Made by a program: the position numbers and the translations under genes. The notes beneath the pieces were generated by a model. That model was not told the DNA's origin. It saw only the letters and a program-made list of their open reading frames with translations, and did no database searches. Shown piece after piece: positions 1 through 64,000 of a stretch of 64,000 nucleotides of DNA; the stretch's first letter is position 1; each line of letters starts with the position of its first letter. Origin of the DNA: Bacteroidia bacterium. GTDB lineage: Bacteria > Bacteroidota > Bacteroidia > Chitinophagales > Chitinophagaceae. The stretch spans positions 734,806 through 798,805 of the forward strand of contig JAUICZ010000001.1 in assembly GCA_030429205.1 (NCBI GenBank), given 5' to 3'.

Positions 1-125
1 AAGATATTATGAACATTGATATTGTGATACCAACAGATGGTAGCGAGGCAGAGCCGGGGGAGCCGGAAGCCCGGGTGATGATGGTGGAAGCTGATGGTAG
101 CTTGAATGAACAAACCGGGGAATAA
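1..125 (+). CDS. C-terminal end of an unidentified protein (5'-truncated)
   Basis: An open frame enters from the left edge and ends at TAA 123-125. About 40 codons are visible. They encode an acidic tail rich in Glu, Gly and Pro, ending in NEQTGE. I do not recognise the family. A strong terminator hairpin follows 21 bases later, which supports this being the true end of a transcription unit on the plus strand. The main gene body lies outside the window, so its function cannot be judged here. Confidence 0.55.
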   Translation, partial: DIMNIDIVIPTDGSEAEPGEPEARVMMVEADGSLNEQTGE

Positions 126-145
126 GAGAATTTTTTCCAGATCAT

Positions 146-179
146 AAAAACCAGTTCCAATATATAGAACTGGTTTTTT
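146..179 (+). terminator. Intrinsic terminator
   Basis: A perfect inverted repeat (CCAGTTC / GAACTGG, flanked by A5 and T6, loop of 9) is followed by a T-run. It terminates the truncated gene at the left edge and separates it from the peptidase gene at 220. Confidence 0.85.
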
Positions 180-190
180 GTTTGTTTAAG

Positions 191-198
191 TACATTTG
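191..198 (+). promoter_or_regulatory. Bacteroidota-type -7 element (TACATTTG)
   Basis: TACATTTG matches the Bacteroidota housekeeping -7 consensus TAnnTTTG and lies 22 bases before the ATG of the M28 peptidase. No good TTG -33 element is seen at the usual 19-21-base spacing, so the call rests on the -7 box and on its position between a terminator and a start codon. Confidence 0.4.
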
Positions 199-219
199 CA
201 CCCAAATCTGGTTTGAATT

Positions 220-1857
220 ATGTGTTTGAAGCATTACCTGTTATTCGTTGCAGCAATATTTTTCATTCAGTCTGCAACTGCACAAAAAGTATCTGACAAG
301 AAGATCGTTAAACAATTAAAGAAAGACATCGGCTATCTGGCGTCTGATGAGCTGGAAGGAAGAAATACAGGCTCTAAAGGAGAGCGATTAGCTGCTGATT
401 ATATTATTGAATACTATAAGAAAAACGGTATTCAAAGTTATCAGGGTAGGTACAAACACCCCTTCACCTTTGTTGTGGGCAGAAGTTTGACGGAAAAAGC
501 AAATATCTCTGTAAATGCTAATAGCTTGAACAATGAACAAGGCTTTGTTTTAGCATTTAGCGGCAATGGTAGCATTGCAGGCGAAGTAACGCCGGATGTT
601 ATGGAGATGAATAGTATATGGATGGTATCGATGTACGATGACAAAGATCAGGCTGATGATGCGCATTATAATTGGGAGAAAGAGGCTTTTGAGTTTTGTC
701 AGAACGCAGCGAAGCATGGTGCAACAGCAGTAATTTTCTACGACAAGTTCGATGCTAAGTATCCGGCAGTATTCAATAAAGGCACAGAGTACGAAGCTTT
801 ATCTATGCCGGTTGCATATATAACTTACGAGGGTTATGAAAAGCATATAAAAGGCAACAGTACTGTAAAAGTTGGTGTAGTTGCCGATTTGAAAGACAAA
901 AAACTAACCGGTAACAACATACTGGCATACAAAGACAATGGTGCTGAACATACGGTGGTTATAGGTGCACACTACGATCACTTAGGTTTTGGTAAAAATG
1001 GCGGTAGCCTGCATGCCGCTAAAGACGGTGCGATACATAACGGTGCAGATGATAATGCCAGTGGTAGTGCAGCACTAATGCAGTTTGCGAATTGGATCAA
1101 CCAAAGTGAGTTGAAAAAATATAATTACTTACTGATGCACTTTTCTGCTGAAGAGATGGGGCTGATAGGCTCGAAGAAAGTAGTAGAGCAGTTAGGTCTT
1201 TCGGGTGATAAAATTGCTTACATGATCAACATGGATATGGTAGGCCGCTTGAATGAGGGTACACATGCTTTAACTGTAGGTGGTGTGGGCACATCGCCTG
1301 CCTGGGGTAAAGTAGTAAATGTGAACGACCCTAATTTTAAAATAGGCGTAGACAGCTCCGGTGTTGGCCCGTCAGACCATACTTCTTTTTATCATAAAGA
1401 CATTCCTGTATTGTTCTTCTTTACCGGTACACACAAAGACTACCACAAACCAAGTGATGATGCAGATAAAATAAACTACGAAGGTGAGGCGCAGATCATG
1501 CGATATATATATAACATCATTACACAGATGGAAAGCATGTCAAAACCTGCGTTTACCAAAACAAAGCAAAAAACGGTAGGTAAGGTTCGCTTTAAAGTAA
1601 CACTTGGTGTTATGCCGGATTATTCTTTCAACGATGGTGGTTTAAGAATAGATGGTGTTAGTGATGACCGCCCTGCTGCAAATGCGGGTGTACAGGCTGG
1701 TGATATCGTTATTAAGCTGGGTGAGCACGAAATACGTGGCATACAAACTTATATGGAGGCGTTAAGCAAGTTTGAGCCGGGCGAGAAGACTAAAGTAACG
1801 GTGAAGCGTGGCGAAGAAGAATTAACGATGCCACTTACGTTTACTCCGAAGAAATAA
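220..1857 (+). CDS. Secreted M28-family zinc peptidase with PA and PDZ domains
   Basis: Predicted exported aminopeptidase-type metallohydrolase. An N-terminal signal peptide (residues 1-22, ending SATAQ) is followed by a PA-like insert (about 90-225) and the M28 catalytic core (about 230-440). Visible zinc-site motifs are HYDHLG (H251), GADDNASG (D277), SAEEMGLIGS (E311/E312), NMDMVGR (D339) and SDHTSF. A PDZ domain occupies about 455-540 (GVQAGDIVIKLG). M28-PDZ proteins of 500-560 aa are common in Bacteroidota and are thought to process peptides in the periplasm or outside the cell. The substrate is unknown. The stop codon directly abuts the stop of the convergent lipocalin gene. Confidence 0.9.
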   Translation: MCLKHYLLFVAAIFFIQSATAQKVSDKKIVKQLKKDIGYLASDELEGRNTGSKGERLAADYIIEYYKKNGIQSYQGRYKHPFTFVVGRSLTEKANISVNANSLNNEQGFVLAFSGNGSIAGEVTPDVMEMNSIWMVSMYDDKDQADDAHYNWEKEAFEFCQNAAKHGATAVIFYDKFDAKYPAVFNKGTEYEALSMPVAYITYEGYEKHIKGNSTVKVGVVADLKDKKLTGNNILAYKDNGAEHTVVIGAHYDHLGFGKNGGSLHAAKDGAIHNGADDNASGSAALMQFANWINQSELKKYNYLLMHFSAEEMGLIGSKKVVEQLGLSGDKIAYMINMDMVGRLNEGTHALTVGGVGTSPAWGKVVNVNDPNFKIGVDSSGVGPSDHTSFYHKDIPVLFFFTGTHKDYHKPSDDADKINYEGEAQIMRYIYNIITQMESMSKPAFTKTKQKTVGKVRFKVTLGVMPDYSFNDGGLRIDGVSDDRPAANAGVQAGDIVIKLGEHEIRGIQTYMEALSKFEPGEKTKVTVKRGEEELTMPLTFTPKK

Positions 1858-2373
1858 CTACCAACAATTCTGAACAGTTTTATTAAGCAGAGAGGTGTCA
1901 AATCCTTTCTGCTTTACTTTTTTTAGGATGTCTTCGTAAGTGGCGTTATCCATTTGCGGTGTTCTGCTCAATATCCATAAGTACTCGCGGTTGGGGTGCC
2001 CTACCACGGCATAGCTATAATCTTCTGCCAGATCAATAATCCAGTATTTACCACTGAACGGCCAAAAGAACTGCACCTTTAGTTTAGCGTTGGTTTTTTT
2101 ATCTGTTACCCAGGCTTTACCTATGCTTTTCTTTTTCTTTTCGGGAGTAGTGCAAGAGTTGGTCACTTTTACTTTCCCATTTTCCATCAACTCGTATTCT
2201 GCAACAGTACATGAACAACCTTTTTGAAAGCTCTGTGGGAAAGAAGCGATTTCGTACCATTTACCCATGTATTTTTTTACGTCTACATGCTGTACTGTTT
2301 CCAGCTGTTCATTGCTACACGATGAGAACATCACAAATAGTATTAAAGTTGTTAGTATGCTACCCTTTTTCAT
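1858..2373 (-). CDS. Lipocalin family lipoprotein (Blc-like)
   Basis: The open frame reaches 2463, but the ATG at 2373 gives a clean lipoprotein signal peptide (MKKGSILTTLILFVMFSSC, lipobox FSSC), so that start is chosen (171 aa). The mature part carries the lipocalin signature KYMGKWYEIASFP, the GHPNREYLWILSR strand typical of bacterial lipocalins, and a C-terminal Cys. Blc-type lipocalins are membrane-anchored carriers of lysophospholipids or fatty acids. It lies just downstream of the AlkD-like gene on the same strand, 32 bases away, and may share its transcript. Its stop abuts that of the peptidase gene. Confidence 0.88.
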   Translation of the reverse strand: MKKGSILTTLILFVMFSSCSNEQLETVQHVDVKKYMGKWYEIASFPQSFQKGCSCTVAEYELMENGKVKVTNSCTTPEKKKKSIGKAWVTDKKTNAKLKVQFFWPFSGKYWIIDLAEDYSYAVVGHPNREYLWILSRTPQMDNATYEDILKKVKQKGFDTSLLNKTVQNCW

Positions 2374-2404
2374 TATATATATAACAATACACAGTGGTAT
2401 TTGT

Positions 2405-3175
2405 TTATTGTACCAGTTTGATGGCGGCTTCGTTACCCTCTTTAATAGGCTTACGCAAAGCATGTTTTACTATCCATTTTGTAGACGGATGGCTGCTTTT
2501 TGCCCATTGTTTTAAAACACCAAATGCATAATCATGCCTGTCTTTCAGTAAGTCGCCCATATGATTGGCAACAGACTTTTGTACAAATTTTGATTCGTCT
2601 TCTTTCAGCATTTCCAGTATCTCCATTACTGGTTCTGGCTCGTCTAAAAACAAAGTCAGCTTTTGTGCCCATGGCAGCCGTGGTCTTAGTCCTTCGCTGG
2701 CCAGTCTGCGCGGGTGAAAGTTTTTATCCTTAGCCCAACGTTTCATGTACTTCAGTGCAGCTTTGGGCTTTTTATTGATGTATGGTCTGATGGCAAACTC
2801 CCCCGTATTGCGTTTGGTGATTTGGTATATAGCCTTCATAGAGGTGTCGTAATCATCCATTCCGTAGGTTTCTACGTATTGAGCTATTGGACCTACCCAC
2901 CAATAATTGGTAAACATGCCTGTTTCTTCAGGGTTTTCAGGGCCAAGTATTTGCAGTAGTATCTCCAGAGCATCAGTATATGTTTCAGGCAGGTGTTTTT
3001 GTAGTTCTGTAGTATGTAATGCCATACGCTCTTTATACTCCAGTGGTTCGTATGCCTTTCGGATAGATTTTATATAACTCTTATCATCAAAAGCGGGGTG
3101 TACATTTTTTATTTTTTCCGCCAGTATTTTTGCCAGGTTTTCGCCAAACCAATCTTTTACTTTCATTGTAGCCAT
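2405..3175 (-). CDS. AlkD-like DNA alkylation repair protein
   Basis: About 256 aa, helical throughout, with spaced HEAT-like repeats (for example YWWVGPIAQYVETYG, RRLASEGLRPRLPWAQKL, VQKSVANHMGDLLKD, HPSTKWIVKHALRKPIKEGNEAA). The ending with KHALR resembles the AlkD/AlkC family of HEAT-repeat DNA glycosylases that remove N3/N7-alkylated purines. The ATG at 3175 was chosen over the open-frame limit at 3244 because the extra residues look non-coding and would overlap the divergent gene at 3237. The subfamily (AlkC or AlkD) is not settled from sequence reading. Confidence 0.75.
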   Translation of the reverse strand: MATMKVKDWFGENLAKILAEKIKNVHPAFDDKSYIKSIRKAYEPLEYKERMALHTTELQKHLPETYTDALEILLQILGPENPEETGMFTNYWWVGPIAQYVETYGMDDYDTSMKAIYQITKRNTGEFAIRPYINKKPKAALKYMKRWAKDKNFHPRRLASEGLRPRLPWAQKLTLFLDEPEPVMEILEMLKEDESKFVQKSVANHMGDLLKDRHDYAFGVLKQWAKSSHPSTKWIVKHALRKPIKEGNEAAIKLVQ

Positions 3176-3236
3176 ATGGCAATTTATAGAAACCGGATGA
3201 TGTCGGCATGAAAAATTTATACCTATTTTTATATAG

Positions 3237-3767
3237 ATGCCCAAGCAAGAGCCATTACCAACAGTACCGCTAAAGGAGGAGGAAAAAGAACACCTGCTGA
3301 TTATTTACAATACACGGCTACGCTATTTTTCAGTGGCATTCAGCATTATACTGGCATACGCTATTTATGTAAGCTTTAGTGCTTTGGGTAGAGACATGAG
3401 TGAAAGCTACGACTATGAAATATTGGGGCATGTACTCACCAGAACTGAGCTTTATTTATTCGCTGTAACTGTTTCCTGTTCGATATTCATAATACCGGGT
3501 ATACGTATCTATTTTAAAAGGATATTGGCGTATAAGCGAGATGCCTTGTCAGGGGTTAAGGAGATAAAGAGTTACACTATAGTTGATAAGAAATACTTCA
3601 GTAATACAGATCAGTTCTTTTTTAGTTTCGACGACCCCAACTATATGCATTACGAGGTAACTCATGATGTTTACTTATCATATAATGTAGGTGATAAAGT
3701 GCCTGTATACAGGGCGGTTAGGTCGAAATATGTGTTCGAAAAAGACGGTAGATTCACCTTTATGTAG
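3237..3767 (+). CDS. Small integral membrane protein of unknown function
   Basis: 176 aa with two predicted membrane spans (about residues 30-50 and 75-97). A charged N-terminus (MPKQEPLPTVPLKEEEKEH) precedes them and a soluble C-terminal domain of about 75 aa follows, rich in Tyr and Asp and with beta character. No known catalytic motif is visible. It is transcribed divergently from the AlkD-like gene, with 61 bases between the two chosen starts. I do not recognise the family. Confidence 0.65.
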   Translation: MPKQEPLPTVPLKEEEKEHLLIIYNTRLRYFSVAFSIILAYAIYVSFSALGRDMSESYDYEILGHVLTRTELYLFAVTVSCSIFIIPGIRIYFKRILAYKRDALSGVKEIKSYTIVDKKYFSNTDQFFFSFDDPNYMHYEVTHDVYLSYNVGDKVPVYRAVRSKYVFEKDGRFTFM

Positions 3768-3851
3768 CTATTTTTTGCTTTTTAGTTGAAAAAAAGAGCA
3801 TTTTCACCAACATTTCGTTGAAAATGGCTGTCTTTCATTGCCTAAGGTAAT

Positions 3852-5759
3852 ATGACAAGGTGGTCAATCGCATATCTAACACTGCTGCTACTAGCGGTAA
3901 ATTCACCATGTCGGGCGCAAAATCTTGTGCCTAACCCATCTTTTGAGCTATATAATAAGTGTCCTAATGTTATATCGGGCATAGAGTACTCGCCAAACTA
4001 TTCAACATTTACATATGTAAAAGATTGGGTCAGTCCTGCCAAAACAGGCTCGCCTGATTATTTTAACGGATGTGCACCATCCAGTAGCTATGTTACCGTA
4101 CCATCAAATGCTTTTGGTACACAAACTGCACGCACCGGTAATGCCTATGCAGGTATTATAGCTTGGGATGGCAGAAACATCAATGGTAACTTAACCACTG
4201 ATTTCAGCGAATATTTACAATGTAAACTGACACAACCAATGGTAGCAGGTAAGCGATACTGTGTTACCTTTTTTGTGAATAATGCTGTTGCTAATGCTTC
4301 TTACAACTTTGTAGGTATTGACAAAGTGAGTATTAATTTTTCTGCAACAAAACCAACAGAAACCAATAATTACAGCCTGAACCTTCAAAGTGATATATCT
4401 AATAATGCGGCTAACTATATTGTTGATACTGCAGGTTGGGTGAAGGTGAATGGTATCTACAATGCGAAAGGAGGCGAAGAGTGGCTGACATTAGGTTGGT
4501 TTAATACAGGTACACCGCCAAGCTACAAGCCGGTGTTGCCTTTAACCCCTAATCCTGCTGCAAAGTACCGCTCTTACCTTTTTGTGGATGACGTAACAGT
4601 TGAAGAGATCAAAACATACGATACTACAGTAAACACACACGATACTTCGTGGTGTGTCTTTCCGGTTGCAATGACACTACAAAGTACCGGGCAATATGGT
4701 GAGTATAACTGGAGCAACGGTACAGACGGCAATAGCTTAACAGTACAAGACACAGGTGTTTATTGGTGTGTGTCAAACGCGCAATGCCATACTTATATAG
4801 ACACTTACAGAGTGCGCTATATGCCGGCACCTAAGTTAAACCTGGGTAAAGAGTTGGTAGATTGTAATAATCAACCGGTAACCATTCTGGCAAATTACCC
4901 TAACAGTAGTTATTTGTGGAGTACCGGAGCCACAACAGATAAAATAACCGTCAGCAAATCGGGCGTGTATAGCCTGACCATTAATAACGAGTGTGGAACT
5001 CAGCAAGACTCGGTTCACGTATTTATTCAACACCCTACACCTGATCCAGCCCCTGTTGATACTTCTATCTGCCAGTTTGCAAGCGAGCCTAGCATACTGG
5101 TAAAAGGTGACAGTATCCGTTGGTATACACATATCGATGGCGTCATCAGTAGCTTAAGGCAGCCCCCTATAGTAACACGTGAACCGGGCTCCTATCACTT
5201 ATATGCCACACAAACACAAGGTAAGTGTGAGAGCCAAAAAGTACCTGTAAACGTGGTGGTGAAATATACACCACACGAGGAGTTGGGAGAGAGAATAGTG
5301 ATGTGTGATAATGAACTGACAGTGATAGGAACCCTTGAACCCAATGTGGAGTACAAGTGGAACTTTGGGCCTACTACCTGTTGCATAACACCGGAAAGAG
5401 AGGGGCGCTACATGCGTTCTGCTACTAATGAATGTGGCAATTATGTTGACACAATTGAGGTATATCATACCCCATGCGAAGACTGTGTAGAGTTTCCCAA
5501 TGCGTTTACCCCAATGAAAGACAGGAACAACCAGGTATTCAAGGCTTTGGTGAAGTGTCCTGTAGAAAAGTACAGCATGAAAATATACAACCGCTGGGGG
5601 AATGTTGTTTTTGAAACCGATGATGTAGGTAAAGGCTGGGATGGCCGCAGTAACTATTATTACGCGCCAATGGGTGTATACATATACACGGTAGAATACA
5701 CAGCCAAAGGCAAGCGCTACAGCCAGTACAAAACGGGCAATGTAACCCTTATCAGATAA
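3852..5759 (+). CDS. Secreted protein with gliding-motility/T9SS type-B C-terminal sorting domain
   Basis: 635 aa. A signal peptide (about residues 1-22, ending CRAQ) is followed by a carbohydrate-binding-like region beginning NLVPNPSFE, several Ig/PKD-like repeats recognisable by YLWSTGATT and YNWSNGTDG, and a C-terminal CHU_C-type domain. That last domain reads FPNAFTP, then KIYNRWGNVVFET, then GWDG, then PMGVYIYTVEYT. This arrangement marks cargo of the type IX secretion system that is anchored at or released from the cell surface. Its specific ligand is unknown. Cysteine pairs are frequent, which fits an extracellular protein. Confidence 0.85.
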   Translation: MTRWSIAYLTLLLLAVNSPCRAQNLVPNPSFELYNKCPNVISGIEYSPNYSTFTYVKDWVSPAKTGSPDYFNGCAPSSSYVTVPSNAFGTQTARTGNAYAGIIAWDGRNINGNLTTDFSEYLQCKLTQPMVAGKRYCVTFFVNNAVANASYNFVGIDKVSINFSATKPTETNNYSLNLQSDISNNAANYIVDTAGWVKVNGIYNAKGGEEWLTLGWFNTGTPPSYKPVLPLTPNPAAKYRSYLFVDDVTVEEIKTYDTTVNTHDTSWCVFPVAMTLQSTGQYGEYNWSNGTDGNSLTVQDTGVYWCVSNAQCHTYIDTYRVRYMPAPKLNLGKELVDCNNQPVTILANYPNSSYLWSTGATTDKITVSKSGVYSLTINNECGTQQDSVHVFIQHPTPDPAPVDTSICQFASEPSILVKGDSIRWYTHIDGVISSLRQPPIVTREPGSYHLYATQTQGKCESQKVPVNVVVKYTPHEELGERIVMCDNELTVIGTLEPNVEYKWNFGPTTCCITPEREGRYMRSATNECGNYVDTIEVYHTPCEDCVEFPNAFTPMKDRNNQVFKALVKCPVEKYSMKIYNRWGNVVFETDDVGKGWDGRSNYYYAPMGVYIYTVEYTAKGKRYSQYKTGNVTLIR

Positions 5760-5828
5760 TAGCTTTTCATATTCGGGAAAAATATTTTGCGTGTAGCATT
5801 ACACACGGTATTTCCATTTAGTTATTGG

Positions 5829-5836
5829 TAACTTTG
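5829..5836 (+). promoter_or_regulatory. -7 element TAACTTTG before feoB
   Basis: TAACTTTG fits TAnnTTTG and lies 11 bases before the ATG of feoB. A -33 TTG at proper spacing is not evident, so this is a tentative promoter with a very short leader. Confidence 0.4.
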
Positions 5837-5847
5837 CCGACTTGTTT

Positions 5848-7962
5848 ATGCAGGGTACACATACCATAGCATTGGTAGGTAATCCAAACAGCGGTAAGAG
5901 TTCGTTGTTTAATGGATTAACGGGCTTGAATCAACGTGTAGGGAACTTCCCCGGAGTAACTGTTGATAAGAAAACAGGCGTGTGTAAACTGAACAGTGAA
6001 CGTACTGTGCAGATATTGGATTTGCCGGGTACGTACAGCCTTTACCCAAAAAGTGCTGATGAACAGGTTACTTATGAGGTATTGTTGAACAACCAACACC
6101 CGGACAGGCCGGATATACTGGTAGTAGTGGCAGACGCCGCAAACCTGAAACGTAATTTATTGTTCTGTTCGCAGATAATGGATCTGGGTATGCCGGTGGT
6201 GATTGGCTTGAGTATGAACGATATAGCCAAGCGCAAAGGGGTGAGTGTTGATGTGGATGAGCTGCAGCGCCTGATGGGTGTACCTATTGTAAAGATCAAC
6301 CCCAGAAAGAATAAGGGCATATCTCAATTAAAAAAGACAATTGCTGACATAATAGATCTTGCCGAGCCGACAACCAGAACACCATTTATTGATTCGAAAA
6401 AGCATATTGCTGATTGGCTGGAAGAGTTGAAGGAGATCTGTAGTGTACCCAGTAATTATGCAGCATTACACATTGCCAGTAATCACCTGGAACTGTCTTA
6501 CCTGACAGCAGCACAGAAAATGAGGATCACTGCTTTAACTAAAGAAGCAGGCTTTAATAAGGCTAGGGAACAGGCAGATGAGATCATGCAGCGCTATAAA
6601 AAAATAGCGGGTATCATGGACAAATGTGTAGTAGAGGATAGCCCTTTGAAGAAAACTCTGCGCAGCGAACGTTTCGATAAAATATTGTTGCATCCGTTAT
6701 GGGGTAATTTGATATTATTGTTTGTCCTGTTCCTGATGTTCCAGAGTATTTTCTGGTTAGCAGAGTATCCGATGGATTGGGTAGAGCAAGGCTTTGGGGC
6801 ATTATCAGGATGGTTGAGTGATGTATTGCCAGAAGGGTTTGTACAAGACTTAGTAATAAACGGTATAGTTGCAGGTTTGGGTGGTATCGCGATTTTCATC
6901 CCGCAGATCATGATACTGTTCGGGCTTATCACTTTGTTAGAAGATACAGGCTATATGTCCCGCATTAGTTTCCTGTCAGACAGGCTGATGCGTAGTGTTG
7001 GTTTGAACGGGCGTTCTGTAATGCCGTTGATCAGCGGTATGGCATGTGCAGTGCCGGCAGTAATGGCTACACGTACCATCCAAAATCGTAAAGAGCGTTT
7101 GATCACCATTATGGTTACGCCATTAATGAGTTGTTCTGCAAGGCTGCCTGTGTATACTATTTTGATAGGTTTAGTAATACCCGACAAGTCGATTGGTATA
7201 TTCAATTTACAAGGTATAGTGTTAATGGGCTTATACCTTTTAGGGTTTTTAATGGCATTATTGGTTGCATGGATAATGCACCTGTTTATCAAATCTACAG
7301 AGCGTACTTACTTCTTGATGGAGCTGCCTGTTTATAAGGCTCCTCGCTGGAAGAATGTGGCCACTACAATGGTAGAAAAGGCAAAAATATTTGTAGTAGA
7401 TGCAGGTAAAGTGATCATGATCATATCGTTGTTGTTATGGGTGTTGGCATCTTTTGGCCCGCCTGAAAAGATGAATGCCATATCCGAAAAATATGCTACA
7501 CTGATAGAGCAGCAACCGAATAATAAGGTAGAACTGAAGAAACAAAGAGCCGCCGAAAAGCTAGAACATTCTTTTGCCGGTATTATGGGGCATACTATAG
7601 AGCCGTTGATACGTCCCTTGGGTTACGATTGGAAGATTGGTATTGCCATAGTAACCTCTTTTGCTGCAAGAGAAGTTTTTGTGGGTACTATGGCTACCCT
7701 ATATAGTGTGGGTAATGAGGCAACAGACGAAACCGTTCGTGAGAAAATGCGAGCCGCAAAACGAGCAGATGGTACTGTTGTTTATTCGCTTGCAACAGGG
7801 GTATCGCTATTGATATTTTATGTTTTTGCCATGCAGTGCATGAGCACATTAGCTATAGTTTACCGCGAGACCCGCAGCTGGAAGTATCCCGCTTTACAAT
7901 TTGTTTACATGCTGGCAATCGCCTACCTATGCGCATTTACAGCCTATTTGGCGCTTTCCTGA
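5848..7962 (+). CDS. feoB: Ferrous iron transporter FeoB
   Basis: 704 aa GTPase-coupled Fe(II) permease of the inner membrane. The ATG at 5848 is preferred to an in-frame TTG two codons earlier. The N-terminal G domain shows G1 GNPNSGKS (11-18), a switch NFPGVTVD and G3 DLPGTYSL. The G4 position reads SMND rather than the usual NxxD, which is unusual. A helical spacer precedes a membrane part with about 8-10 spans, including the FeoB gates GLNGRSVMPLISGMACAVPA and MVTPLMSCSARLPVY, and FAAREVFVGTMATLY near the C-terminus. No feoA or feoC gene is adjacent; the gene stands alone between a T9SS cargo gene and a PAS gene. Confidence 0.95.
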   Translation: MQGTHTIALVGNPNSGKSSLFNGLTGLNQRVGNFPGVTVDKKTGVCKLNSERTVQILDLPGTYSLYPKSADEQVTYEVLLNNQHPDRPDILVVVADAANLKRNLLFCSQIMDLGMPVVIGLSMNDIAKRKGVSVDVDELQRLMGVPIVKINPRKNKGISQLKKTIADIIDLAEPTTRTPFIDSKKHIADWLEELKEICSVPSNYAALHIASNHLELSYLTAAQKMRITALTKEAGFNKAREQADEIMQRYKKIAGIMDKCVVEDSPLKKTLRSERFDKILLHPLWGNLILLFVLFLMFQSIFWLAEYPMDWVEQGFGALSGWLSDVLPEGFVQDLVINGIVAGLGGIAIFIPQIMILFGLITLLEDTGYMSRISFLSDRLMRSVGLNGRSVMPLISGMACAVPAVMATRTIQNRKERLITIMVTPLMSCSARLPVYTILIGLVIPDKSIGIFNLQGIVLMGLYLLGFLMALLVAWIMHLFIKSTERTYFLMELPVYKAPRWKNVATTMVEKAKIFVVDAGKVIMIISLLLWVLASFGPPEKMNAISEKYATLIEQQPNNKVELKKQRAAEKLEHSFAGIMGHTIEPLIRPLGYDWKIGIAIVTSFAAREVFVGTMATLYSVGNEATDETVREKMRAAKRADGTVVYSLATGVSLLIFYVFAMQCMSTLAIVYRETRSWKYPALQFVYMLAIAYLCAFTAYLALS

Positions 7963-8124
7963 TAACGTTTCCTAACGAATGGTTAAGAGACTTTTATAAG
8001 TAGGAGTCTCTGCATATATCTTCTAACTTCGTAAGGATATATTGCACATTTTTTAAACTTATTGAACGTTAAAACGAAAAATTAAAAACACGCTTTTAAA
8101 GGCTTGTTTTTAAAGAATCCAACT

Positions 8125-9180
8125 ATGAGAGAGGTATTGGACTTCTTTAAGAACCTGTTCTCAAACGACGATTTCCGTTCCTTTTGGAGCTACGGAGATT
8201 GGACGTCGTTTCACAGCTGGTTCTACATGATTGGCGACTTCCTGCTATGGTCTGCCTACATGGTCATACCTATGTTCATAGTTTCTTATGCGTTAAAAAA
8301 CGGCAAAACGTTCAAAGACAATAAGCTCTATTTTCAATTCGCATTATTGGTTTGCTTGTGTGCTATGACATTCTTTGTGGATGCACTCATGTTTTGGTCA
8401 CCTATGTATCGCCTAGATGCGCTGGTGCGTTTTATAGCAGGTGCAGCCAGCTGGGTGATGGTGTTTTACGTGATGAGGAATGTGTCTAAGGCGTTTTCTA
8501 TTCGTACCGGAGAAGAAATGCAGGAGGAGATCGAGAGCCGTATAGAAGTAGAAAAAGAACTGAAGCTTAAGAACGAGCAATTACAAGAGGCAGAGCGTTT
8601 AGCAAAAATAGGATACATCAAATGGGATGTGATTAACGAACAGATAGAGTTCTCTGACTCTGTGCCTGAATTGCTGGAAGTAGACAGGAGCAGGGTATTA
8701 GATTATCAAAACCTGTTAAACATTATCCACCCCGAAGATGCCAAGCAGTTGGAGAAGGTGATCGATACGATATTCATCAGAAAGTTTTTCCCCAACTTTT
8801 ATTGTCGCATTATACTACCCAACGGAGATATTAAGCACTTATTTGTAGTCGGTCAGGTATTACTTTCTGCCGGGGGGGCTATTTCAGTTGTAAAAGGCAC
8901 AATACAAGATGCGACAGAACAACGTTTATACATACAAAGAATACAGGCACAAAACCAGGCGCTTAAAGATATTGCTTGGATACAGTCTCATAAAGTACGT
9001 GCCCCGGTAGCTTCAATATTGGGTTTAATTCAGCTGTTTAACAAAGAAGATCTTTCAGACCCGACAAATTCTGAAGTGTTAGAAGGTATTGAAGAAGCTG
9101 CTCATACACTAGATGATGTTATTAAAGAGATCAACGCCAAAACGGAAGAAGACAAAGAGAATGGTGGTAGTGCAGCAGAA
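8125..9180 (+). CDS. Membrane PAS-domain protein with a lone HisKA-like H-box, no kinase ATPase domain
   Basis: The ATG at 8125 is preferred over a TTG at 8104, giving 352 aa. Three membrane spans (about residues 33-57, 69-91 and 98-118) precede a coiled segment (125-160) and a PAS domain (about 155-270, with PEDAKQLEKVI and a PAC-like GTIQDATEQ). The C-terminal helix contains IQSHKVRAPVASILGLIQL, an H-box-like sequence with candidate H289. The protein ends about 60 residues later, without N, G1 or G2 boxes, so autophosphorylation in cis looks impossible. It may dimerise with, or be phosphorylated by, another kinase, or the helix may be purely structural. The nearest neighbours give no clue. 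Confidence 0.8.
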
Positions 9181-9352
9181 TAAATAGTGTAGCACAATGG
9201 CGCTATAGCTTCTGTTTATAACACAGCGTAACTCAAAGCAGACAAGCTTACAAAGAATATTTGCTCACCATTTCAATTGTGTATGCATTCAGGGTATAGT
9301 GATTTTTAGGGGGGATTTACCGATTGCATAAATATCCACGCTTAAATGTTGC

Positions 9353-9360
9353 TACATTTG
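9353..9360 (+). promoter_or_regulatory. -7 element TACATTTG before the outer-membrane receptor gene
   Basis: TACATTTG matches TAnnTTTG 34 bases before the GTG start of the receptor. A TTG occurs at 9324-9326, but with a 26-base spacer, longer than usual. Tentative. Confidence 0.35.
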
Positions 9361-9394
9361 TGGCTCGAAAAAATGTTTTAAATACGCAGCACTA

Positions 9395-11896
9395 GTGAGT
9401 TATAGAGTTTTACTGACGTCAATTTTTATTCTGTTTTCAATAACTGTTTTTGCACAGGAAAGCCTTGTGAAGGGTACGTCTGTCAGCGGGCGTGTTGTAT
9501 ATAATAAAGGTAAAGAACCGGTAGCATACGCTACTATCACAATACTGGATGGCAACGAAAAGGTTTTAACCGGTGCTGTTACTGATGAAGATGGAAGCTT
9601 CAAAATATCTCCTGTTGCTTATGGTAACCTCACATTGCGTGTTAGCGGTATAGGCATTAAAGAAGAGCACAAGAGTAAAGTGCTGATCACCAAACAAAGC
9701 CCCACAAAAAAAGTAGGTACTATATATGTAGCACCTGCAACAAATGTACTGGAAGAAGCCAGTGTAGTTGGTCAGCGCCAGTTTATGGAGATGGGTATTG
9801 ACAAGAAAACATTTAATGTAGAACGTAATATCACATCTGCAGGCGGAAGCGCGACAGACGTATTACAGAACATACCTTCGGTAGATGTGGACGTAGATGG
9901 TGGTGTAAGCTTAAGAGGTAAAAGCAATGTAACAATATTAATAGATGGTAAACCTGCAACACTTTTGGGTGGAGATAATGCATCAGCATTACAAAGCCTG
10001 CCTGCTGCAAGTATAGATCAGATAGAAGTAGTCACCAACCCCTCTGCCAAGTACGACGCTACGGGTATGACGGGTATTATAAATATTGTTACAAAAAGAG
10101 ATAAACGCTTTGGGCTGAATGGAAATATCAGAGCAGGTGCGGGTACAAGAGATAAGTATAATGCAGGGTTGTCTCTAAACTTGAAAAACGAAAAATGGAA
10201 TATTTTTCTAAACAGCAACTTCAGACAAAACAGAAGATACCGTCAGATAACAACACAAAGAAGTAATAAATCTGATGCAGGGCGTACATACTCTTATGAA
10301 GATAATGTGCGCATACATAGCGGCTTCTTTAACTCACTTGGTGCTGAATACAGAATAGATTCGAATAATAGTATTACACTTACTCAGAACCTGAACAAAA
10401 TGCGTTGGGGCGGTAATGGTAACTCTATTTTTAACAGATTCCCTTCAGGTAATACTCTCTCTGCTCAAGAAGATAGAGACTTTGTTTGGGGTGGCGGACC
10501 ATACTCTTCTTCTACAACATTAGATTACAAGAGAAAATTAAAGAATAGAGATGGTGAGTTAACTGCCAGCACTACATATGTTTACTCCTGGCAGGAAAGA
10601 GTGCAGAAGTATGAAACACAATGGTATGATGCAAATAGAATACCTAACACAGGTTTCGTAATACAAGATGCTCCTGGCGATGGCACAAGAAACAGCTCCA
10701 ACTCACAGGTAGATTACTCGGCCAATCACTTTACTAAAAAAGGTAAGTTAGAGGCAGGCCTTAAGTCGCAGTTATTTTGGTTATCAAGTGAGAATAAGCC
10801 ATCTGCAGACTCAGGGTCAGGTCCGGTTATAGATAGTGTTTTATTAAATGGCTATGACTATACCCAACAAATATATGCAGCATATACCAGTTGGGGCGAT
10901 CAGATAGGTAAGCTTCGCTATCAGGCAGGTTTAAGAATGGAGTATGTGTACTACGAGGGAACAACAACCCAGGTAAAAGGTCAGGTGTATACTACTGAGT
11001 TTTTAAATTTATTCCCATCAGCATTTGTTTCTTACGAGCTACCAAAGCAACAAAGTGTTTACCTGAGTTATACCCGAAGAACAGACAGACCAAGATTCTG
11101 GCAACTTTTGCCATATGTAGACCTGTCTAATCCGCAAGATACCAATAAAGGAAACCCAGACCTTGTTCCTGAGTTTGTGCACAATTTAGAGTTGAGCTAT
11201 AACAAACTGTACGATAAAGGACACAACTTTATCATTAGTGGGTATTATCAATACACGCAAAATCTGATAGGTAGGTACACCTATTTCTACGAAGAAACAG
11301 GAAGGTCTTTTACACAGCGCAGAAACTTAAATGCCGGTGTTACATATGGTTTGGAGCTTACAGGTACTATGCAAATGGTAAAACGTATTTGGGATGTGAC
11401 ACTGAATACCAATTTATTCCAAAACAAGATTCTAGGTAGTAGTATAGACCCTACACTGGACAATAGTGGCTTTGGCTGGTTGGGTAAACTAAACACGAAT
11501 GTAAAACTACCTTGGAACTTCTCATTCCAGATCAACTATAATTACCGTAGCCCAAAGATATTATCGCAAGGTATTCGTAAAGATGCACAATGGGTAGATG
11601 TTGCGCTACGTAAGACTTTCTGGGATAGCAAAGCTAACATTGTGTTAAATGTATCAGACATCTTTAATACCCAGAAATTTACTACCGAGATAGATAATGC
11701 TAACTTTTTCTCTACTAATTATACTGACAGAGAAACCCGTATTGGTAACATCAACTTCTCGTATCGCTTTGGTGGAGGCGAAAAACGCGCCTTAAGTGGT
11801 AGAAACAGAAAAGGGAAAATAGAGGATCTGAAGCCCGATTTGAATAAGGATAGAGATCAGGTGAAAGATAGCGAAGATGGCGGTGGTGCTTATTAG
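9395..11896 (+). CDS. TonB-dependent outer-membrane receptor, carboxypeptidase-regulatory-like plus OMP_b-brl_3 type
   Basis: 833 aa. GTG start, because no in-frame ATG gives the signal peptide (residues 1-21, ending TVFAQ). Residues about 28-112 form a carboxypeptidase-regulatory-like beta-sandwich (VSGRVV, AYATITILDG, TDEDGSFKI). A plug-like region follows (about 130-235: SATDVLQNIPSVDVD, GVSLRGKSNVTILIDGKPA, IDQIEVVTNPSAKYDATGMTGIINIV), then a long beta-barrel with many aromatic/Tyr strands. This is typical of Bacteroidota importers or surface proteins for large ligands. No SusD-like partner is adjacent, so the substrate cannot be inferred. The C-terminus is a charged tail (KGKIEDLKPDLNKDRDQ) rather than the usual aromatic last strand. 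Confidence 0.88.
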   Translation: MSYRVLLTSIFILFSITVFAQESLVKGTSVSGRVVYNKGKEPVAYATITILDGNEKVLTGAVTDEDGSFKISPVAYGNLTLRVSGIGIKEEHKSKVLITKQSPTKKVGTIYVAPATNVLEEASVVGQRQFMEMGIDKKTFNVERNITSAGGSATDVLQNIPSVDVDVDGGVSLRGKSNVTILIDGKPATLLGGDNASALQSLPAASIDQIEVVTNPSAKYDATGMTGIINIVTKRDKRFGLNGNIRAGAGTRDKYNAGLSLNLKNEKWNIFLNSNFRQNRRYRQITTQRSNKSDAGRTYSYEDNVRIHSGFFNSLGAEYRIDSNNSITLTQNLNKMRWGGNGNSIFNRFPSGNTLSAQEDRDFVWGGGPYSSSTTLDYKRKLKNRDGELTASTTYVYSWQERVQKYETQWYDANRIPNTGFVIQDAPGDGTRNSSNSQVDYSANHFTKKGKLEAGLKSQLFWLSSENKPSADSGSGPVIDSVLLNGYDYTQQIYAAYTSWGDQIGKLRYQAGLRMEYVYYEGTTTQVKGQVYTTEFLNLFPSAFVSYELPKQQSVYLSYTRRTDRPRFWQLLPYVDLSNPQDTNKGNPDLVPEFVHNLELSYNKLYDKGHNFIISGYYQYTQNLIGRYTYFYEETGRSFTQRRNLNAGVTYGLELTGTMQMVKRIWDVTLNTNLFQNKILGSSIDPTLDNSGFGWLGKLNTNVKLPWNFSFQINYNYRSPKILSQGIRKDAQWVDVALRKTFWDSKANIVLNVSDIFNTQKFTTEIDNANFFSTNYTDRETRIGNINFSYRFGGGEKRALSGRNRKGKIEDLKPDLNKDRDQVKDSEDGGGAY

Positions 11897-11936
11897 TACT
11901 ACAAGAAGTAGAACGAAAAAGTTGTAAATTGTTCCC

Positions 11937-12692
11937 ATGAAAAAAATCTTCTCTATATCATTTATGGTATGTATGGCTTTAAGTTTCCAAAGCTGTGCAC
12001 AATCTTGGGGCGATATTTTGAACGCCGGTAAAAAAGTTATTAAAAACGGCGGTGCTACAGGTGGGGATGTAAATAGCCTTTCTAATTCAGAGATCATTGC
12101 AGGTTTAAAACAGGCATTGGAGATAGGGTCAAGAAATTCCAGTAACCAACTTCATGCTGTTAATGGATATTTCGGCAACCAGCTTATTAAGATAGCCATG
12201 CCGCCCGAAGCTCAAAAGATAGAAAGAACACTACGTTCACTAGGTTTTGGCAAGCAGGTAGATCAGGCTATACTTTCTATGAACCGTGCTGCAGAAGATG
12301 CTGCTGTTAAAGCCGCACCGATATTTGTAAATGCCATTAAAGGTATGACCATACAAGACGGGTTAGGAATATTAAAAGGTGGTAATGGCGCAGCAACCAG
12401 CTATTTAAAAGGCAGAACTACTGCTCAATTGACAAATGCTTTCCGTCCGGTGATCAACAATTCGTTGAATAAAGTAAATGCTACTAAGTACTGGACAGAC
12501 ATCATAAATATTTACAACAGACTACCAACAACATTTAATAAAGTAAATCCTGATCTTGCGGCTTATGTAACAGAAAGAGCATTGCATGGGTTGTTTGTAA
12601 CTGTAGAGCAGGAAGAAAACAAAATAAGGCAAAATCCTTCAGCTCGTGTAAACGATCTGTTGAGAAAAGTATTTGGCGCAAAAGGGCTGTAA
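11937..12692 (+). CDS. DUF4197 lipoprotein
   Basis: 251 aa. The N-terminus MKKIFSISFMVCMALSFQSC is a lipoprotein signal with lipobox FQSC. The remainder is mostly helical and matches my recollection of the DUF4197 family (LSNSEIIAGLKQALEIG near the start, AATSYLKGRTTAQLTNAFRPVI in the middle, and ALHGLFVTVEQEENKIRQNP near the end). The molecular function of the family is not established. It follows the receptor gene by 40 bases on the same strand and may be co-transcribed with it. Confidence 0.82.
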   Translation: MKKIFSISFMVCMALSFQSCAQSWGDILNAGKKVIKNGGATGGDVNSLSNSEIIAGLKQALEIGSRNSSNQLHAVNGYFGNQLIKIAMPPEAQKIERTLRSLGFGKQVDQAILSMNRAAEDAAVKAAPIFVNAIKGMTIQDGLGILKGGNGAATSYLKGRTTAQLTNAFRPVINNSLNKVNATKYWTDIINIYNRLPTTFNKVNPDLAAYVTERALHGLFVTVEQEENKIRQNPSARVNDLLRKVFGAKGL

Positions 12693-12743
12693 AGCATACT
12701 GCCGATGATTTTTTGACCGTTATAGAACTAAAAGTACTTGGCT

Positions 12744-14357
12744 ATGGAAAACCAACAGGAAAACAACCTAAGTAACTGGTGGGAAAACCTATCATTCGAT
12801 CATAAAGATCAGTACAATTTAAATGAAGAGGGAGATATTCTTCTAAACGCACTGGACGATTTTAAGGAACGTTCTGTAGGTAAAGTTGATACCACGAATG
12901 CGGATACTGTACTGAAGCTATTACAAGAAAAATATACAGAAGTAGCCGAAAAGCTGAACGAGCTGCTTACGGAATGGAATGCCGCAGACGACAAATCTTC
13001 GTTGATAGGTAAAGTATACCGACTGAAGGAGTATTTGCAGCATGCAAGTGCAATTGGTGATTTTCATAGCTTGTACCGAAAGGTTACAGAAATAGAAAAA
13101 GAGCTCAGCGAGATAATAGAGCAGAACTACGCTAAAAAGGTGACGCTCGTAGAGCAGGCAGAGCAGATGGTTGATAGTGAAGATTGGAAGGAGACTGCTG
13201 AAAAGATGAAGCACCTGACGGAAGACTGGAAAAACACAGGGCACATAGATAAAAAACGTAGCGACGAGCTATGGCAAAGGTTAGAAACAGCACGCGATAA
13301 GTTTTTCGAAAAGAAAAGAGAGCACCACGAGGATGTAGAAAAAGAAATGCTGCAGAACCTGGATCTTAAATTAGAATTGGTAGAGCTGGCAGAAAAATTA
13401 GCTGCATCAGAAGATTGGAAGAACACGACCAAATCTTTTAAAGAGTTGATGGAGAAATGGAAATCCATCGGCCGTACCATGCACGATAAAAACGAAGAAT
13501 TGTGGGAGAAGTTTATCGGAGCCAGCAATGCATTCTTCGAGAGAAAAAGAGCACACTTTGATGTTATACACAAAGAGCAGGAAGAAAATCTAAAAGCAAA
13601 AGAACTACTGGTTGAGCAAGCCGAAGCGATAAAGGATAGTGAAGATTGGAATGCCACAACTAAGCAGCAGACAGAGTTAATGGAGGCATGGAAAAAAATA
13701 GGCCGTGTACCTCGTGAGCAATCAGACGAAATATGGAATAAGTTTAATGCAGCCAGAGATCATTTCTTTGAAAGGAAGAGAGCACATGGTGAAGCATTTA
13801 AAATAGAGTTGGACGACAACTACGCACAAAAACTGGCCTTGCTGAAACGTGCAGAAGAGCTGCAAAGCTCAACCCAATGGAGAGAAACTACTACAGAGAT
13901 CAATGAGTTGATGGATGAGTGGAAGAAAATAGGCCCGGTTCCGCGTAAGCATAGTGATGAAATATGGAATAGGTTTATTGGTGCACGTAAAAAATTCTTT
14001 GAGCGTAAAGATGCCAATCGCGAAAAACGCAAAGCACAATACGAGAAAAAATCAAAAGAGAGAATATCGCAGACTGATAACTTTATAGATAAGTTAGCAG
14101 CAGAGCTAAAGGAAGAAGAGGAAAAACTGATTGATTTTAAAGAAGGGTTACAGAATATAACACCAGGGATGAAGAAGGAGAACGAGTTAAGAGAACACCT
14201 CACAAAACTCATCTCGCAAACGGAGAAGAAGGTAGAACACAAAAAAGAAAAGATAGAAGAGGCGAAGAAGCAATACGAAGAGCTTGTTGAAGCTGAAAAA
14301 GAGAAAGAAGCTAAGAAGCAACAGGCAGAAACAGACAGCGCCTCAAAAGAAGTTTAA
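12744..14357 (+). CDS. DUF349 repeat protein
   Basis: 537 aa from the ATG at 12744 (a TTG two codons upstream is ignored). It contains four consecutive helical DUF349 units of about 76 residues (starting near 128, 204, 280 and 356), each with the pattern SEDW, then ELMxxWKxIG, then SDEIWxxFxxAR, then FFERKRA. A long charged coiled coil follows (about 430-530). Proteins with DUF349 repeats are widespread in Bacteroidota, and their role is not settled. The protein is very rich in Glu and Lys and lacks a signal peptide, so it is probably cytoplasmic. The gene ends inside a strong bidirectional terminator. Confidence 0.85.
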   Translation: MENQQENNLSNWWENLSFDHKDQYNLNEEGDILLNALDDFKERSVGKVDTTNADTVLKLLQEKYTEVAEKLNELLTEWNAADDKSSLIGKVYRLKEYLQHASAIGDFHSLYRKVTEIEKELSEIIEQNYAKKVTLVEQAEQMVDSEDWKETAEKMKHLTEDWKNTGHIDKKRSDELWQRLETARDKFFEKKREHHEDVEKEMLQNLDLKLELVELAEKLAASEDWKNTTKSFKELMEKWKSIGRTMHDKNEELWEKFIGASNAFFERKRAHFDVIHKEQEENLKAKELLVEQAEAIKDSEDWNATTKQQTELMEAWKKIGRVPREQSDEIWNKFNAARDHFFERKRAHGEAFKIELDDNYAQKLALLKRAEELQSSTQWRETTTEINELMDEWKKIGPVPRKHSDEIWNRFIGARKKFFERKDANREKRKAQYEKKSKERISQTDNFIDKLAAELKEEEEKLIDFKEGLQNITPGMKKENELREHLTKLISQTEKKVEHKKEKIEEAKKQYEELVEAEKEKEAKKQQAETDSASKEV

Positions 14358-14397
14358 TAATAAAAGCCCCTTGATGATTCAAGGGGCTTTTATTATT
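14356..14397. terminator. Bidirectional intrinsic terminator
   Basis: A perfect 19-base inverted repeat (left arm 14356-14374, right arm 14379-14397, loop TGAT) with an A-rich left end and T-rich right end. It sits between the convergent DUF349 gene and the iscA-like gene and can stop transcription from both sides. Confidence 0.92.
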
Positions 14398-14410
14398 ACT
14401 GTTTAAAATT

Positions 14411-14737
14411 TTATACAGAGAAGCTTTCTCCGCAACCGCATGTTCTGCTGGCATTGGGGTTAATAAAGTGAAACCCTTTACCGTTTAACCCGTCAGAGAA
14501 ATCTAACGTAGTATCGCAGAGGTACAGAAAGCTTTTAAGGTCGGTCACCAGCTTAATGTCACCATCTTCAAATACCTGATCATTAGGCTGTTCCTCGTTG
14601 TCAAAGTCTAGCTTATAAGACAAGCCCGAACAACCGCCCCCTACTACACCTACACGCAGAAAGTATTCGCCGTTTAGTTCGGCTTCTGCTTTTAGCTGGT
14701 ATATCTTCTCTTTTGCTTTATCACTAATGGTTATCAT
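14411..14737 (-). CDS. iscA: Iron-sulfur cluster assembly protein, IscA/HesB type
   Basis: 108 aa A-type carrier that receives or delivers Fe-S clusters. It carries the three family cysteines, C36 in GGGCSGLSY plus C100 and C102 in RTCGCGESFSV. It is the last gene of a minus-strand operon iscS, iscU, iscA with short gaps (20 and 35 bases), which fixes the role. No regulator (IscR), chaperones (HscA/HscB) or ferredoxin gene accompanies it. Confidence 0.93.
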   Translation of the reverse strand: MITISDKAKEKIYQLKAEAELNGEYFLRVGVVGGGCSGLSYKLDFDNEEQPNDQVFEDGDIKLVTDLKSFLYLCDTTLDFSDGLNGKGFHFINPNASRTCGCGESFSV

Positions 14738-14772
14738 ACAAACTGTTTTATATGCAGGTTGCTACTTATCCC

Positions 14773-15189
14773 TTAATGTTTCTTTTCTTCAAGTTCTAAC
14801 GACTCTAAGCCATTCTTAACACGGTAGTCGTTGATAGCTGCTTTAATAGCATCTTCTGCCAAAACAGAACAGTGAATTTTTACCGGAGGTAAATTCAACT
14901 CCTCAACAATATCCATATTGTCGATAGCCAATGCCTGATCTACAGACTTGCCCTTCAACCATTCTGTAGCTAAAGAAGATGATGCAATAGCAGAACCACA
15001 ACCAAATGTTTTGAACTTAGCATCTTTAATAACGCCAGACTGTTCGTCTACTTCTATCTGTAAACGCATTACATCACCACACTCAGGAGCACCAACTAAA
15101 CCGGTACCAACTGATTTCTTTTCCTTATCCAGAGTTCCTACATTTTTTGGATTCTGGTAGTGGTCAATTACTTTATCTGAATATGCCAT
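14773..15189 (-). CDS. iscU: Fe-S cluster scaffold protein IscU
   Basis: 138 aa scaffold on which [2Fe-2S] clusters are assembled with sulfur from IscS. The ligands are visible: C37 and D39 (APECGDVM), C64 (TFGCGSAIASSS) and H106/C107 (KIHCSVLAEDA). The N-terminus YSDKVIDHYQNPKNVG is classic for the IscU branch. The chaperone-binding motif often written LPPVK is present at 100-104, so an HscA-type partner encoded elsewhere is likely. It lies between iscS and iscA. Confidence 0.96.
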   Translation of the reverse strand: MAYSDKVIDHYQNPKNVGTLDKEKKSVGTGLVGAPECGDVMRLQIEVDEQSGVIKDAKFKTFGCGSAIASSSLATEWLKGKSVDQALAIDNMDIVEELNLPPVKIHCSVLAEDAIKAAINDYRVKNGLESLELEEKKH

Positions 15190-15210
15190 AATTTCTTTTT
15201 TTATAGTTTT

Positions 15211-16431
15211 TTAGTGATGAGCCCATTCAATAGTATCAAGATCTATACCGTCTTTAAACATCTCCCAAAGAGGACTCATTTCTCTTAGTTTGATAACAGT
15301 GTCTTTAATTGCTTCAATGGTATAATCAATTTGCTCGTCTGTTGTAAAACGACCAAGTCCGAAGCGTAAAGAGCTATGTGCAAGATCGTCTCCAAGCCCT
15401 AGCGCTTTAAGCACGTAAGAAGGCTCTAAAGATGCTGAAGTACAGGCAGAACCACTTGAAAGTGCGATGTTCTTGTTAAAACCCATCATCAAACCTTCAC
15501 CCTCAACATATTTAAACGATACATTACAAACATGTGGTAAACGGTGTTCTACGCTACCATTTACATAAGCTTCTTCAAGCTCTAGTAAACCTTGCTCCAG
15601 TCTGTCGCGCATTACGCTTAAACGTGCAGCTTCCTCATCCATCTCGTTCATGCAAAGCTCACATGCCTTACCGAAACCTACAATGCCGGGCACATTCATA
15701 GTACCGCTGCGCATACCACGCTCGTGGCCACCGCCATCCATTTGGGCAGTTACTTTAACACGTGGGTTTTTACGACGTACGTATAATGCACCAACACCTT
15801 TTGGTCCGTACATTTTGTGTGCACTGAAAGCCATCATATCGATACCATCAGCCATCACATCTACAGGTATTTTACCTACAGCCTGTGTAGCATCTGTAAA
15901 TAACAGCACACCGTACTTTTTACATATCTCACTGATTTGGCGGATAGGCTGTATCACACCAATTTCGTTGTTACCATACATGATAGAAACAACAATGGTT
16001 TTATCTGTGATAGCCTCTTCCAGCTGTTTCAAATCAATTAATCCATCTGCACCTACAGGCAGGTAAGTTACCTCACCACCTAGTTTCTCAATATGCTTAC
16101 AAGTATCTAAAACTGCTTTGTGTTCTGTAGTACAAGTAATGATGTGATTACCTTTAGAAGCATACATTTCAAAAGCGCCTTTTAAAGCAAGGTTGTCAGC
16201 TTCTGTAGCTCCCGAAGTAAATATGATCTCTTTAGGATTTGCATTGATCAATTTTGCTACCTGCTCGCGGGCATAATCAACAGCTTCTTCAGCAACCCAT
16301 CCAAAAGGGTGGCTTCTGCTGGCAGCATTACCGAATTTCTCGGTAAAGTAAGGTACCATGGTTTCTACAACTCTCGGATCGCATGGAGTCGTAGCATTAT
16401 TATCCATGTAAATTGGCAGTTTTACACTCAT
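15211..16431 (-). CDS. iscS: Cysteine desulfurase IscS
   Basis: 406 aa PLP enzyme that converts cysteine to alanine and hands persulfide sulfur to IscU. The frame opens further upstream to 16506, but [16 protein letters not shown] from 16431 matches the family N-terminus. Key residues are H104 (TTEHKAV), D180 ([10 protein letters not shown]), K206, the Schiff-base lysine ([11 protein letters not shown]), and active-site C330 in the loop [14 protein letters not shown]. The length and C-terminal region fit the housekeeping IscS type rather than NifS or SufS. First gene of the isc operon. Confidence 0.96.
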
Positions 16432-16550
16432 ATTGCTATTTATACTAATTAAAGGATTGTTATACAAAGGTACATACAAAACACTGTTTTCACTCATTTT
16501 GTACATTGTAGCTGTAAATGAACCTATATTTAAAACTTATAAGATAAATT

Positions 16551-16952
16551 ATGCTAAAGATCGAGCATTTGGGTATTGCGGTAGACGAACTGGAAAAATC
16601 TATTCCGCTTTTTGAGCAGCTGTTAAATACACCTTGTTATAAAACAGAAGAAGTAGCTTCTGAAGGGGTGAATACGGCATTTTTTCAAGTAGGTGAAAAT
16701 AAAATAGAACTGCTACAGGCCACTACCCCTGATAGCCCTATCAGGAAGTACATAGATAAAAAGGGAGAGGGCATACATCATATAGCTTTTGAAGTAGATA
16801 ATATAGAAGCTGAGATGAAACGCTTAGCTGCTCTGGGTTTCCAGCTATTACACGAAACACCAAAGAAGGGTGCAGACAATAAAATTATCTGTTTTCTACA
16901 TCCTAAATCTACCAATAGTGTATTGATAGAGTTGTGTCAGGAAATACGCTAA
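16551..16952 (+). CDS. mce: Methylmalonyl-CoA epimerase
   Basis: 133 aa glyoxalase/VOC-fold metalloenzyme that interconverts (R)- and (S)-methylmalonyl-CoA on the propionate/succinate route. The motifs KIEHLGIAV (metal His), ENKIELLQ, GIHHIAFEV (metal His) and SNSVLIELCQ (metal Glu) are all in place and the length is standard. It is divergent from the isc operon. Its stop codon overlaps the stop of the convergent Wzz-like gene by 4 bases (CTAA). Confidence 0.92.
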   Translation: MLKIEHLGIAVDELEKSIPLFEQLLNTPCYKTEEVASEGVNTAFFQVGENKIELLQATTPDSPIRKYIDKKGEGIHHIAFEVDNIEAEMKRLAALGFQLLHETPKKGADNKIICFLHPKSTNSVLIELCQEIR

Positions 16953-17794
16953 GCTTCTTTATACCTTATTGCTGGTATCAATAAGTATAAGATGCCCAGG
17001 TATACTATAAATGATACTACAAAACTGATGAGTGTGACTAATACTGTAGAGTTTTTGCTGCTCACCGGTACAATGGCATCATCAATTACATAGATATTCA
17101 AAGGCATTTCTCTTTGCTTAACAAGTGCTTGTTTCTTTTTATACAAGTCGTAAGAAAGCTGGTATAAAGAGCTGATGGGGCTTTTTTCTGCTTCTTTAGA
17201 GCTTGATCGGGTATCGTATTTTCTTTTTAAAGAGTCCATCATTTGCAGCTGCTTTTCTATAAAAGCCAGCTCCTCTTCGGTCTCTTTGATCTTTAATTCT
17301 CTTTTGTCAATCAAAAACGAGTTGCCGTTTTCCAGGAAGTTAACGATGCCTTTCTGTATTGCAGGTATATATGTGGTATCGGTAACATATATGTTGACGA
17401 TAAAAGGAATACGGTCTGTGTTCATGTCTTCTGAAAGGTCTTCTCCCAGAATATTGGTTCCCTCAATGGCTTTCAAAGACTTGATGGCCCCGTCATCTAA
17501 ACCCAGTAGAGATCCTGCTTTTGTCTTGTTATCAATAAGCAGGGTATTAAGCTTTAAAAGGCGGTCTCCATATACTTTGCGCACCAACTCCTCGTACACA
17601 ACAGTAAACGAAGCATGATATGTATCTGATTTACGGCTGTTTAAGAAGATCATTGTGCCGGATATAACAACAAAGCACGCAGCAAGCAGCACAAAGTTTT
17701 TGCGCATATCGGCAAGTAGCCTGTGCAACATCCAAATAATGTATTCGTATATAGATTTTCTGTTCTGGCCCGCGTTCATATTATCAGAGGTCAT
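16949..17794 (-). CDS. Wzz-like polysaccharide chain-length determinant protein
   Basis: 281 aa with one membrane span near the N-terminus (about 35-52), a periplasmic region with coiled-coil helices (about 165-215) and a second span near the C-terminus (about 252-275). This is the Wzz/polysaccharide co-polymerase topology. The pre-TM2 segment (MPLNIYVIDDAIVPVSSKNST) resembles the conserved Pro-rich motif before TM2. No kinase domain is fused and no polysaccharide cluster surrounds it, so its assignment to a specific glycan is open. Confidence 0.7.
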   Translation of the reverse strand: MTSDNMNAGQNRKSIYEYIIWMLHRLLADMRKNFVLLAACFVVISGTMIFLNSRKSDTYHASFTVVYEELVRKVYGDRLLKLNTLLIDNKTKAGSLLGLDDGAIKSLKAIEGTNILGEDLSEDMNTDRIPFIVNIYVTDTTYIPAIQKGIVNFLENGNSFLIDKRELKIKETEEELAFIEKQLQMMDSLKRKYDTRSSSKEAEKSPISSLYQLSYDLYKKKQALVKQREMPLNIYVIDDAIVPVSSKNSTVLVTLISFVVSFIVYLGILYLLIPAIRYKEA

Positions 17795-17858
17795 AATGTT
17801 TCAAAAAAGAGGTATGGCGTAAAAATAGATAATTGTATATAGATTCTCTATGCTTTAG

Positions 17859-18968
17859 CTAAAACCAGTCCTTTCGTTTGAAGTATACAATCATAGCAAG
17901 AGGTATGGCAAACATTAAAAATACAGCCACATAAAATCCATCTTTTTGATGGGATAATGGAATAATGTCAAAATTCATTCCGAAAATACCACCGATAACC
18001 GTAGCCGGCGCCATAAGTACCGCCAGTAGTGTAAAAGCCTTCATTACCTCGTTCATTTTCAGGTTGATCTGGCTCATAGAAAGGTCTTGAAGGTTCATTA
18101 CCATGTCTCTGTGGTTCTCAATATATTCACCTGCGTGTGTAATGTGGTCCAGAATGTCTTTATAGTACTTTTCGTGTTCTTCTTCTAAAAGAGGGCTATC
18201 ACTGCGAATAAAGGATTGTATCATTTCCTTTACAGGATTTACAGCACGCCGCATGACCATCACCTCCCTTCTTAATATACTGATGCGGGCAAGGGTTGTT
18301 TGTTCTTTACGCTGTAGTAATAGTATGTCTTCCAGCTGTTCAATACGCGCGCTTATTTTTTCCAGTATACCAAAGTAGCGGTCTACTATAATATCAATTA
18401 AGCTGTAACACAAATAGTCTGCTGTGCCTCCCCTTACTCTTTTTCCTCCGCTCCGAATGCGCTCTCTTAACGGATCAAAAACATCCCTTCTGGGATCTTC
18501 CTGAAAAGAGATCACAAAACCTTCACCTAGTACTATACTTACCTGTTCTGTTTCTACTTCTTTGGTTTGATCGTTATAGTACATCATCGGCAGTAAACAG
18601 AAAATCACATTTTCTGAATCGTCCATTTTAGCACGTTGCCCAACACTTAAAATATCTTCTACATATAGGTGGTGTATCTTAAAATCGCTACTCAGCTTCT
18701 CAATCTCTGTTTTCTTTAAACCATCTACATTGATCCATGTTACCTTACCGCTGGTGATGTACGATTTACATTCGTCGTAAGAGATATTTTTTTTCTCTTC
18801 GTAAGTCTCTGCATCAAAATCAAAAACAGAATAAACCGGCTCTATTTCTAATACTCTGTCTTCCACCTCTTTTGCCGGGTTGAAGGATGTAAGTGGTCGC
18901 CTGATGCTTGCATTCCATGTCCATTCCGGTAGTAACTTGGCCAGCCCTCTTATTCTGTTTGTAGGCAT
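17859..18968 (-). CDS. corA: CorA family magnesium/cobalt channel
   Basis: 369 aa. A long cytoplasmic alpha/beta N-terminal domain and stalk helices are followed by two C-terminal membrane spans with the pore signature GMN (IFGMNFD) between them. The basic end (YFKRKDWF) matches the family. Conserved features such as WINVDGL, QEDPRRDVFDPLRERIR and DYLCYSLIDIIVDRYF are visible. CorA-type pentamers passively conduct Mg2+ (or Co2+/Ni2+). The ATG at 18968 is divergent from the cyclophilin gene, 54 bases away. Confidence 0.92.
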   Translation of the reverse strand: MPTNRIRGLAKLLPEWTWNASIRRPLTSFNPAKEVEDRVLEIEPVYSVFDFDAETYEEKKNISYDECKSYITSGKVTWINVDGLKKTEIEKLSSDFKIHHLYVEDILSVGQRAKMDDSENVIFCLLPMMYYNDQTKEVETEQVSIVLGEGFVISFQEDPRRDVFDPLRERIRSGGKRVRGGTADYLCYSLIDIIVDRYFGILEKISARIEQLEDILLLQRKEQTTLARISILRREVMVMRRAVNPVKEMIQSFIRSDSPLLEEEHEKYYKDILDHITHAGEYIENHRDMVMNLQDLSMSQINLKMNEVMKAFTLLAVLMAPATVIGGIFGMNFDIIPLSHQKDGFYVAVFLMFAIPLAMIVYFKRKDWF

Positions 18969-19022
18969 AAAAGTATTTTTACTTATGTTCGTATCTTAAA
19001 AATAACACTTAGCACAAAATTT

Positions 19023-19679
19023 ATGAAAAAGCTACTATTAACATTCCTGAGTACCTTATTAATTGTGAGTGCTTTTGCACAAAAGAACAAAGTTATTATT
19101 ACAACTGAGTACGGGAAGATCACCATGGTGCTGTATGATAATACACCTAAGCATCGTGATAACTTTATGAAGTTGGTAAAAGAAAAATTTTACGATGGTA
19201 CTTTGTTTCACCGAATAATACCGCAATTTATGATACAGGGCGGCGACCCCGATTCTAAGAATGCAAAAGAAGGTGCTATGTTGGGTAATGGCGATGTAGG
19301 CTATAAAATTGATGCAGAGATCAATGAAAAGAACTACCATAAATATGGTGCACTGGCAGCTGCAAGAGATAATAACCCCGAGAAGGCATCTTCAGGTTGT
19401 CAGTTTTATATATCTGTTGGTAAGCAGTTTACAGATGAGCAGTTAGATCAGTTATCACAACGCTCCGGCCGTAAGTATACACCGGCACAACGTACTATGT
19501 ATAAAACAAAAGGTGGTACCCCACATTTGGATGGCAACTACACTGTTTTTGGAGAAGTGATAGATGGTATGGATGTGGTAGAAAAGATCATAAAAGAACC
19601 ACGCAATAGCATGGACCGCCCGAACAAAGACATACGTATGATAAAAGTGCGCAAGAAGAAGTTCCTGGGTATATTTTAA
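19023..19679 (+). CDS. Exported cyclophilin-type peptidyl-prolyl cis-trans isomerase
   Basis: 218 aa. The N-terminal signal peptide MKKLLLTFLSTLLIVSAFAQ places it in the periplasm. The cyclophilin core shows TTEYGKITMVLYDNTP, FYDGTLFHRIIPQFMIQGGDP (catalytic Arg in FHRI), SSGCQFYI and GNYTVFGEVIDGMDVV. An insert of about 25 aa (LDQLSQRSGRKYTPAQRTMYKTKGG) sits before the last strands, as in many Bacteroidota homologues. It is likely a folding helper for envelope proteins. It is followed after 12 bases by a membrane-protein gene on the same strand. Confidence 0.92.
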   Translation: MKKLLLTFLSTLLIVSAFAQKNKVIITTEYGKITMVLYDNTPKHRDNFMKLVKEKFYDGTLFHRIIPQFMIQGGDPDSKNAKEGAMLGNGDVGYKIDAEINEKNYHKYGALAAARDNNPEKASSGCQFYISVGKQFTDEQLDQLSQRSGRKYTPAQRTMYKTKGGTPHLDGNYTVFGEVIDGMDVVEKIIKEPRNSMDRPNKDIRMIKVRKKKFLGIF

Positions 19680-19691
19680 CATGATTGACCT

Positions 19692-20750
19692 ATGAACTCC
19701 AATAAGAAAAAAGCATATAAAGTAGGGCTTATTGCATTTGCAATAAGCTTTAGTTTTTATGAACTAATTCTTGTTTGGCATTTTCTATACTTATACTATG
19801 ATGAATTAGTAGGCAAGAATGTCTTTTTTGAGGTTGTCAAACTCACAACATATATGGGCGGCACTTTAGTTGTACTTGCAATGCCTCTGGTAGCAATTAC
19901 AAGTGGTGCTATTTATTACCGGTATCTTTTCAGACACTATAAACTGCCTTTGAAAAAGGTACTACGAAGAAGTTTGCCAATCGCCGCAGCGTTGTTTTTC
20001 TGCACTTTTTTTTATTCTTCGTTCATTAACCCTATAATGAATTTAAAAGCATTAAACCTGCTATATGATATTCGTAACAAAAAGCCTGATGAGCCCCTAA
20101 AAAGAACCGATATAACTTTATTTAAAAATGCATCCCAAACCCAAAGTATTATTGAACAGTATCACAGTACTGATTCAATGAAGAAAAAGTTAGCCACTGC
20201 CAGAAGCCGCTTAATAGATATGGCTAAAAGAACAGAAGATGTTGAATTAAAATATAAATACTTAACTGACTCTACACTTAAAGTATTAGAAATTGACCCC
20301 AAAGAAATAAAAAGAGATAAAAGCCTCGTTAATACAAAATCACTGCGTTACAGGGTAAACCATATATCAGTTTTAGGCTTTGAAGTACTCAGCTATAAAT
20401 ATAAAGTCAGAAACTTTAGAAAAGCACTACTAGACAATTTTGTTTGGCCACTACTTGCTGTTGTAGGCTGTTTTGCAGGCTTGTTTTTAGGCGTATTAAG
20501 TAGAAGAGTTCATATACTGGTATTAATTTTGGGAATTAACTGGGGTGGTGGCGCAATAGTATTCTATATCAACTCTATAACTCAAAAACTATTATTGAGT
20601 TGGGGGTTCGGCATATATTCAGCAACATTTTATCCTTTTATTGTACAACTAATATTTTTGTGGTTATTATTTAGAGCTACAAAGCAATCGTTAAAGAGTT
20701 GGCATAAAAAACCGAGGTTGATCCCTCATATAAAACCGGAAAGTGACTAG
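19692..20750 (+). CDS. Six-span membrane protein, possibly LptF/LptG-like
   Basis: 352 aa with three spans at the N-terminus (about 12-33, 55-80 and 95-113), a soluble middle region (about 125-245) and three spans at the C-terminus (about 258-277, 283-300 and 315-335). This 3+3 arrangement around a soluble domain is that of LptF/LptG permeases, but the soluble part is short (about 120 aa) and no diagnostic motif is certain. It is AT-rich relative to its neighbours. It overlaps the next gene by 8 bases, suggesting translational coupling. The functional call is tentative. Confidence 0.55.
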   Translation: MNSNKKKAYKVGLIAFAISFSFYELILVWHFLYLYYDELVGKNVFFEVVKLTTYMGGTLVVLAMPLVAITSGAIYYRYLFRHYKLPLKKVLRRSLPIAAALFFCTFFYSSFINPIMNLKALNLLYDIRNKKPDEPLKRTDITLFKNASQTQSIIEQYHSTDSMKKKLATARSRLIDMAKRTEDVELKYKYLTDSTLKVLEIDPKEIKRDKSLVNTKSLRYRVNHISVLGFEVLSYKYKVRNFRKALLDNFVWPLLAVVGCFAGLFLGVLSRRVHILVLILGINWGGGAIVFYINSITQKLLLSWGFGIYSATFYPFIVQLIFLWLLFRATKQSLKSWHKKPRLIPHIKPESD

Positions 20751-21516
20751 CTTACAGCAAATACAAAAACTATTGGATAATAAAAGAAGGCTGTATAATC
20801 AGCCTTCTTTTATTAAGAACGATCCCGTTTCTATTCCGCACCAGTATACCAAACAACAGGATATAGAAATTGCAGGTTTGTTTGCTGCTGTGCTGGCATG
20901 GGGCAACCGCACCACCATTATCAACAATTGTAATAAGCTGATGAGCCTGATGGGTAATACCCCGCACGACTTTATCATCAATCATCAAGACACCGACCTG
21001 AAACCTTTCATCCATTTTGTGCACCGCACCTTCAATGCCACCGACCTGTTATACTTCATTACGTTTCTAAAATTCCACTACACACAACACGATAGTTTAG
21101 AAGATGCTTTTGTACCCGAGAAAACTTACAAGCACGAAAACGTAGAGCAAGCTTTGATGCATTTTCACAACTACTTTTTTTCTATCGAGCATCCTGAACG
21201 TACCCGCAAGCATATAGCCACACCTGCACGCAAAAGTGCCTGCAAGCGAATTAATATGTACCTGCGCTGGATGGTACGTAAAGACAAACAAGGGGTAGAC
21301 TTTGGCATATGGAAGAAGATAAACCCCCACCAGCTAGTTTGCCCGTTAGATGTTCATGTAGCCCGAGTAGCACACCGCCTGGGTTTGATAGAGAACACTA
21401 ACTCTAATTGGAAGAATGCCGTGCTGCTTACTGGCCAGCTAAAACAAATGAACCCTAGAGACCCTGCTGCGTATGATTACGCACTATTTGGTTTAGGTGC
21501 AGAGGAGCGCCTCTAA
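20743..21516 (+). CDS. TIGR02757 family protein (helix-hairpin-helix glycosylase-like)
   Basis: 257 aa with a GTG start at 20743 inside the end of the preceding gene (no nearby ATG). It shows the pattern known from the TIGR02757 family: SIPHQYTKQQDIEIAGLFAAVLAWGNR near the N-terminus, FHNYFFS in the middle, ACKRINMYLRWMVRKD and VDFGIWKKI, then CPLDVHVARVAHRLGL and MNPRDPAAYDYALFGLGA. The fold is thought to be related to HhH DNA glycosylases, but an activity has not been established to my knowledge. Its stop overlaps the stop of hom by 4 bases. Confidence 0.8.
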   Translation: MTSLQQIQKLLDNKRRLYNQPSFIKNDPVSIPHQYTKQQDIEIAGLFAAVLAWGNRTTIINNCNKLMSLMGNTPHDFIINHQDTDLKPFIHFVHRTFNATDLLYFITFLKFHYTQHDSLEDAFVPEKTYKHENVEQALMHFHNYFFSIEHPERTRKHIATPARKSACKRINMYLRWMVRKDKQGVDFGIWKKINPHQLVCPLDVHVARVAHRLGLIENTNSNWKNAVLLTGQLKQMNPRDPAAYDYALFGLGAEERL

Positions 21517-22763
21517 ACCAACTGCAACTGCTTAATAGTGGGTTCTTTTTCCGGCAGTTCACTTAAGAAAGGTTCCGGTAGTAATATCAATGACACCCCT
21601 TCTTTCTTCCACCAAATAGTGTTCTGCAACTCTTTAAACGCTATAACTCCTGTTACATAAGTACGCTCTTCGTTAATGCTCCATTCGTCTATACGTGCAA
21701 ACTTATCTTGCGGTATGTCAAATGCATTTTCAACACTCAGGTATATATTCAGGTACAGGTCACTAGCCAGTGTTGGCACTTTACCACGATGCAACTTTTT
21801 GTACTCGTATTTATAATCATAACGCAAGGCAGATATATCACTCAGCACTGCCGATGCTGTTGGGAAACTACCCGCCCCTTTACCATAAAAAAACTGCGCA
21901 TCTGCCAAACCACTTTCAATGATCACCCCGTTATACTCGTTGCGCACACTGTGCAGTAATGAGTCTTTTTTTACAAACTGCGGCAGTACACAAGCAGCCA
22001 CTTCATCTTTATTTATCTTTTGTGCTTTGGCTACCAGTTTTATCTCATAACCTTTCTCTTGCGCATACACGGCATCTGTCGCCAGTATGTTTTGTATACC
22101 AAAGTGTATCAGGTTCTTCGGTGGTGTTTGCACACCATACGCATGCGATAAAATGATAGACAGTTTGTTCACCGCATCTATTCCTTTCACATCAAGATCG
22201 GGGTTGCTTTCTGCAAACCCTTTTTCCTGTGCATCTTTCAGCGCCTCGGTATAGGTTTTATCTTCTTCAAATATTTTACTGAGGATGTAGTTGGTAGATC
22301 CATTCACTATACCGCACACTCCCTGTAACAGATCATTATCGTAATACTCTTCCAGATTCCTGAGCACTGGTATACTGGCACAACAAGCAGCCTCGTACAA
22401 CGAGGGTACATTGTGTTTTTTCTGTAACTCTATCAATTCTGGTAAGTGTTCAGCAATCATTTTTTTGTTGGCACTCACTACTGCTTTACCTGCCTGCAAA
22501 GCACGCCTAGTAATATCAAAGGCTGCATCTGCATCGTCTATCAATTCAACTATTACATTGATGCTGCTGTCCGATATCAATATCTCTGGGTAGGTAGTAA
22601 ATAAACCTTGCGGTGCGTTACGCTTTTTCTCGGGATGTTTAATACACACCTTTTTTATAGATGCATTGATAGAGCTGGTCTGGTTCAACACTTTGTACAG
22701 CCCTTCGCCCACTACACCGAAACCGAACAAGCCTATCTTTAATTCTTTCTGTTGTATACTCAT
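21513..22763 (-). CDS. hom: Homoserine dehydrogenase
   Basis: 416 aa NAD(P)-dependent enzyme that reduces aspartate semialdehyde to homoserine, the shared precursor of methionine and threonine. The nucleotide-binding start is GLFGFGVVGEGLYKVL, followed by ANKKMIAEH, the active-site region CCASIPVLRNLEEYY, GIVNGSTNYILSKI and NPDLDVKGIDAVNKLSIL. The C-terminal 80 aa may be a degenerate ACT-like region. It is the second gene behind the SAM riboswitch, 26 bases after the trans-sulfuration gene, so methionine-responsive control is likely. Confidence 0.93.
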   Translation of the reverse strand: MSIQQKELKIGLFGFGVVGEGLYKVLNQTSSINASIKKVCIKHPEKKRNAPQGLFTTYPEILISDSSINVIVELIDDADAAFDITRRALQAGKAVVSANKKMIAEHLPELIELQKKHNVPSLYEAACCASIPVLRNLEEYYDNDLLQGVCGIVNGSTNYILSKIFEEDKTYTEALKDAQEKGFAESNPDLDVKGIDAVNKLSIILSHAYGVQTPPKNLIHFGIQNILATDAVYAQEKGYEIKLVAKAQKINKDEVAACVLPQFVKKDSLLHSVRNEYNGVIIESGLADAQFFYGKGAGSFPTASAVLSDISALRYDYKYEYKKLHRGKVPTLASDLYLNIYLSVENAFDIPQDKFARIDEWSINEERTYVTGVIAFKELQNTIWWKKEGVSLILLPEPFLSELPEKEPTIKQLQLV

Positions 22764-22789
22764 GTTTATAATTTTTAGTGATGATCAAT

Positions 22790-23971
22790 TTATTGATACA
22801 GTAATGCAGCACCTGCCACGTCTGATACTTGTAATTTCTTCAACGCCTGTGCTATGTCTTGTTTCAGATCCTCAGCATCTTCCAGCCCTACGCTTAAACG
22901 CACCAAACTATCTGCAACACCTGCAGCACGTCTTTGCTCATCAGGTGTAGACTTGTGCGTCATGGTTGCAGGGTGACACAACAAGCTTTTCACACCGCCC
23001 AAACTTTCTGCCAGCTTAAACAATTGTGTGCTGCATACGAATTTTTTAGCTGCTGTTTCTGTATCGCGTTTAAGGGTAAAGGATACAATACCCCCAAAAG
23101 CAGTTTGTTGTTTTCGTGCTATATCGTGGTTGTGGTGTGTGCTTAATCCAGGATAATACACTTTGTCTACTTGTGGTTGCTCTTGTAAGAACTTTGCTAT
23201 CTCCAATGCGTTTTTGCTATGCTGTTCTATGCGCAGTGGTAGTGTCTCAATACCACGTATCGCCAGCCAGCTATCATGCGGAGCCAACACTGCACCACAT
23301 GCATTTTGTATGAATTTTATCTCATTGCTCAGCTCTTTTGTTTTGCACACTACCAGCCCTGCTATAATGTCGCTATGGCCGCCTATGTATTTGGTAGCGC
23401 TGTGCAGCACAATGTCTGCACCCAGTTTCAATGGTTGTTGCAAAGCGGGTGAGGCAAAGGTGTTATCTACACACAGCAGTGCATTGTGCCGTTTCGCTAC
23501 TTGTGCTATAGCTGCTATATCACTGATCTTGAGCGTGGGGTTGGTTGGCGTTTCTACCCATACCAGTTTCGTTTTGTCTGTAATGGCGTTGAGCACATTG
23601 TTCACATCGGTAGTGTCTACATAGTTGACGTTGATACCAAACTTTTTGTAGATGTGGGTGAACTGTCTGAACGCTCCACCATAAATATCATCTACTGCCA
23701 ATAGCTCATCGCCCGTTTGTAACAACTTCACTACTGCATCAATAGCTGCCAATCCACTGGCGAAGGCAAAACCTGCATGCCCACCTTCCAGTTCTGCTAT
23801 AATGTTTTCCAGAGCGGCACGTGTGGGGTTGTTACTGCGCGAGTAGTCGTACCCTTTGTTTTCGCCGGGTGCTTCTTGTACGAATGTTGATGTTTGATAA
23901 ATGGGAACAGAGATCGCTCCTGTTTGCTCGTCTACCGGTATGCTGTGTATCAGCTGTGTTGTCTTTTGCAT
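22790..23971 (-). CDS. Cys/Met-metabolism PLP enzyme (cystathionine gamma-synthase or O-acylhomoserine sulfhydrylase type)
   Basis: 393 aa. The ATG at 23971 is preferred to one at 24001 because MQKTTQLIHSIPVDEQTGAIS fits the family start. Fold-type I motifs are SVPIYQTSTFVQ, YDYSRSNNPTR, FASGLAAIDAV, VDNTFASP and HSATKYIGGHSD (PLP lysine). The SAM-I riboswitch in its leader and co-transcription with hom point to methionine synthesis: adding cysteine or sulfide to an activated homoserine. Cystathionine lyase activity cannot be excluded from sequence alone, so no gene symbol is given. Confidence 0.88.
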   Translation of the reverse strand: MQKTTQLIHSIPVDEQTGAISVPIYQTSTFVQEAPGENKGYDYSRSNNPTRAALENIIAELEGGHAGFAFASGLAAIDAVVKLLQTGDELLAVDDIYGGAFRQFTHIYKKFGINVNYVDTTDVNNVLNAITDKTKLVWVETPTNPTLKISDIAAIAQVAKRHNALLCVDNTFASPALQQPLKLGADIVLHSATKYIGGHSDIIAGLVVCKTKELSNEIKFIQNACGAVLAPHDSWLAIRGIETLPLRIEQHSKNALEIAKFLQEQPQVDKVYYPGLSTHHNHDIARKQQTAFGGIVSFTLKRDTETAAKKFVCSTQLFKLAESLGGVKSLLCHPATMTHKSTPDEQRRAAGVADSLVRLSVGLEDAEDLKQDIAQALKKLQVSDVAGAALLYQ

Positions 23972-24063
23972 ATGTCCTGATTTTTTTTGTGACTGAATCA
24001 TACGTTCTAGTACGACTGCCTACCAGGACCTTACCGGAAGAACTCCTTTTACGCTATGCGCAT

Positions 24064-24098
24064 AAAAAAAGCTCTTCCGATAAATCAGAAGAGCTTTT
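24064..24098 (-). terminator. Riboswitch-controlled attenuator hairpin
   Basis: Read on the minus strand, AAAAGCTCTTC and GAAGAGCTTTT form an 11-bp stem followed by a run of seven T (24064-24070). It lies between the SAM-I aptamer and the first met gene, the standard position for a transcriptional OFF switch. Confidence 0.85.
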
Positions 24099-24152
24099 AA
24101 GTTTTATTTGAACAACACCGTAGTGCTGACATTTGCAACTTTTTGCATCTGA

Positions 24153-24258
24153 CTTATCTTCCTCGCTTTCGCGAGATGGAAGTAGCACCTTTTCAGGTTT
24201 TCACCTGAATGGTTGCTAAGGCTTCATCGGGCCATATCCCTCTGCCTTTCTTGATAAG
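24153..24258 (-). promoter_or_regulatory. SAM-I (S-box) riboswitch aptamer
   Basis: On the minus strand the closing P1 stem is CTTATC (24258-24253) with GATAAG (24158-24153). Inside are the S-box hallmarks in order: AGAGGGA, TGGCCCGATGAAGCC, AGCAACC, the hairpin TTCAGGTGAAAACCTGAA, AAAGGTGCTACTTCC, and the hairpin CTCGCGAAAGCGAG. S-adenosylmethionine binding stabilises P1. Just 3' of and including P1, the 11 bases at 24158-24148 can pair with 24089-24079 of the terminator hairpin region with one G-U pair, a candidate antiterminator. Confidence 0.95.
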
Positions 24259-24280
24259 CAATGTTGTTAAAGAACTGGCG

Positions 24281-24312
24281 CAAAGATATAAGCAGCAGTT
24301 TCAATTTTCCAA
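24281..24312 (-). promoter_or_regulatory. Promoter of the SAM-riboswitch met operon
   Basis: On the minus strand, TTG (24312-24310) is followed after 21 bases by TATCTTTG (24288-24281), matching the Bacteroidota consensus TTG-N19..21-TAnnTTTG. Transcription would start near 24274, about 16 bases before the aptamer, which is the expected geometry. Confidence 0.65.
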
Positions 24313-24407
24313 ATAAAATTTTTGCGATGGTTCTGAAAGCATTGATTTAACTGTGTAAATATTATTATTTGAGGTAACTTGCAGCACATTATCCTGCTTA
24401 GTTTTAA

Positions 24408-25169
24408 ATGGATTTACCCCAAGGCAAAAAAATATATTTCGCTTCAGATTTTCACTTCGGTATACCGAACAAAGAAACCAGTCTTGCCAGAGAAAGGCGA
24501 GTATGTAAATGGCTGGACGAAATAAAAGATGATGCTGCACAGCTTTATCTTGTCGGGGATATTTTTGATGCATGGTTTGAGTATCGTAAAGTGATTCCGC
24601 GCGGTTACACACGCTTTTTAGGCAAGTTGGCAGAACTAAGCGACAAGGGCTTACACATTGAGGCCTTCACAGGTAATCACGACCTTTGGATGCGTGATTA
24701 TTTTGAAGATGAGTTGAACATCCCTGTTCATCACGAACCGATACAAAGAGAGTTTAACGGAAAGAAATTCTTTATTGGTCATGGTGATGGTTTGGGCCCG
24801 GGTGATCATGGTTATAAACTGCTGAAAGGTGTACTACGCAACAGGCTGGCACAATGGCTGTACAGGCGTATACACCCCGATACAGGTGTGGGTATGGCAG
24901 AGTGGTTCAGCCGTTTAGGGCCAAAACATGTAGAGGGTGATGAAGACGGGTTTAAAGGCCCGGAAAAAGAGTTTCTGGTTCAATTCTGCATATCTACTTT
25001 AGAAATAGAACATTACGATTATTTTATTTTCGGGCACAGACACCTGGCGTTAGAATACCCCTTACCTGACAACAGCCTGTATGTTAACCTGGGCGACTGG
25101 ATACGCTATAATAGTTACGGCGTTTTCGATGGTCAGGATCTTAAACTGAAATACTACAAAGATGAGTGA
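24408..25169 (+). CDS. lpxH: UDP-2,3-diacylglucosamine diphosphatase-like metallophosphoesterase (LpxH type)
   Basis: 253 aa calcineurin-like hydrolase. All five metal motifs are visible: SDFHFG, GDIFDAW, GNHDLWM, GHGDGLGPGD and FGHRH. The overall pattern, including the PGDHGYKLLKGVLRNRLAQWLYRRIHP stretch that in LpxH contacts lipid, supports cleavage of UDP-2,3-diacyl-GlcN to lipid X in lipid A synthesis. Some Bacteroidota enzymes of this type are annotated only as UDP-diacylglucosamine diphosphatases. The stop overlaps the next start by 8 bases (operon of three). Confidence 0.88.
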   Translation: MDLPQGKKIYFASDFHFGIPNKETSLARERRVCKWLDEIKDDAAQLYLVGDIFDAWFEYRKVIPRGYTRFLGKLAELSDKGLHIEAFTGNHDLWMRDYFEDELNIPVHHEPIQREFNGKKFFIGHGDGLGPGDHGYKLLKGVLRNRLAQWLYRRIHPDTGVGMAEWFSRLGPKHVEGDEDGFKGPEKEFLVQFCISTLEIEHYDYFIFGHRHLALEYPLPDNSLYVNLGDWIRYNSYGVFDGQDLKLKYYKDE

Positions 25170-25671
25170 GGATAGTAAAGAGCTGTATTTGATCAGGCAT
25201 GCCAAGTCTAGCTGGAACGACCCTTATGAAACAGATTTTGACCGCCCGTTGAACAGCAGAGGAGAAGGAGATGCACCGGAAATGGGACGACGCCTAAAAA
25301 GCCTCGGAGTAAAGCCCGACCTTGTTATTAGCAGTACGGCCAAACGAGCCAAACAAACCGCAAAGAAAATATGTAAGTCTATAGGATATGACGTGGATGC
25401 TATAAAATGGGTGGAAAAGTTATATCATTGCGGTCCTGTTGTTTTTGAAGAGGTGTTGTATGAATTAGATGATAATATTTCATCAGTATTCATTGTAGCG
25501 CATAACCCCGGCATTACTATGTTTGCCAATAGTTTAACGCATAACTTCTTTACAGAAAACATGCCTACCTGTGCCGTAGTCGGAGCAAGGTTTTCTTTAA
25601 AACAATGGACAGATTTTAGCATAGCAGAAAAGCAAGTACATTTATACGAATATCCTAAGAAGAGTTTATGA
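25162..25671 (+). CDS. SixA-like phosphohistidine phosphatase
   Basis: 169 aa histidine phosphatase superfamily member. The RHG-type motif is ELYLIRHAKSSW near the N-terminus. Further motifs are DFDRPLNSRGEGDAPEMGRRL, VISSTAKRAKQTA and VAHNPGITMFANSL (second catalytic His). The short length and RHAKSSW motif are those of SixA, which removes phosphate from phosphohistidine, but the substrate here is unproven. It overlaps lpxH by 8 bases and the kinase-RapZ gene by 4 bases (ATGA), so all three are probably translated together. Confidence 0.85.
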   Translation: MSEDSKELYLIRHAKSSWNDPYETDFDRPLNSRGEGDAPEMGRRLKSLGVKPDLVISSTAKRAKQTAKKICKSIGYDVDAIKWVEKLYHCGPVVFEEVLYELDDNISSVFIVAHNPGITMFANSLTHNFFTENMPTCAVVGARFSLKQWTDFSIAEKQVHLYEYPKKSL

Positions 25672-27128
25672 CAGTTTCTATAACAGATAACATCAGTGTT
25701 TTAGAAAATTTATTCGAAGAGCATTTTGAAGTAAAGCCTGAAAACACCACACCATTGCCTGTATCGGGATCTGACAGAAGATACTACCGTATGCAGGCAG
25801 GAGACATTTCTGCTATTGGTACTTATAACGAGCATGTAGCAGAGAACAATTCATACTTCTACTTTACAGACCTTTTTCGCAAGCACGAGATAAGAGTGCC
25901 TGAAGTATACAGGGTAGGAGAAGCAAAAAAATATTACCTGCAGGAAGATCTGGGTGGTACTTCTCTATTCGATAAATTGATGGAAGAAGGCCATACCGAT
26001 GAGGTAAAAGATTATTACCTGAAGGCAGTAGCACAATTAGTAAAGCTACAGTGGCTGGCAGGCAGAGAGTGCAACTACGATCAATGTTTTGCATCTAAAA
26101 AGTTTGACGAAAAAGCCATCATGGCCGACCTGTTATACTTCAAATACTACTTTGCTGATCTGCAGAAGATCAACTATGATAAGAACGCCCTGGCAGAAGA
26201 ACTGGAGTCTTTAAGCAGAGACTTAGGACGTACCGAGCCATTAGCATTTATGTACCGCGATTTTCAAAGCCGCAACATTATGCTGAAGGATGGTGAGGTA
26301 TACTTCATCGACTATCAGGGTGGTATGCAAGGTCCACCGCAATACGATCTGGCTTCTTTATTGTGGCAGGCAAAGGCGCAACTACCTGACACTTGGAAAG
26401 AAGAGCTACTGAATAAGTACGTAGCCGTGATGGAAGAATTGAAGATCAGCCGTGTAGACGAAATACACTTCCGCAGGGGATATTTGCAGTTTGTGCTGTT
26501 GCGCATGTTACAAGTGTTGGGTGCTTATGGTTTCAGAGGATTGTTGGAGAATAAACCGCACTTCAAAAGCAGCATTGGCCCCGCATTAAGGAACCTGAAT
26601 AACTTCATCGACGAGCATACACAAATACCTGCATATTCCGAGCTGCGTGCTTTGTTGGAGAAAATATCTTCAAAAGAAAGACAAGATTTTTACAGCACAC
26701 CAGAGGTAGCAGATGCAAAACTGAAAGTAAAGATCACCAGCTTTTCTTATAAAAAGAATGGTATACCTAAAGATAAGAGTATGCACGGTGGTGGCTTTGT
26801 GTTCGATTGCAGAGGCATTAAAAACCCCGGCAGGTACAAAGACTATAAGCACCTTTCCGGTCAGGATGCAAAGGTGAAGCAGTTTTTAGAACGCGAAACA
26901 CGCATGCCGGAATTCGTTAGTGATATCTGCAATATCGTATCAGTAAATGTTGAGGAATATATTTCTCGCGGGTTCGATTATCTGAGTATTAACTTTGGTT
27001 GTACCGGTGGGCAACACCGTTCTGTATACAGTGCAGAGCATGTGGCCGGCTTTTTAAAAAACAAATACAAAATACCCGTAGAGGTAACACACGTTAATAA
27101 AGAAAATTGGGTAACAGAACCCGAATAG
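25668..27128 (+). CDS. Sugar-kinase-like phosphotransferase fused to RapZ C-terminal domain
   Basis: 486 aa two-domain protein. Residues about 25-330 form an aminoglycoside-phosphotransferase/AmgK-like kinase: SGSDRRYYRM near the N-terminus, the catalytic loop YRDFQSRN (D198, N203), the metal Asp in FIDYQGG (D215) and PPQYDLASLLWQA. Residues about 350-484 match the C-terminal domain of RapZ, including GGFVFDCRGIKNPGR and GCTGGQHRSV (444-453), without the RapZ N-terminal P-loop domain. AmgK enzymes phosphorylate MurNAc/GlcNAc, and the RapZ C-domain in E. coli senses glucosamine-6-phosphate, so a role in amino-sugar metabolism or sensing is inferred. Confidence 0.85.
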   Translation: MTVSITDNISVLENLFEEHFEVKPENTTPLPVSGSDRRYYRMQAGDISAIGTYNEHVAENNSYFYFTDLFRKHEIRVPEVYRVGEAKKYYLQEDLGGTSLFDKLMEEGHTDEVKDYYLKAVAQLVKLQWLAGRECNYDQCFASKKFDEKAIMADLLYFKYYFADLQKINYDKNALAEELESLSRDLGRTEPLAFMYRDFQSRNIMLKDGEVYFIDYQGGMQGPPQYDLASLLWQAKAQLPDTWKEELLNKYVAVMEELKISRVDEIHFRRGYLQFVLLRMLQVLGAYGFRGLLENKPHFKSSIGPALRNLNNFIDEHTQIPAYSELRALLEKISSKERQDFYSTPEVADAKLKVKITSFSYKKNGIPKDKSMHGGGFVFDCRGIKNPGRYKDYKHLSGQDAKVKQFLERETRMPEFVSDICNIVSVNVEEYISRGFDYLSINFGCTGGQHRSVYSAEHVAGFLKNKYKIPVEVTHVNKENWVTEPE

Positions 27129-27202
27129 CACAAATAGGGTATTTTCACGTTGTTGGATGCTAACACATGTTGTATTTTTAGGTTTACTAAAAATACTAAG
27201 CC

Positions 27203-27982
27203 ATGATTTGCGACAAAATTTTCACTTCGTTCAAAGAATGTATAAGACAAGTTGAAAGTGATTTTCAAGTTGATTTATCTAATAATAAGAGTGCAGTGCT
27301 ATTGAGAGGAGAGAACGACTTATATCCCAAAACTGAGCCTTCAATGAGACGTTTTTTGACGGCTTATGAAAATGAAACTAAAGAGTATATAGAAAGTTTC
27401 CTTTTAACTTCTCCATTTATTGATTTTCAAGAAATATATTCGGAGTATCATGCAGAACTAAATAATTTATCAGAGATAGAGTCGCTAGGTTTTTTACAGC
27501 ATTATGGATTTCCAACAGATTTAATTGATTTATCTCCCAGTATAAAAACCGCACATTTCTTTGCACATCGTGGTAATGCCGATAAAATGTATGCTTATAT
27601 AGGGGTATTTGATACTAGTAGTGTATCAAATTATTATGATATTGTTGATATATCTAATCATCCATATGCATTAAGACCTAAAATGCAGAATGCATGGGCT
27701 CTCAGACATGAAAGGGGAATTTTTGATTTTAAGAGTAAAAAATGTGACAAACTATTTAAAGTTCATTGGTATAAGTTTAAAAAAGCTGAATCTGATATTA
27801 TTGATATTAATAGAAATGATCCTTTTGTTTACCCTAAAGAAAGTGAAGTTGTTCACTTTTTTTCCGAGGATGTGTTATCTATTATTAGAAGCCATTATAA
27901 TGACAGAAAATACACGAATGATCAAATACGCCCAGTGGAAAAGAAGCTAGAAGAACTTTATAAGAAAATGATTAAAGAATAA
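27203..27982 (+). CDS. FRG-domain protein
   Basis: 259 aa, AT-rich compared with both neighbours. The FRG motif is visible: LLRGENDL (R35, G36) and, further on, LQHYGFPTDLIDLSPSIKTAHFFA (99-121), the QHYG...D-L-D arrangement of the family. FRG domains occur in many accessory and phage-defence contexts, and a biochemical activity is not firmly established. No signal peptide. It stands alone between the kinase-RapZ gene and clpP and ends at a strong bidirectional terminator, like a single-gene insertion. Confidence 0.82.
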   Translation: MICDKIFTSFKECIRQVESDFQVDLSNNKSAVLLRGENDLYPKTEPSMRRFLTAYENETKEYIESFLLTSPFIDFQEIYSEYHAELNNLSEIESLGFLQHYGFPTDLIDLSPSIKTAHFFAHRGNADKMYAYIGVFDTSSVSNYYDIVDISNHPYALRPKMQNAWALRHERGIFDFKSKKCDKLFKVHWYKFKKAESDIIDINRNDPFVYPKESEVVHFFSEDVLSIIRSHYNDRKYTNDQIRPVEKKLEELYKKMIKE

Positions 27983-27987
27983 AGTAT

Positions 27988-28018
27988 AAAAGGGCGGTTG
28001 CATTGCAACCGCCCTTTT
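27988..28018. terminator. Bidirectional intrinsic terminator
   Basis: A perfect 14-bp stem (AAAAGGGCGGTTGC, loop ATT, GCAACCGCCCTTTT). It separates the convergent FRG gene and clpP and has A- and T-runs suitable for both directions. Confidence 0.92.
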
Positions 28019-28039
28019 ATTGTAAACAGGACTAATCTG

Positions 28040-28768
28040 CTATTTCTTGGTTTTGCTATCGCCTTCTTTATCATCTCCATTGGCTTTACGCGGGTTGCGC
28101 ACCAATACTTCATCAACCATGCCATATTCTTTGGCTTCTTGTGCTGTCATCCAGTAATCACGATCACTGTCTTTTTCTACCTTAGCAAATTTCTGACCAG
28201 AGTGTTGTGCAATGATCTCGTACAACTCTTTCTTCAGCTTGTGTATCTCTTTGTATGTGATCTCGATGTCACTGGCCTGACCTTCAGCACCACCCATTGG
28301 CTGGTGTATCATTACGCGGCTGTGTTGCAAAGCAGTACGCTTACCTTCTGTACCTGCACACATCAATACTGCTGCCATAGAGGCTGCAATACCCGTACAT
28401 ATGGTAGATACATCGGGGTTGATGATCTGCATGGTATCATACATGCCTAAGCCTGCATATACACTACCACCCGGACTGTTGATATACATCTGCACATCGC
28501 GGTTACGGTCTGTACTTTCTAAGAACAATAATTGCGCTGTAACAATGTTTGCCACATAATCATTAATAGGCTCACCCAAAAAGATGATGCGGTCCATCAT
28601 CAAACGAGAGAACACGTCCATAGAAGCTACGTTCAACGGGCGCTCTTCAATGATATATGGTGTTAAATTGCTGGGGCTTTTTTGTAGTGAAGAAGCATAG
28701 CTGTCGTAAGTTAAACTACTGATGCCTCTGTGCTTTATTGCGTATTTGCGAAACTCTTTCGGATCCAT
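28040..28768 (-). CDS. clpP: ATP-dependent Clp protease proteolytic subunit
   Basis: 242 aa serine protease that forms the ClpP barrel. The active-site segments are GIAASMAAVL (S130) and VMIHQPMGG (H155), with MYINSPGGSVYAGLGMYDTM before them and DSDRDYWMTAQEAKEYGMVDE carrying the acidic residue region. It is about 40 aa longer than E. coli ClpP, mostly at the N-terminus (residues 1-45). The C-terminus is a charged tail (KANGDDKEGDSKTKK). No clpX is adjacent. Confidence 0.95.
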   Translation of the reverse strand: MDPKEFRKYAIKHRGISSLTYDSYASSLQKSPSNLTPYIIEERPLNVASMDVFSRLMMDRIIFLGEPINDYVANIVTAQLLFLESTDRNRDVQMYINSPGGSVYAGLGMYDTMQIINPDVSTICTGIAASMAAVLMCAGTEGKRTALQHSRVMIHQPMGGAEGQASDIEITYKEIHKLKKELYEIIAQHSGQKFAKVEKDSDRDYWMTAQEAKEYGMVDEVLVRNPRKANGDDKEGDSKTKK

Positions 28769-28892
28769 AAATCTTATTTTTTGACTGTCTAAATATCTTT
28801 AAGTTTGATAAAACAATTATCAGTCCATAGTTAAATATAGTGCCATTACGGCATTTTTGTGTGACAAAACGGATATATATAATTATGGAATA

Positions 28893-29543
28893 TTAGGTTG
28901 GTGTAGAATTGTGCTGTAGTTCGTCTTCTAATACTCCTCTTTTGATTGCTTCAGTCCTAAACCATAACGACAACTTATCTTTATTCTCTTTTATAAATTT
29001 AATAACATCTTCTTGTAAAGGCTGTACTTCACGGGGACAGTATCCAGTAATAGGGTTGCATAAAACCATTTTTAACCTTCCACAACTGTAATAGTACATT
29101 AGGGAGTCATTATTTGTTGTATTAAAAACAGCACCATAATACCCCCTATTATAGAAGTAGTGACACCCTTTCTCAGATCCATTATAAACATGGTTAAACG
29201 TAATATGCATTTCACTGTCATTTATATATCTAAGTCTGTCAAAAACAATAGTGACCATTCCATATGTCTTGTTTGGTATTGCCTCAATGGAGGTGTCTTT
29301 GAATATGTATACTTCTTTGTCGCACGATATACAATATAGGTTCCACTTTAAGTTATTGTATAATTCTTCTTTACCAAGAGTTGTAATAATTTCAGGATAG
29401 TTGTCTATTTCAGTAGAACTAATAGTATTATCTGTTTTCCTTATTTTCTCAACATTACTGCTTTTATTCTTATTATCATTTCTACTATCGCTACATGATA
29501 GAACTAAGGTTATTGCAATAAATAGTACTACTAACTTTTTCAT
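28893..29543 (-). CDS. Hypothetical lipoprotein
   Basis: 216 aa from the ATG at 29543, which gives a lipoprotein signal (MKKLVVLFIAITLVLSC). The ATG at 29555 would add four residues before it. The mature protein starts Asn/Ser/Lys-rich and then becomes a mixed fold with several Cys and Tyr. Notable is a CNPITGYCP segment near residues 168-176. I recognise no family. It is AT-rich, and the palindromic repeat cluster at 29582-29736 lies directly upstream. Confidence 0.65.
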   Translation of the reverse strand: MKKLVVLFIAITLVLSCSDSRNDNKNKSSNVEKIRKTDNTISSTEIDNYPEIITTLGKEELYNNLKWNLYCISCDKEVYIFKDTSIEAIPNKTYGMVTIVFDRLRYINDSEMHITFNHVYNGSEKGCHYFYNRGYYGAVFNTTNNDSLMYYYSCGRLKMVLCNPITGYCPREVQPLQEDVIKFIKENKDKLSLWFRTEAIKRGVLEDELQHNSTPT

Positions 29544-29581
29544 GTAATCTGACATAGATGTAAGTTACGAAAAGCAAAAAA

Positions 29582-29610
29582 ATGTCACCCTGAACTTGAT
29601 TCAGGGTCTA
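29582..29610 (+). repeat. Dispersed palindromic repeat, copy A
   Basis: TGTCA followed by CCCTGAACTTGATTCAGGG, an inverted repeat with imperfect core, and TCTAG. The same outer TGTCA and core TGAACTTGATTCA occur in copies B and D, so this is a dispersed family and not a single hairpin. Confidence 0.7.
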
Positions 29611-29627
29611 GCGAAACATTTATAACT

Positions 29628-29657
29628 CTAGATGCTGAATCAAGTTCAGCATGACAT
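29628..29657 (-). repeat. Dispersed palindromic repeat, copy B (inverted relative to A)
   Basis: Read on the minus strand: TGTCATGCTGAACTTGATTCAGCATCTAG, nearly identical to copy D at 45600-45628. It is in inverted orientation 18 bases from copy A, so A and B together form a larger hairpin. Confidence 0.7.
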
Positions 29658-29712
29658 TGAAAAAATGATTGACGTGGAAAGAAAGAGGAGGAAAAGATAA
29701 GTATAACGCTAT

Positions 29713-29736
29713 CCCCTAAATCAAGTTCAGGGTTAC
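29713..29736 (-). repeat. Dispersed palindromic repeat, copy C (diverged)
   Basis: CCCTAAATCAAGTTCAGGG is a diverged core of the same family (minus orientation) with flanks less conserved. It lies 28 bases before the start of the GSCFA gene. Confidence 0.55.
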
Positions 29737-29764
29737 AGAAAAATTTCCTCACTATCTTTACTGC

Positions 29765-30736
29765 GTGCATACATTGCCCATACATATCAATGAGCTACCA
29801 AAGCAAATCGACCACCATAGTAACATATTGCTGATCGGCTCTTGCTTTGCAGATAACATTTCTGAACGATTGAAGCAACATAAGTTCAATGTACTGGCTA
29901 ACCCTAATGGTACATTGTTTAACCCATTGAGTGTAGCGAACAGTTTAGATAGTTATGTTGAGGGCAAGCAATACACTGCAGATGACCTGTTTTACCTGAA
30001 CGAGATTTGGAACAGCTGGACACACCATTCAGACTATTCTGATATTGACAGGCAAGCTGCATTGGACAAGATCAACCAGTCGCAGACAAAGGCGCATGAG
30101 TTTATACAATCGGCTACGCACATCATCATTACTCTGGGCTCTGCTTATTACTATCAGCACAAAGAGCTGGATATACCTGTGAGCAATAACCACCGTGCCC
30201 CGGCACAATGGTTTGAGAAAAGGCTGCTACAGGTGAACGAAATAGTAAGCAAACTAACAAGCACACTGGATGCTATTAAAGCCATCAACCCTAATGTACA
30301 GTTCTTGTGTACGGTAAGTCCTGTGCGCCACATACGCGACGGTGTTGTAGAAAATAACCGCAGCAAGGCCAGACTGATAGATGCAGTGCATACCATCTGC
30401 GAGCGTGAGGATAGCTCCTATTTCCCTTCTTACGAATTGGTGATAGATGTATTGCGCGACCATCGCTATTATGATATAGACTTGGTACACCCCAACTACC
30501 TGGCAACTGACTATGTGTGGAATCAGTTCACTCAAGCCTGCATGGATAGTGATACACAAACGCTGATGAAGCAACTGAAAGAGATCACTATTGCTCGTTC
30601 GCACAAGCCACGCTTTCCACAAACAGAAGCACACAAAAAGTTTAAAGAAAGTTATGTGCAAAAAATAAAGGCATTGCAACAGCAACACCCTTATCTATCT
30701 CTTAACGAGGAGTTATCTTATTTTGAACAAGACTAG
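29765..30736 (+). CDS. GSCFA domain protein
   Basis: 323 aa, GTG start (no in-frame ATG at a better position). The family motif is exact: LLIGSCFADNI near residue 26. It is followed by NPNGTLFNPLSVANSL, WNSWTHHS, IITLGSAYYY, FLCTVSPVRHIRDG and DLVHPNYLATDYVW, an SGNH-hydrolase-like layout with GSxF, G, N and DxxH-like blocks. GSCFA proteins are common in Bacteroidota and may be esterases acting on glycans, but the substrate is unknown. The stop overlaps the bactofilin stop in the tetramer CTAG. Confidence 0.88.
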   Translation: MHTLPIHINELPKQIDHHSNILLIGSCFADNISERLKQHKFNVLANPNGTLFNPLSVANSLDSYVEGKQYTADDLFYLNEIWNSWTHHSDYSDIDRQAALDKINQSQTKAHEFIQSATHIIITLGSAYYYQHKELDIPVSNNHRAPAQWFEKRLLQVNEIVSKLTSTLDAIKAINPNVQFLCTVSPVRHIRDGVVENNRSKARLIDAVHTICEREDSSYFPSYELVIDVLRDHRYYDIDLVHPNYLATDYVWNQFTQACMDSDTQTLMKQLKEITIARSHKPRFPQTEAHKKFKESYVQKIKALQQQHPYLSLNEELSYFEQD

Positions 30737-31176
30737 TTCTCGTGAATATTCAATTCTACTTTTTGTTCGGTTGCCCTTACTTTAGAAGTTGATGCTTCGT
30801 TGCTTTGATCAGTAGTCATTTTACACTGACCATTGAAAGTAGCGTTTGGCTCAATTTGTAAACGATCGGTATTGATATTTCCGTTCACAGTACATTTAGG
30901 TTTCAAACAAACCAGGTCTTTTGCAACCAGGTTACCGTTGATGGTACCGAATACATCTGCATTAGCAGCATGTACGTCGCCTTGTATAATGCCAGATTCG
31001 CCTAATACGATCTTTGCCTTGCAGTATACATTCCCGATGATATTCCCGTCGATACGAAGGTTCGTTTCAGACTCCATATCTCCGTTGATGGTTGTGCCAT
31101 CTGCAATAGTAGTTACAGCACCACTGTTTGGCGCACTTTTACCGTTGTTCTTGTTGTCGTTTTTCTTAACAAACAT
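30733..31176 (-). CDS. Bactofilin (polymer-forming cytoskeletal protein)
   Basis: 147 aa. The central right-handed beta-helix domain (about 20-115) shows the typical rungs: IADGTTINGDM, TNLRIDGNIIGNV, KIVLGESGIIQGDVHA, DVFGTINGNLVA, CTVNGNI and RLQIEPNATFNG. Short disordered tails flank it. Bactofilins polymerise without nucleotides and serve in cell shape or in local recruitment of wall enzymes. No peptidase of the M23 type is next to it, unlike some bactofilin loci. Confidence 0.92.
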   Translation of the reverse strand: MFVKKNDNKNNGKSAPNSGAVTTIADGTTINGDMESETNLRIDGNIIGNVYCKAKIVLGESGIIQGDVHAANADVFGTINGNLVAKDLVCLKPKCTVNGNINTDRLQIEPNATFNGQCKMTTDQSNEASTSKVRATEQKVELNIHEN

Positions 31177-31395
31177 AGGCCCTTTTTAGCTTTTGGTGTT
31201 CAATATAACTGAGTGACAAATCTAATCACAAAGTAAAAATTCTACCTGCTCTTTACTCTTTAAATATGCGTTAACACGGTCTGTAGCATCATTGGAAGCA
31301 TCTAATATATATTTTTTAACTGCAAAGTCATAAATATGTCAGTTGATTTTCATATTAGATAACTTAAATATTTATGTGTTACACAGCATTTTAGC

Positions 31396-31403
31396 TACCT
31401 TTG
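31396..31403 (+). promoter_or_regulatory. -7 element TACCTTTG before yidC
   Basis: TACCTTTG fits TAnnTTTG and is 18 bases before the ATG of yidC. The -33 region has only a weak TGTG. The 245-base gap between bactofilin and yidC is otherwise AT-rich, and I see nothing else in it. Confidence 0.45.
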
Positions 31404-31421
31404 CCCCTCATTTTTTAGCAA

Positions 31422-33281
31422 ATGGATCGTAATTCAGTCATTGGGTTTACTTTATTAGCATTGTTGCTGGTTGGATATATCTTCTTTAACCAACAGGGCA
31501 AGGCAGAATTAGAAGAGCAAAATCGTGCAGATTCTGTGGCAAATGCAAAGGTGCATCCCAAACCAATTGAGGAAACACAAGAAGATGCTACAGCAGAGGC
31601 AGCCGGTATAGTAGAGTTAGTTAACGACTCGCTAGAACAGTTAAAGCCCGCTGCATACCGTGGTGAAGAAAAGAAAGTAACACTAGAAAATGGTGATATT
31701 GCTGTAGGCTTTAGCACTAAAGGGGCAAGCCCGGTAAGTGCTGTACTGAAGCAGTATAAAACCTACGACAAAGGTGAGCTGGTTTTCTTTGACGGTAACC
31801 AAAATAAGCTGGGCGCTGTACTGCCTATTGATAATGGCGCTGTTGCTACATCTGACCTTTATTATACCACGCAAGAGCAAACCGATGAGAATGGTTACAG
31901 CTCTCTTGTATTTACAGCAGACCTAGGCGAGGGTAAGCAAGTACTCATCACCTACACCTTGCCTAAAGAAGGGTACATGCTGCAATGTAAAATGCAGTTG
32001 GTAGGCATGTCTGCCAGCAGCTTGCCTGTTACATGGCAAACAGTTGCAAAGCATACTGAAAAAGACATTAATAACGAGCGTAAAAACAGCCAGGTATACT
32101 ACCGTTTTGTTGATAAAGACGAAGACTATTTTACAATAGCTAATAGCGATGAACCGGAAAAACTGGAGAAAGCTACAGAGTGGGTGGGGTTGAAAATGCA
32201 TTTCTTTTCTACTGCCCTTATTGCTAACGATCGTTTCAATAATGTTACGATAGAAAGTAAAGCTTCATTTGAAGATAATAGCGTTTTTGTTAATAATGGT
32301 GAAGAGCCTGTTGCAGTAAACACTACTACTTTAGATGCTCCGCTTGATGCATCGAAGTCTATGGGCTTCCGTATGTACATCGGGCCTAACCATTACAAAA
32401 CACTGCGTTCTTTCGATATCGGACTTGAAGAAATGGTACCGCTGGGCTATGGTCCTATGTTCTTTGTTAAGTATATCAACAAAGGGTTGATCATTCCGAT
32501 ATTTAACTTCTTAAGTAAGTTCATCAGCAACTATGGTGTCATCATTATGTTGATGACGATCATCATTCGTTTGTTGTTGTCATTCTTCACTTATAAGAGC
32601 TATCTGTCTGCTGCAAAAATGCGTGTTTTGAAGCCGGAGATAGATGAGCTAAAAGCTAAGTATGCAGACGACCAGCAAAAGTTTGGTGTAGAGCAAATGA
32701 AGTTATATAGATCAGCAGGGGTAAATCCGCTGGGTGGTTGTTTGCCAACCTTGTTCCAGCTACCGATACTCTTTGCCATGTTCTATTTCTTCCCGTCGTC
32801 TATTGAGTTACGGCAGGAGTCTTTCTTATGGGCAAAAGATCTTTCTACATACGATAGTATTGCCAGTTGGAGTGCTAACATTCCGGTGTTGAGTTCTATA
32901 TATGGTAACCACATCAGTTTGTTTACCATACTGATGACTGTATCGAGCTTGTTCCTGGCACTATACAACCGTAACATGACAGCACAAGATCCTAACAATC
33001 CTGTTATGAAATATTTGCCGTTCATCTTCCCGTTCATGTTATTGGGTGTGTTTAACAAAATGGCAGCGGCGTTGACTTTCTACTACTTCTTCTCAAACAT
33101 GATCAGTATTGCGCAGCAGTTCATCATACAGAAATATGTGATCAACGAAGATGCGATACATGCTAAGATTCAAGAGAAGAAAAACCAGCCTGCGACACAA
33201 TCTAAATGGCAATCAAAACTAGAGGAAATGCAAAAGGCACAAATGGAGCGTGCTAAACAGCAACCTCGTAAGAAGAAATAA
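31422..33281 (+). CDS. yidC: Membrane protein insertase YidC
   Basis: 619 aa. N-terminal span (about 7-24), large periplasmic beta-domain (about 60-335), and the conserved insertase core with five spans. Core motifs are FFVKYINKGLIIPIFNFLSKF, YGVIIMLMTIIIRLLLSFFTYKSYLSAAKM, GVNPLGGCLPTLFQLPILFAMFYFFP, and near the end MAAALTFYYFFSNMISIAQQFIIQK. It ends in a positively charged tail (KAQMERAKQQPRKKK) that may touch the ribosome. Its gene has its own terminator immediately downstream. Confidence 0.96.
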   Translation: MDRNSVIGFTLLALLLVGYIFFNQQGKAELEEQNRADSVANAKVHPKPIEETQEDATAEAAGIVELVNDSLEQLKPAAYRGEEKKVTLENGDIAVGFSTKGASPVSAVLKQYKTYDKGELVFFDGNQNKLGAVLPIDNGAVATSDLYYTTQEQTDENGYSSLVFTADLGEGKQVLITYTLPKEGYMLQCKMQLVGMSASSLPVTWQTVAKHTEKDINNERKNSQVYYRFVDKDEDYFTIANSDEPEKLEKATEWVGLKMHFFSTALIANDRFNNVTIESKASFEDNSVFVNNGEEPVAVNTTTLDAPLDASKSMGFRMYIGPNHYKTLRSFDIGLEEMVPLGYGPMFFVKYINKGLIIPIFNFLSKFISNYGVIIMLMTIIIRLLLSFFTYKSYLSAAKMRVLKPEIDELKAKYADDQQKFGVEQMKLYRSAGVNPLGGCLPTLFQLPILFAMFYFFPSSIELRQESFLWAKDLSTYDSIASWSANIPVLSSIYGNHISLFTILMTVSSLFLALYNRNMTAQDPNNPVMKYLPFIFPFMLLGVFNKMAAALTFYYFFSNMISIAQQFIIQKYVINEDAIHAKIQEKKNQPATQSKWQSKLEEMQKAQMERAKQQPRKKK

Positions 33282-33294
33282 TCATATTTATTGT

Positions 33295-33337
33295 AACAAC
33301 AAGAGCCACAATTTAATTGTGGCTCTTGTTGTTTTTT
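33295..33337 (+). terminator. Intrinsic terminator of yidC
   Basis: A perfect 18-bp stem (left arm 33295-33312, loop TTA, right arm 33316-33333) ending in T6. It lies 14 bases after the yidC stop. Confidence 0.92.
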
Positions 33338-33463
33338 CCCAATTATATAAATAGCTTCACGTACACATTTTTATATTTGATATTGTCACCTACAAATCAT
33401 TAAACAAAAGCTTTCGTTTCAATAGGGGTAATGTTCTTTTTGCAGAAGCAAAAAGGCATAATT

Positions 33464-33490
33464 AAAAAAGTCCTGCGTCTGCAGGACTTT
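33464..33490 (-). terminator. Intrinsic terminator of gyrB
   Basis: On the minus strand AAAGTCCTGC, loop AGAC, GCAGGACTTT followed by T-rich sequence. It lies 28 bases downstream of the gyrB stop. It can also act weakly on plus-strand readthrough. Confidence 0.85.
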
Positions 33491-33517
33491 CTTTTTAGTA
33501 TTTAAAATTCAGTTGTC

Positions 33518-35491
33518 TTAAACATCAATATTCGCGTACTTGGCGTGCGACTCGATGAACTCTCTACGAGGTGCTACCTCATCACCCATCAGCATAGAGA
33601 ATACACGATCTGCTTCAGCAGCACTTTCGATGGTTACCTGCTTCATCATACGTGTATCAGGGTTCATTGTAGTATCCCACAGCTGATCTGCGTTCATCTC
33701 ACCCAGACCTTTATAGCGCTGTATGTTCACACTGTCTTCGTTGCCTTTACCTATTCTTTGTGCTGCATCTTTACGTTGCTCCTCGGTCCACGCATATTCT
33801 GAATCTTTACCTTTCTTCACTAAGTACAACGGTGGTTGTGCTAAGTATACATGCCCCTGTTCTACAAGCGATGTCATATAACGGAAGAAGAAAGTCAATA
33901 TCAATGTAGCAATGTGCGAACCATCTACATCTGCATCCGTCATGATGATGATCTTATGATAACGAAGTTTCGATAAGTTCAACTCTTTAGGATCCTCTTC
34001 TGTACCTATGGTAACACCCAAAGCAGTGAACATGTTTTTGATCTCTTCGTTCTCGTATATCTTATGCTCTTGCGCTTTTTCTACGTTCAATATCTTACCA
34101 CGTAATGGTAGTATAGCCTGGTAGCTTCTGTCACGACCTTGTTTTGCCGTACCGCCTGCCGAGTCACCCTCCACAAGATATAGCTCACAACGCTCCGGGT
34201 TTTTATCAGAGCAATCTGCCAGTTTACCCGGCATACCGCCACCGCTTAATACACTTTTACGTTGTACTAAGTCGCGTGCTTTACGAGCTGCTGCGCGCGC
34301 CTGCGCCGCGATTATTACTTTATCGATGATGAGCTTGGCTTGCTTAGGATTCTCCTCCAGATAAGCCTCTAACACACGGCTAACCGTAGTATCTACTACG
34401 CCTATCACCTCTTTGTTACCCAGCTTGGTTTTTGTCTGTCCTTCAAACTGAGGCTCCGGTACTTTTACAGAGATAATAGCACTTAAACCCTCGCGGAAGT
34501 CATCACCTGTAATATCAACTTTTGCTTTGCTGAACAGATTGTTCTTATCTCCGTATGCTTTAAACATTCTGGTGATAGCCCTGCGGAAACCCGATACGTG
34601 CGTACCACCTTCAATAGTATTAATGTTGTTTACATAAGAGAATATATGCTCGCTGTAAGACGTATTGTAGCTCATTGCTACCTCTACCGCCACGTTCGAT
34701 TCCTCGTCGTGCCCCTCCATAAAGATCGGCTCCGGCAAAAGCGGGTTACGCTTGCCTGCCTCGTCCAGCATTTGAACAAACTCTACTATACCACCTTCAC
34801 TAAAGAAATCTTCTTTTACATTGTTGCCTTCTTCATCCTGCTCGCGCTCATCTACCAGAGTAATATTGATACCCTTGTTCAGGTAGCTCAACTCTCTTAA
34901 ACGGCCTGCCAGTATATCACGGCTGTATATGTTCTCTTTAAAGATCGTATCGTCCGGAGTGAAGTGTACATGTGTACCTGTAATATCTGTAGTACCATTT
35001 TCGCGAACAGAGTATTGCGGAATACCTTTTGAATACTCCTGCTCGAATATCTTACCCTCGCGGTGTACCGTTGCTTTTAAATGAGAGCTTAGCGCGTTTA
35101 CACAACTTACACCCACACCGTGCAAACCACCAGATACCTTGTAGGTATTCTTATCGAACTTACCACCGGCGTGCAACACCGTCATTACCACCTCCAGCGC
35201 AGAGCGGCCTTCTTTCTCGTGCATGCCTGTAGGTATACCACGTCCGTCATCCTGTACGCTGATGGAGTTATCAGGGTGGATGGTTACCGTGATGTTGTTA
35301 CAATATCCGGCAAGGGCCTCATCTATAGAGTTATCTACCACCTCGTACACCAAATGGTGCAAGCCTTTAACGCCTATATCACCTATATACATCGCGGGGC
35401 GCTTGCGCACCGCTTCAAGACCTTCTAATACCTGAATACTGCCGGCGTCATAACCCGGCATCGGAGTGTTAGCTTCGTTTTCTGCGCTCAT
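33518..35491 (-). CDS. gyrB: DNA gyrase subunit B
   Basis: 657 aa from the ATG at 35491 (MSAENEAN...). Motifs: VLEGLEAVRKRPAMYIGD, EVVDNSIDEALAGYC, DDGRGIPTG and GGLHGVGVSCVNALS (GHKL ATP site), QTKTKLGN (transducer), ELYLVEGDSAGG and TDADVDGSHI (Toprim), and IQRYKGLGEMNADQLWDTTM (C-terminal). The length matches short GyrB lacking the E. coli insert. The frame stays open for 148 more codons upstream, but that part contains the promoter and looks non-coding. The related subunit ParE is the alternative, but the sequence reads as GyrB. Confidence 0.95.
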   Translation of the reverse strand: MSAENEANTPMPGYDAGSIQVLEGLEAVRKRPAMYIGDIGVKGLHHLVYEVVDNSIDEALAGYCNNITVTIHPDNSISVQDDGRGIPTGMHEKEGRSALEVVMTVLHAGGKFDKNTYKVSGGLHGVGVSCVNALSSHLKATVHREGKIFEQEYSKGIPQYSVRENGTTDITGTHVHFTPDDTIFKENIYSRDILAGRLRELSYLNKGINITLVDEREQDEEGNNVKEDFFSEGGIVEFVQMLDEAGKRNPLLPEPIFMEGHDEESNVAVEVAMSYNTSYSEHIFSYVNNINTIEGGTHVSGFRRAITRMFKAYGDKNNLFSKAKVDITGDDFREGLSAIISVKVPEPQFEGQTKTKLGNKEVIGVVDTTVSRVLEAYLEENPKQAKLIIDKVIIAAQARAAARKARDLVQRKSVLSGGGMPGKLADCSDKNPERCELYLVEGDSAGGTAKQGRDRSYQAILPLRGKILNVEKAQEHKIYENEEIKNMFTALGVTIGTEEDPKELNLSKLRYHKIIIMTDADVDGSHIATLILTFFFRYMTSLVEQGHVYLAQPPLYLVKKGKDSEYAWTEEQRKDAAQRIGKGNEDSVNIQRYKGLGEMNADQLWDTTMNPDTRMMKQVTIESAAEADRVFSMLMGDEVAPRREFIESHAKYANIDV

Positions 35492-35594
35492 AAATTGTTC
35501 AGCGAACCTCTCTGAAAAGAGATTTTTTTGGTTACAAATAGCCGCACTAAATGTGCGGAAAATCAGTTTTGAATTTGGGGTTAATACAACCCCA

Positions 35595-35625
35595 CAAATA
35601 TAGCTAAAAAAGCCCGTATGAGCAA
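35595..35625 (-). promoter_or_regulatory. Promoter of gyrB
   Basis: On the minus strand TTG (35625-35623), a 20-base spacer and TATATTTG (35602-35595) fit the Bacteroidota TTG-N19..21-TAnnTTTG consensus. The predicted start is about 97 bases before the gyrB ATG. It also argues against the long upstream open frame being translated. Confidence 0.6.
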
Positions 35626-35812
35626 AGAAAACAGGGGTTTTAGAGGTGTTCTGAAAGCCTTTACTGTAGCGGCTTACAGCCCCCTGTGTTTCTGGGTTGG
35701 CAGAATACGGAATATTGAGCTTTGAAACCGTGTTTTTTACCCCGCCCGAAGCGGTCAAACTGTTAAGTTTTGTTACAGATAACTGTTTATTTTTTGGCAG
35801 CATACCGGCAAG

Positions 35813-35835
35813 AAAAAGCCCGCTGTGAGGCGGGC
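35813..35835 (-). terminator. Intrinsic terminator after the HNH-endonuclease gene pair
   Basis: On the minus strand GCCCGC, loop CTCACA, GCGGGC then TTTTTCTT. It is the first good terminator downstream of the genes at 37341-36075, 240 bases after the second stop. Confidence 0.75.
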
Positions 35836-36074
35836 AACTGATTGAATGCTTTTGAGGGTATGGTGGTGGCAGGGTGCTCATAAAGGTGATATTTATTACT
35901 ATAACAAAATTACAAATAATAGAATTAAACAACAATTAATAAGATTGCAAATATTGGGTAAAAACTGGGTGGTGGGTTACCTGTATTTGGTAGTAATGCC
36001 CCTGACCACTGCACGTAATTTGCAGTTTTGACAAGTTGACGGCATATAATTAGCCGTTTTGACAGAGTGGCGTA

Positions 36075-36620
36075 TTATTTCAGCAATAACCTAAATTGGA
36101 TAATACCCTTATCGAGTAATGATCTTTGAATGTGTGAATAATCGAGTATATGATTAACTAGATAGTTAGAGTCAAATATTGACAATGTTTTATTATTCAA
36201 AATAAAGCAACGATTTGATGTGACTTTTCCGTTCCATTGATTAACTCCAAAGTCACTAAAGAGGATAGCATCAAACCAGTTTCTTAGTTTAATCTTTAAG
36301 TATTTGACGTTTACCGACATTGTATCATATTCCATTACTTGAGATAATAGTTGAAGAGCTTCTGACAAATACAAAGCTTTTGAACCTATATTTTTTAGAA
36401 GTGAGTATAGCAACTCTGGCATATAAGTTTCTAGTACTCTCAAATTTCCTTCTAACTGGGTGTTTACCATAGAAACTGTCTTATTCAGAAAGAAGTTGGG
36501 TCTTGACGGTAATAGAGTGCTTATTTTATTCGTATTCAGAATGTATGGTTGGGTTTTGAAATGCTCGTTTATATAATTAGTTAGATTATAGGTGGTTCTA
36601 TTTTCTGAAGATGATGTCAT
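36075..36620 (-). CDS. Unknown protein overlapping the HNH endonuclease gene
   Basis: 181 aa, AT-rich, mostly helical, without signal peptide or membrane span. Its ATG lies 23 bases inside the end of the HNH gene, implying translational coupling. I recognise no family or catalytic motif. A stretch ALYLSEALQLLSQVMEYDTMSVNVKYLKIKL is present in the middle. It could be an accessory or immunity-like partner of the nuclease, or an unrelated passenger. Confidence 0.62.
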   Translation of the reverse strand: MTSSSENRTTYNLTNYINEHFKTQPYILNTNKISTLLPSRPNFFLNKTVSMVNTQLEGNLRVLETYMPELLYSLLKNIGSKALYLSEALQLLSQVMEYDTMSVNVKYLKIKLRNWFDAILFSDFGVNQWNGKVTSNRCFILNNKTLSIFDSNYLVNHILDYSHIQRSLLDKGIIQFRLLLK

Positions 36621-37341
36621 TATGATATTCCAAGAATGTTTTGTCTGGTAAGAACTTATGAGGTTTGATAATTTTCTTGTTGTTATACTTTTTAAAGTGA
36701 TATGCCAATCCTTTGTTATCAGTTAGTAATTCTTGAGCTACAAGTATTTTATAATCTGGTGTTATAGTAATGAGCCCTTTATCAAATGCTTTATCATGAA
36801 GGGCATTTAAGGCTAGCCCATTCTGTGGGTTAGTTCTATTTTTCGTGTCATCCTTCCATGGTATTATATGACTAGCGATCAATAACTCTGTCGTATTGAT
36901 ACCCGTTATGCAACATTTATTTTCAAATGCAGCTAATACTGCACTTCTAAAGAAGTCTTGATATACTCTTGTTTTAACTAACCTCAGTTTATCTTTCCCT
37001 TCAGGTAGTTTTTTAGTACTGTATGTACTAGATTTTTTTAGTTCTAGTTTAGAACTCTCTAATACAAGCTTATTCCAGTTATTATTGAACTCATCCCATA
37101 TCTCTTCATCTAAGTGGCTTCTGTTCGTTAAACCAACTACGCCTCTTGCTTTAAGTTCAGGGTCTAAACTTCCAAAGTTGCCAAGCTTTCTGGCAACAGC
37201 TCCGGGTGTTCGCCCTATTAATTCTGCAACTCTTTTTACTTCCTTGTTTCGAGAATGTGCTTGCCCAAAAGGTATCTCACAATACAGTTTGAATGCAATT
37301 ATGGTTTGTTCTCTAGTCCAAAGGTTTCTACGTTGATTCAT
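36598..37341 (-). CDS. HNH endonuclease, restriction-like
   Basis: 247 aa. The N-terminal 75 residues (WTREQTIIAFKLYCEIPFG, IGRTPGAVARKLGNF, ARGVVGLTNRS) form a helical module, probably DNA-binding, found with HNH nucleases of restriction type. The catalytic part shows CCITG (143-147), ASHIIPW (H158), NRTNPQNGLALNALHDKAFDKGL (N174, H182, D183) and TITPDYK, an HNH_2/PF13391-like pattern. It is AT-rich and followed by an overlapping unknown gene. No methylase gene is adjacent, so a classic restriction-modification pair is not evident. Confidence 0.85.
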   Translation of the reverse strand: MNQRRNLWTREQTIIAFKLYCEIPFGQAHSRNKEVKRVAELIGRTPGAVARKLGNFGSLDPELKARGVVGLTNRSHLDEEIWDEFNNNWNKLVLESSKLELKKSSTYSTKKLPEGKDKLRLVKTRVYQDFFRSAVLAAFENKCCITGINTTELLIASHIIPWKDDTKNRTNPQNGLALNALHDKAFDKGLITITPDYKILVAQELLTDNKGLAYHFKKYNNKKIIKPHKFLPDKTFLEYHNDIIFRK

Positions 37342-37580
37342 TATGACAAGTTACGCAAAAGCATTATTACTCCTCAACAGCTGCAAATACATTGCTACAT
37401 GATCTATTCATGCAAAAATGAATTTGCATCGCTGCGTTTGTATGTAAGAAACAGGAAAACTCTGTTCTTGTTCCACACAAGTAACAAACTGTTGGTTGGT
37501 CATTCAGAATCCAGAAATTATTGAACACGCACAAAATTAAGTGTGTGTAACATTCTATTCAATCGGAAATAAGTGAACTT

Positions 37581-37835
37581 TTACTCAAACCCTTCGCTAA
37601 AAAACTCTTCGAGCGTCATGCCGAAGGCGCGGACGATTTTAAGCAGATTGACAAACGTGATATTGTGCCCTCTTTCATATCTGCCATATTGTGTTCTGGG
37701 GAAATCGTGAGCATACGCAAAAGTCTCATGGCTAGAGTAACCATGTTCAATTCTAAGTTCCCTTATTCTTTTACCCAACATTTTCATGTATTCCTCTTCT
37801 GTAGGCAACTTTAGCGACTTTTTACTTTTGCTCAT
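37581..37835 (-). CDS. XRE-family helix-turn-helix regulator
   Basis: 84 aa. One HTH_3 domain (about 18-75): LGKRIRELRIEHGYSSHETFAYAHDFPRTQYGRYERGHN, then LLKIVRAFGMTLEEFFSEGF. It is a small DNA-binding protein of phage/plasmid style. It is divergent from the 71-aa gene at 37933. The 97-base gap between them holds a palindrome that could be its operator. Confidence 0.88.
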   Translation of the reverse strand: MSKSKKSLKLPTEEEYMKMLGKRIRELRIEHGYSSHETFAYAHDFPRTQYGRYERGHNITFVNLLKIVRAFGMTLEEFFSEGFE

Positions 37836-37886
37836 GAACGAAAAGTATAGTATGCACCATTTTTAAGGCACCTCATTTATGTGAAC

Positions 37887-37896
37887 CATTTAAATG
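37887..37896. promoter_or_regulatory. Candidate operator palindrome between the XRE and 71-aa genes
   Basis: CATTTAAATG is a perfect 10-base palindrome. It lies about 15 bases upstream of a TATATTTA (37911-37918), a near match to the -7 element of the small gene at 37933, so it covers the -33 region. Binding by the XRE protein is a guess from position only. Confidence 0.3.
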
Positions 37897-37932
37897 TGAA
37901 TAAATGTTTGTATATTTACCCCAAAAAATACC

Positions 37933-38148
37933 ATGAACAACCACTTTGAAAACCTGCCCTACAGGGCCGATGAGCTGTCGGCATATGTGTTTAGTATAGA
38001 TACTTTTGTTATTGGTTTAAAAAACGGAAAGGTGGTCCGCTATGTGGCAGAAGACCCCGAGGCTTTTATTGCATGGCTGTCCGAAAAAGGTGTGAGAAAC
38101 ATTAACGATGAGGTAGGCAGTATGGTGTATGACCATTACTTTCCCTAA
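37933..38148 (+). CDS. Small hypothetical protein
   Basis: 71 aa, acidic, soluble. It starts at ATG 37933 and has alpha/beta character (AYVFSIDTFVIGLKNGKVVRYVAEDPEAFIAWLSEKGVRNI). I know no family with certainty. The divergent XRE regulator suggests that its expression is controlled; the pair resembles the layout of a small toxin-antitoxin or phage-control module, but nothing in the protein shows a toxic activity. Confidence 0.6.
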   Translation: MNNHFENLPYRADELSAYVFSIDTFVIGLKNGKVVRYVAEDPEAFIAWLSEKGVRNINDEVGSMVYDHYFP

Positions 38149-38300
38149 AGAAAACCGATGACGCTTTACCGTCGTTTGGTTTCGTATTGTTTCCCAGCGG
38201 TAGCGGGGCAGGCGTATAGTTTATTTGCCGTTTTATGCCGATAGTTAAGCGTTGCCTGTGCCGTCGCTTAAACGACTATTATTGTAACTTACAGCCCCAA

Positions 38301-38744
38301 ATGAGCAATACCATTACTATAACGGAAAGCATTTTTATTGCCCGCACACCTGAGGAGGTGTATGATTTTACACAAGATTTAAGCAAGCGCCACGAGTGGG
38401 ACAGGCTGGTGAAACAAGCCGCAGTGCTGGAAACAGAGCCTAACCGTTTGGTGAAGATGATCGCCAAAGACGACTCTGAAATGACCATCCGCTATACACT
38501 GGAGCAAAGGCCTGAGAAAACCAGCCTTACGATATTGGAGACCAACTCTCAAATGATGGGCAGCGGCGGCGACAGCACATGGCAGTACGAAGCTCAGGAT
38601 GGTGGTACACTCTGGACACAGGTAAACAACATTAATTTAAAAGACGCAATCTGGGCAAAGCTCATGCTGCCGATGGCTGCCAAGTACTTTAAAGACAAGA
38701 CCATACAAGCCATGCAAAAGGTAAAGGAGATAATGGAGGGGTGA
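38301..38744 (+). CDS. SRPBCC (START/polyketide-cyclase-like) family protein
   Basis: 147 aa from ATG 38301. The frame opens at 38235, but residues before MSNTITITESIFI look non-coding. The layout is typical of SRPBCC: TPEEVYDFTQDLSKRHEWDRLVKQA, TIRYTLEQRPEKTSLTIL, and TLWTQVNNI with a C-terminal helix AAKYFKDKTIQAMQKVKEI. The fold binds hydrophobic ligands and the ligand is unknown. Composition resembles the core genome more than the AT-rich island genes around it. Confidence 0.78.
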   Translation: MSNTITITESIFIARTPEEVYDFTQDLSKRHEWDRLVKQAAVLETEPNRLVKMIAKDDSEMTIRYTLEQRPEKTSLTILETNSQMMGSGGDSTWQYEAQDGGTLWTQVNNINLKDAIWAKLMLPMAAKYFKDKTIQAMQKVKEIMEG

Positions 38745-38756
38745 TGCCTAATAAAC

Positions 38757-39614
38757 TTAGCTCGCGTCGTAAGCGGTGATCTGCTCTTTACAAAGAGCAT
38801 CGGCAATGGATTGTAGGGTACGTACACGCTCTATAAGTGTGGCCAGTTCTGTTTCTGAGATGGTGTAGGTTTTGCTGTAGCGGGCATCTATATAGCCGCG
38901 CTTCAAGAGGTCGAACAGGTGGCGCTCTTCTTTACTGTTTTGCGGAAACACCAAAGCCAGCTCTTTAGAAAAACGCTTGGTGTAGCGGTATAGTTTCGAC
39001 AGGCTGTGTGTACGTGGTTTGTAACCCGTATATACCAGCAATACGGCATTGTAGGTACGCTCTGCTGCCTGGTGTAATTGGAATGCTCCAATTTTTAAAT
39101 CCTTCTTTTCTAGTCTGCCTTCTGTAATTTCTAAGAAACTTAATGCACTCTTAAACCATATTTCATAATCTTCCAGCGCAATGGCTTTCTTTTCCTGCGG
39201 TGTCAATTCGCGGGGTTGTGCAAAGGTTTCGTTGCCTGCATCGTACAGTAGTATCCCTTCTTTTTGTATATCGGCAAAAAAGTAGCGGTTCTGTTCCAGC
39301 ATGCGGTTGATGTGCTCCATGTTGTGCGCTACAATGTTCACGGGCGTGTGCAGGTCGAACTTATTTTCTACATGGCTTTCTATCTCGTAGTCCTTCAGCT
39401 CGTTATCTTTTTTGGTCACTACCAGTATATCATAATCGCTGATGTACTCGTAAGTGATGTTGTCTTTCACGGTAATATCTTCTACCCAGTTGCCCGTGGC
39501 ATGGCTGCCGAACAGGATGATCTTCTCCGGGTCTGCCACCTGTTTGATGATCTCGATGATCCTGTGTACCTGCTCTTGTTTATGTTCGGGCAAATGCGCC
39601 AGTGATGTGTTCAT
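38757..39614 (-). CDS. Nucleotidyltransferase-HEPN fusion protein
   Basis: 285 aa. The N-terminal minimal nucleotidyltransferase (MNT) has LFGSHATGNW (36-43) and SDYDILVV (59-66), the GSxxxG and DxD signature; a third acidic residue may be D87. Residues about 140-280 form a HEPN-like four-helix domain: ALEDYEIWFKSALSFLE, GAFQLHQAAERTYNAVLLVYTGYKPRTHSLSKL and GYIDARYSKTY. No canonical RX4-6H RNase motif is obvious. MNT and HEPN as separate genes are a toxin-antitoxin pair in other bacteria; as a fusion the role is unclear. Confidence 0.82.
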   Translation of the reverse strand: MNTSLAHLPEHKQEQVHRIIEIIKQVADPEKIILFGSHATGNWVEDITVKDNITYEYISDYDILVVTKKDNELKDYEIESHVENKFDLHTPVNIVAHNMEHINRMLEQNRYFFADIQKEGILLYDAGNETFAQPRELTPQEKKAIALEDYEIWFKSALSFLEITEGRLEKKDLKIGAFQLHQAAERTYNAVLLVYTGYKPRTHSLSKLYRYTKRFSKELALVFPQNSKEERHLFDLLKRGYIDARYSKTYTISETELATLIERVRTLQSIADALCKEQITAYDAS

Positions 39615-39729
39615 AATGCAGCAGGTAAATTACAATCTTTTTTTGAGGGGGAGGAGGAGAGCATTTAAGTAAATTTTCGAATGAAAATATTAATATAGAG
39701 GTAGGAGTTAATAATACTAAATATCTACT

Positions 39730-41652
39730 ATGAGAATAAGTAAGTTGATAATAGATGAGTCTAAAACTAATAGTAAAGGACTGCAAAAAATAAATCTGTA
39801 TAAAAAGAGTTTTGGCGAGTTAGTTGCGCTAGTTGGTAAAAATGGTGCAGGCAAAAGTAGAATACTGGATATTATCAAGGATTACATAAAAAATGTAGAC
39901 GCAGATGATTTATTAGATCAACAATTAATTTATATTCCAAAAGAAGTTTCTGGTTCTTACAATAATAGAGTTAATGAAGCAATAAATGAGTTCCAAAAAA
40001 CAGGGCTTTCTATCGATGAATTTTTTCTAAAGGAAAGAAACCACGCGAGGGCACTAAATACTATAGCGAGTAACGTTAATAAACTTGGATCTCACTATAT
40101 AAAAGTAATTGATAGCAAAGTTTTAACTAGCATTAAGCAAAGTTTACAAACTAAAAATGGTTTTAAAGATATTATAGATTATATATCAGGCAATTTTGAT
40201 TTTACTTCATCAAGTAAACCAGTAATAAATGAGTTTGACTATATAAATTCCAATAGCACAATTTCAATATTACAGGATATTGCAGACAAATGTGCAATCG
40301 ACAGGCTGATTCACTTAAAAGAGATTGATGAAAAACAAAAGAGTGATAGATTAGATACTAGTGTATCTAATAAAAATTTTCAAATAATAAAAAAATACAT
40401 AAAAACATTCCTTGGCAAAGATTTGTCTTTTGATGAAAATTTTAAGGGAAATGTATTAAGTAGTAATCTGACCTTAGATTCATCAAAGTTTGAAATAGAT
40501 ATTTTGTCGCCTGGTGAAAAGACTCTTTTTGCATATGCTATGTTATTCGCTTTTTACGAAATCTATAGCAGTCTTAATCCAAAACATTACATAATAATAA
40601 TTGATGAGCCAGAGTTGCATTTACATCCTGGAGCTCAAGTGCAATTAATAGATGCCTTGCGCAGACTTGTAAAGAATACGGGACAGTTATGGGTTGCGAC
40701 TCACTCTTTAGCAATCATATCTCATTTAGAGTATAATGAGATTATGCTAGTAAAAGACAACCAGTTACTACCACCGTCTACCGATCGTTTAGAGGAGATT
40801 TTTAGAGATTTAATGGTAGTAGATGAACATAGAGAAGAGTTGCATGAATTCATATCATCGCTAAGTGATTGGGCGTACTCTAGATTTATTTTTCAATGCT
40901 TTAGAACACCAGAAATAATAACTGCTTCAAACAAAAATGACCCACAGTATCAATTATTTAAGAAGTTCATCTCTTCATCTAATTCAATCAAATTTTTAGA
41001 TTTTGGTGCAGGACATGGTAGAGTCCTTAAACTAATTAATGAAGATGATGATTTAGCTAAAAAAATTCAATATTCTGCATATGAGCCTAACAAAAAATTT
41101 AAAAATGAGTTGGAAGAAATCGCAGACAGTTATTATGATGATGTAGATAGCATTCCTAAAAAAGAATTTAATGTGGTTTTACTATGTAATGTTTTGCATG
41201 AGATTGAGGTTACAGAATGGGTAGAAACACTCAATAAAATTAAGGGTTCATTGAAAGATGACGGATACCTTATAATAATAGAGGATTTACATCTACCGAA
41301 AGGAGAAAATGCAAATAAGTTTGGTTATGTCATTTTAGATAGCGAGTATTTAGATGATTTAATGGGTTTTGAGGATGACAGTAATGCAATAGTATTAAAA
41401 CATGAGAACCCTAGGTATAAAGATCGGCTAGTATTTTATGCGGTAAAAAAGGGGGATGTTAATACAAATATTCAGTGTGTTTGGAATGCTGTAGCTAGGC
41501 TTTCTGACGATCTTTTAGAAAAAATTAAGGATATACGTTTTAATGATAACGACGTGAAAAATGCAAGGTTATATGCTAACTACTCACAACTTTATATAAA
41601 CAGCTTATTAGCATCGCAGGAGGTAAAAAAGGTTATGGAAAGTACAAAATGA
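39730..41652 (+). CDS. ABC/SMC-type ATPase fused to a class-I SAM-dependent methyltransferase
   Basis: 640 aa, strongly AT-rich against its neighbour alaS. Residues 1-345 form an AAA_21-like ATPase with Walker A GKNGAGKS (36-43), ABC-type signature LSPGEKT (259-265), Walker B IIIIDEPELHLHPG (288-301) and H-loop VATHS (322-326). Between Walker A and the signature lies a helical insert (about 75-240). Residues about 405-575 form a methyltransferase domain with motif I LDFGAGHGRVL (423-433), acidic ligand YEPN (451-454), NVVLLCNVLHEIE (481-493) and DDGYLIIIED (510-519). A further helical tail ends at 640. It is a single uninterrupted frame. Substrate unknown; the gene stands alone on its strand. 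Confidence 0.85.
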   Translation: MRISKLIIDESKTNSKGLQKINLYKKSFGELVALVGKNGAGKSRILDIIKDYIKNVDADDLLDQQLIYIPKEVSGSYNNRVNEAINEFQKTGLSIDEFFLKERNHARALNTIASNVNKLGSHYIKVIDSKVLTSIKQSLQTKNGFKDIIDYISGNFDFTSSSKPVINEFDYINSNSTISILQDIADKCAIDRLIHLKEIDEKQKSDRLDTSVSNKNFQIIKKYIKTFLGKDLSFDENFKGNVLSSNLTLDSSKFEIDILSPGEKTLFAYAMLFAFYEIYSSLNPKHYIIIIDEPELHLHPGAQVQLIDALRRLVKNTGQLWVATHSLAIISHLEYNEIMLVKDNQLLPPSTDRLEEIFRDLMVVDEHREELHEFISSLSDWAYSRFIFQCFRTPEIITASNKNDPQYQLFKKFISSSNSIKFLDFGAGHGRVLKLINEDDDLAKKIQYSAYEPNKKFKNELEEIADSYYDDVDSIPKKEFNVVLLCNVLHEIEVTEWVETLNKIKGSLKDDGYLIIIEDLHLPKGENANKFGYVILDSEYLDDLMGFEDDSNAIVLKHENPRYKDRLVFYAVKKGDVNTNIQCVWNAVARLSDDLLEKIKDIRFNDNDVKNARLYANYSQLYINSLLASQEVKKVMESTK

Positions 41653-41697
41653 GTCCCACCGTCTTTTTCTTTACTTTTGCAGCCATAATATTACAGT

Positions 41698-44319
41698 ATG
41701 CTAACTGCGAACGAGATACGCCAACAGTTTTTAGATTTCTTCAAAGAAAAAGGGCACCAGATAGTACCCTCTGCACCTATTGTGGTGAAGAACGACCCCA
41801 CGCTGATGTTCATCAACGCGGGGATGAACCAGTTTAAAGATGCTTTTTTGGGTAACCAGCCTGCGCCCAGTCCGCGTGTGGCAGATACGCAGAAATGTTT
41901 GCGCGTGAGCGGTAAGCACAACGATCTGGAAGAGGTGGGTGTAGATACCTACCATCATACCATGTTCGAGATGCTGGGCAACTGGAGCTTTGGCGACTAC
42001 TTTAAGAAAGAAGCGATTGCGTGGAGTTGGGAGCTGCTGACTGAGGTATACAAAATTGATAAAGACCGTTTGTACGTCACCATTTTTGAAGGCGACAGCG
42101 GCGACAACTTACCTAAAGATCAGGAGGCGTACGACTACTGGAAAGAGTGGATAGCAGAAGACCGCATACTGTTAGGTAATAAGAAAGATAATTTTTGGGA
42201 GATGGGCGACATTGGCCCTTGCGGGCCATGTAGCGAGATACATATAGACTGCCGTAGCGATGAAGAACGTGCACAGGTAGATGGTAAGACACTGGTAAAT
42301 GCAGACCATCCGCAGGTGATAGAGATATGGAACAATGTGTTCATGGAGTTCAACCGCCAGAAAGACGGCAGCCTACAGCAGCTACCTGCCAAGCATGTAG
42401 ATACCGGTATGGGACTGGAGCGTTTGGTGCGCGTATTGCAAAACAAACAAAGTAACTACGATACAGACCTGTTCACCAACACCATTGGTGAGATAGAAAA
42501 GATAACGGGTAAGAAATACGGCTATACGGATAGTAAAGAAGATATTGCCTTCCGTGTTATCGCCGATCATATTCGTGCTATTGCCTTTACGATTACTGAT
42601 GGTCAGTTACCATCGAGTAACGGAGCTGGTTATGTGATACGCAGGATCTTGCGCCGTGCGGTGCGTTACTATTTCTCTTATTTAGATTATAAGCAACCAT
42701 TACTGAACCAATTGATACCACAATTGGCAGCACAGTTCGGCGGAGTATTCCCTGAGTTGAAAGACCAACAGAGCTTGGTGGTAAAAGTGATCAAAGAAGA
42801 AGAAGATGCTTTCCTTAAAACTTTGGATAAGGGTTTAAAGAAAGTAGACGAGATAACAGCTAACAATAAAGATAATACCATCTCGGGTGTAGTAGCATTT
42901 GAGCTGAACGATACTTACGGTTTCCCGATTGACCTTACAGAACTCATTGCCAAAGAAAAAGGCTTTGAGGTAGACCTGAAAGGTTTTGAGGCAGAGCTAC
43001 AAAAGCAAAAAGACCGTAGCCGCGCCGCAACAGCACTGGATACAGAAGACTGGGTAGTGGTGAACAAAGGCAACGAAGTGAACTTTGTAGGCTACGATAG
43101 CTTAGAGGCTAAGGCAGAGGTATTGCGCTACCGTAAGGTAAAAGCCAAGAAGAAAGAACTATACCAACTGGTACTGAACACCACACCTTTCTACGCAGAG
43201 AGTGGGGGACAAGTGGGTGATAAAGGAACCTTGACCATCGGTACAGATGTCATCAACATCTTCGATACGAAGAAAGAGAACGACCTCATCATCCACTTTA
43301 CAGATAAGATACCTGCCAGCTTAGAGGGTGAGGTAACAGCAAAAGTAAACGACAGCAAACGTCGCGAGACAGAGATACACCACAGTGCCACACACTTGTT
43401 GCATGCAGCATTGCGCAGTGTACTGGGCGATCATGTAGAACAAAAAGGTTCTTTAGTAAACGATGAACATCTTCGTTTCGACTTCTCACACTTTGCAAAA
43501 GTGACGGATGAAGAGGTTGCGCAGATTGAGGCTATGGTGAATGAAAAGATCCGCCAAAACCACCCTGTGGTAATCAAAGAAATGGCCAAGGACGAAGCAG
43601 TGGAGATGGGTGCTATGGCTTTGTTTGGCGAGAAGTATGGCGATAAAGTACGTGTGGTGATCATAGACCCTGAATACTCTATAGAGCTTTGTGGTGGTAC
43701 GCATGTAGGTGCAACAGGAGAGCTGGGTATGTTTAAAATAAAGCACGAGAGTGCAGTAGCTGCAGGGGTACGCCGTATAGAAGCTGTGAGCGGTAAAGCG
43801 GCTGAACAATATATCAACAACAACCTGAACCTGCTGGAAGAGTTGAAAGCAGCACTCAACAACCAAAAGAACCCACTGCAGGCAGTTGAAAAACTACAAA
43901 AAGAAAAAGCACAGCTAGAGAAACACGCAGAGATGCTGGAGGCTCGTCAACTGGTAGCCATTCGCAACGAGGTACTACAGAAAGATGAAGTAGTAGGCGA
44001 CATAAACTTTGTTGCAGACATCGTTGAAGTTGCTTCTGCAGATGCGCTTAAAAAATTATGCTTCGATATTAAGCACCATGTGAATGACCATGTGGTAGTA
44101 TTAGGTGCTAATATAGACGGTAAAGCATTTGTAGCTATTGGGGTAGACGAAAAGGTAATAGCAGCAAAAGAAATAGACGCTAACACTCTCATCAAGAAGC
44201 ATGTAGCACCACTGATAAAAGGTGGTGGCGGTGGTCAGAAAACACTGGCTACAGCAGGTGGTCAAAACGCCGCTGCACTGCAACAAGTGATAGATACCGT
44301 GAAGGGGCTATTAGCTTAA
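41698..44319 (+). CDS. alaS: Alanyl-tRNA synthetase
   Basis: 873 aa. Catalytic domain begins IRQQFLDFFKEKGHQIVPSAPIVVKNDPTLMFINAGMNQFKD, followed by THHTMFEMLGNWSFGDYFK-like segments (YHHTMFEMLGNWSFGDYFK), MGDIGPCGPCSEIH and NGAGYVIRRILRRAVR. The editing domain shows HHSATHLLHAALR and IELCGGTHVGATGE (zinc-site Cys/His). The C-terminal DHHA1-type C-Ala domain ends with KGGGGGQKTLATAGGQ. Length and order are standard. It is core sequence immediately after the AT-rich ATPase-methyltransferase gene. Confidence 0.97.
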   Translation: MLTANEIRQQFLDFFKEKGHQIVPSAPIVVKNDPTLMFINAGMNQFKDAFLGNQPAPSPRVADTQKCLRVSGKHNDLEEVGVDTYHHTMFEMLGNWSFGDYFKKEAIAWSWELLTEVYKIDKDRLYVTIFEGDSGDNLPKDQEAYDYWKEWIAEDRILLGNKKDNFWEMGDIGPCGPCSEIHIDCRSDEERAQVDGKTLVNADHPQVIEIWNNVFMEFNRQKDGSLQQLPAKHVDTGMGLERLVRVLQNKQSNYDTDLFTNTIGEIEKITGKKYGYTDSKEDIAFRVIADHIRAIAFTITDGQLPSSNGAGYVIRRILRRAVRYYFSYLDYKQPLLNQLIPQLAAQFGGVFPELKDQQSLVVKVIKEEEDAFLKTLDKGLKKVDEITANNKDNTISGVVAFELNDTYGFPIDLTELIAKEKGFEVDLKGFEAELQKQKDRSRAATALDTEDWVVVNKGNEVNFVGYDSLEAKAEVLRYRKVKAKKKELYQLVLNTTPFYAESGGQVGDKGTLTIGTDVINIFDTKKENDLIIHFTDKIPASLEGEVTAKVNDSKRRETEIHHSATHLLHAALRSVLGDHVEQKGSLVNDEHLRFDFSHFAKVTDEEVAQIEAMVNEKIRQNHPVVIKEMAKDEAVEMGAMALFGEKYGDKVRVVIIDPEYSIELCGGTHVGATGELGMFKIKHESAVAAGVRRIEAVSGKAAEQYINNNLNLLEELKAALNNQKNPLQAVEKLQKEKAQLEKHAEMLEARQLVAIRNEVLQKDEVVGDINFVADIVEVASADALKKLCFDIKHHVNDHVVVLGANIDGKAFVAIGVDEKVIAAKEIDANTLIKKHVAPLIKGGGGGQKTLATAGGQNAAALQQVIDTVKGLLA

Positions 44320-44326
44320 CACGGGC

Positions 44327-44356
44327 TTATCCACACCCATTTGCAGAATATCCACA
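44327..44356 (+). promoter_or_regulatory. Two DnaA-box-like sites upstream of dnaN
   Basis: TTATCCACA (44327-44335) matches the DnaA box consensus TTATNCACA exactly, and ATATCCACA (44348-44356) differs at one base; both are in the same orientation, 21 bases apart. They lie just before the dnaN promoter. They may serve DnaA control of dnaN or be part of a replication-origin region. No AT-rich unwinding element or further boxes were seen in this short gap. Confidence 0.5.
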
Positions 44357-44383
44357 GCGCGGTTCAATAGCGGTGCAAACAGT

Positions 44384-44391
44384 TATCTTTG
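44384..44391 (+). promoter_or_regulatory. -7 element TATCTTTG before dnaN
   Basis: TATCTTTG fits TAnnTTTG and lies 24 bases before the dnaN ATG; an imperfect -33 (TTC) is at 44363-44365 with an 18-base spacer. The DnaA-box-like sites lie just upstream. Confidence 0.5.
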
Positions 44392-44415
44392 TTAGCACTA
44401 AATTAATATTGACGT

Positions 44416-45537
44416 ATGCGTTTTATTGTCACATCTACAGCGTTATTGAAGAACCTGCAACAAATCGGCGGGGTGATCAGTGCTAATACTGTTTTGTCGG
44501 TATTAGAAGATTTTTTATTCGAACTGAAAGGCAATACACTCACACTTACGGCTACCGACCTGGAAACCATGATGCGTGTAGAAATGGATGTGAACGATGC
44601 CAAGGGCGACGGTCGCATTTGTATTCCTTCTAAGATATTGATGGACTACCTGAAGAACCTGCCCGAGCAGCCGATCACATTTACAGTAAATGAGAAAGAC
44701 CTGTCGATAGAAATGTCCAGCGACGTGGGTAAATATAAAATTGGTGGTGAGAAGGCAGACGACTTTCCTAAAGAGCCGGATGCTGCAGACACTACTACCT
44801 TCAGCATGACCTCTATGGGTTTGGTAGAGACCATCAACAAAACATTGTTCGCTGTAAGCTCTGATACTTTGCGCCCTGCTATGACGGGTGTATACTTTGA
44901 GATGAGCAAAGACAAGCTGACTTTTGTTTCTACCGATGCACACAGGTTAGTAAAGTTCGAGCGTTCTGATATCAGTTGCCCTAAGTCTGAAGGTATCATT
45001 GTACCGAAGAAACCATTGCAGCAACTACGCGCTACACTACCTACAGATGACAGTAGCTTAGAGTTATCGTACAACGGTAGCCACTTGTTTGTAAAAAGCG
45101 AAAAGGTGAGCATGAGTTGTCGTTTGATAGATGCACGCTTCCCTGATTATAAGGCAGTAGTACCAACAGATAATCCGTATAAGCTAACCATCAACCGTAA
45201 CGACATCATCAGTGCATTGCGCCGTGTGAGCATCTTCGCGAATAAAACAACCAATCAGGTCGTGTTAGACATCAACGGAAATACGTTGACACTTAGTGCG
45301 CAGGATATAGACTTCTCTTACGAGGGTAAGGAAACGCTGAACTGCCAATACACAGGTGAGGATATGAAAATTGCCTTTAATGCGAAATTGATGGTAGAGA
45401 TGCTGGGTAATATGGATGGTGATGATATTGAAATGGACCTGAGCACACCAACACGTGCAGGCATTGTACGCCCAACAGAAAAAGTTGAAAATGAAGACTT
45501 ACTGATGCTGCTAATGCCGCTGATGGTAGGTGTTTAA
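44416..45537 (+). CDS. dnaN: DNA polymerase III sliding clamp (beta subunit)
   Basis: 373 aa. Three clamp repeats are recognisable: start MRFIVTSTALLKNLQQIGGVI with LTLTATDLETMM, second repeat with RPAMTGVYFEMSKDKLTFVSTDAHRLV, and third with ISALRRVSIFANKTTNQVVLDI, IAFNAKLMVEML and the C-terminal LLMLLMPLMV. Family length is normal. gyrB lies about 9 kb away, and dnaA and recF are not in the window. Its stop overlaps the stop of the convergent membrane protein by TTAA, and a terminator hairpin follows. Confidence 0.96.
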   Translation: MRFIVTSTALLKNLQQIGGVISANTVLSVLEDFLFELKGNTLTLTATDLETMMRVEMDVNDAKGDGRICIPSKILMDYLKNLPEQPITFTVNEKDLSIEMSSDVGKYKIGGEKADDFPKEPDAADTTTFSMTSMGLVETINKTLFAVSSDTLRPAMTGVYFEMSKDKLTFVSTDAHRLVKFERSDISCPKSEGIIVPKKPLQQLRATLPTDDSSLELSYNGSHLFVKSEKVSMSCRLIDARFPDYKAVVPTDNPYKLTINRNDIISALRRVSIFANKTTNQVVLDINGNTLTLSAQDIDFSYEGKETLNCQYTGEDMKIAFNAKLMVEMLGNMDGDDIEMDLSTPTRAGIVRPTEKVENEDLLMLLMPLMVGV

Positions 45538-45998
45538 AGATAGGTAAACGAGGTAATGTTTAAGGGATGCTTTATAGCATCCCTTTTTTGTTTCTTGTTG
45601 TCATGCTGAACTTGATTCAGCATCTCGAGTATTAAGTTTTTGCTCAAAAACTTATTTATTAATGGAAATAATAAATGGGTGAAATGAATGTACAGGAAAC
45701 AATTTAAATAGGCCTGTTCCCCTACATTTTGTATTTCAGAAAACAGTTCGCCTGTAATAAAACTACTGTTTGATACATAGCTTATTAAGTTCAACACTGA
45801 TAAGAAGGTGATACTAAAAATCCAATAGTTTCTTTTAGTAAGATATACAATAACATTGAATACAGGTATTGCTATAATATAGCCTATGCTTACTATGCCC
45901 AGTATACCAGATAGTAGTTCTAGATCATTGTATAAGAATATTACTGCTCCTATCAACAATGATACATAGGTAATTATAAAGTATTGGATCTTTTTCAT
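45534..45998 (-). CDS. Small membrane protein of unknown function with a repeat-derived C-terminus
   Basis: 154 aa with about four hydrophobic spans (around 7-25, 28-50, 60-80 and 97-115). I know no family. The last about 35 codons run through a copy of the dispersed palindromic repeat (giving EMLNQVQHD) and through the dnaN terminator, so the natural C-terminus may have been extended by repeat insertion. AT-rich. It shares a 4-base stop overlap with dnaN. Confidence 0.55.
   Translation of the reverse strand: MKKIQYFIITYVSLLIGAVIFLYNDLELLSGILGIVSIGYIIAIPVFNVIVYLTKRNYWIFSITFLSVLNLISYVSNSSFITGELFSEIQNVGEQAYLNCFLYIHFTHLLFPLINKFLSKNLILEMLNQVQHDNKKQKRDAIKHPLNITSFTYL
45562..45589 (+). terminator. 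Intrinsic terminator of dnaN
   Basis: AAGGGATGC, loop TTTATA, GCATCCCTT then a T-run. It lies 24 bases after the dnaN stop and inside the 3' end of the convergent small membrane protein gene. Confidence 0.85.
45600..45628 (+). repeat. Dispersed palindromic repeat, copy D
   Basis: GTCATGCTGAACTTGATTCAGCATCTCGAG; the body TGCTGAACTTGATTCAGCA is a near-perfect palindrome. Almost the same as copy B at 29628-29657, 16 kb away. It falls within the coding end of the gene at 45534. Confidence 0.7.
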
Positions 45999-46028
45999 GA
46001 ATAACTACTTCTGAAAAAAGATATGTCA

Positions 46029-46559
46029 TTAAGTTTTTTTGGCATTTCGTTGTTTACTTCGTCTCATCATTACATTGTAATCATATATAAACGGAGACCT
46101 GAAATTATCAGTTGTACTTATTTTACCTATTCTACCATTGTAGGGGTCAAAATCAACACCAACGTAATTAGTATAAACTATTGGCGGAATCCCGGGGTCT
46201 CCTCCAAACATTTTCCATTCAATTTCAAGTCCGTTTAACAAATAAAGAAACTCAAGAAGCGTTGTATTTCTACTTAAAACAAAATTTTCTTCGTAAAGCT
46301 CAATTCTTATAACGAATTTCACCTTCTTTTTTATGTGCCAAAAATCAAGACCAAATTCATTTACTATTTTGTTTGAAAAACCATACCTGATTCCATCATA
46401 ATACAAGTAGCCAGGCTCTATCAGGGTTTCATCAGGGCCCATTAGTTCTGCTTCTTGTGGAATTTTCTGCATCAACAGATCAGTACTTTCACCGAAAGCT
46501 ACATGAGGTACTCTACCATTCCTGATAAAATTTATAATATCGTCGGCCTCTATTATCAT
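46029..46559 (-). CDS. Hypothetical soluble protein
   Basis: 176 aa, AT-rich, with no signal peptide or membrane span and mixed alpha/beta content. Sequence blocks such as IRNGRVPHVAFGEST, GYLYYDGIRYGFSNKIVNEFGLDFWH and VGVDFDPYNGRIGKIST remind me of immunity proteins of polymorphic toxin systems, but I cannot name the family. No toxin gene is adjacent. It is encoded on the same strand 44 bases after kptA. Confidence 0.55.
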   Translation of the reverse strand: MIIEADDIINFIRNGRVPHVAFGESTDLLMQKIPQEAELMGPDETLIEPGYLYYDGIRYGFSNKIVNEFGLDFWHIKKKVKFVIRIELYEENFVLSRNTTLLEFLYLLNGLEIEWKMFGGDPGIPPIVYTNYVGVDFDPYNGRIGKISTTDNFRSPFIYDYNVMMRRSKQRNAKKT

Positions 46560-46603
46560 ACTAGTGTAGTTGTTTATAGCAAAGAAAGTTTCAGTAGCCT
46601 GTA

Positions 46604-47155
46604 TTACTCTTGTAGCTTCAAGTATTTTGGTGCAACATAGTCAGTTAGCCAAACGCCATTATCTGACAGGTAAAATTCTATAGCATTGTTCTGCATTGTT
46701 TGTGCATCTACTTCTAACACGATTGGTTTGCCATGACGCTGACCTACTTTAATAGCTGTATCTATATCAGCACTTAGGTGTACATGATGGCGGCTCATTT
46801 TTTGCAGCCCCTGTTCAAATATGGAATCAAGGTTTTTTGCTGCTGTACCATGATATAATATACCTGGTGGTGTTTGAGGCTTATAATTAAGTTCAACATC
46901 AATTGAATGACCCTGGTTTGCCCTAATCTTGTCATTACTGCTGTTGAATGCAAATCTCTTTTTTTGATTTGAGGAAACAACAAATTCCAGTGTTTCAAAG
47001 TCGAGCTGTTGCCCGGCTTCGTTTACTTTTTGTATTAACAAGTTTACATCTGCCCATCCATTTTCATCCAGCTCAATACCAATAGCTTCTGGTTGATGTC
47101 TTAGTACAAGACTCAACAGCTTGCTGATTTTTGTATTTTCTTTTTCACTGATCAC
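46604..47155 (-). CDS. kptA: RNA 2'-phosphotransferase (KptA/Tpt1)
   Basis: 183 aa, GTG start. The enzyme removes a 2'-phosphate from RNA with NAD+, giving ADP-ribose 1'',2''-cyclic phosphate. The family motifs are all there: LVLRHQPE (R19, H20), RANQGHS (R78, H83), LYHGT (101-104) and RHHVHLS (122-128). Bacterial KptA has no known physiological substrate since bacteria lack tRNA splicing of the yeast kind. It is separated by only 12 bases from the response-regulator gene upstream. Confidence 0.92.
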   Translation of the reverse strand: MISEKENTKISKLLSLVLRHQPEAIGIELDENGWADVNLLIQKVNEAGQQLDFETLEFVVSSNQKKRFAFNSSNDKIRANQGHSIDVELNYKPQTPPGILYHGTAAKNLDSIFEQGLQKMSRHHVHLSADIDTAIKVGQRHGKPIVLEVDAQTMQNNAIEFYLSDNGVWLTDYVAPKYLKLQE

Positions 47156-47167
47156 AGTGCAATAATC

Positions 47168-48331
47168 CTACTTCTGAAAAATATAGGTCTCTACATCTTT
47201 CTTAGTCACCTTTTTATCGCAGAAAATGATGAGCCTTTCTACTGCATTGCGCAGCTCGCGGATGTTACCTGTCCAGTTGTGTTTCTTAAGTGCATCCATC
47301 GCAGTCTTGTCAAACTCTTTTTCTGCCTGGTTGTATTCTCCGCTGATGTCTTTCATAAAGTGCTCTACCAATAGTGGTATATCATCAGCACGCTCATTCA
47401 GCGTAGGTACTTGTATCAATACTACACTCAAGCGGTGGTATAAATCCAGTCTAAAGTTTTTGTCTTCCACCTCCTGCATCAGGTCTTTATTAGTGGCGGC
47501 TAATACACGTACATCTACTTTTATCTCTTTATCACCACCTACACGGGTGATCTTGCCCTCTTGCAGTGCACGCAAAACTTTGGCCTGTGCATCTGCACTC
47601 ATATCACCAATCTCGTCTAAGAAGAGTGTACCGCCTTTCGCCTGCTCAAACTTACCAATACGTTGTTTTATAGCCGACGTAAAAGACCCTTTTTCGTGTC
47701 CGAAGAGTTCGCTCTCTATTAATTCAGAAGGTATGGCAGCACAGTTCACCTCTACCATTGGCCCGCTGCTGCGGTTACTCAACTCGTGAATGTTACGCGC
47801 TACCAGCTCTTTACCCACACCATTGGCGCCTGTTATTAAAACACGTGCATCTGTCGGGGCTACTTTTTCTATGGTGTCGTGTATCTGCTTCATCTCGTCA
47901 GAGTCACCGATCATTTTATTACTGCGAGAAATGCGCTTGCGTAGCTTCTTGGTTTCTGTCACCAAAGAGCTCTTGTCCATTGCATTACGGATGGTGATGA
48001 GCAAGCGGTTCAAATCCGGTGGTTTCGAAATGAAATCGTACGCACCTTTCTTCACCGCACCAACTGCTGTTTCAATATCACCATGACCGGAGATAACAAT
48101 GAACGGAATGTCAGGCTTTATCTCTTTAGCTTTTTGCAATACCTCAATGCCATCCATTTTAGGCATCTTCACATCACATATAATGCAGTTGTAGTCGTTC
48201 TTTTCTATCATGCCAATGCCCTGCAAGCCGTCGTTGGCCTCTTCTACTTCAAACCCCTCCAGCGATAATATATCCTTTAACGTATTGCGTATGGCACGCT
48301 CATCGTCTATTACTAGTATTCTTTGCGACAT
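47168..48331 (-). CDS. Sigma-54-activator-type response regulator without a DNA-binding domain
   Basis: 387 aa. Receiver domain (1-120) with acidic D9/D10, phosphoacceptor D53 (CDVKMPKMDG), and K103. AAA+ domain (about 140-370): Walker A GANGVGKE (168-175), the sigma-54 contact loop as GSFTSA (215-220) where GAFTGA is usual, Walker B GGTLFLDE (233-240), sensor ATNKDL, and NIRELRNAVERL. The protein ends 17 residues after that without the Fis-type helix-turn-helix. It may act from solution without binding enhancer DNA. A cognate kinase is not adjacent. Confidence 0.88.
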   Translation of the reverse strand: MSQRILVIDDERAIRNTLKDILSLEGFEVEEANDGLQGIGMIEKNDYNCIICDVKMPKMDGIEVLQKAKEIKPDIPFIVISGHGDIETAVGAVKKGAYDFISKPPDLNRLLITIRNAMDKSSLVTETKKLRKRISRSNKMIGDSDEMKQIHDTIEKVAPTDARVLITGANGVGKELVARNIHELSNRSSGPMVEVNCAAIPSELIESELFGHEKGSFTSAIKQRIGKFEQAKGGTLFLDEIGDMSADAQAKVLRALQEGKITRVGGDKEIKVDVRVLAATNKDLMQEVEDKNFRLDLYHRLSVVLIQVPTLNERADDIPLLVEHFMKDISGEYNQAEKEFDKTAMDALKKHNWTGNIRELRNAVERLIIFCDKKVTKKDVETYIFQK

Positions 48332-48347
48332 TTATTGTGTTTAGCGG

Positions 48348-49031
48348 TTAACTTACTTTTTTACCATTTACATACCTCTCCTGTTCTGTCTTATTCCCTT
48401 CTTCGTCATACTTCTTCCAAATACCATGCCTCTTATCATTCTTGAACTCACCTTCTTCTTTTAATTTATTTTGCTTGTAGTATACTTTCGATGGTCCTTC
48501 CTTCACCCCCTCTTTGTAAGTGTACTCCACAGCGCGGTCGTTATTGGTATAGTACCATGCTGTTACTCCATGCCTTTTACCGTTTTTATAACCACCGGTT
48601 TCCTGCATCATACCCGACTCGAACCTTTTTTCGTACAATCCATCCAACACGCCATTTTTATAGTGCTCTTCCAGCAGTACAGGGCCATTGGTTTTATATA
48701 CTCTGCGCACACCATCCAGCTTATCATTTTTATAGTAGGCTATGGTATGTAACGGGCTTTCCGGTGTGAACTCTAAATAAAGGCCATGCTTTTTCCCATT
48801 ATGGTATGTAGTGACATGCCTCGGGTATTTGGTATCAGAGTATTCCGTCCATGTACCTTCTTTTTTGCCATTGTGGTTATACCCATCCAGCACCACATCT
48901 CCGTTGGCGATCACTTTCACCTGTACATGTTCCCAGCCGTTATCTTCTTTGGTAATTATTGTATCCAGCTCTTGTGCACTTGCAAACTGTACTGTTAACA
49001 CCAACAAACCAAGAATGATAGTAGATTTCAT
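48348..49031 (-). CDS. Exported MORN-like/YwqK-type repeat protein
   Basis: 227 aa from ATG 49031, chosen because it gives a signal peptide (ending QFASAQ); the frame opens at 49103. The mature part is a row of about 8 short beta-hairpin repeats of the type YxNGKKHGLY, YKNDKLDGVRRVY, YKNGVLDGLYE and FKNDKRHGIWKKY. Such proteins are annotated as YwqK-family antitoxins, but the repeats mostly signal a structural or binding surface. It ends 16 bases before the regulator gene, so no functional link is assured. Confidence 0.82.
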   Translation of the reverse strand: MKSTIILGLLVLTVQFASAQELDTIITKEDNGWEHVQVKVIANGDVVLDGYNHNGKKEGTWTEYSDTKYPRHVTTYHNGKKHGLYLEFTPESPLHTIAYYKNDKLDGVRRVYKTNGPVLLEEHYKNGVLDGLYEKRFESGMMQETGGYKNGKRHGVTAWYYTNNDRAVEYTYKEGVKEGPSKVYYKQNKLKEEGEFKNDKRHGIWKKYDEEGNKTEQERYVNGKKVS

Positions 49032-49208
49032 TATGTTTAAAGATTTGCACCAAAATAAGGATTTATCCAGTGCAGCACTAAAGGCAACTGTAATTATTAA
49101 CAATATTGATAGTTGTATAACATTTGGCTTATTGTAATAGAATGCATTAAGCTGTAATTTTGATTATTGTATCTACATCGATACTGGATTTTTTAAAACG
49201 TTTACATT

Positions 49209-49928
49209 ATGTCAGTAACAAAATATTATCCCGCAGATGCCCGTGGCTATGCAGACCATGGTTGGTTAAAGGCAACACATTCTTTCAGTTTTGCCAGGTA
49301 TTATGATCCCGAAAAAGTGCAGTTTGGTGCGTTACGTGTGTTGAATGATGATATTATTGCACCCGGTATGGGCTTTGGTACACACCCGCACGATAATATG
49401 GAGATCATCACCATTATACTGGATGGCTCTTTGGCGCATAAAGACAGTATGGGGCATACGCAAACCATAGTGCCCAATGAGGTACAGGTGATGAGTGCAG
49501 GAACCGGAATAGAACACAGCGAGTTTAACGCGAACAGAGATCGTGAAGTGAATGTATTACAATCGTGGATCTTCCCTGATAAGGTGAATGTGGAGCCTCG
49601 TTACGATCAAACCAATTTTCCCGAGGAAGAGCGCGTCAACAAATGGCAGACCTTAGTATCGCCTATTGACAAAGATGATGCAGGTTTGAAGATCCATCAA
49701 AACGCCTGGATATACCGTACCAAACTGGAAGAGGGTAACAGCATAGTACATGATTTGCATACGGCGGAAAATGGTGCTTACCTTTTTGTAATAGAAGGCT
49801 CTGTAACAGTAAACGGGCAAACTTTAAATAAAAGAGATGCGTACGGCATAGCAGATGTGAGCAATGTTGCAATGGAAGCAACAAAAGATAGTGATGTGTT
49901 GTTGTACGAAGTACCTATGCTACAATAG
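49209..49928 (+). CDS. Pirin family protein (YhhW-like)
   Basis: 239 aa bicupin. The N-terminal cupin shows the metal site GTHPHDNMEII (H59, H61) and GTGIEHSEFN (H103, E105), with FGALRVLNDDIIAPGMGF ahead of it. YhhW-type pirins have quercetin 2,3-dioxygenase activity in vitro; the natural role is unknown. It is followed at 43 bases by the CDGSH gene, and they may form one transcript. Confidence 0.92.
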   Translation: MSVTKYYPADARGYADHGWLKATHSFSFARYYDPEKVQFGALRVLNDDIIAPGMGFGTHPHDNMEIITIILDGSLAHKDSMGHTQTIVPNEVQVMSAGTGIEHSEFNANRDREVNVLQSWIFPDKVNVEPRYDQTNFPEEERVNKWQTLVSPIDKDDAGLKIHQNAWIYRTKLEEGNSIVHDLHTAENGAYLFVIEGSVTVNGQTLNKRDAYGIADVSNVAMEATKDSDVLLYEVPMLQ

Positions 49929-49971
49929 CAGGTAATTTCTTAAATTACAGATACAACAAACAATAACATCC

Positions 49972-50397
49972 ATGAGCGATAAAAAGAAAGAATATACTAA
50001 CGGTGATATTACTGTTGTATGGCAGGCAGATAGATGTATTCATTCTAAAAAATGCTGGACCGGACTGAACGCTGTTTTTCAGCCTAATGAAAGGCCATGG
50101 ATCAATGTAGAGGGGGCGAGTTCAGAAGAGATCATGGCACAAATAGATAAATGTCCGTCCGGGGCATTGAGTTACTATAAAAACGATGAGCAAATGAGTA
50201 CGGAAGAATCAACAAATGTTGTGATAGAGGTCAGTAAAAATGGTCCACTGTTAGTACATGGTGATTTTGATATGAAGGATAAAGATGGTAACACAACAAT
50301 CAATAGAAAAGTAACAGCTTTTTGCAGATGCGGGCAATCAAAGAATAAACCATATTGCGACGGCTCGCACAAAGCAGCAGGATTTAAAGACGAATAA
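49972..50397 (+). CDS. Fer4_19 plus CDGSH iron-sulfur protein
   Basis: 141 aa. The N-terminal divergent mono-cluster ferredoxin domain (about 10-68) has C22 and C28 (RCIHSKKCW) and C61 (KCPSGAL), one Cys fewer than classical 4Fe-4S sites in the visible spacing. The C-terminal CDGSH domain (about 85-140) has C118, C120, C129 and H133 (FCRCGQSKNKPYCDGSH), the 3Cys-1His ligands for a [2Fe-2S] cluster. It is probably an electron-transfer or redox-sensing protein, and the partner is unknown. It lies between pirin and Nudix genes with a 2-base gap to the latter. Confidence 0.9.
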   Translation: MSDKKKEYTNGDITVVWQADRCIHSKKCWTGLNAVFQPNERPWINVEGASSEEIMAQIDKCPSGALSYYKNDEQMSTEESTNVVIEVSKNGPLLVHGDFDMKDKDGNTTINRKVTAFCRCGQSKNKPYCDGSHKAAGFKDE

Positions 50398-50399
50398 GT

Positions 50400-51035
50400 T
50401 TGGATTATATACAACTGATCGATTCACTATCAGAAAAATTGCGACAACCGCTGCCGGGGGTGGCAGCACAAAATAAAATGGCGTCGAGGGTGCGTGCCAT
50501 GCCCGGTACAATACCTGAGGATGCAAAGAACAGTGCTGTGTTGAGTTTGCTATTCCCTAAAAACGATCAGCTGAATTTACTACTCATAAAAAGATCGGAA
50601 GACGGCAGGCCACACAGCGGGCAAATAGCTTTTCCCGGTGGGCGATACGAAGAGCAGGATAAAGACCTGTTGGAAACTGCACTGAGAGAAACAGAAGAAG
50701 AAGTAGGCATTGCGCCTGCAAGAGTACAGGTGTTGGGGCCGCTAAGTACTTTATACATACCGGTGAGCAATTCTAATGTTCACCCCTATGTTGGGTATAC
50801 CGCAGAGCCGCCTGTATGTGTTGTGAATATAGAAGAAGTGCAGTATACGCTGGAAGTACCGGTAAATGATCTGTTTCATCCCGATAGAAAGACTGTAAGA
50901 CATATAACCCCAAGTGCTTTCCCTGATATTACCATCAAAGCGCCTGCATACGATTGGGATGATGACCATTTGATTTGGGGAGCCACAGCTATGATGATAG
51001 CTGAGCTGGAAGAAATGTTAGGGCTATACTCTTAA
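50400..51035 (+). CDS. CoA pyrophosphatase, Nudix family
   Basis: 211 aa with a TTG start at 50400 directly after the CDGSH stop (no in-frame ATG fits better). The CoA-specific NuCoA motif LLLIKRSEDGRPHSGQIAFPGG precedes the Nudix box ending ALRETEEEVGI. CoA pyrophosphatases (NudL-like) split CoA to phosphopantetheine and 3',5'-ADP. The spacing to the preceding gene suggests coupling. Its stop overlaps the fatty-acid-hydroxylase stop in the tetramer TTAA. Confidence 0.88.
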   Translation: MDYIQLIDSLSEKLRQPLPGVAAQNKMASRVRAMPGTIPEDAKNSAVLSLLFPKNDQLNLLLIKRSEDGRPHSGQIAFPGGRYEEQDKDLLETALRETEEEVGIAPARVQVLGPLSTLYIPVSNSNVHPYVGYTAEPPVCVVNIEEVQYTLEVPVNDLFHPDRKTVRHITPSAFPDITIKAPAYDWDDDHLIWGATAMMIAELEEMLGLYS

Positions 51036-51646
51036 TCGTCCTTATTAGGAACGGTACGGAATATCACATCCCAGATAACAGAACTTACACCAAAACCTTT
51101 CTCAGGATATTTATAGTGATGTAAATGGTGGTTGCGCCATAATGCTTTTAACCATTTAGGCGGCGCGATAGAATGTATGGCATAGTGCATAGAACCATAC
51201 AGCAAATATCCCATCATGAAACCGGGCCAGAACGATAATGCGCTAAAGCCCATAGCGGCATTCATGCCAATAAATATCAAAGATGAAATGATCAGGCTGG
51301 GTACCGGTGGCATAAATAAGCGTTCCCTGTCGCGCGGGTACTCGTGGTGGATACCATGCAAAGTATAAGTAAAGCGCTTACCGGCTTCACTTTTTACAAC
51401 CATGTGGAAGATATATCTGTGCATCAGGTACTCGAACAACGACCAGAAAGCCAAACCTCCCAGAAATAACAATACCTCTTTACCTACTGATACTCCCTTG
51501 TATACCACGCCGTAATAAAGCATAACAGACATAATAGGAAAGTATATACTGTAGATAACAAAAGGATGAGTTTTGGTCATGGTTTCCATGAAGTCGCTTT
51601 TAAATAAACGACCCTGACCTTTGTTTTTTATTTTGCCGATGTCCAT
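51032..51646 (-). CDS. Sterol desaturase/fatty acid hydroxylase family membrane protein
   Basis: 204 aa from ATG 51646 (frame opens at 51676). It has about four membrane spans and the di-iron His clusters HRYIFHM, HGIHHEYP, HYAIHS and HHLHHYKY. The closest type by motif is fatty acid 2-hydroxylase (FA2H/Scs7), which hydroxylates sphingolipid acyl chains. Bacteroidota do make sphingolipids, so that role is plausible but not shown here. It is 29 bases downstream of the MMPL exporter gene... on the minus strand the exporter follows it, at 51706. Confidence 0.85.
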   Translation of the reverse strand: MDIGKIKNKGQGRLFKSDFMETMTKTHPFVIYSIYFPIMSVMLYYGVVYKGVSVGKEVLLFLGGLAFWSLFEYLMHRYIFHMVVKSEAGKRFTYTLHGIHHEYPRDRERLFMPPVPSLIISSLIFIGMNAAMGFSALSFWPGFMMGYLLYGSMHYAIHSIAPPKWLKALWRNHHLHHYKYPEKGFGVSSVIWDVIFRTVPNKDD

Positions 51647-51705
51647 GATAGTGTATGTGTTGCAATAACCATACAAATTTAGAAAAAACCAGATTAAGCT
51701 TGTGT

Positions 51706-54063
51706 TTATTCTTCATTATCTTCATCATCGTCGCCAATAAACCATTTTGGAGACTTGCTCTTGCTCAGTACTTTATCCATCCAAAGTAGCAGCGCAGGCT
51801 GTAATATCAGGTTGGTCACCATGGCTATGAACAATGTAATAGATGTAAGTAGCCCTAAGGACTTTGTACCATCAAAACGAGAAAGAATAAACACTCCGAA
51901 ACCGGCGATCAATATCAAAGATGTGTATATGATGCTCAGCCCGGTATCTTTAATGGTTTTATCTACCGTTGCAGAAATATCATCCTTGTTCTTTGCCAGC
52001 TCTTGTCTGAAGTTTACTAAAAAGCGTATAGTAACATCTACGGTGATACCCAGCGCAATACTAAATACAAGTACTGTTGATGGTTTTAGTACTATACCAC
52101 TCCAACCCATAATACCTGCCGTTATCACTAGCGGTATGATGTTGATTACTATAGATATGAGTAGTATCCTCCAAGAGCGGAACAGGAATACCATACAACC
52201 GAATATCATAATAAATGCCAGTAGTATACTGTTACGCAGGCTGTTGATGATAAAGCGGCTACCTTCAAGAAATACGATACTTACACCTGTGAAAGTAACA
52301 TCGTACTTAGCGGTATCGAATAATGATAGTGCTTTAGGCTGTATGCTATCCAGTATTGGTGGCAGGCGCTTAGTACCTATGTCCAACATGCTGTAGCTAA
52401 TACGTGCTACTTGCTTGTTACTATCTACAAATGAGTTGACCACCTGGCTGAACATACTTCCCGAATCTGACTTCGCCTGCAGGTATGGTTGTATAAATGC
52501 CACATCGAACATATTAGGCAAGCCAAAGCTGCTGCTATCTCCGTTATAATATGCCTGGCGGGCAAACTTTACACCTTCAATAATAGATAAAGACGGGCCA
52601 ACCTCAGGATACTTTTGTATGTGCCTGTTCAGCGCATCTATCTTCTTCATCGTAGTAAGGCTGGTCGCTCCGTTTTTGCGTCTGGTATCAATAACGATCT
52701 CCAGCGGCATCACCCCGTTAAAGTTTTTCTCGAAGAATTTCAGGTCGGTATATACTACCTCATCTTCAGGCAGGTCATCTACTATATAGCCGATGGCCTC
52801 TAAACGAGCCATGCCCCATATAGAAAGACCTATAATAAGCGCACTTAATACATATATCACAGGGCGGTGACGGAACACCCAACGTGTAAAAGATTGTAAT
52901 AGCTTATTGATCCACTTGTTCTCCAGATAGTTGGTGTGTCTGCCCTTTGGCGGCGGTAAAAAGCTGTATAGCGCAGGTATAAATATCAGCGAGATGATGA
53001 ATAGTGCTACTATATCTAAAGAAGCGACCACACCAAACGTGCGTAACAAGTTACTATGCGTAAAGGCAAATACGCCAAAGCCAATAGCAGTGGTCATATT
53101 GGTAAACAGGGTAACAATACCCATTCTGTCTACCATACGCAAGAGTGCCCTGGGCTTATTGGGAGAGCGTTGGTATTCAGTGTGATACTTGTTGAGGAAG
53201 TAGATACAATTGGGTATACCTATAACAACTACCAAAGATGGTATTAATCCGGTAAGTAGGGTGATCTCGTACCCCAATAACACAATAGTACCCAAAGTCC
53301 ATACCACACCAATACCTACAATGATCATAGATGTAATTACCGCCATAATTGAGCGGAAGAACAGCATTAGGATAATTGCAGTTAACGCGAAAGACAATAT
53401 AAGGAAGAACCTCATCTCGCCTTTGATCATTGTCATTACAGTAGCACGAATATATGGCAGACCCGAGTAGTGCATTTGCACATCGTTGGCGGTACCAAAT
53501 TCATCCGCCATAGCTACGATTTCTCTGATAAGTGGTTGACGTGCTTTGGAGTTGATGACCTCTTTTTTCAAGCTGATCGCCATCATGTAGGCATTCGTCT
53601 CTGAGTTGTACAGCAGGTTTTTGTAGAAGGGCAGGTTAAGGAATGTTTCCTTCAGGGTGTCTATGTTATCTGCCCCAAACTTGTCGATAAGCTTGTAGGT
53701 AGCCAACTTTCCTGTAGTAGTATCTTTGATGATGTTTACTGCACCCGGCACACTCATTACATTCTCAACAGCGTCAATTTTTTCAAGGTCGGCAACCAGC
53801 TTAGCGTAATTGCTAAAGAAGTTTTGCTCGAAGAAATCTTCCTTCTGCAACCCAATGACCATGATCTTGCCATCTTCGCCAAATTTTTGACGAAATGCCT
53901 GATACTCTATGTACTTGGGATTATCCCTCGGGATGGCATCGCCGTATTGATAGCTTAATTGAACTTGTGTGGCCTTATAGCCCATAAAGGCTGTTGCCAA
54001 CAATAGTGCGACTAATAAAGCCACACGAAACTTAATAATAAAGGCCGCTACACGATGCCACAT
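51706..54063 (-). CDS. MMPL/RND-family exporter
   Basis: 785 aa with two symmetric halves, each of one span, a periplasmic loop, then five spans (first half about 12-28 and 215-375; second half about 395-410 and 605-770). Characteristic parts are LVVVIGIPNCIYFLNKYHTEYQRSP and a second-half LVFSIALGITVDVTIRFLVNFRQEL. The MMPL group moves lipids or hopanoid-like molecules across or within the envelope. Upstream on the same strand is the lipoprotein at 54114, 50 bases away; downstream is the fatty-acid hydroxylase gene, so lipid transport is a reasonable guess. Confidence 0.88.
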   Translation of the reverse strand: MWHRVAAFIIKFRVALLVALLLATAFMGYKATQVQLSYQYGDAIPRDNPKYIEYQAFRQKFGEDGKIMVIGLQKEDFFEQNFFSNYAKLVADLEKIDAVENVMSVPGAVNIIKDTTTGKLATYKLIDKFGADNIDTLKETFLNLPFYKNLLYNSETNAYMMAISLKKEVINSKARQPLIREIVAMADEFGTANDVQMHYSGLPYIRATVMTMIKGEMRFFLILSFALTAIILMLFFRSIMAVITSMIIVGIGVVWTLGTIVLLGYEITLLTGLIPSLVVVIGIPNCIYFLNKYHTEYQRSPNKPRALLRMVDRMGIVTLFTNMTTAIGFGVFAFTHSNLLRTFGVVASLDIVALFIISLIFIPALYSFLPPPKGRHTNYLENKWINKLLQSFTRWVFRHRPVIYVLSALIIGLSIWGMARLEAIGYIVDDLPEDEVVYTDLKFFEKNFNGVMPLEIVIDTRRKNGATSLTTMKKIDALNRHIQKYPEVGPSLSIIEGVKFARQAYYNGDSSSFGLPNMFDVAFIQPYLQAKSDSGSMFSQVVNSFVDSNKQVARISYSMLDIGTKRLPPILDSIQPKALSLFDTAKYDVTFTGVSIVFLEGSRFIINSLRNSILLAFIMIFGCMVFLFRSWRILLISIVINIIPLVITAGIMGWSGIVLKPSTVLVFSIALGITVDVTIRFLVNFRQELAKNKDDISATVDKTIKDTGLSIIYTSLILIAGFGVFILSRFDGTKSLGLLTSITLFIAMVTNLILQPALLLWMDKVLSKSKSPKWFIGDDDEDNEE

Positions 54064-54113
54064 TTACAAAAAGGAATTTAGACCGGGGCGCAAAAGTACA
54101 AAAATGCCGGCAC

Positions 54114-54620
54114 TTACTTTTGCAATAGGTAGTAACCGTTCGCATCTTTTTGCGTAGTTACTCCATTAAACTTCACTTCGTCTAAGTAATAGGTAGTACC
54201 ACAGTTATGATGCTCAGATCGGCTAATGAACTCAATTGTGTCGTTGTTGCCACTACCTGTGTCTAATATCACGGTAAAACATTCTTGATTTTCACCCGTT
54301 ACAGGTTGGCGCATATTATCAAAAAATATTACATAACTCTCCAGTCCGCCCGCACCTATTTGCTGTATATGCTTGCCCAGAGTGGCTATACCTGTACAAG
54401 GCTGTACTGCCTTCAGGTTGCTGAACTGTACATTATTAGGAGTATTGGCAGCAAACAAGTCGCGTCCCTGATGATCTATCAGCCTGAATTTGGCCTGAGG
54501 TACAGGTGGTGCAATTTCTGAGCTACTGCTAGCGCAATCTACCTCTTTATAACATCCTGATAATATACTGCTGGCTACAACAATAGTTAACAAATAAGTA
54601 ATATTAAGCTTGAACTTCAT
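54114..54620 (-). CDS. Hypothetical lipoprotein
   Basis: 168 aa. Signal MKFKLNITYLLTIVVASSILSGC with lipobox LSGC, then a beta-rich mature part (FRLIDHQGRDLFAANTP, FTVILDTGSGNNDTIEFIS, YYLDEVKFNGV) resembling small immunoglobulin-like lipoproteins of Bacteroidota. I do not recognise a named family. Same strand as the MMPL exporter. Confidence 0.68.
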   Translation of the reverse strand: MKFKLNITYLLTIVVASSILSGCYKEVDCASSSSEIAPPVPQAKFRLIDHQGRDLFAANTPNNVQFSNLKAVQPCTGIATLGKHIQQIGAGGLESYVIFFDNMRQPVTGENQECFTVILDTGSGNNDTIEFISRSEHHNCGTTYYLDEVKFNGVTTQKDANGYYLLQK

Positions 54621-54680
54621 ATCTCGTGATAATAGTTCCTAAAAATAGGAATATGTATTGAATATGAGAAAAATAAATCC

Positions 54681-55466
54681 TTAGTCCTTAATGAAGAAGT
54701 CATCAGCATCTTTCAAAAACTGAAATTGTTCTCTTGCCTGTATCACCTGCCCTTTATCAATAGTTACAGTATGGCAGGTAGCCTCGTCAAAGTTTTGCCA
54801 AACGGTTGCACCCAGCGGGTCGAACACCACACTGCCGCCGTTATAGTCTATATCGTTCGCATCTGTACCCACTCTGTTTACACCAATGCAGTAGCTCATA
54901 TTCTCTATAGCTCTTGCCTTGAGCAATGCTTCCCATGGCATGGCACGGCGTGCAGGCCAGTTGGCCACATATAGCAACACATCGTACTCTTCGTTCTTAT
55001 TACGTGCCCATACAGGGAAACGCAGGTCGTAACACACCAGCAAACAAATCTTAATGCCCTTCACACTAACGATCAGTCTTTTACTACCGGCAGTATAATG
55101 TTGGTCTTCATTAGCATAACCAAAAAGGTGGCGTTTGTCATAATGCCCTATCTGCCCGTTGGGTTGTACCCAGAGTAAGCGGTTATAATAGTTGCCGTCT
55201 TCTTCAATAATAATACTGCCTGTGATGATACAATGGTGTTTTTTAGAGTGCTCCTGCATCCATTGTACCGTTGGTCCGTATGGTGGTTCTGCCAGCTTTT
55301 CGGGGTTCATGCTAAAACCCGTGCTGAACATCTCGGGCAGTACCACTACCTCTTTCTTTTCTTTTATGGCATCAATATATTGCTCGTATTGTTTCAGGTT
55401 GGCGGCTTTGTCTTCCCAAACAATATCAGGCTGTATTATGCTTATGTTCAATTGCGATGATGCCAT
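54681..55466 (-). CDS. Carbon-nitrogen hydrolase (omega-amidase/nitrilase family)
   Basis: 261 aa with the nitrilase triad E45 (VVLPEMFSTGF), K111 (HYDKRHLF) and C145 (LLVCYDLRFP). The FSMNPE and GYANED signatures agree with the YafV/omega-amidase subgroup, which hydrolyses alpha-ketoglutaramate or alpha-ketosuccinamate. The substrate is inferred only by that similarity. It starts at ATG 55466, divergent from the secreted protein at 55521. Confidence 0.9.
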   Translation of the reverse strand: MASSQLNISIIQPDIVWEDKAANLKQYEQYIDAIKEKKEVVVLPEMFSTGFSMNPEKLAEPPYGPTVQWMQEHSKKHHCIITGSIIIEEDGNYYNRLLWVQPNGQIGHYDKRHLFGYANEDQHYTAGSKRLIVSVKGIKICLLVCYDLRFPVWARNKNEEYDVLLYVANWPARRAMPWEALLKARAIENMSYCIGVNRVGTDANDIDYNGGSVVFDPLGATVWQNFDEATCHTVTIDKGQVIQAREQFQFLKDADDFFIKD

Positions 55467-55520
55467 AGAAGATTAGATTTATTTTAAATACTTTTGAGCA
55501 GTACACAGAACTAAAACATT

Positions 55521-56222
55521 ATGAAACAGATCGTTTGCGCACTACTATTATTGATACCTTTCGCAGGCTATAGCAAAGGTAAAGGTAAGGATCAATTGTT
55601 AGGCAACTGGAAAGAGGTAAAACGCCAGGATGTGTCGGGCAAACAGATCAGTTATACGGATACATTATACATCGAATTCAAGCCAGGTAACGAGTACATA
55701 CGCCAGCAGGGTAAAGGCTTTATATACAGGGGTGTTTATAAGATACTTAGCGGGTCGTTGGATATAGGTACACGTACCTATACCATTATGGAGATGAAGA
55801 AAAAGCGTATTGTGTTGAAAGACCAGATGGGTACTTATACACTGGAGCCATATATACCTGTTAGCCAAATGGTGCCGGGCCGTGCACCAGAGGTATACAA
55901 GCCTGTTACCAGCATCAACCAGATGGTGGGCAGCTGGGATAAGTTTAAAGGAACCAGCAGCGGTACGCACGACCGTATTGATTATACCCGTACCGTGAAG
56001 AAGGTTGAGATATTCAGCAACCCGCAAGATGGTAAATACGGATACATCTATGCCGGCAGAGACGGAGAAGGTGCACCATCATGGTATGTAGAAAGCTTCT
56101 CTAACCAAACACTCTACTGCAACGGTAAAGACCGCAGACAGTTTAAAGTACTGAAGGCAGAGAACAATGAACTGATCATTGAAGGAGAAGGCTTTACTTA
56201 TTTTTTGAGGAGGTTTAAGTAA
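55521..56222 (+). CDS. Secreted beta-rich hypothetical protein
   Basis: 233 aa with a short signal peptide (MKQIVCALLLLIPFAGYSKG). Two lipocalin-like repeats appear to follow: LLGNWKEVKRQDVSGK (about 26-100) and MVGSWDKFKGTSSGTH (about 132-233), each beginning with a GxW motif. Such duplicated lipocalin-like domains are common in Bacteroidota secreted proteins, without known activity. The convergent GT39 gene lies 6 bases downstream. Confidence 0.68.
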   Translation: MKQIVCALLLLIPFAGYSKGKGKDQLLGNWKEVKRQDVSGKQISYTDTLYIEFKPGNEYIRQQGKGFIYRGVYKILSGSLDIGTRTYTIMEMKKKRIVLKDQMGTYTLEPYIPVSQMVPGRAPEVYKPVTSINQMVGSWDKFKGTSSGTHDRIDYTRTVKKVEIFSNPQDGKYGYIYAGRDGEGAPSWYVESFSNQTLYCNGKDRRQFKVLKAENNELIIEGEGFTYFLRRFK

Positions 56223-56228
56223 GGAAGG

Positions 56229-57869
56229 TTACTTGATCTTCAAAAAGTAATAGTCCTGCAAAGTCTCTTCGCGTGTATTGGGGTTCAAAAATGGACCTGT
56301 CAATTCACTGGTGCGGAAACAACCACCTTGTTTTACTATGTCAAAGTCGTAGCCCTTATCCGTTAGTGCTGCAAGGCCTTCGTCTTGTGTCAGCACATAC
56401 TTACCTGAAGTTATCTGTGTACTATCTGCAGAGATAGCCGCCTCCGCGTAATAGTGGAAAGAGTTGAGCGGGTCTACCATTCTGTAATGTATCACATCAT
56501 CTGTAGGGATATTCTCTTGATGTAAGTAATCTGCCATTTGGTTACCCAACTGGTAATCCATCAGCTTATAGTAAAAATGATTGGTCAGAAAGATATTGGC
56601 ATACATGATCGTCACCGCACCTACCCAAAATACTTTGGGCTGTACCTTTTTATTGAAGATGATAAAACCACACAACATCAAGCAGGCCAGTAAGAATATA
56701 TTCATACCACCACTTGCAGGGAACACATAGAACATGATCAATGCCACACCCACTATCAGGCCAATAGCAATGAACCACTGCACACCAATGGATATTTTGT
56801 ATAATTGCTTATACTTCCCTTCTGTAAAATCTTTAATAAGTGCTGCCGTCATTATAGCTGCCAGCGGAAAGGCTACAAATATGTAGTGCGGCAACTGATA
56901 TTTAGAAGAACCCAGCGCCAGATAAGCCATCACAAAGCCGATAGTCGTCATCCACTCTTGCCCCGGTAGTGCACGGAACTTTTGTTTAAACAGTTTAGCA
57001 ATATTGATGACCAATGCCGCACTAAACAAGAATATCCAAGGCAAGAACGACCACAGCATATTCTGATACAAGAAATCTAAACCTGCACCATTATTCCATG
57101 GGCTTTCACCCGTTATACGTCCAAAGCTTTGCGACCAGTAGAAGAACCTTAAACCCGAAAGCCCTGTTGTACCGTTCACCATTTTTTCGGGGTGCATATC
57201 GAACTGTGTATACAAGCCTATGCTCATTGGTAATAGTAACAAGGCAGCGAAAAGAATACCCAATATATACCTCCACTCAAAAAACTTCTTCCACTCGCGC
57301 TTCATCAGCCAGTCGCCACCAAAACAGAACACAGGCATCATTAAAGCAATAGGGCCTTTACTCATCATCCCAAATGCTATAGCGCCAAAACCCAGTAATA
57401 AATACTTGAGCTTTCGATGAACATCCCACTCTTTCAATAACCATATTGCCACTATTGTCCAGCTCATCAGTACAGTATCGGTACGGATATCATTGGTCAT
57501 TAAGAACATGGCCTGGCAAGTGCCGAATATCAGTGCACCCATTCTGCCTGCAGCCTCACCATATAATAATCTCCCCAATCTATAAGTAGCATATATCGCA
57601 AAAAAGGCGAACAGTATAGAAGGTAATTTGTACCCGATATTAGTCACGCCCAATACCTTAATGCCTATAGCACTGATCCAAAACAAAAAAGGAGGTTTGT
57701 CCAGATATTCATTACCCCTGTCGTACAACTCCAGGTAGCTCCCTGTCTCTGCCATCTCTCTGCTGATCTCTGCGTACTGAGAAGCATCAATATCCATAAT
57801 ATCTACCCTAACAGCAGAAAGCTGAATGATAGCTAGTACAATAAATATCCAAAATGGTATTTTAGGCAT
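56229..57869 (-). CDS. Glycosyltransferase family 39 (ArnT-like) membrane protein
   Basis: 546 aa with about 12 membrane spans and a C-terminal periplasmic part. The N-terminal loop has the catalytic-type acidic motif MDIDASQYAEISREMAETGSYLE with YLDKPPFLFW, typical of PMT/ArnT GT-C enzymes that use polyprenyl-linked sugars. The family includes aminoarabinose transferases of lipid A and protein mannosyltransferases. The acceptor is unknown. The gene is divergent from the dipeptide epimerase. Confidence 0.85.
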   Translation of the reverse strand: MPKIPFWIFIVLAIIQLSAVRVDIMDIDASQYAEISREMAETGSYLELYDRGNEYLDKPPFLFWISAIGIKVLGVTNIGYKLPSILFAFFAIYATYRLGRLLYGEAAGRMGALIFGTCQAMFLMTNDIRTDTVLMSWTIVAIWLLKEWDVHRKLKYLLLGFGAIAFGMMSKGPIALMMPVFCFGGDWLMKREWKKFFEWRYILGILFAALLLLPMSIGLYTQFDMHPEKMVNGTTGLSGLRFFYWSQSFGRITGESPWNNGAGLDFLYQNMLWSFLPWIFLFSAALVINIAKLFKQKFRALPGQEWMTTIGFVMAYLALGSSKYQLPHYIFVAFPLAAIMTAALIKDFTEGKYKQLYKISIGVQWFIAIGLIVGVALIMFYVFPASGGMNIFLLACLMLCGFIIFNKKVQPKVFWVGAVTIMYANIFLTNHFYYKLMDYQLGNQMADYLHQENIPTDDVIHYRMVDPLNSFHYYAEAAISADSTQITSGKYVLTQDEGLAALTDKGYDFDIVKQGGCFRTSELTGPFLNPNTREETLQDYYFLKIK

Positions 57870-57912
57870 GCGCTTAATTTTCCAAGAGCAAAAATAGTTG
57901 CATTTTTATGGA

Positions 57913-58944
57913 ATGCTAAAAATTAAGCACTATCAGTACGATTTAGCCTTTAAATACCCCTTTACAACGCATAAAGGCACCAAAACCGAGCAGCATATGC
58001 TGGGGGTGTCTATTGGTTTGGGCAGACTTATGGGTTTTGGCGAAGTAGGTGCCATACCTTACTACGATGTAACGGTAGAAGGAATGGTAGCAACACTGGA
58101 TGCAAAAAAGCAGATGATAGAGCGCTATGCCTTTACAGGTCCTGAGCGTTTCTGGCATTTTTTACACCATCTTTTACCGGGGCAGAACTTTTTAATTGCT
58201 GCACTGGACATTGCAGCATGGGATCTGCATGCCAAAATGAAAAGGCTGCCTTTGTACCAAGTACTTGGTTTGAAATGGGAAAACCTTCCCATGACTGATT
58301 ATACCATTGGTATGGATGAAGTAGATGAAATGCTGGAAAAAGTAAAAGCCACCCCATGGCCTATATACAAAGTGAAAGTAGGCTCACCGGACGATATGAA
58401 AATGGTAGAAGCCATAAGGGAACATACCGATGCACAAATACGTGTAGACGCCAACGAGGGTTGGAGCTTTGATGAAGCCAAGCAGCTACTACCCGAGCTG
58501 AAACGATTGGGGGTACATATGATAGAACAACCTTTACGCCGCGATGAGCATGAAGCCATGAAAGAGCTAAAAGCTATTTCTGAAATTCCGCTGTTTGCCG
58601 ATGAAAGCTGCCAGACAGAGAAAGATATTGCTACCTGTGCAGAAGAGTTTCATGGTGTAAATATAAAGATGGCCAAATGCGGCGGTATTACACCCGCCTT
58701 GCGTATGATAGAAGCGGCCAAGCAAGCAGGTTTGAAAACAATGATCGGTGCCATGTGCGAGGCAACAATCGGTTCTGCTGCTACGGCGCATTTACTACCA
58801 CTGCTGGACGAGGTAGATGCAGATGGGCCGTTATTACTGAAAGAAGATATTGCCACAGGGCTTGTGTATAATAACGGAGTTATAAGCGTAAGCGATCAAC
58901 CTGGTTTGGGCATACAGTTTAAGGGTGCAAAGTTTAATACTTAA
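57913..58944 (+). CDS. Dipeptide epimerase (L-Ala-D/L-Glu epimerase type, enolase superfamily)
   Basis: 343 aa from ATG 57913 (a TTG at 57898 is ignored). Enolase-superfamily barrel with KxK base YKVKVGS, metal ligands in RVDANEGWSF and ADESCQTEKD, MIEQPLRRDEHEAM, and the second base region INIKMAKCGGITPALRM. The branch fits dipeptide epimerases used in recycling murein peptides, and it is followed after 22 bases by murB. That adjacency supports a peptidoglycan-related role, but the exact dipeptide specificity is not deducible. Confidence 0.87.
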   Translation: MLKIKHYQYDLAFKYPFTTHKGTKTEQHMLGVSIGLGRLMGFGEVGAIPYYDVTVEGMVATLDAKKQMIERYAFTGPERFWHFLHHLLPGQNFLIAALDIAAWDLHAKMKRLPLYQVLGLKWENLPMTDYTIGMDEVDEMLEKVKATPWPIYKVKVGSPDDMKMVEAIREHTDAQIRVDANEGWSFDEAKQLLPELKRLGVHMIEQPLRRDEHEAMKELKAISEIPLFADESCQTEKDIATCAEEFHGVNIKMAKCGGITPALRMIEAAKQAGLKTMIGAMCEATIGSAATAHLLPLLDEVDADGPLLLKEDIATGLVYNNGVISVSDQPGLGIQFKGAKFNT

Positions 58945-58966
58945 ATAGGTTGTCTATTTTTACAGC

Positions 58967-59980
58967 ATGCAGTTACAGAAAAACATATCGCTGAAGGATT
59001 ATAATACATTTGGTATAGATGTAACTGCCGAATACTTTTTGCCTGTAACGGAATCCAATCATATTCCCGAGCTACTAACTGATAGCAGCTTACCACAAGA
59101 GCAACATATTATAGGTGGTGGTAGTAACATCCTGCTTACAAAAAACCTATCAGGGCTTACACTACTCAACCAAACAAAAGGCATAGAGCTACTGAAAGAA
59201 GACAATGATTATGTATGGTTGAAGGTAGCGTCCGGCGAAGTATGGCACGAGCTGGTGATGTATGCTATTGAGCATGGATGGGCAGGCATTGAGAACTTAG
59301 CATTAATACCCGGCACTGTAGGTGCTGCGCCTATGCAAAATATTGGTGCCTATGGGGTAGAAGCAAAAGAGGCAATTGAGTCGGTAACGGCATGGCATAA
59401 AGAACAACAAGAGTTTATTACACTCAACAACAACGATTGTCGGTTTGGGTACAGAGATAGTATTTTCAAACATGACCTGAAAGGGAAGGTGTTTATCACT
59501 CATGTTGTTTTTAAATTGAACAAGCAACCATCTTTCCATACTGAATATGGTGCTATAAAAGCAGAACTGGAGCAAATGCATGTAGATGAGCTTTCTATAA
59601 AAGCTATTGCTCAGGCTGTTATTAATATACGCAGCAGTAAACTACCCGACCCGAAAGTGATAGGTAACGCAGGTAGTTTCTTTAAAAATCCTACCATATC
59701 CACTACACAATACGAGCAACTGAAACAAGAACATGAGCAAATTCCATCATACCTTGTAAGTGATGATATGGTAAAATTACCCGCAGGCTGGTTGATAGAA
59801 CAATGCGGTTTTAAAGGATGTACAAGAGGTGGTACAGGTGTGCACGAAAAACAGGCATTGGTGCTGGTGAATAAAAACAATACTACCGGTAAAGAAGTGT
59901 GGAACCTTTCAGAAGAGATTTTACAAACTGTTCAGAGTAAGTTCGGTATTACATTAGAGCGAGAAGTGCAGATATGGTAG
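58967..59980 (+). CDS. murB: UDP-N-acetylenolpyruvoylglucosamine reductase
   Basis: 337 aa flavoenzyme that reduces UDP-GlcNAc-enolpyruvate to UDP-MurNAc. FAD-binding IIGGGSNILLT, PGTVGAAPMQNIGAYGVE and FGYRDSIFK are visible, with NAGSFFKNP holding the active-site Ser, and a C-terminal Glu in LEREVQIW. Type I (with the Y-loop as in E. coli). The stop directly abuts the stop of the convergent histidine kinase gene. Confidence 0.95.
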   Translation: MQLQKNISLKDYNTFGIDVTAEYFLPVTESNHIPELLTDSSLPQEQHIIGGGSNILLTKNLSGLTLLNQTKGIELLKEDNDYVWLKVASGEVWHELVMYAIEHGWAGIENLALIPGTVGAAPMQNIGAYGVEAKEAIESVTAWHKEQQEFITLNNNDCRFGYRDSIFKHDLKGKVFITHVVFKLNKQPSFHTEYGAIKAELEQMHVDELSIKAIAQAVINIRSSKLPDPKVIGNAGSFFKNPTISTTQYEQLKQEHEQIPSYLVSDDMVKLPAGWLIEQCGFKGCTRGGTGVHEKQALVLVNKNNTTGKEVWNLSEEILQTVQSKFGITLEREVQIW

Positions 59981-62900
59981 TTATACTTCGGCACCATTAG
60001 CTAGGGGAACTGTTATGTAGAAAGTAGTCCCCTTGCCCGGAGTGGTCTCAAACCTGATAGTGCCTTTCCAGAACTCAATGATCTTTTTGGTCATGGCCAG
60101 GCCCAAACCTGTACCCGATGTTTTTGTAGTAAAGTACGGTTGGAAGATATGAGCAACAGCATCGCCCTCTATTCCTTTACCATTGTCTTTAAATGCGATA
60201 AGGGCTTCATCCCCTTCAATACCTAATGTTACGTGTACTTCACCTGCTCTGTCTTCCGGTATGGCTTGTACCGCATTTTCTAACAGGTTATTGAAGACCC
60301 TTAATAGCTGGCTTTTATCTGTATGTACTTTTAAAGGTATACTGTACGGTTGAAAATCAACAGTTACAGCACTTTGGTTTTTATAAAGTCCTACTGTTTT
60401 TAGTAATAGTTCATTCAGGTCGAAAGTCTCCGGTCTGGCCTCCGGCATTTTTGCAAAGTTCGAGAACTCTGACGCTATGTATGATAAATTCTCTATTTGC
60501 TCTATCAATGATACGGTCACCTTTCTGGCCAATTCATTTACATTATCATATCCGTTATCAATAGCTTGTTGCAAATACTGTATGTGCAACTTCATTGGCG
60601 TTAGCGGGTTTTTAATTTCATGCGCCACTTGCTGTGCCATTTCGCGCCATGCCCCTTCACGCTCGCTTTGTGCCAACATGCGTGCATTCTCTTCGGCCTT
60701 TTTTACCATCTTATTATACTCATTCACGAGCAGGCCTATTTCATCATCGTACGGCCAACTTACAGGCTCGTTTTTCTTTAAGCTAAAGCGGCTAAAACTC
60801 TTAATAACGATACTGAAAGAACGGGTGATCCATTGTGTAATGAACACGGTTAGTACTCCTGAAATCAGAAATACAAATGCATATAAATTGATCAACCCGA
60901 CAAGGATACCTGATATCTGGAAGTTCAATTCTTTCTCGGACGAGAAGAACGGCACGTTTATGTACCCCAATGTTATCCCTTCTTTATTACGAATGGGTTT
61001 GTAACAAGAGACATATGATAGCAACCCGATACGCTCTTCCTCGATCAAAAATTGTTGACCGTTAGAGAGCTTGTGATAAGCTTCTGGTGGTATAATGCGA
61101 GCAAACAGAGATTTATCGTATATCTCTTCCTGAGAGGTTTCGCCGAGAACACCACTGGCATGGTAAACATTTAAGTCAATTTTTTGCGCATTCGCCAGTC
61201 CTGTAACAAAGTATTTAAAAGACTGTGTGTTAACTACCTTATTATAATTATCCGGATTTTCGGTTGCTTTTTCTTCGTTCAGGTATTGTAAGGTGGCACG
61301 CTCTACCAACTGCATCACCAGTTGTTGTTTTCTGCGGCTGTTTTGTTTGTATTGCAGTGTGAAGAATAAAATAGTAATTACACCAATGATGATGAAGGAT
61401 ACAAATACCACACCCAGAAATGATATGTGTATCCTGCGCCGCAGCGTGAAGTTGATGAGTTTTTCTGACTTGCTTTGCCTGCCCAGATATGTAAGGTACA
61501 CACGGTATAAGGCAGTGAGCAATGAGATGATCATTTGTATACCGAACAGGTAAGAGAATAGGGTAATACTCTCTAGCCACAACCTGTGATAACGAATTAC
61601 AAAAACGGTTTTACCATCTCCTGTTTTATACTGTAATTCAGACGAGTTGGTATATTCTTCAAATTGATGTTCTCCCTGTATCGTATCTGTGAGGTAAACA
61701 GGAAAATTGTAGTCGCTGGTTTGTGTAAGCAGCTTGTTATTCACATATACTCCATAAGAGTAGCCCTCTGCGTTTCTGTTACCACTAACAAACCCCGGCT
61801 GCAACAGCTCCGGGTAAACAGACTGCCCTGTTGCTTCTTTAACAGCCATGTCAATAAACACATAACCCAGCTTGTTCTTTTCGGCAGCATCGGCAAATAC
61901 AGGTATTTGTGCTAGGTAGTAGTGTCCGTCTTGTGCATCCTCGTGGTAGTACAAGTCGGTACCTCTTATGTGTCTGCTTTGCTTGGTATAGTTTACCAGT
62001 GTATTATAACTAAGCGTGTCATAGTTATACAGGCTGCGGCCACGCTCATCAAATATCAGCAACTTTGATTTATACTTATTAAGGTGCCCGCCAAGGTATA
62101 ATGCGTCGAAACGTTCGTTTACAGCCCGTCTTTTACTTCTGTTGGCATACCTTAAAAATGATTTTAAAACAGGATCCTGTGCGATGTTTATTGCTGTTGT
62201 TCTAAATGTGTATTCTGTTATGTTATCTCTTTGCCTTAATACTTGTTGTGCAAAACGTATACGCGCATCTTGTTCTTTATGAAAGTTGAAGTACTGTAAT
62301 ACTGCTGCTGCAAAAGCTGTAATCAGTGCAGACCAAAAGATCATTTGTGGCGAGAACAAGTCTGAGTTTGTACTTAGCTTTTTAAGATCGAGCAGCATAA
62401 CAAAGACCACCAGGCAAAACAGCAGTATCAGCGATACATTCATTGATGTAGCCGTTTCGCTGAGTAGTATCATTGTTACCCCAACAATCGCCAGCATCAA
62501 ATACTTTACCCATTTACCCACCAATACTTTTAGCTGATATGTGATGAGGTATACCACTGTAAAAGAGGTAGCTGTAATAATCCCCACGGTAAACAACCCG
62601 ATGATCGTATAGCTGGATATAGTGTAAAAATGACTTACATCGAATGAGATGCTCGAGTCTGTAACCAGTGTGCTAATGATGTTGACAAAGGCAAAAGAGT
62701 AAACAATTAAGGCTACCGTAAATACTACAGCCAGTAAAAATTTTACAGAGGTGTTTAGTTTATATATTCTAATTCTCTCGTAAGGAACATTTTTCAGAAT
62801 AAAAGTAGAGAGCCATAAAAACATCATGGCATTGATCAATAGATGTCCTAATGATGGTAGCAAACCGCTGGTGGCATATAATTGTGGTTTGAATAATGTC

Positions 62901-63706
62901 AGGCTCTCGAGGTTGAAAGGTAAAATAGAATAGTAGGTTACCGCCCAGAAGCAAGCCATTAAAGACAGAATTATTGCTAACCCGTGCCACACACTTTTTT
63001 TACGAGTGATGTTAATGGTTATCAGTTGTAACCATAGTAACGAGCTGAGTAATGCAATGGCTAATACTATTTGCATCAAAACATCCGGAGACCATTGAGG
63101 CATGCTTTTCTCATCGAAGCTGAGATAAAAAACAGTAATACCTTTCTTGGAAGCAACAGGAAAACTGTTATCAGATTTTCGGGTTAGGACACTCGTATTT
63201 ACAGGTATATAGTTGGCCGCTTCAAAAGAAGATTGCAGGTAGTTATTGTCAAAGGGGTAAAGTGTAACAATAGGGTATAGAACTACCAGTTTATGTTTGA
63301 CATTTGTGCTATCGTAAGTGATACATTCTTTAATAAACTTACCACGCTCATTTTGAAAAAGCATAGTAGTATCTGCAGGTGTAGTGCCGGCACATTCTGC
63401 TAAAACCTTATTAGAGTTCCAAAAGATAATGGTATCGTCTATATAAGCATAAACGCCAAAAGAGAGGGATGATAAATATTCAATATCTCCGCTGGTAAGT
63501 TGATCGTTAAAAACTCTGCTGATTAACTCCTGGTCGTTCAGTACAGTTTCGAAGGTGCTTTCTTTTTGCTGCAGATCCTTTTCTACAGCTGTGGCCATAT
63601 TTTTAGGTGTAATGGCCAGGGTTTTTTGGTAATACCGCGCTACTGCCAAACCCCATAATAACAGGGAGAGGAACAACCAACCTTTATATGGATAGCGTTT
63701 AAACAA
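59981..63706 (-). CDS. Large NtrY-like membrane sensor histidine kinase
   Basis: 1241 aa. A TTG start is used because the frame is closed by the mazG stop two codons upstream. About ten membrane spans: one at 10-27, a periplasmic domain (about 35-205), seven or more spans (about 215-470), a second sensor region (about 480-740), two spans and another sensor region (about 745-960), then a span, HAMP (about 985-1010), HisKA with REMAQQVAHEIKNPLTPMK (H1029) and HATPase (NNLLENAVQAI, DNGKGI, TTKTSGTGLGLAMTKKI). The arrangement resembles NtrY-type kinases that partner with sigma-54 regulators. The putative regulator at 47168 is 12 kb away. Confidence 0.88.
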   Translation of the reverse strand: MFKRYPYKGWLFLSLLLWGLAVARYYQKTLAITPKNMATAVEKDLQQKESTFETVLNDQELISRVFNDQLTSGDIEYLSSLSFGVYAYIDDTIIFWNSNKVLAECAGTTPADTTMLFQNERGKFIKECITYDSTNVKHKLVVLYPIVTLYPFDNNYLQSSFEAANYIPVNTSVLTRKSDNSFPVASKKGITVFYLSFDEKSMPQWSPDVLMQIVLAIALLSSLLWLQLITINITRKKSVWHGLAIILSLMACFWAVTYYSILPFNLESLTLFKPQLYATSGLLPSLGHLLINAMMFLWLSTFILKNVPYERIRIYKLNTSVKFLLAVVFTVALIVYSFAFVNIISTLVTDSSISFDVSHFYTISSYTIIGLFTVGIITATSFTVVYLITYQLKVLVGKWVKYLMLAIVGVTMILLSETATSMNVSLILLFCLVVFVMLLDLKKLSTNSDLFSPQMIFWSALITAFAAAVLQYFNFHKEQDARIRFAQQVLRQRDNITEYTFRTTAINIAQDPVLKSFLRYANRSKRRAVNERFDALYLGGHLNKYKSKLLIFDERGRSLYNYDTLSYNTLVNYTKQSRHIRGTDLYYHEDAQDGHYYLAQIPVFADAAEKNKLGYVFIDMAVKEATGQSVYPELLQPGFVSGNRNAEGYSYGVYVNNKLLTQTSDYNFPVYLTDTIQGEHQFEEYTNSSELQYKTGDGKTVFVIRYHRLWLESITLFSYLFGIQMIISLLTALYRVYLTYLGRQSKSEKLINFTLRRRIHISFLGVVFVSFIIIGVITILFFTLQYKQNSRRKQQLVMQLVERATLQYLNEEKATENPDNYNKVVNTQSFKYFVTGLANAQKIDLNVYHASGVLGETSQEEIYDKSLFARIIPPEAYHKLSNGQQFLIEEERIGLLSYVSCYKPIRNKEGITLGYINVPFFSSEKELNFQISGILVGLINLYAFVFLISGVLTVFITQWITRSFSIVIKSFSRFSLKKNEPVSWPYDDEIGLLVNEYNKMVKKAEENARMLAQSEREGAWREMAQQVAHEIKNPLTPMKLHIQYLQQAIDNGYDNVNELARKVTVSLIEQIENLSYIASEFSNFAKMPEARPETFDLNELLLKTVGLYKNQSAVTVDFQPYSIPLKVHTDKSQLLRVFNNLLENAVQAIPEDRAGEVHVTLGIEGDEALIAFKDNGKGIEGDAVAHIFQPYFTTKTSGTGLGLAMTKKIIEFWKGTIRFETTPGKGTTFYITVPLANGAEV

Positions 63707-63709
63707 TAC

Positions 63710-64000
63710 TTATTCCAGTTCTTTTGCTTTATTCCATAAGGCGTCCATCTCTTCCAGTGTCATATCCAACAATGCCTTGTTTTGCTCAGCAGCCATTTTT
63801 TCTATGTGTTGAAAACGACTGATGAATTTTTTGTTCGTTCTTTCCAGTGCCAGCTCCGGGTCTATTTTTACATATCGGGCATAATTGACAAGTGCAAATA
63901 ACACATCACCAAACTCATCTTCTATCTTGCTCGGGTCGTTACTGTCAACAGCCTCGTAGAGTTCGTTCAGTTCTTCTTCAACCTTTTCTTTTACCTGCTC
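63710..64000 (-). CDS. mazG: MazG nucleotide pyrophosphohydrolase (N-terminus truncated by the window)
   Basis: The frame reads through to the right edge; 96 residues of the C-terminal MazG domain are visible, including EVEEELNEL-like KEKVEEELNELYEAVD, IEDEFGDVLFALVNYARY (EXXXDX family motif) and ALERTNKKFISRFQHIE, ending with MDALWNKAKELE. MazG hydrolyses NTPs to NMPs and may lower (p)ppGpp or remove damaged nucleotides. Its TAA is followed in the same frame by GTA and the TTG start of the histidine kinase gene. Confidence 0.9.
   Translation of the reverse strand, partial: EQVKEKVEEELNELYEAVDSNDPSKIEDEFGDVLFALVNYARYVKIDPELALERTNKKFISRFQHIEKMAAEQNKALLDMTLEEMDALWNKAKELE

Follow-up and report, generated by a model that had tools for sequence, protein, structure and literature searches.

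A gene at positions 39730 to 41652 of the window, the whole 64,000-nucleotide stretch of DNA analyzed here, encodes a 640-residue protein in which an N-terminal, PtuA-like ABC ATPase and a SAM-dependent methyltransferase are fused in one frame. From sequence comparisons and from analogy with known systems, we give somewhat better than even chances to the explanation that this is a solitary, horizontally mobile protein of immunity, in which a PtuA/PrrC-like ATPase controls a methyltransferase that occupies the position of the nuclease in related proteins.

The fusion open reading frame (ORF), like all of its features described below, lies on the forward strand; it begins with an ATG that lines up with the starts of its relatives and runs for 640 codons without an internal stop. 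All five of its Pfam matches, which cover both domains, exceed the curated cutoffs. We compared 44 sequences: the window protein; L003 to L005; L006 to L040 minus L014; L111, L112, and L114, from a search of the class; and L101 to L103, from IMG/VR. L014, a repeat of L003, and L086, which looks the same as L037, were dropped. All 44 carry both domains in one frame, and three of them (L022, L025, and L035) are truncated by contig ends. The first-pass annotation had proposed the single-frame fusion and had named an assembly artifact joining two genes as what would undo it; the fusion is borne out, and an assembly join or chance frame is ruled out because the same two-domain frame is found again in other genomes. 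The reported AT-richness also holds: the GC content of the fusion gene is 30.7%, versus a mean of 41.3% (standard deviation, 3.6), ∼3 standard deviations higher, for the 41 other nonoverlapping ORFs of ≥200 codons in the window. One of these ORFs has a GC content below that of the fusion. It is a gene at 27203 to 27982 (+) with an FRG domain (1.2e-10) and, at 30.4%, the lowest GC content among the 42 long ORFs of the window. The source genome has one full-length copy of the fusion.

The ATPase domain (residues 1 to 345; 39730 to 40764) matches Pfam families AAA_15 (3.5e-16; residues 1 to 330) and AAA_21 (4.5e-15; residues 31 to 331). The motifs previously quoted for it are present, and with Pfam and VIA-align they confirm an ABC-type ATPase. 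In Walker A (GKNGAGKS, residues 36 to 43; 39835 to 39858), G36, N38, G41, and K42 are kept in all 41 untruncated sequences. The ABC signature (LSPGEKT, residues 259 to 265; 40504 to 40524) has S260 and G262 in 44/44 sequences; in Walker B (IIIIDEPELHLHP; 40591 to 40629), D292 is present in 44/44 and E293 in 43/44, the other having Gln; and H325 of the ATHS switch motif (40696 to 40707) is invariant (44/44), as are P294 and H299. Linker helices follow (residues 346 to 415; 40765 to 40974), partly of low confidence in the full model, with L361 and D404 in 44/44 sequences and Q406 in 42/44.

Sequence and model comparisons indicate that the nearest solved ATPases are the PtuA proteins of Septu and retrons. 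VIA-align superimposed residues 1 to 369 on PtuA (8ee4) with a Z score of 17.4 over 287 residues (4.9 Å), and the PADLOC PtuA model matched the fusion at 2.9e-23; the NCBIfam PtuA model gave 50.8 bits against a cutoff of 500. When run against PDB sequences, the family profile matched the retron Ec83 ATPase (2.7e-21) and also other PtuA proteins and AriA; its matches to AriA, OLD, and GajA were weaker than those to PtuA. Foldseek, given the full AlphaFold2 model (pLDDT, 86.8; pTM, 0.65), ranked retron and Septu PtuA chains first, at TM-scores of ∼0.3; these TM-scores and the pTM of the full model leave the relative placement of the domains uncertain. Residues 366 to 640 modeled alone gave a pLDDT of 93.0 and a pTM of 0.89.

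Conservation is uneven along the chain. Across the 41 uncut sequences (820 pairs), mean pairwise identity within the ATPase is 41% for residues 250 to 345 and 16% for residues 60 to 250, and elsewhere it is 36% for the methyltransferase, 33% for the linker, and 29% for the C terminus. The diverging ATPase residues, ∼60 to 250, may be behaving as a sensing surface would, and the identity pattern is one that would be produced by an unchanging engine and effector combined with a sensor region that diversifies.

The C-terminal half contains a class I SAM methyltransferase domain (residues 416 to 576; 40975 to 41457), as Pfam, family matches, and fold comparison all agree, in line with the earlier assignment. 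Pfam matches are to Methyltransf_23 (8.7e-9; residues 416 to 519), Methyltransf_12, and Methyltransf_11, and 37 of 37 family members match Methyltransf_23 and Methyltransf_12 (E ≤ 0.01). The domain has a Rossmann-like fold and a glycine-rich SAM-binding motif I (FLDFGAGHGR; 40993 to 41022), in which D424 is found in 42/44 sequences (Glu in two), G428 and R431 in 44/44, and G430 in 40/44. Outside motif I, H490-E491 (41197 to 41202), a candidate general base, and E518 (41281 to 41283), a second candidate catalytic acid, are present in all 44, as are W497, G525, E526, and G532; N487 is present in 43. Since the genome scan retrieved relatives by the pattern CNVLHEI or by a Walker B pattern, conservation of CNVLHEI is partly built in; E518, W497, G525, and E526 belonged to no retrieval pattern. 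H490 and E491 also occur in copies found by other routes (L003 to L005, L111, L112, L114, and L101 to L103): L101 and L103 read TNVLHE, and L102 keeps both residues even though the string NVLHE is missing from it. Because the catalytic residues of both halves are nearly unvaried among the 44 sequences, both active sites appear to be under constraint. A helical hairpin (residues 577 to 640; 41458 to 41649) ends the predicted structure, with N624 in 44/44 sequences. The unvaried G525-E526 and G532 (41302 to 41325) and N624 (41599 to 41601) perhaps mark a substrate or dimer site.

By sequence and model, the methyltransferase resembles polyketide C-methyltransferases and small-molecule O/N-methyltransferases. 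Its profile matched AprA MT2 (9.5e-7), DisA, and CurJ (0.003) in the PDB, with METTL6 only at ∼0.1. When the profiles are aligned, H490 coincides with a His in both AprA MT2 and DisA, and E518 with a Glu in AprA MT2. Polyketide synthase (PKS) C-methyltransferases are described in PMC9821293 as having a His-Glu dyad in the active site; in an anammox enzyme covered there, the Glu lies four residues past the His, so the partner of H490 could be another acid, for example E491. VIA-align gave the CurJ C-methyltransferase a Z score of 15.9 against residues 385 to 576 of the model, and CurJ was also its top match by Z for the C-terminal model alone (16.0; 181 residues, 3.4 Å). The fold does not name the substrate, because 50 entries lie within two Z units of CurJ and Foldseek, given the same C-terminal model, ranked plant N-methyltransferases first. 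Ordinary DNA base methylation is unlikely, since the motifs [DNS]PP[YFWH], PC[QN], and N[ILV]P[YFW] were each found in 0/44 methyltransferase domains. No nuclease was among the structural matches listed for the C-terminal half.

The family is widespread but rare, and its distribution is patchy. Protein searches found full-length fused relatives at 33 to 43% identity in genomes of the same family and class, and the 36 relatives of alignment A2 share 22 to 41% identity with the fusion over the aligned length. One relative, in a genome of the same taxonomic family, looks identical to the Taibaiella lutea copy in length, motifs, and neighbors (L003 and L014), which makes a member of the Chitinophagaceae, the family of Taibaiella, the probable host. 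Scanning 84,980 genomes by sequence pattern, with tblastn as confirmation, gave at least 80 loci. Thirty-five of these (L006 to L040) match on into the methyltransferase, each in one open frame by script and by reading; at least 45 (L041 to L085) align from the ATPase part, none beyond residue 435, and were left out of the family. Counting its own genome, the fusion occurs in at least 3 of 195 genomes of the taxonomic family (E ≤ 1e-10), at least 2 of 395 genomes of the phylum (single sequence, 1e-20), and at least 6 of 395 genomes of the class (profile, 1e-30), two of the six being taken as those of L012 and L015; these counts are lower bounds because three to six candidates were scored per genome. 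Such rarity excludes a broadly conserved core gene, the other finding that the first-pass annotation had said would refute its view. That annotation had also suggested tabulating fused and split homologs: the methyltransferase profile found no stand-alone family methyltransferase in 296 Bacteroidota genomes (E ≤ 1e-12), only the fused gene of the window.

Searches of Escherichia coli, plasmid, and phage collections yielded no full-length copy. IMG/VR gave no match to the window protein as a single query; searched with alignments, it yielded L086 and L100 to L103, L100 being the contig of L086, and its L087 to L091 match the ATPase part only. A tree of 37 members, some on long end branches and some from metagenome bins, spans Bacteroidota, Pseudomonadota, Myxococcota, Bacillota, Fibrobacterota, Planctomycetota, and Verrucomicrobiota. 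It requires 10 phylum changes, versus a mean of 15.5 for shuffled labels (0 of 200 shuffles were as low), with at least three changes on starred branches for each of Bacteroidota and Pseudomonadota. As phylum grouping far exceeds that of shuffled labels, a large share of the descent may have been vertical or within phyla; we read the tree as mostly descent within phyla plus some transfer, and more than one phylum change is no proof of transfer. Of the horizontal transfer suggested earlier, some transfer between phyla is supported: members mostly group by phylum, and the tree contains a few changes.

In the window, the fusion ends 45 bases before a gene read from its sequence as alaS (41698 to 44319, +). 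The DNA resembles that of two same-genus genomes from alaS onward (position 41697), and the upstream sequence differs (read in one of them, L097); no clean, exact empty site was found in these genomes. Upstream and divergent lies a gene with nucleotidyltransferase and HEPN domains (38757 to 39614, −; Pfam HEPN, 4e-15; Polbeta, 1.3e-7). It carries both domains within a single chain; in MNT-HEPN toxin-antitoxin pairs, the two are usually on separate genes. Beyond it are a helix-turn-helix (HTH) protein resembling restriction-modification (RM) control proteins (37581 to 37835, −; PADLOC Control_protein, 3.9e-10) and an HNH nuclease, a candidate restriction enzyme (36598 to 37341, −; PADLOC HNH, 9.4e-93). 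The HNH gene overlaps an AT-rich, 181-residue ORF without a Pfam match (36075 to 37341, −, for the two), and these two and the control-protein-like HTH gene possibly form a small restriction module. The fusion was earlier placed in an accessory island; a short run of accessory genes (nucleotidyltransferase-HEPN, HTH, and HNH) does adjoin it, but the term is loose for what is a lone gene among core genes. None of the five upstream neighbors scanned is a PtuB partner, and alaS is downstream; the HNH gene, 2.4 kb away on the opposite strand, falls in Pfam HNH_2. Pfam and PADLOC found no AriB TOPRIM gene among the window's scanned neighbors. No RM gene sits beside the fusion, and the single HsdM_N match of its genome lies ∼0.65 Mb away on the same contig.

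Relatives provide the link to RM. We listed the neighbors of the fetched relatives, often naming them by eye; scanned the 117 nearest neighbors of 34 loci with PADLOC, where matches among the best 25 of 371 families include type I RM, Gabija, and others; and then scanned 20 chosen neighbor proteins individually (PADLOC and Pfam). Four relatives (L017, L018, L020, and L031) lie in or against type I RM loci. In L018, one strand encodes HsdM (896 to 2464), a Schlafen/AlbA_2 protein, a KAP NTPase (PADLOC PDC-S49), HsdS (6663 to 7898), the fusion (7911 to 9788), and HsdR (10238 to 13471). The order in L017 is the fusion, a 226-residue gene, a type I methyltransferase, HsdS, PDC-M59A, a Fic protein (PDC-M59B), and an HsdR-like protein; the 226-residue gene between the fusion and hsdM (9247 to 9927) matched nothing in Pfam or PADLOC within the limits applied. 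L031 reads HsdS end, fusion, GajA, GajB. In L020, the fusion and an AlbA_2 gene are followed at the contig end by a 72-residue start homologous to the L018 HsdR, too short for a family match. L018 and L020, which come from a sheep omasum Fibrobacter bin and a rumen alphaproteobacterial bin, have very similar HsdR starts as well as Schlafen/AlbA_2 genes by the fusion, a likeness that reflects either recent transfer or misbinned contigs. Elsewhere, L013 has PDC-S26 and a type II methyltransferase nearby, L027 has PDC-M68B, and L015 has a ResIII protein with a type III-like match (1.1e-16).

Type I subunits thus occur near 4 of 38 loci; the HsdM_N density (176 matches in 198 Bacteroidia genomes, with a mean size of 3.6 Mb assumed) predicts ∼0.4% per locus. 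The binomial probability, 3e-5 (4e-4 with the rate doubled), is rough, since the 38 loci come from several phyla, some contigs are short, and any type I subunit was counted; with only the two loci that have HsdM itself, the values are 0.012 and 0.045 (rate doubled). When L111, L112, and L114, viewed by eye only, are added, the links number 4 of 41 nonviral loci. RM and BREX methyltransferases mark self, and this, with the presence of some fusions inside RM loci, would fit a methyltransferase that protects or marks host RNA, DNA, or a phage-exposed structure, loaded on its substrate by the ATPase and without toxicity. We consider this unlikely: no nuclease or other partner recurs, and with amino-methyltransferase motifs in none of the 44 domains, ordinary DNA base methylation is hard to credit.

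Many copies stand alone, for example beside genes that by eye resemble dnaK, clpB, ribonucleotide reductase, or trpG plus a C-terminal protease. No partner gene recurs within 8 kb (E ≤ 1e-5; L003, L086, and L111 to L117 were left out of this test) and no neighbor family occurs in more than three loci; the sole cluster found in three reads like TonB-linked outer-membrane proteins. A nondefense accessory function, in which a horizontally moved, ATP-driven methyltransferase acts on a small molecule or in repair, would account for these solitary copies next to housekeeping genes and for the polyketide C-methyltransferases and small-molecule O/N-methyltransferases being the nearest solved methyltransferases. 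It seems improbable to us, since the ATPase is nearest to PtuA-type defense ATPases, RM and phage contexts occur, and no neighbor family exceeds three loci.

Phage genes accompany the fusion on three virus-like contigs: in L101 and L102, it comes after genes for a phage tail or baseplate, and L086 (the L037 gene) is ∼5 kb from filamentous-phage genes. The sole matched neighbor in L103 is a repressor-like gene, and HTH-like genes, identified by eye, lie just upstream in L021 and L037. A counterdefense or addiction gene borne by a prophage or island and serving the mobile element could produce both the phage-gene proximity and the HTH genes in L021 and L037. This explanation is distinctly improbable, given that no antitoxin-like partner recurs, that 50,697 phage records gave no match with two queries, and that plasmids gave three matches to the ATPase part with one query and none with another. 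Least probable by far is that the methyltransferase fold serves as a SAM sensor, with the ATPase responding to SAM loss, for example through phage SAM hydrolases: the conserved SAM-binding motif fits and the remainder is conjecture, whereas H490, E491, W497, E518, G525, and E526, all outside motif I, are kept in 44/44 sequences, and this points to catalysis or to a fixed substrate.

The reading as an ATPase-gated immune protein is supported because the ATPase is closest to defense ATPases (PtuA) by fold and profile and because relatives occur in RM loci and near phage genes; through these relatives, the proposed link with phage defense gains support. It is weakened because most relatives are lone, with no recurrent partner and RM links at only 4 of 41 loci, and because the nearest methyltransferase folds are mostly biosynthetic rather than toxins. 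We infer mobility, gating, defense, and toxicity as follows. The N-terminal domain, an ABC ATPase akin to those of PtuA, OLD, and AriA, would sense infection or the inhibition of a restriction system of the host, with its rapidly diverging middle region as the probable sensor, and an ATP-dependent rearrangement would release or activate the C-terminal methyltransferase. That domain, with its putative His/Glu-based active site, would then methylate an essential cell or phage component, so that phage growth stops; it would take the place of the nuclease in PtuAB, PARIS, OLD, and PrrC/RloC. Our guess is that the target may lie in translation, for example tRNA, by analogy with PrrC, RloC, AriB, and Retron-Eco7. 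Rather doubtful, in our estimation, is the stronger claim that this widespread single-gene family guards restriction systems by means of its PtuA/PrrC-like ATPase and that, when these are blocked, a toxic methyltransferase stops translation or another essential process.

Comparison with known systems separates what is familiar in this protein from what is not. PADLOC 2.0.0 and NCBIfam 20.0 gave no model spanning both halves among the best 25 of 109 and of 106 matches, respectively. The open-access literature that we searched, a body to which the 2020 ABC-ATPase survey by Krishnan et al. does not belong, yielded neither a description of such an ATPase-methyltransferase fusion nor an earlier example of a comparable methyltransferase effector. 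PtuA, of Septu and of the type I-A retrons Ec78/Eco7 and Ec83, provides the best fold and profile matches to the ATPase; Septu differs in having PtuB, an HNH partner, where the fusion has its own C-terminal methyltransferase. OLD, GajA of Gabija, and AriA(B) of PARIS share an ABC ATPase with a C-terminal or partner effector. OLD proteins are described as an ATPase joined to TOPRIM (PMC10568477), and AriA as an ATPase that detects proteins of the phage and releases AriB, a tRNase (PMC12409363). The effector of OLD, GajA, and PARIS is a TOPRIM nuclease; in the fusion, a methyltransferase stands in its place.

PrrC and RloC are alike in plan: one chain with an N-terminal ABC NTPase and a C-terminal effector. 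PMC3710099 describes this NTPase as controlling activity and the effector as a HEPN tRNase. A table in that source places the PrrC/RloC group often in RM operons, with RhuM- or Fic/Doc-like genes, while its text describes RloC as not RM linked. PrrC is held inactive by its type I RM system and freed when phage blocks that system, according to PMC3710099 and PMC12707154, and PrrC and PARIS are termed RM guardians in the latter. Some fusion copies likewise belong to type I RM loci: the one in L018 lies between hsdS and hsdR, and the one in L017 is accompanied by a Fic gene; PrrC sits inside its type I RM locus, whereas the window fusion does not. The effectors differ, HEPN in PrrC and RloC and a methyltransferase in the fusion.

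As for the methyltransferase, PKS C-methyltransferases (CurJ, AprA MT2, and PsoF) and related O/N-methyltransferases share its fold and the aligned His and Glu (AprA MT2). Unlike them, the fusion includes an ATPase, has W and GE motifs that are conserved, and ends in a C-terminal hairpin; no PKS setting was seen around its copies. DNA base methyltransferases differ in their motif IV (DPPY-like) or PCQ, found in 0/44 fusion domains. We rate the ATPase module and the overall plan as known and the effector chemistry as new. The ATPase-gated defenses compared here act via HNH, TOPRIM, or HEPN nucleases; under the stronger claim made above, methylation would be the killing step, whereas the related systems named cut nucleic acid. 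A conserved family with a methyltransferase as its effector would add a chemistry to bacterial immunity, hint at a new target of methylation, and provide a system that consists of a single gene.
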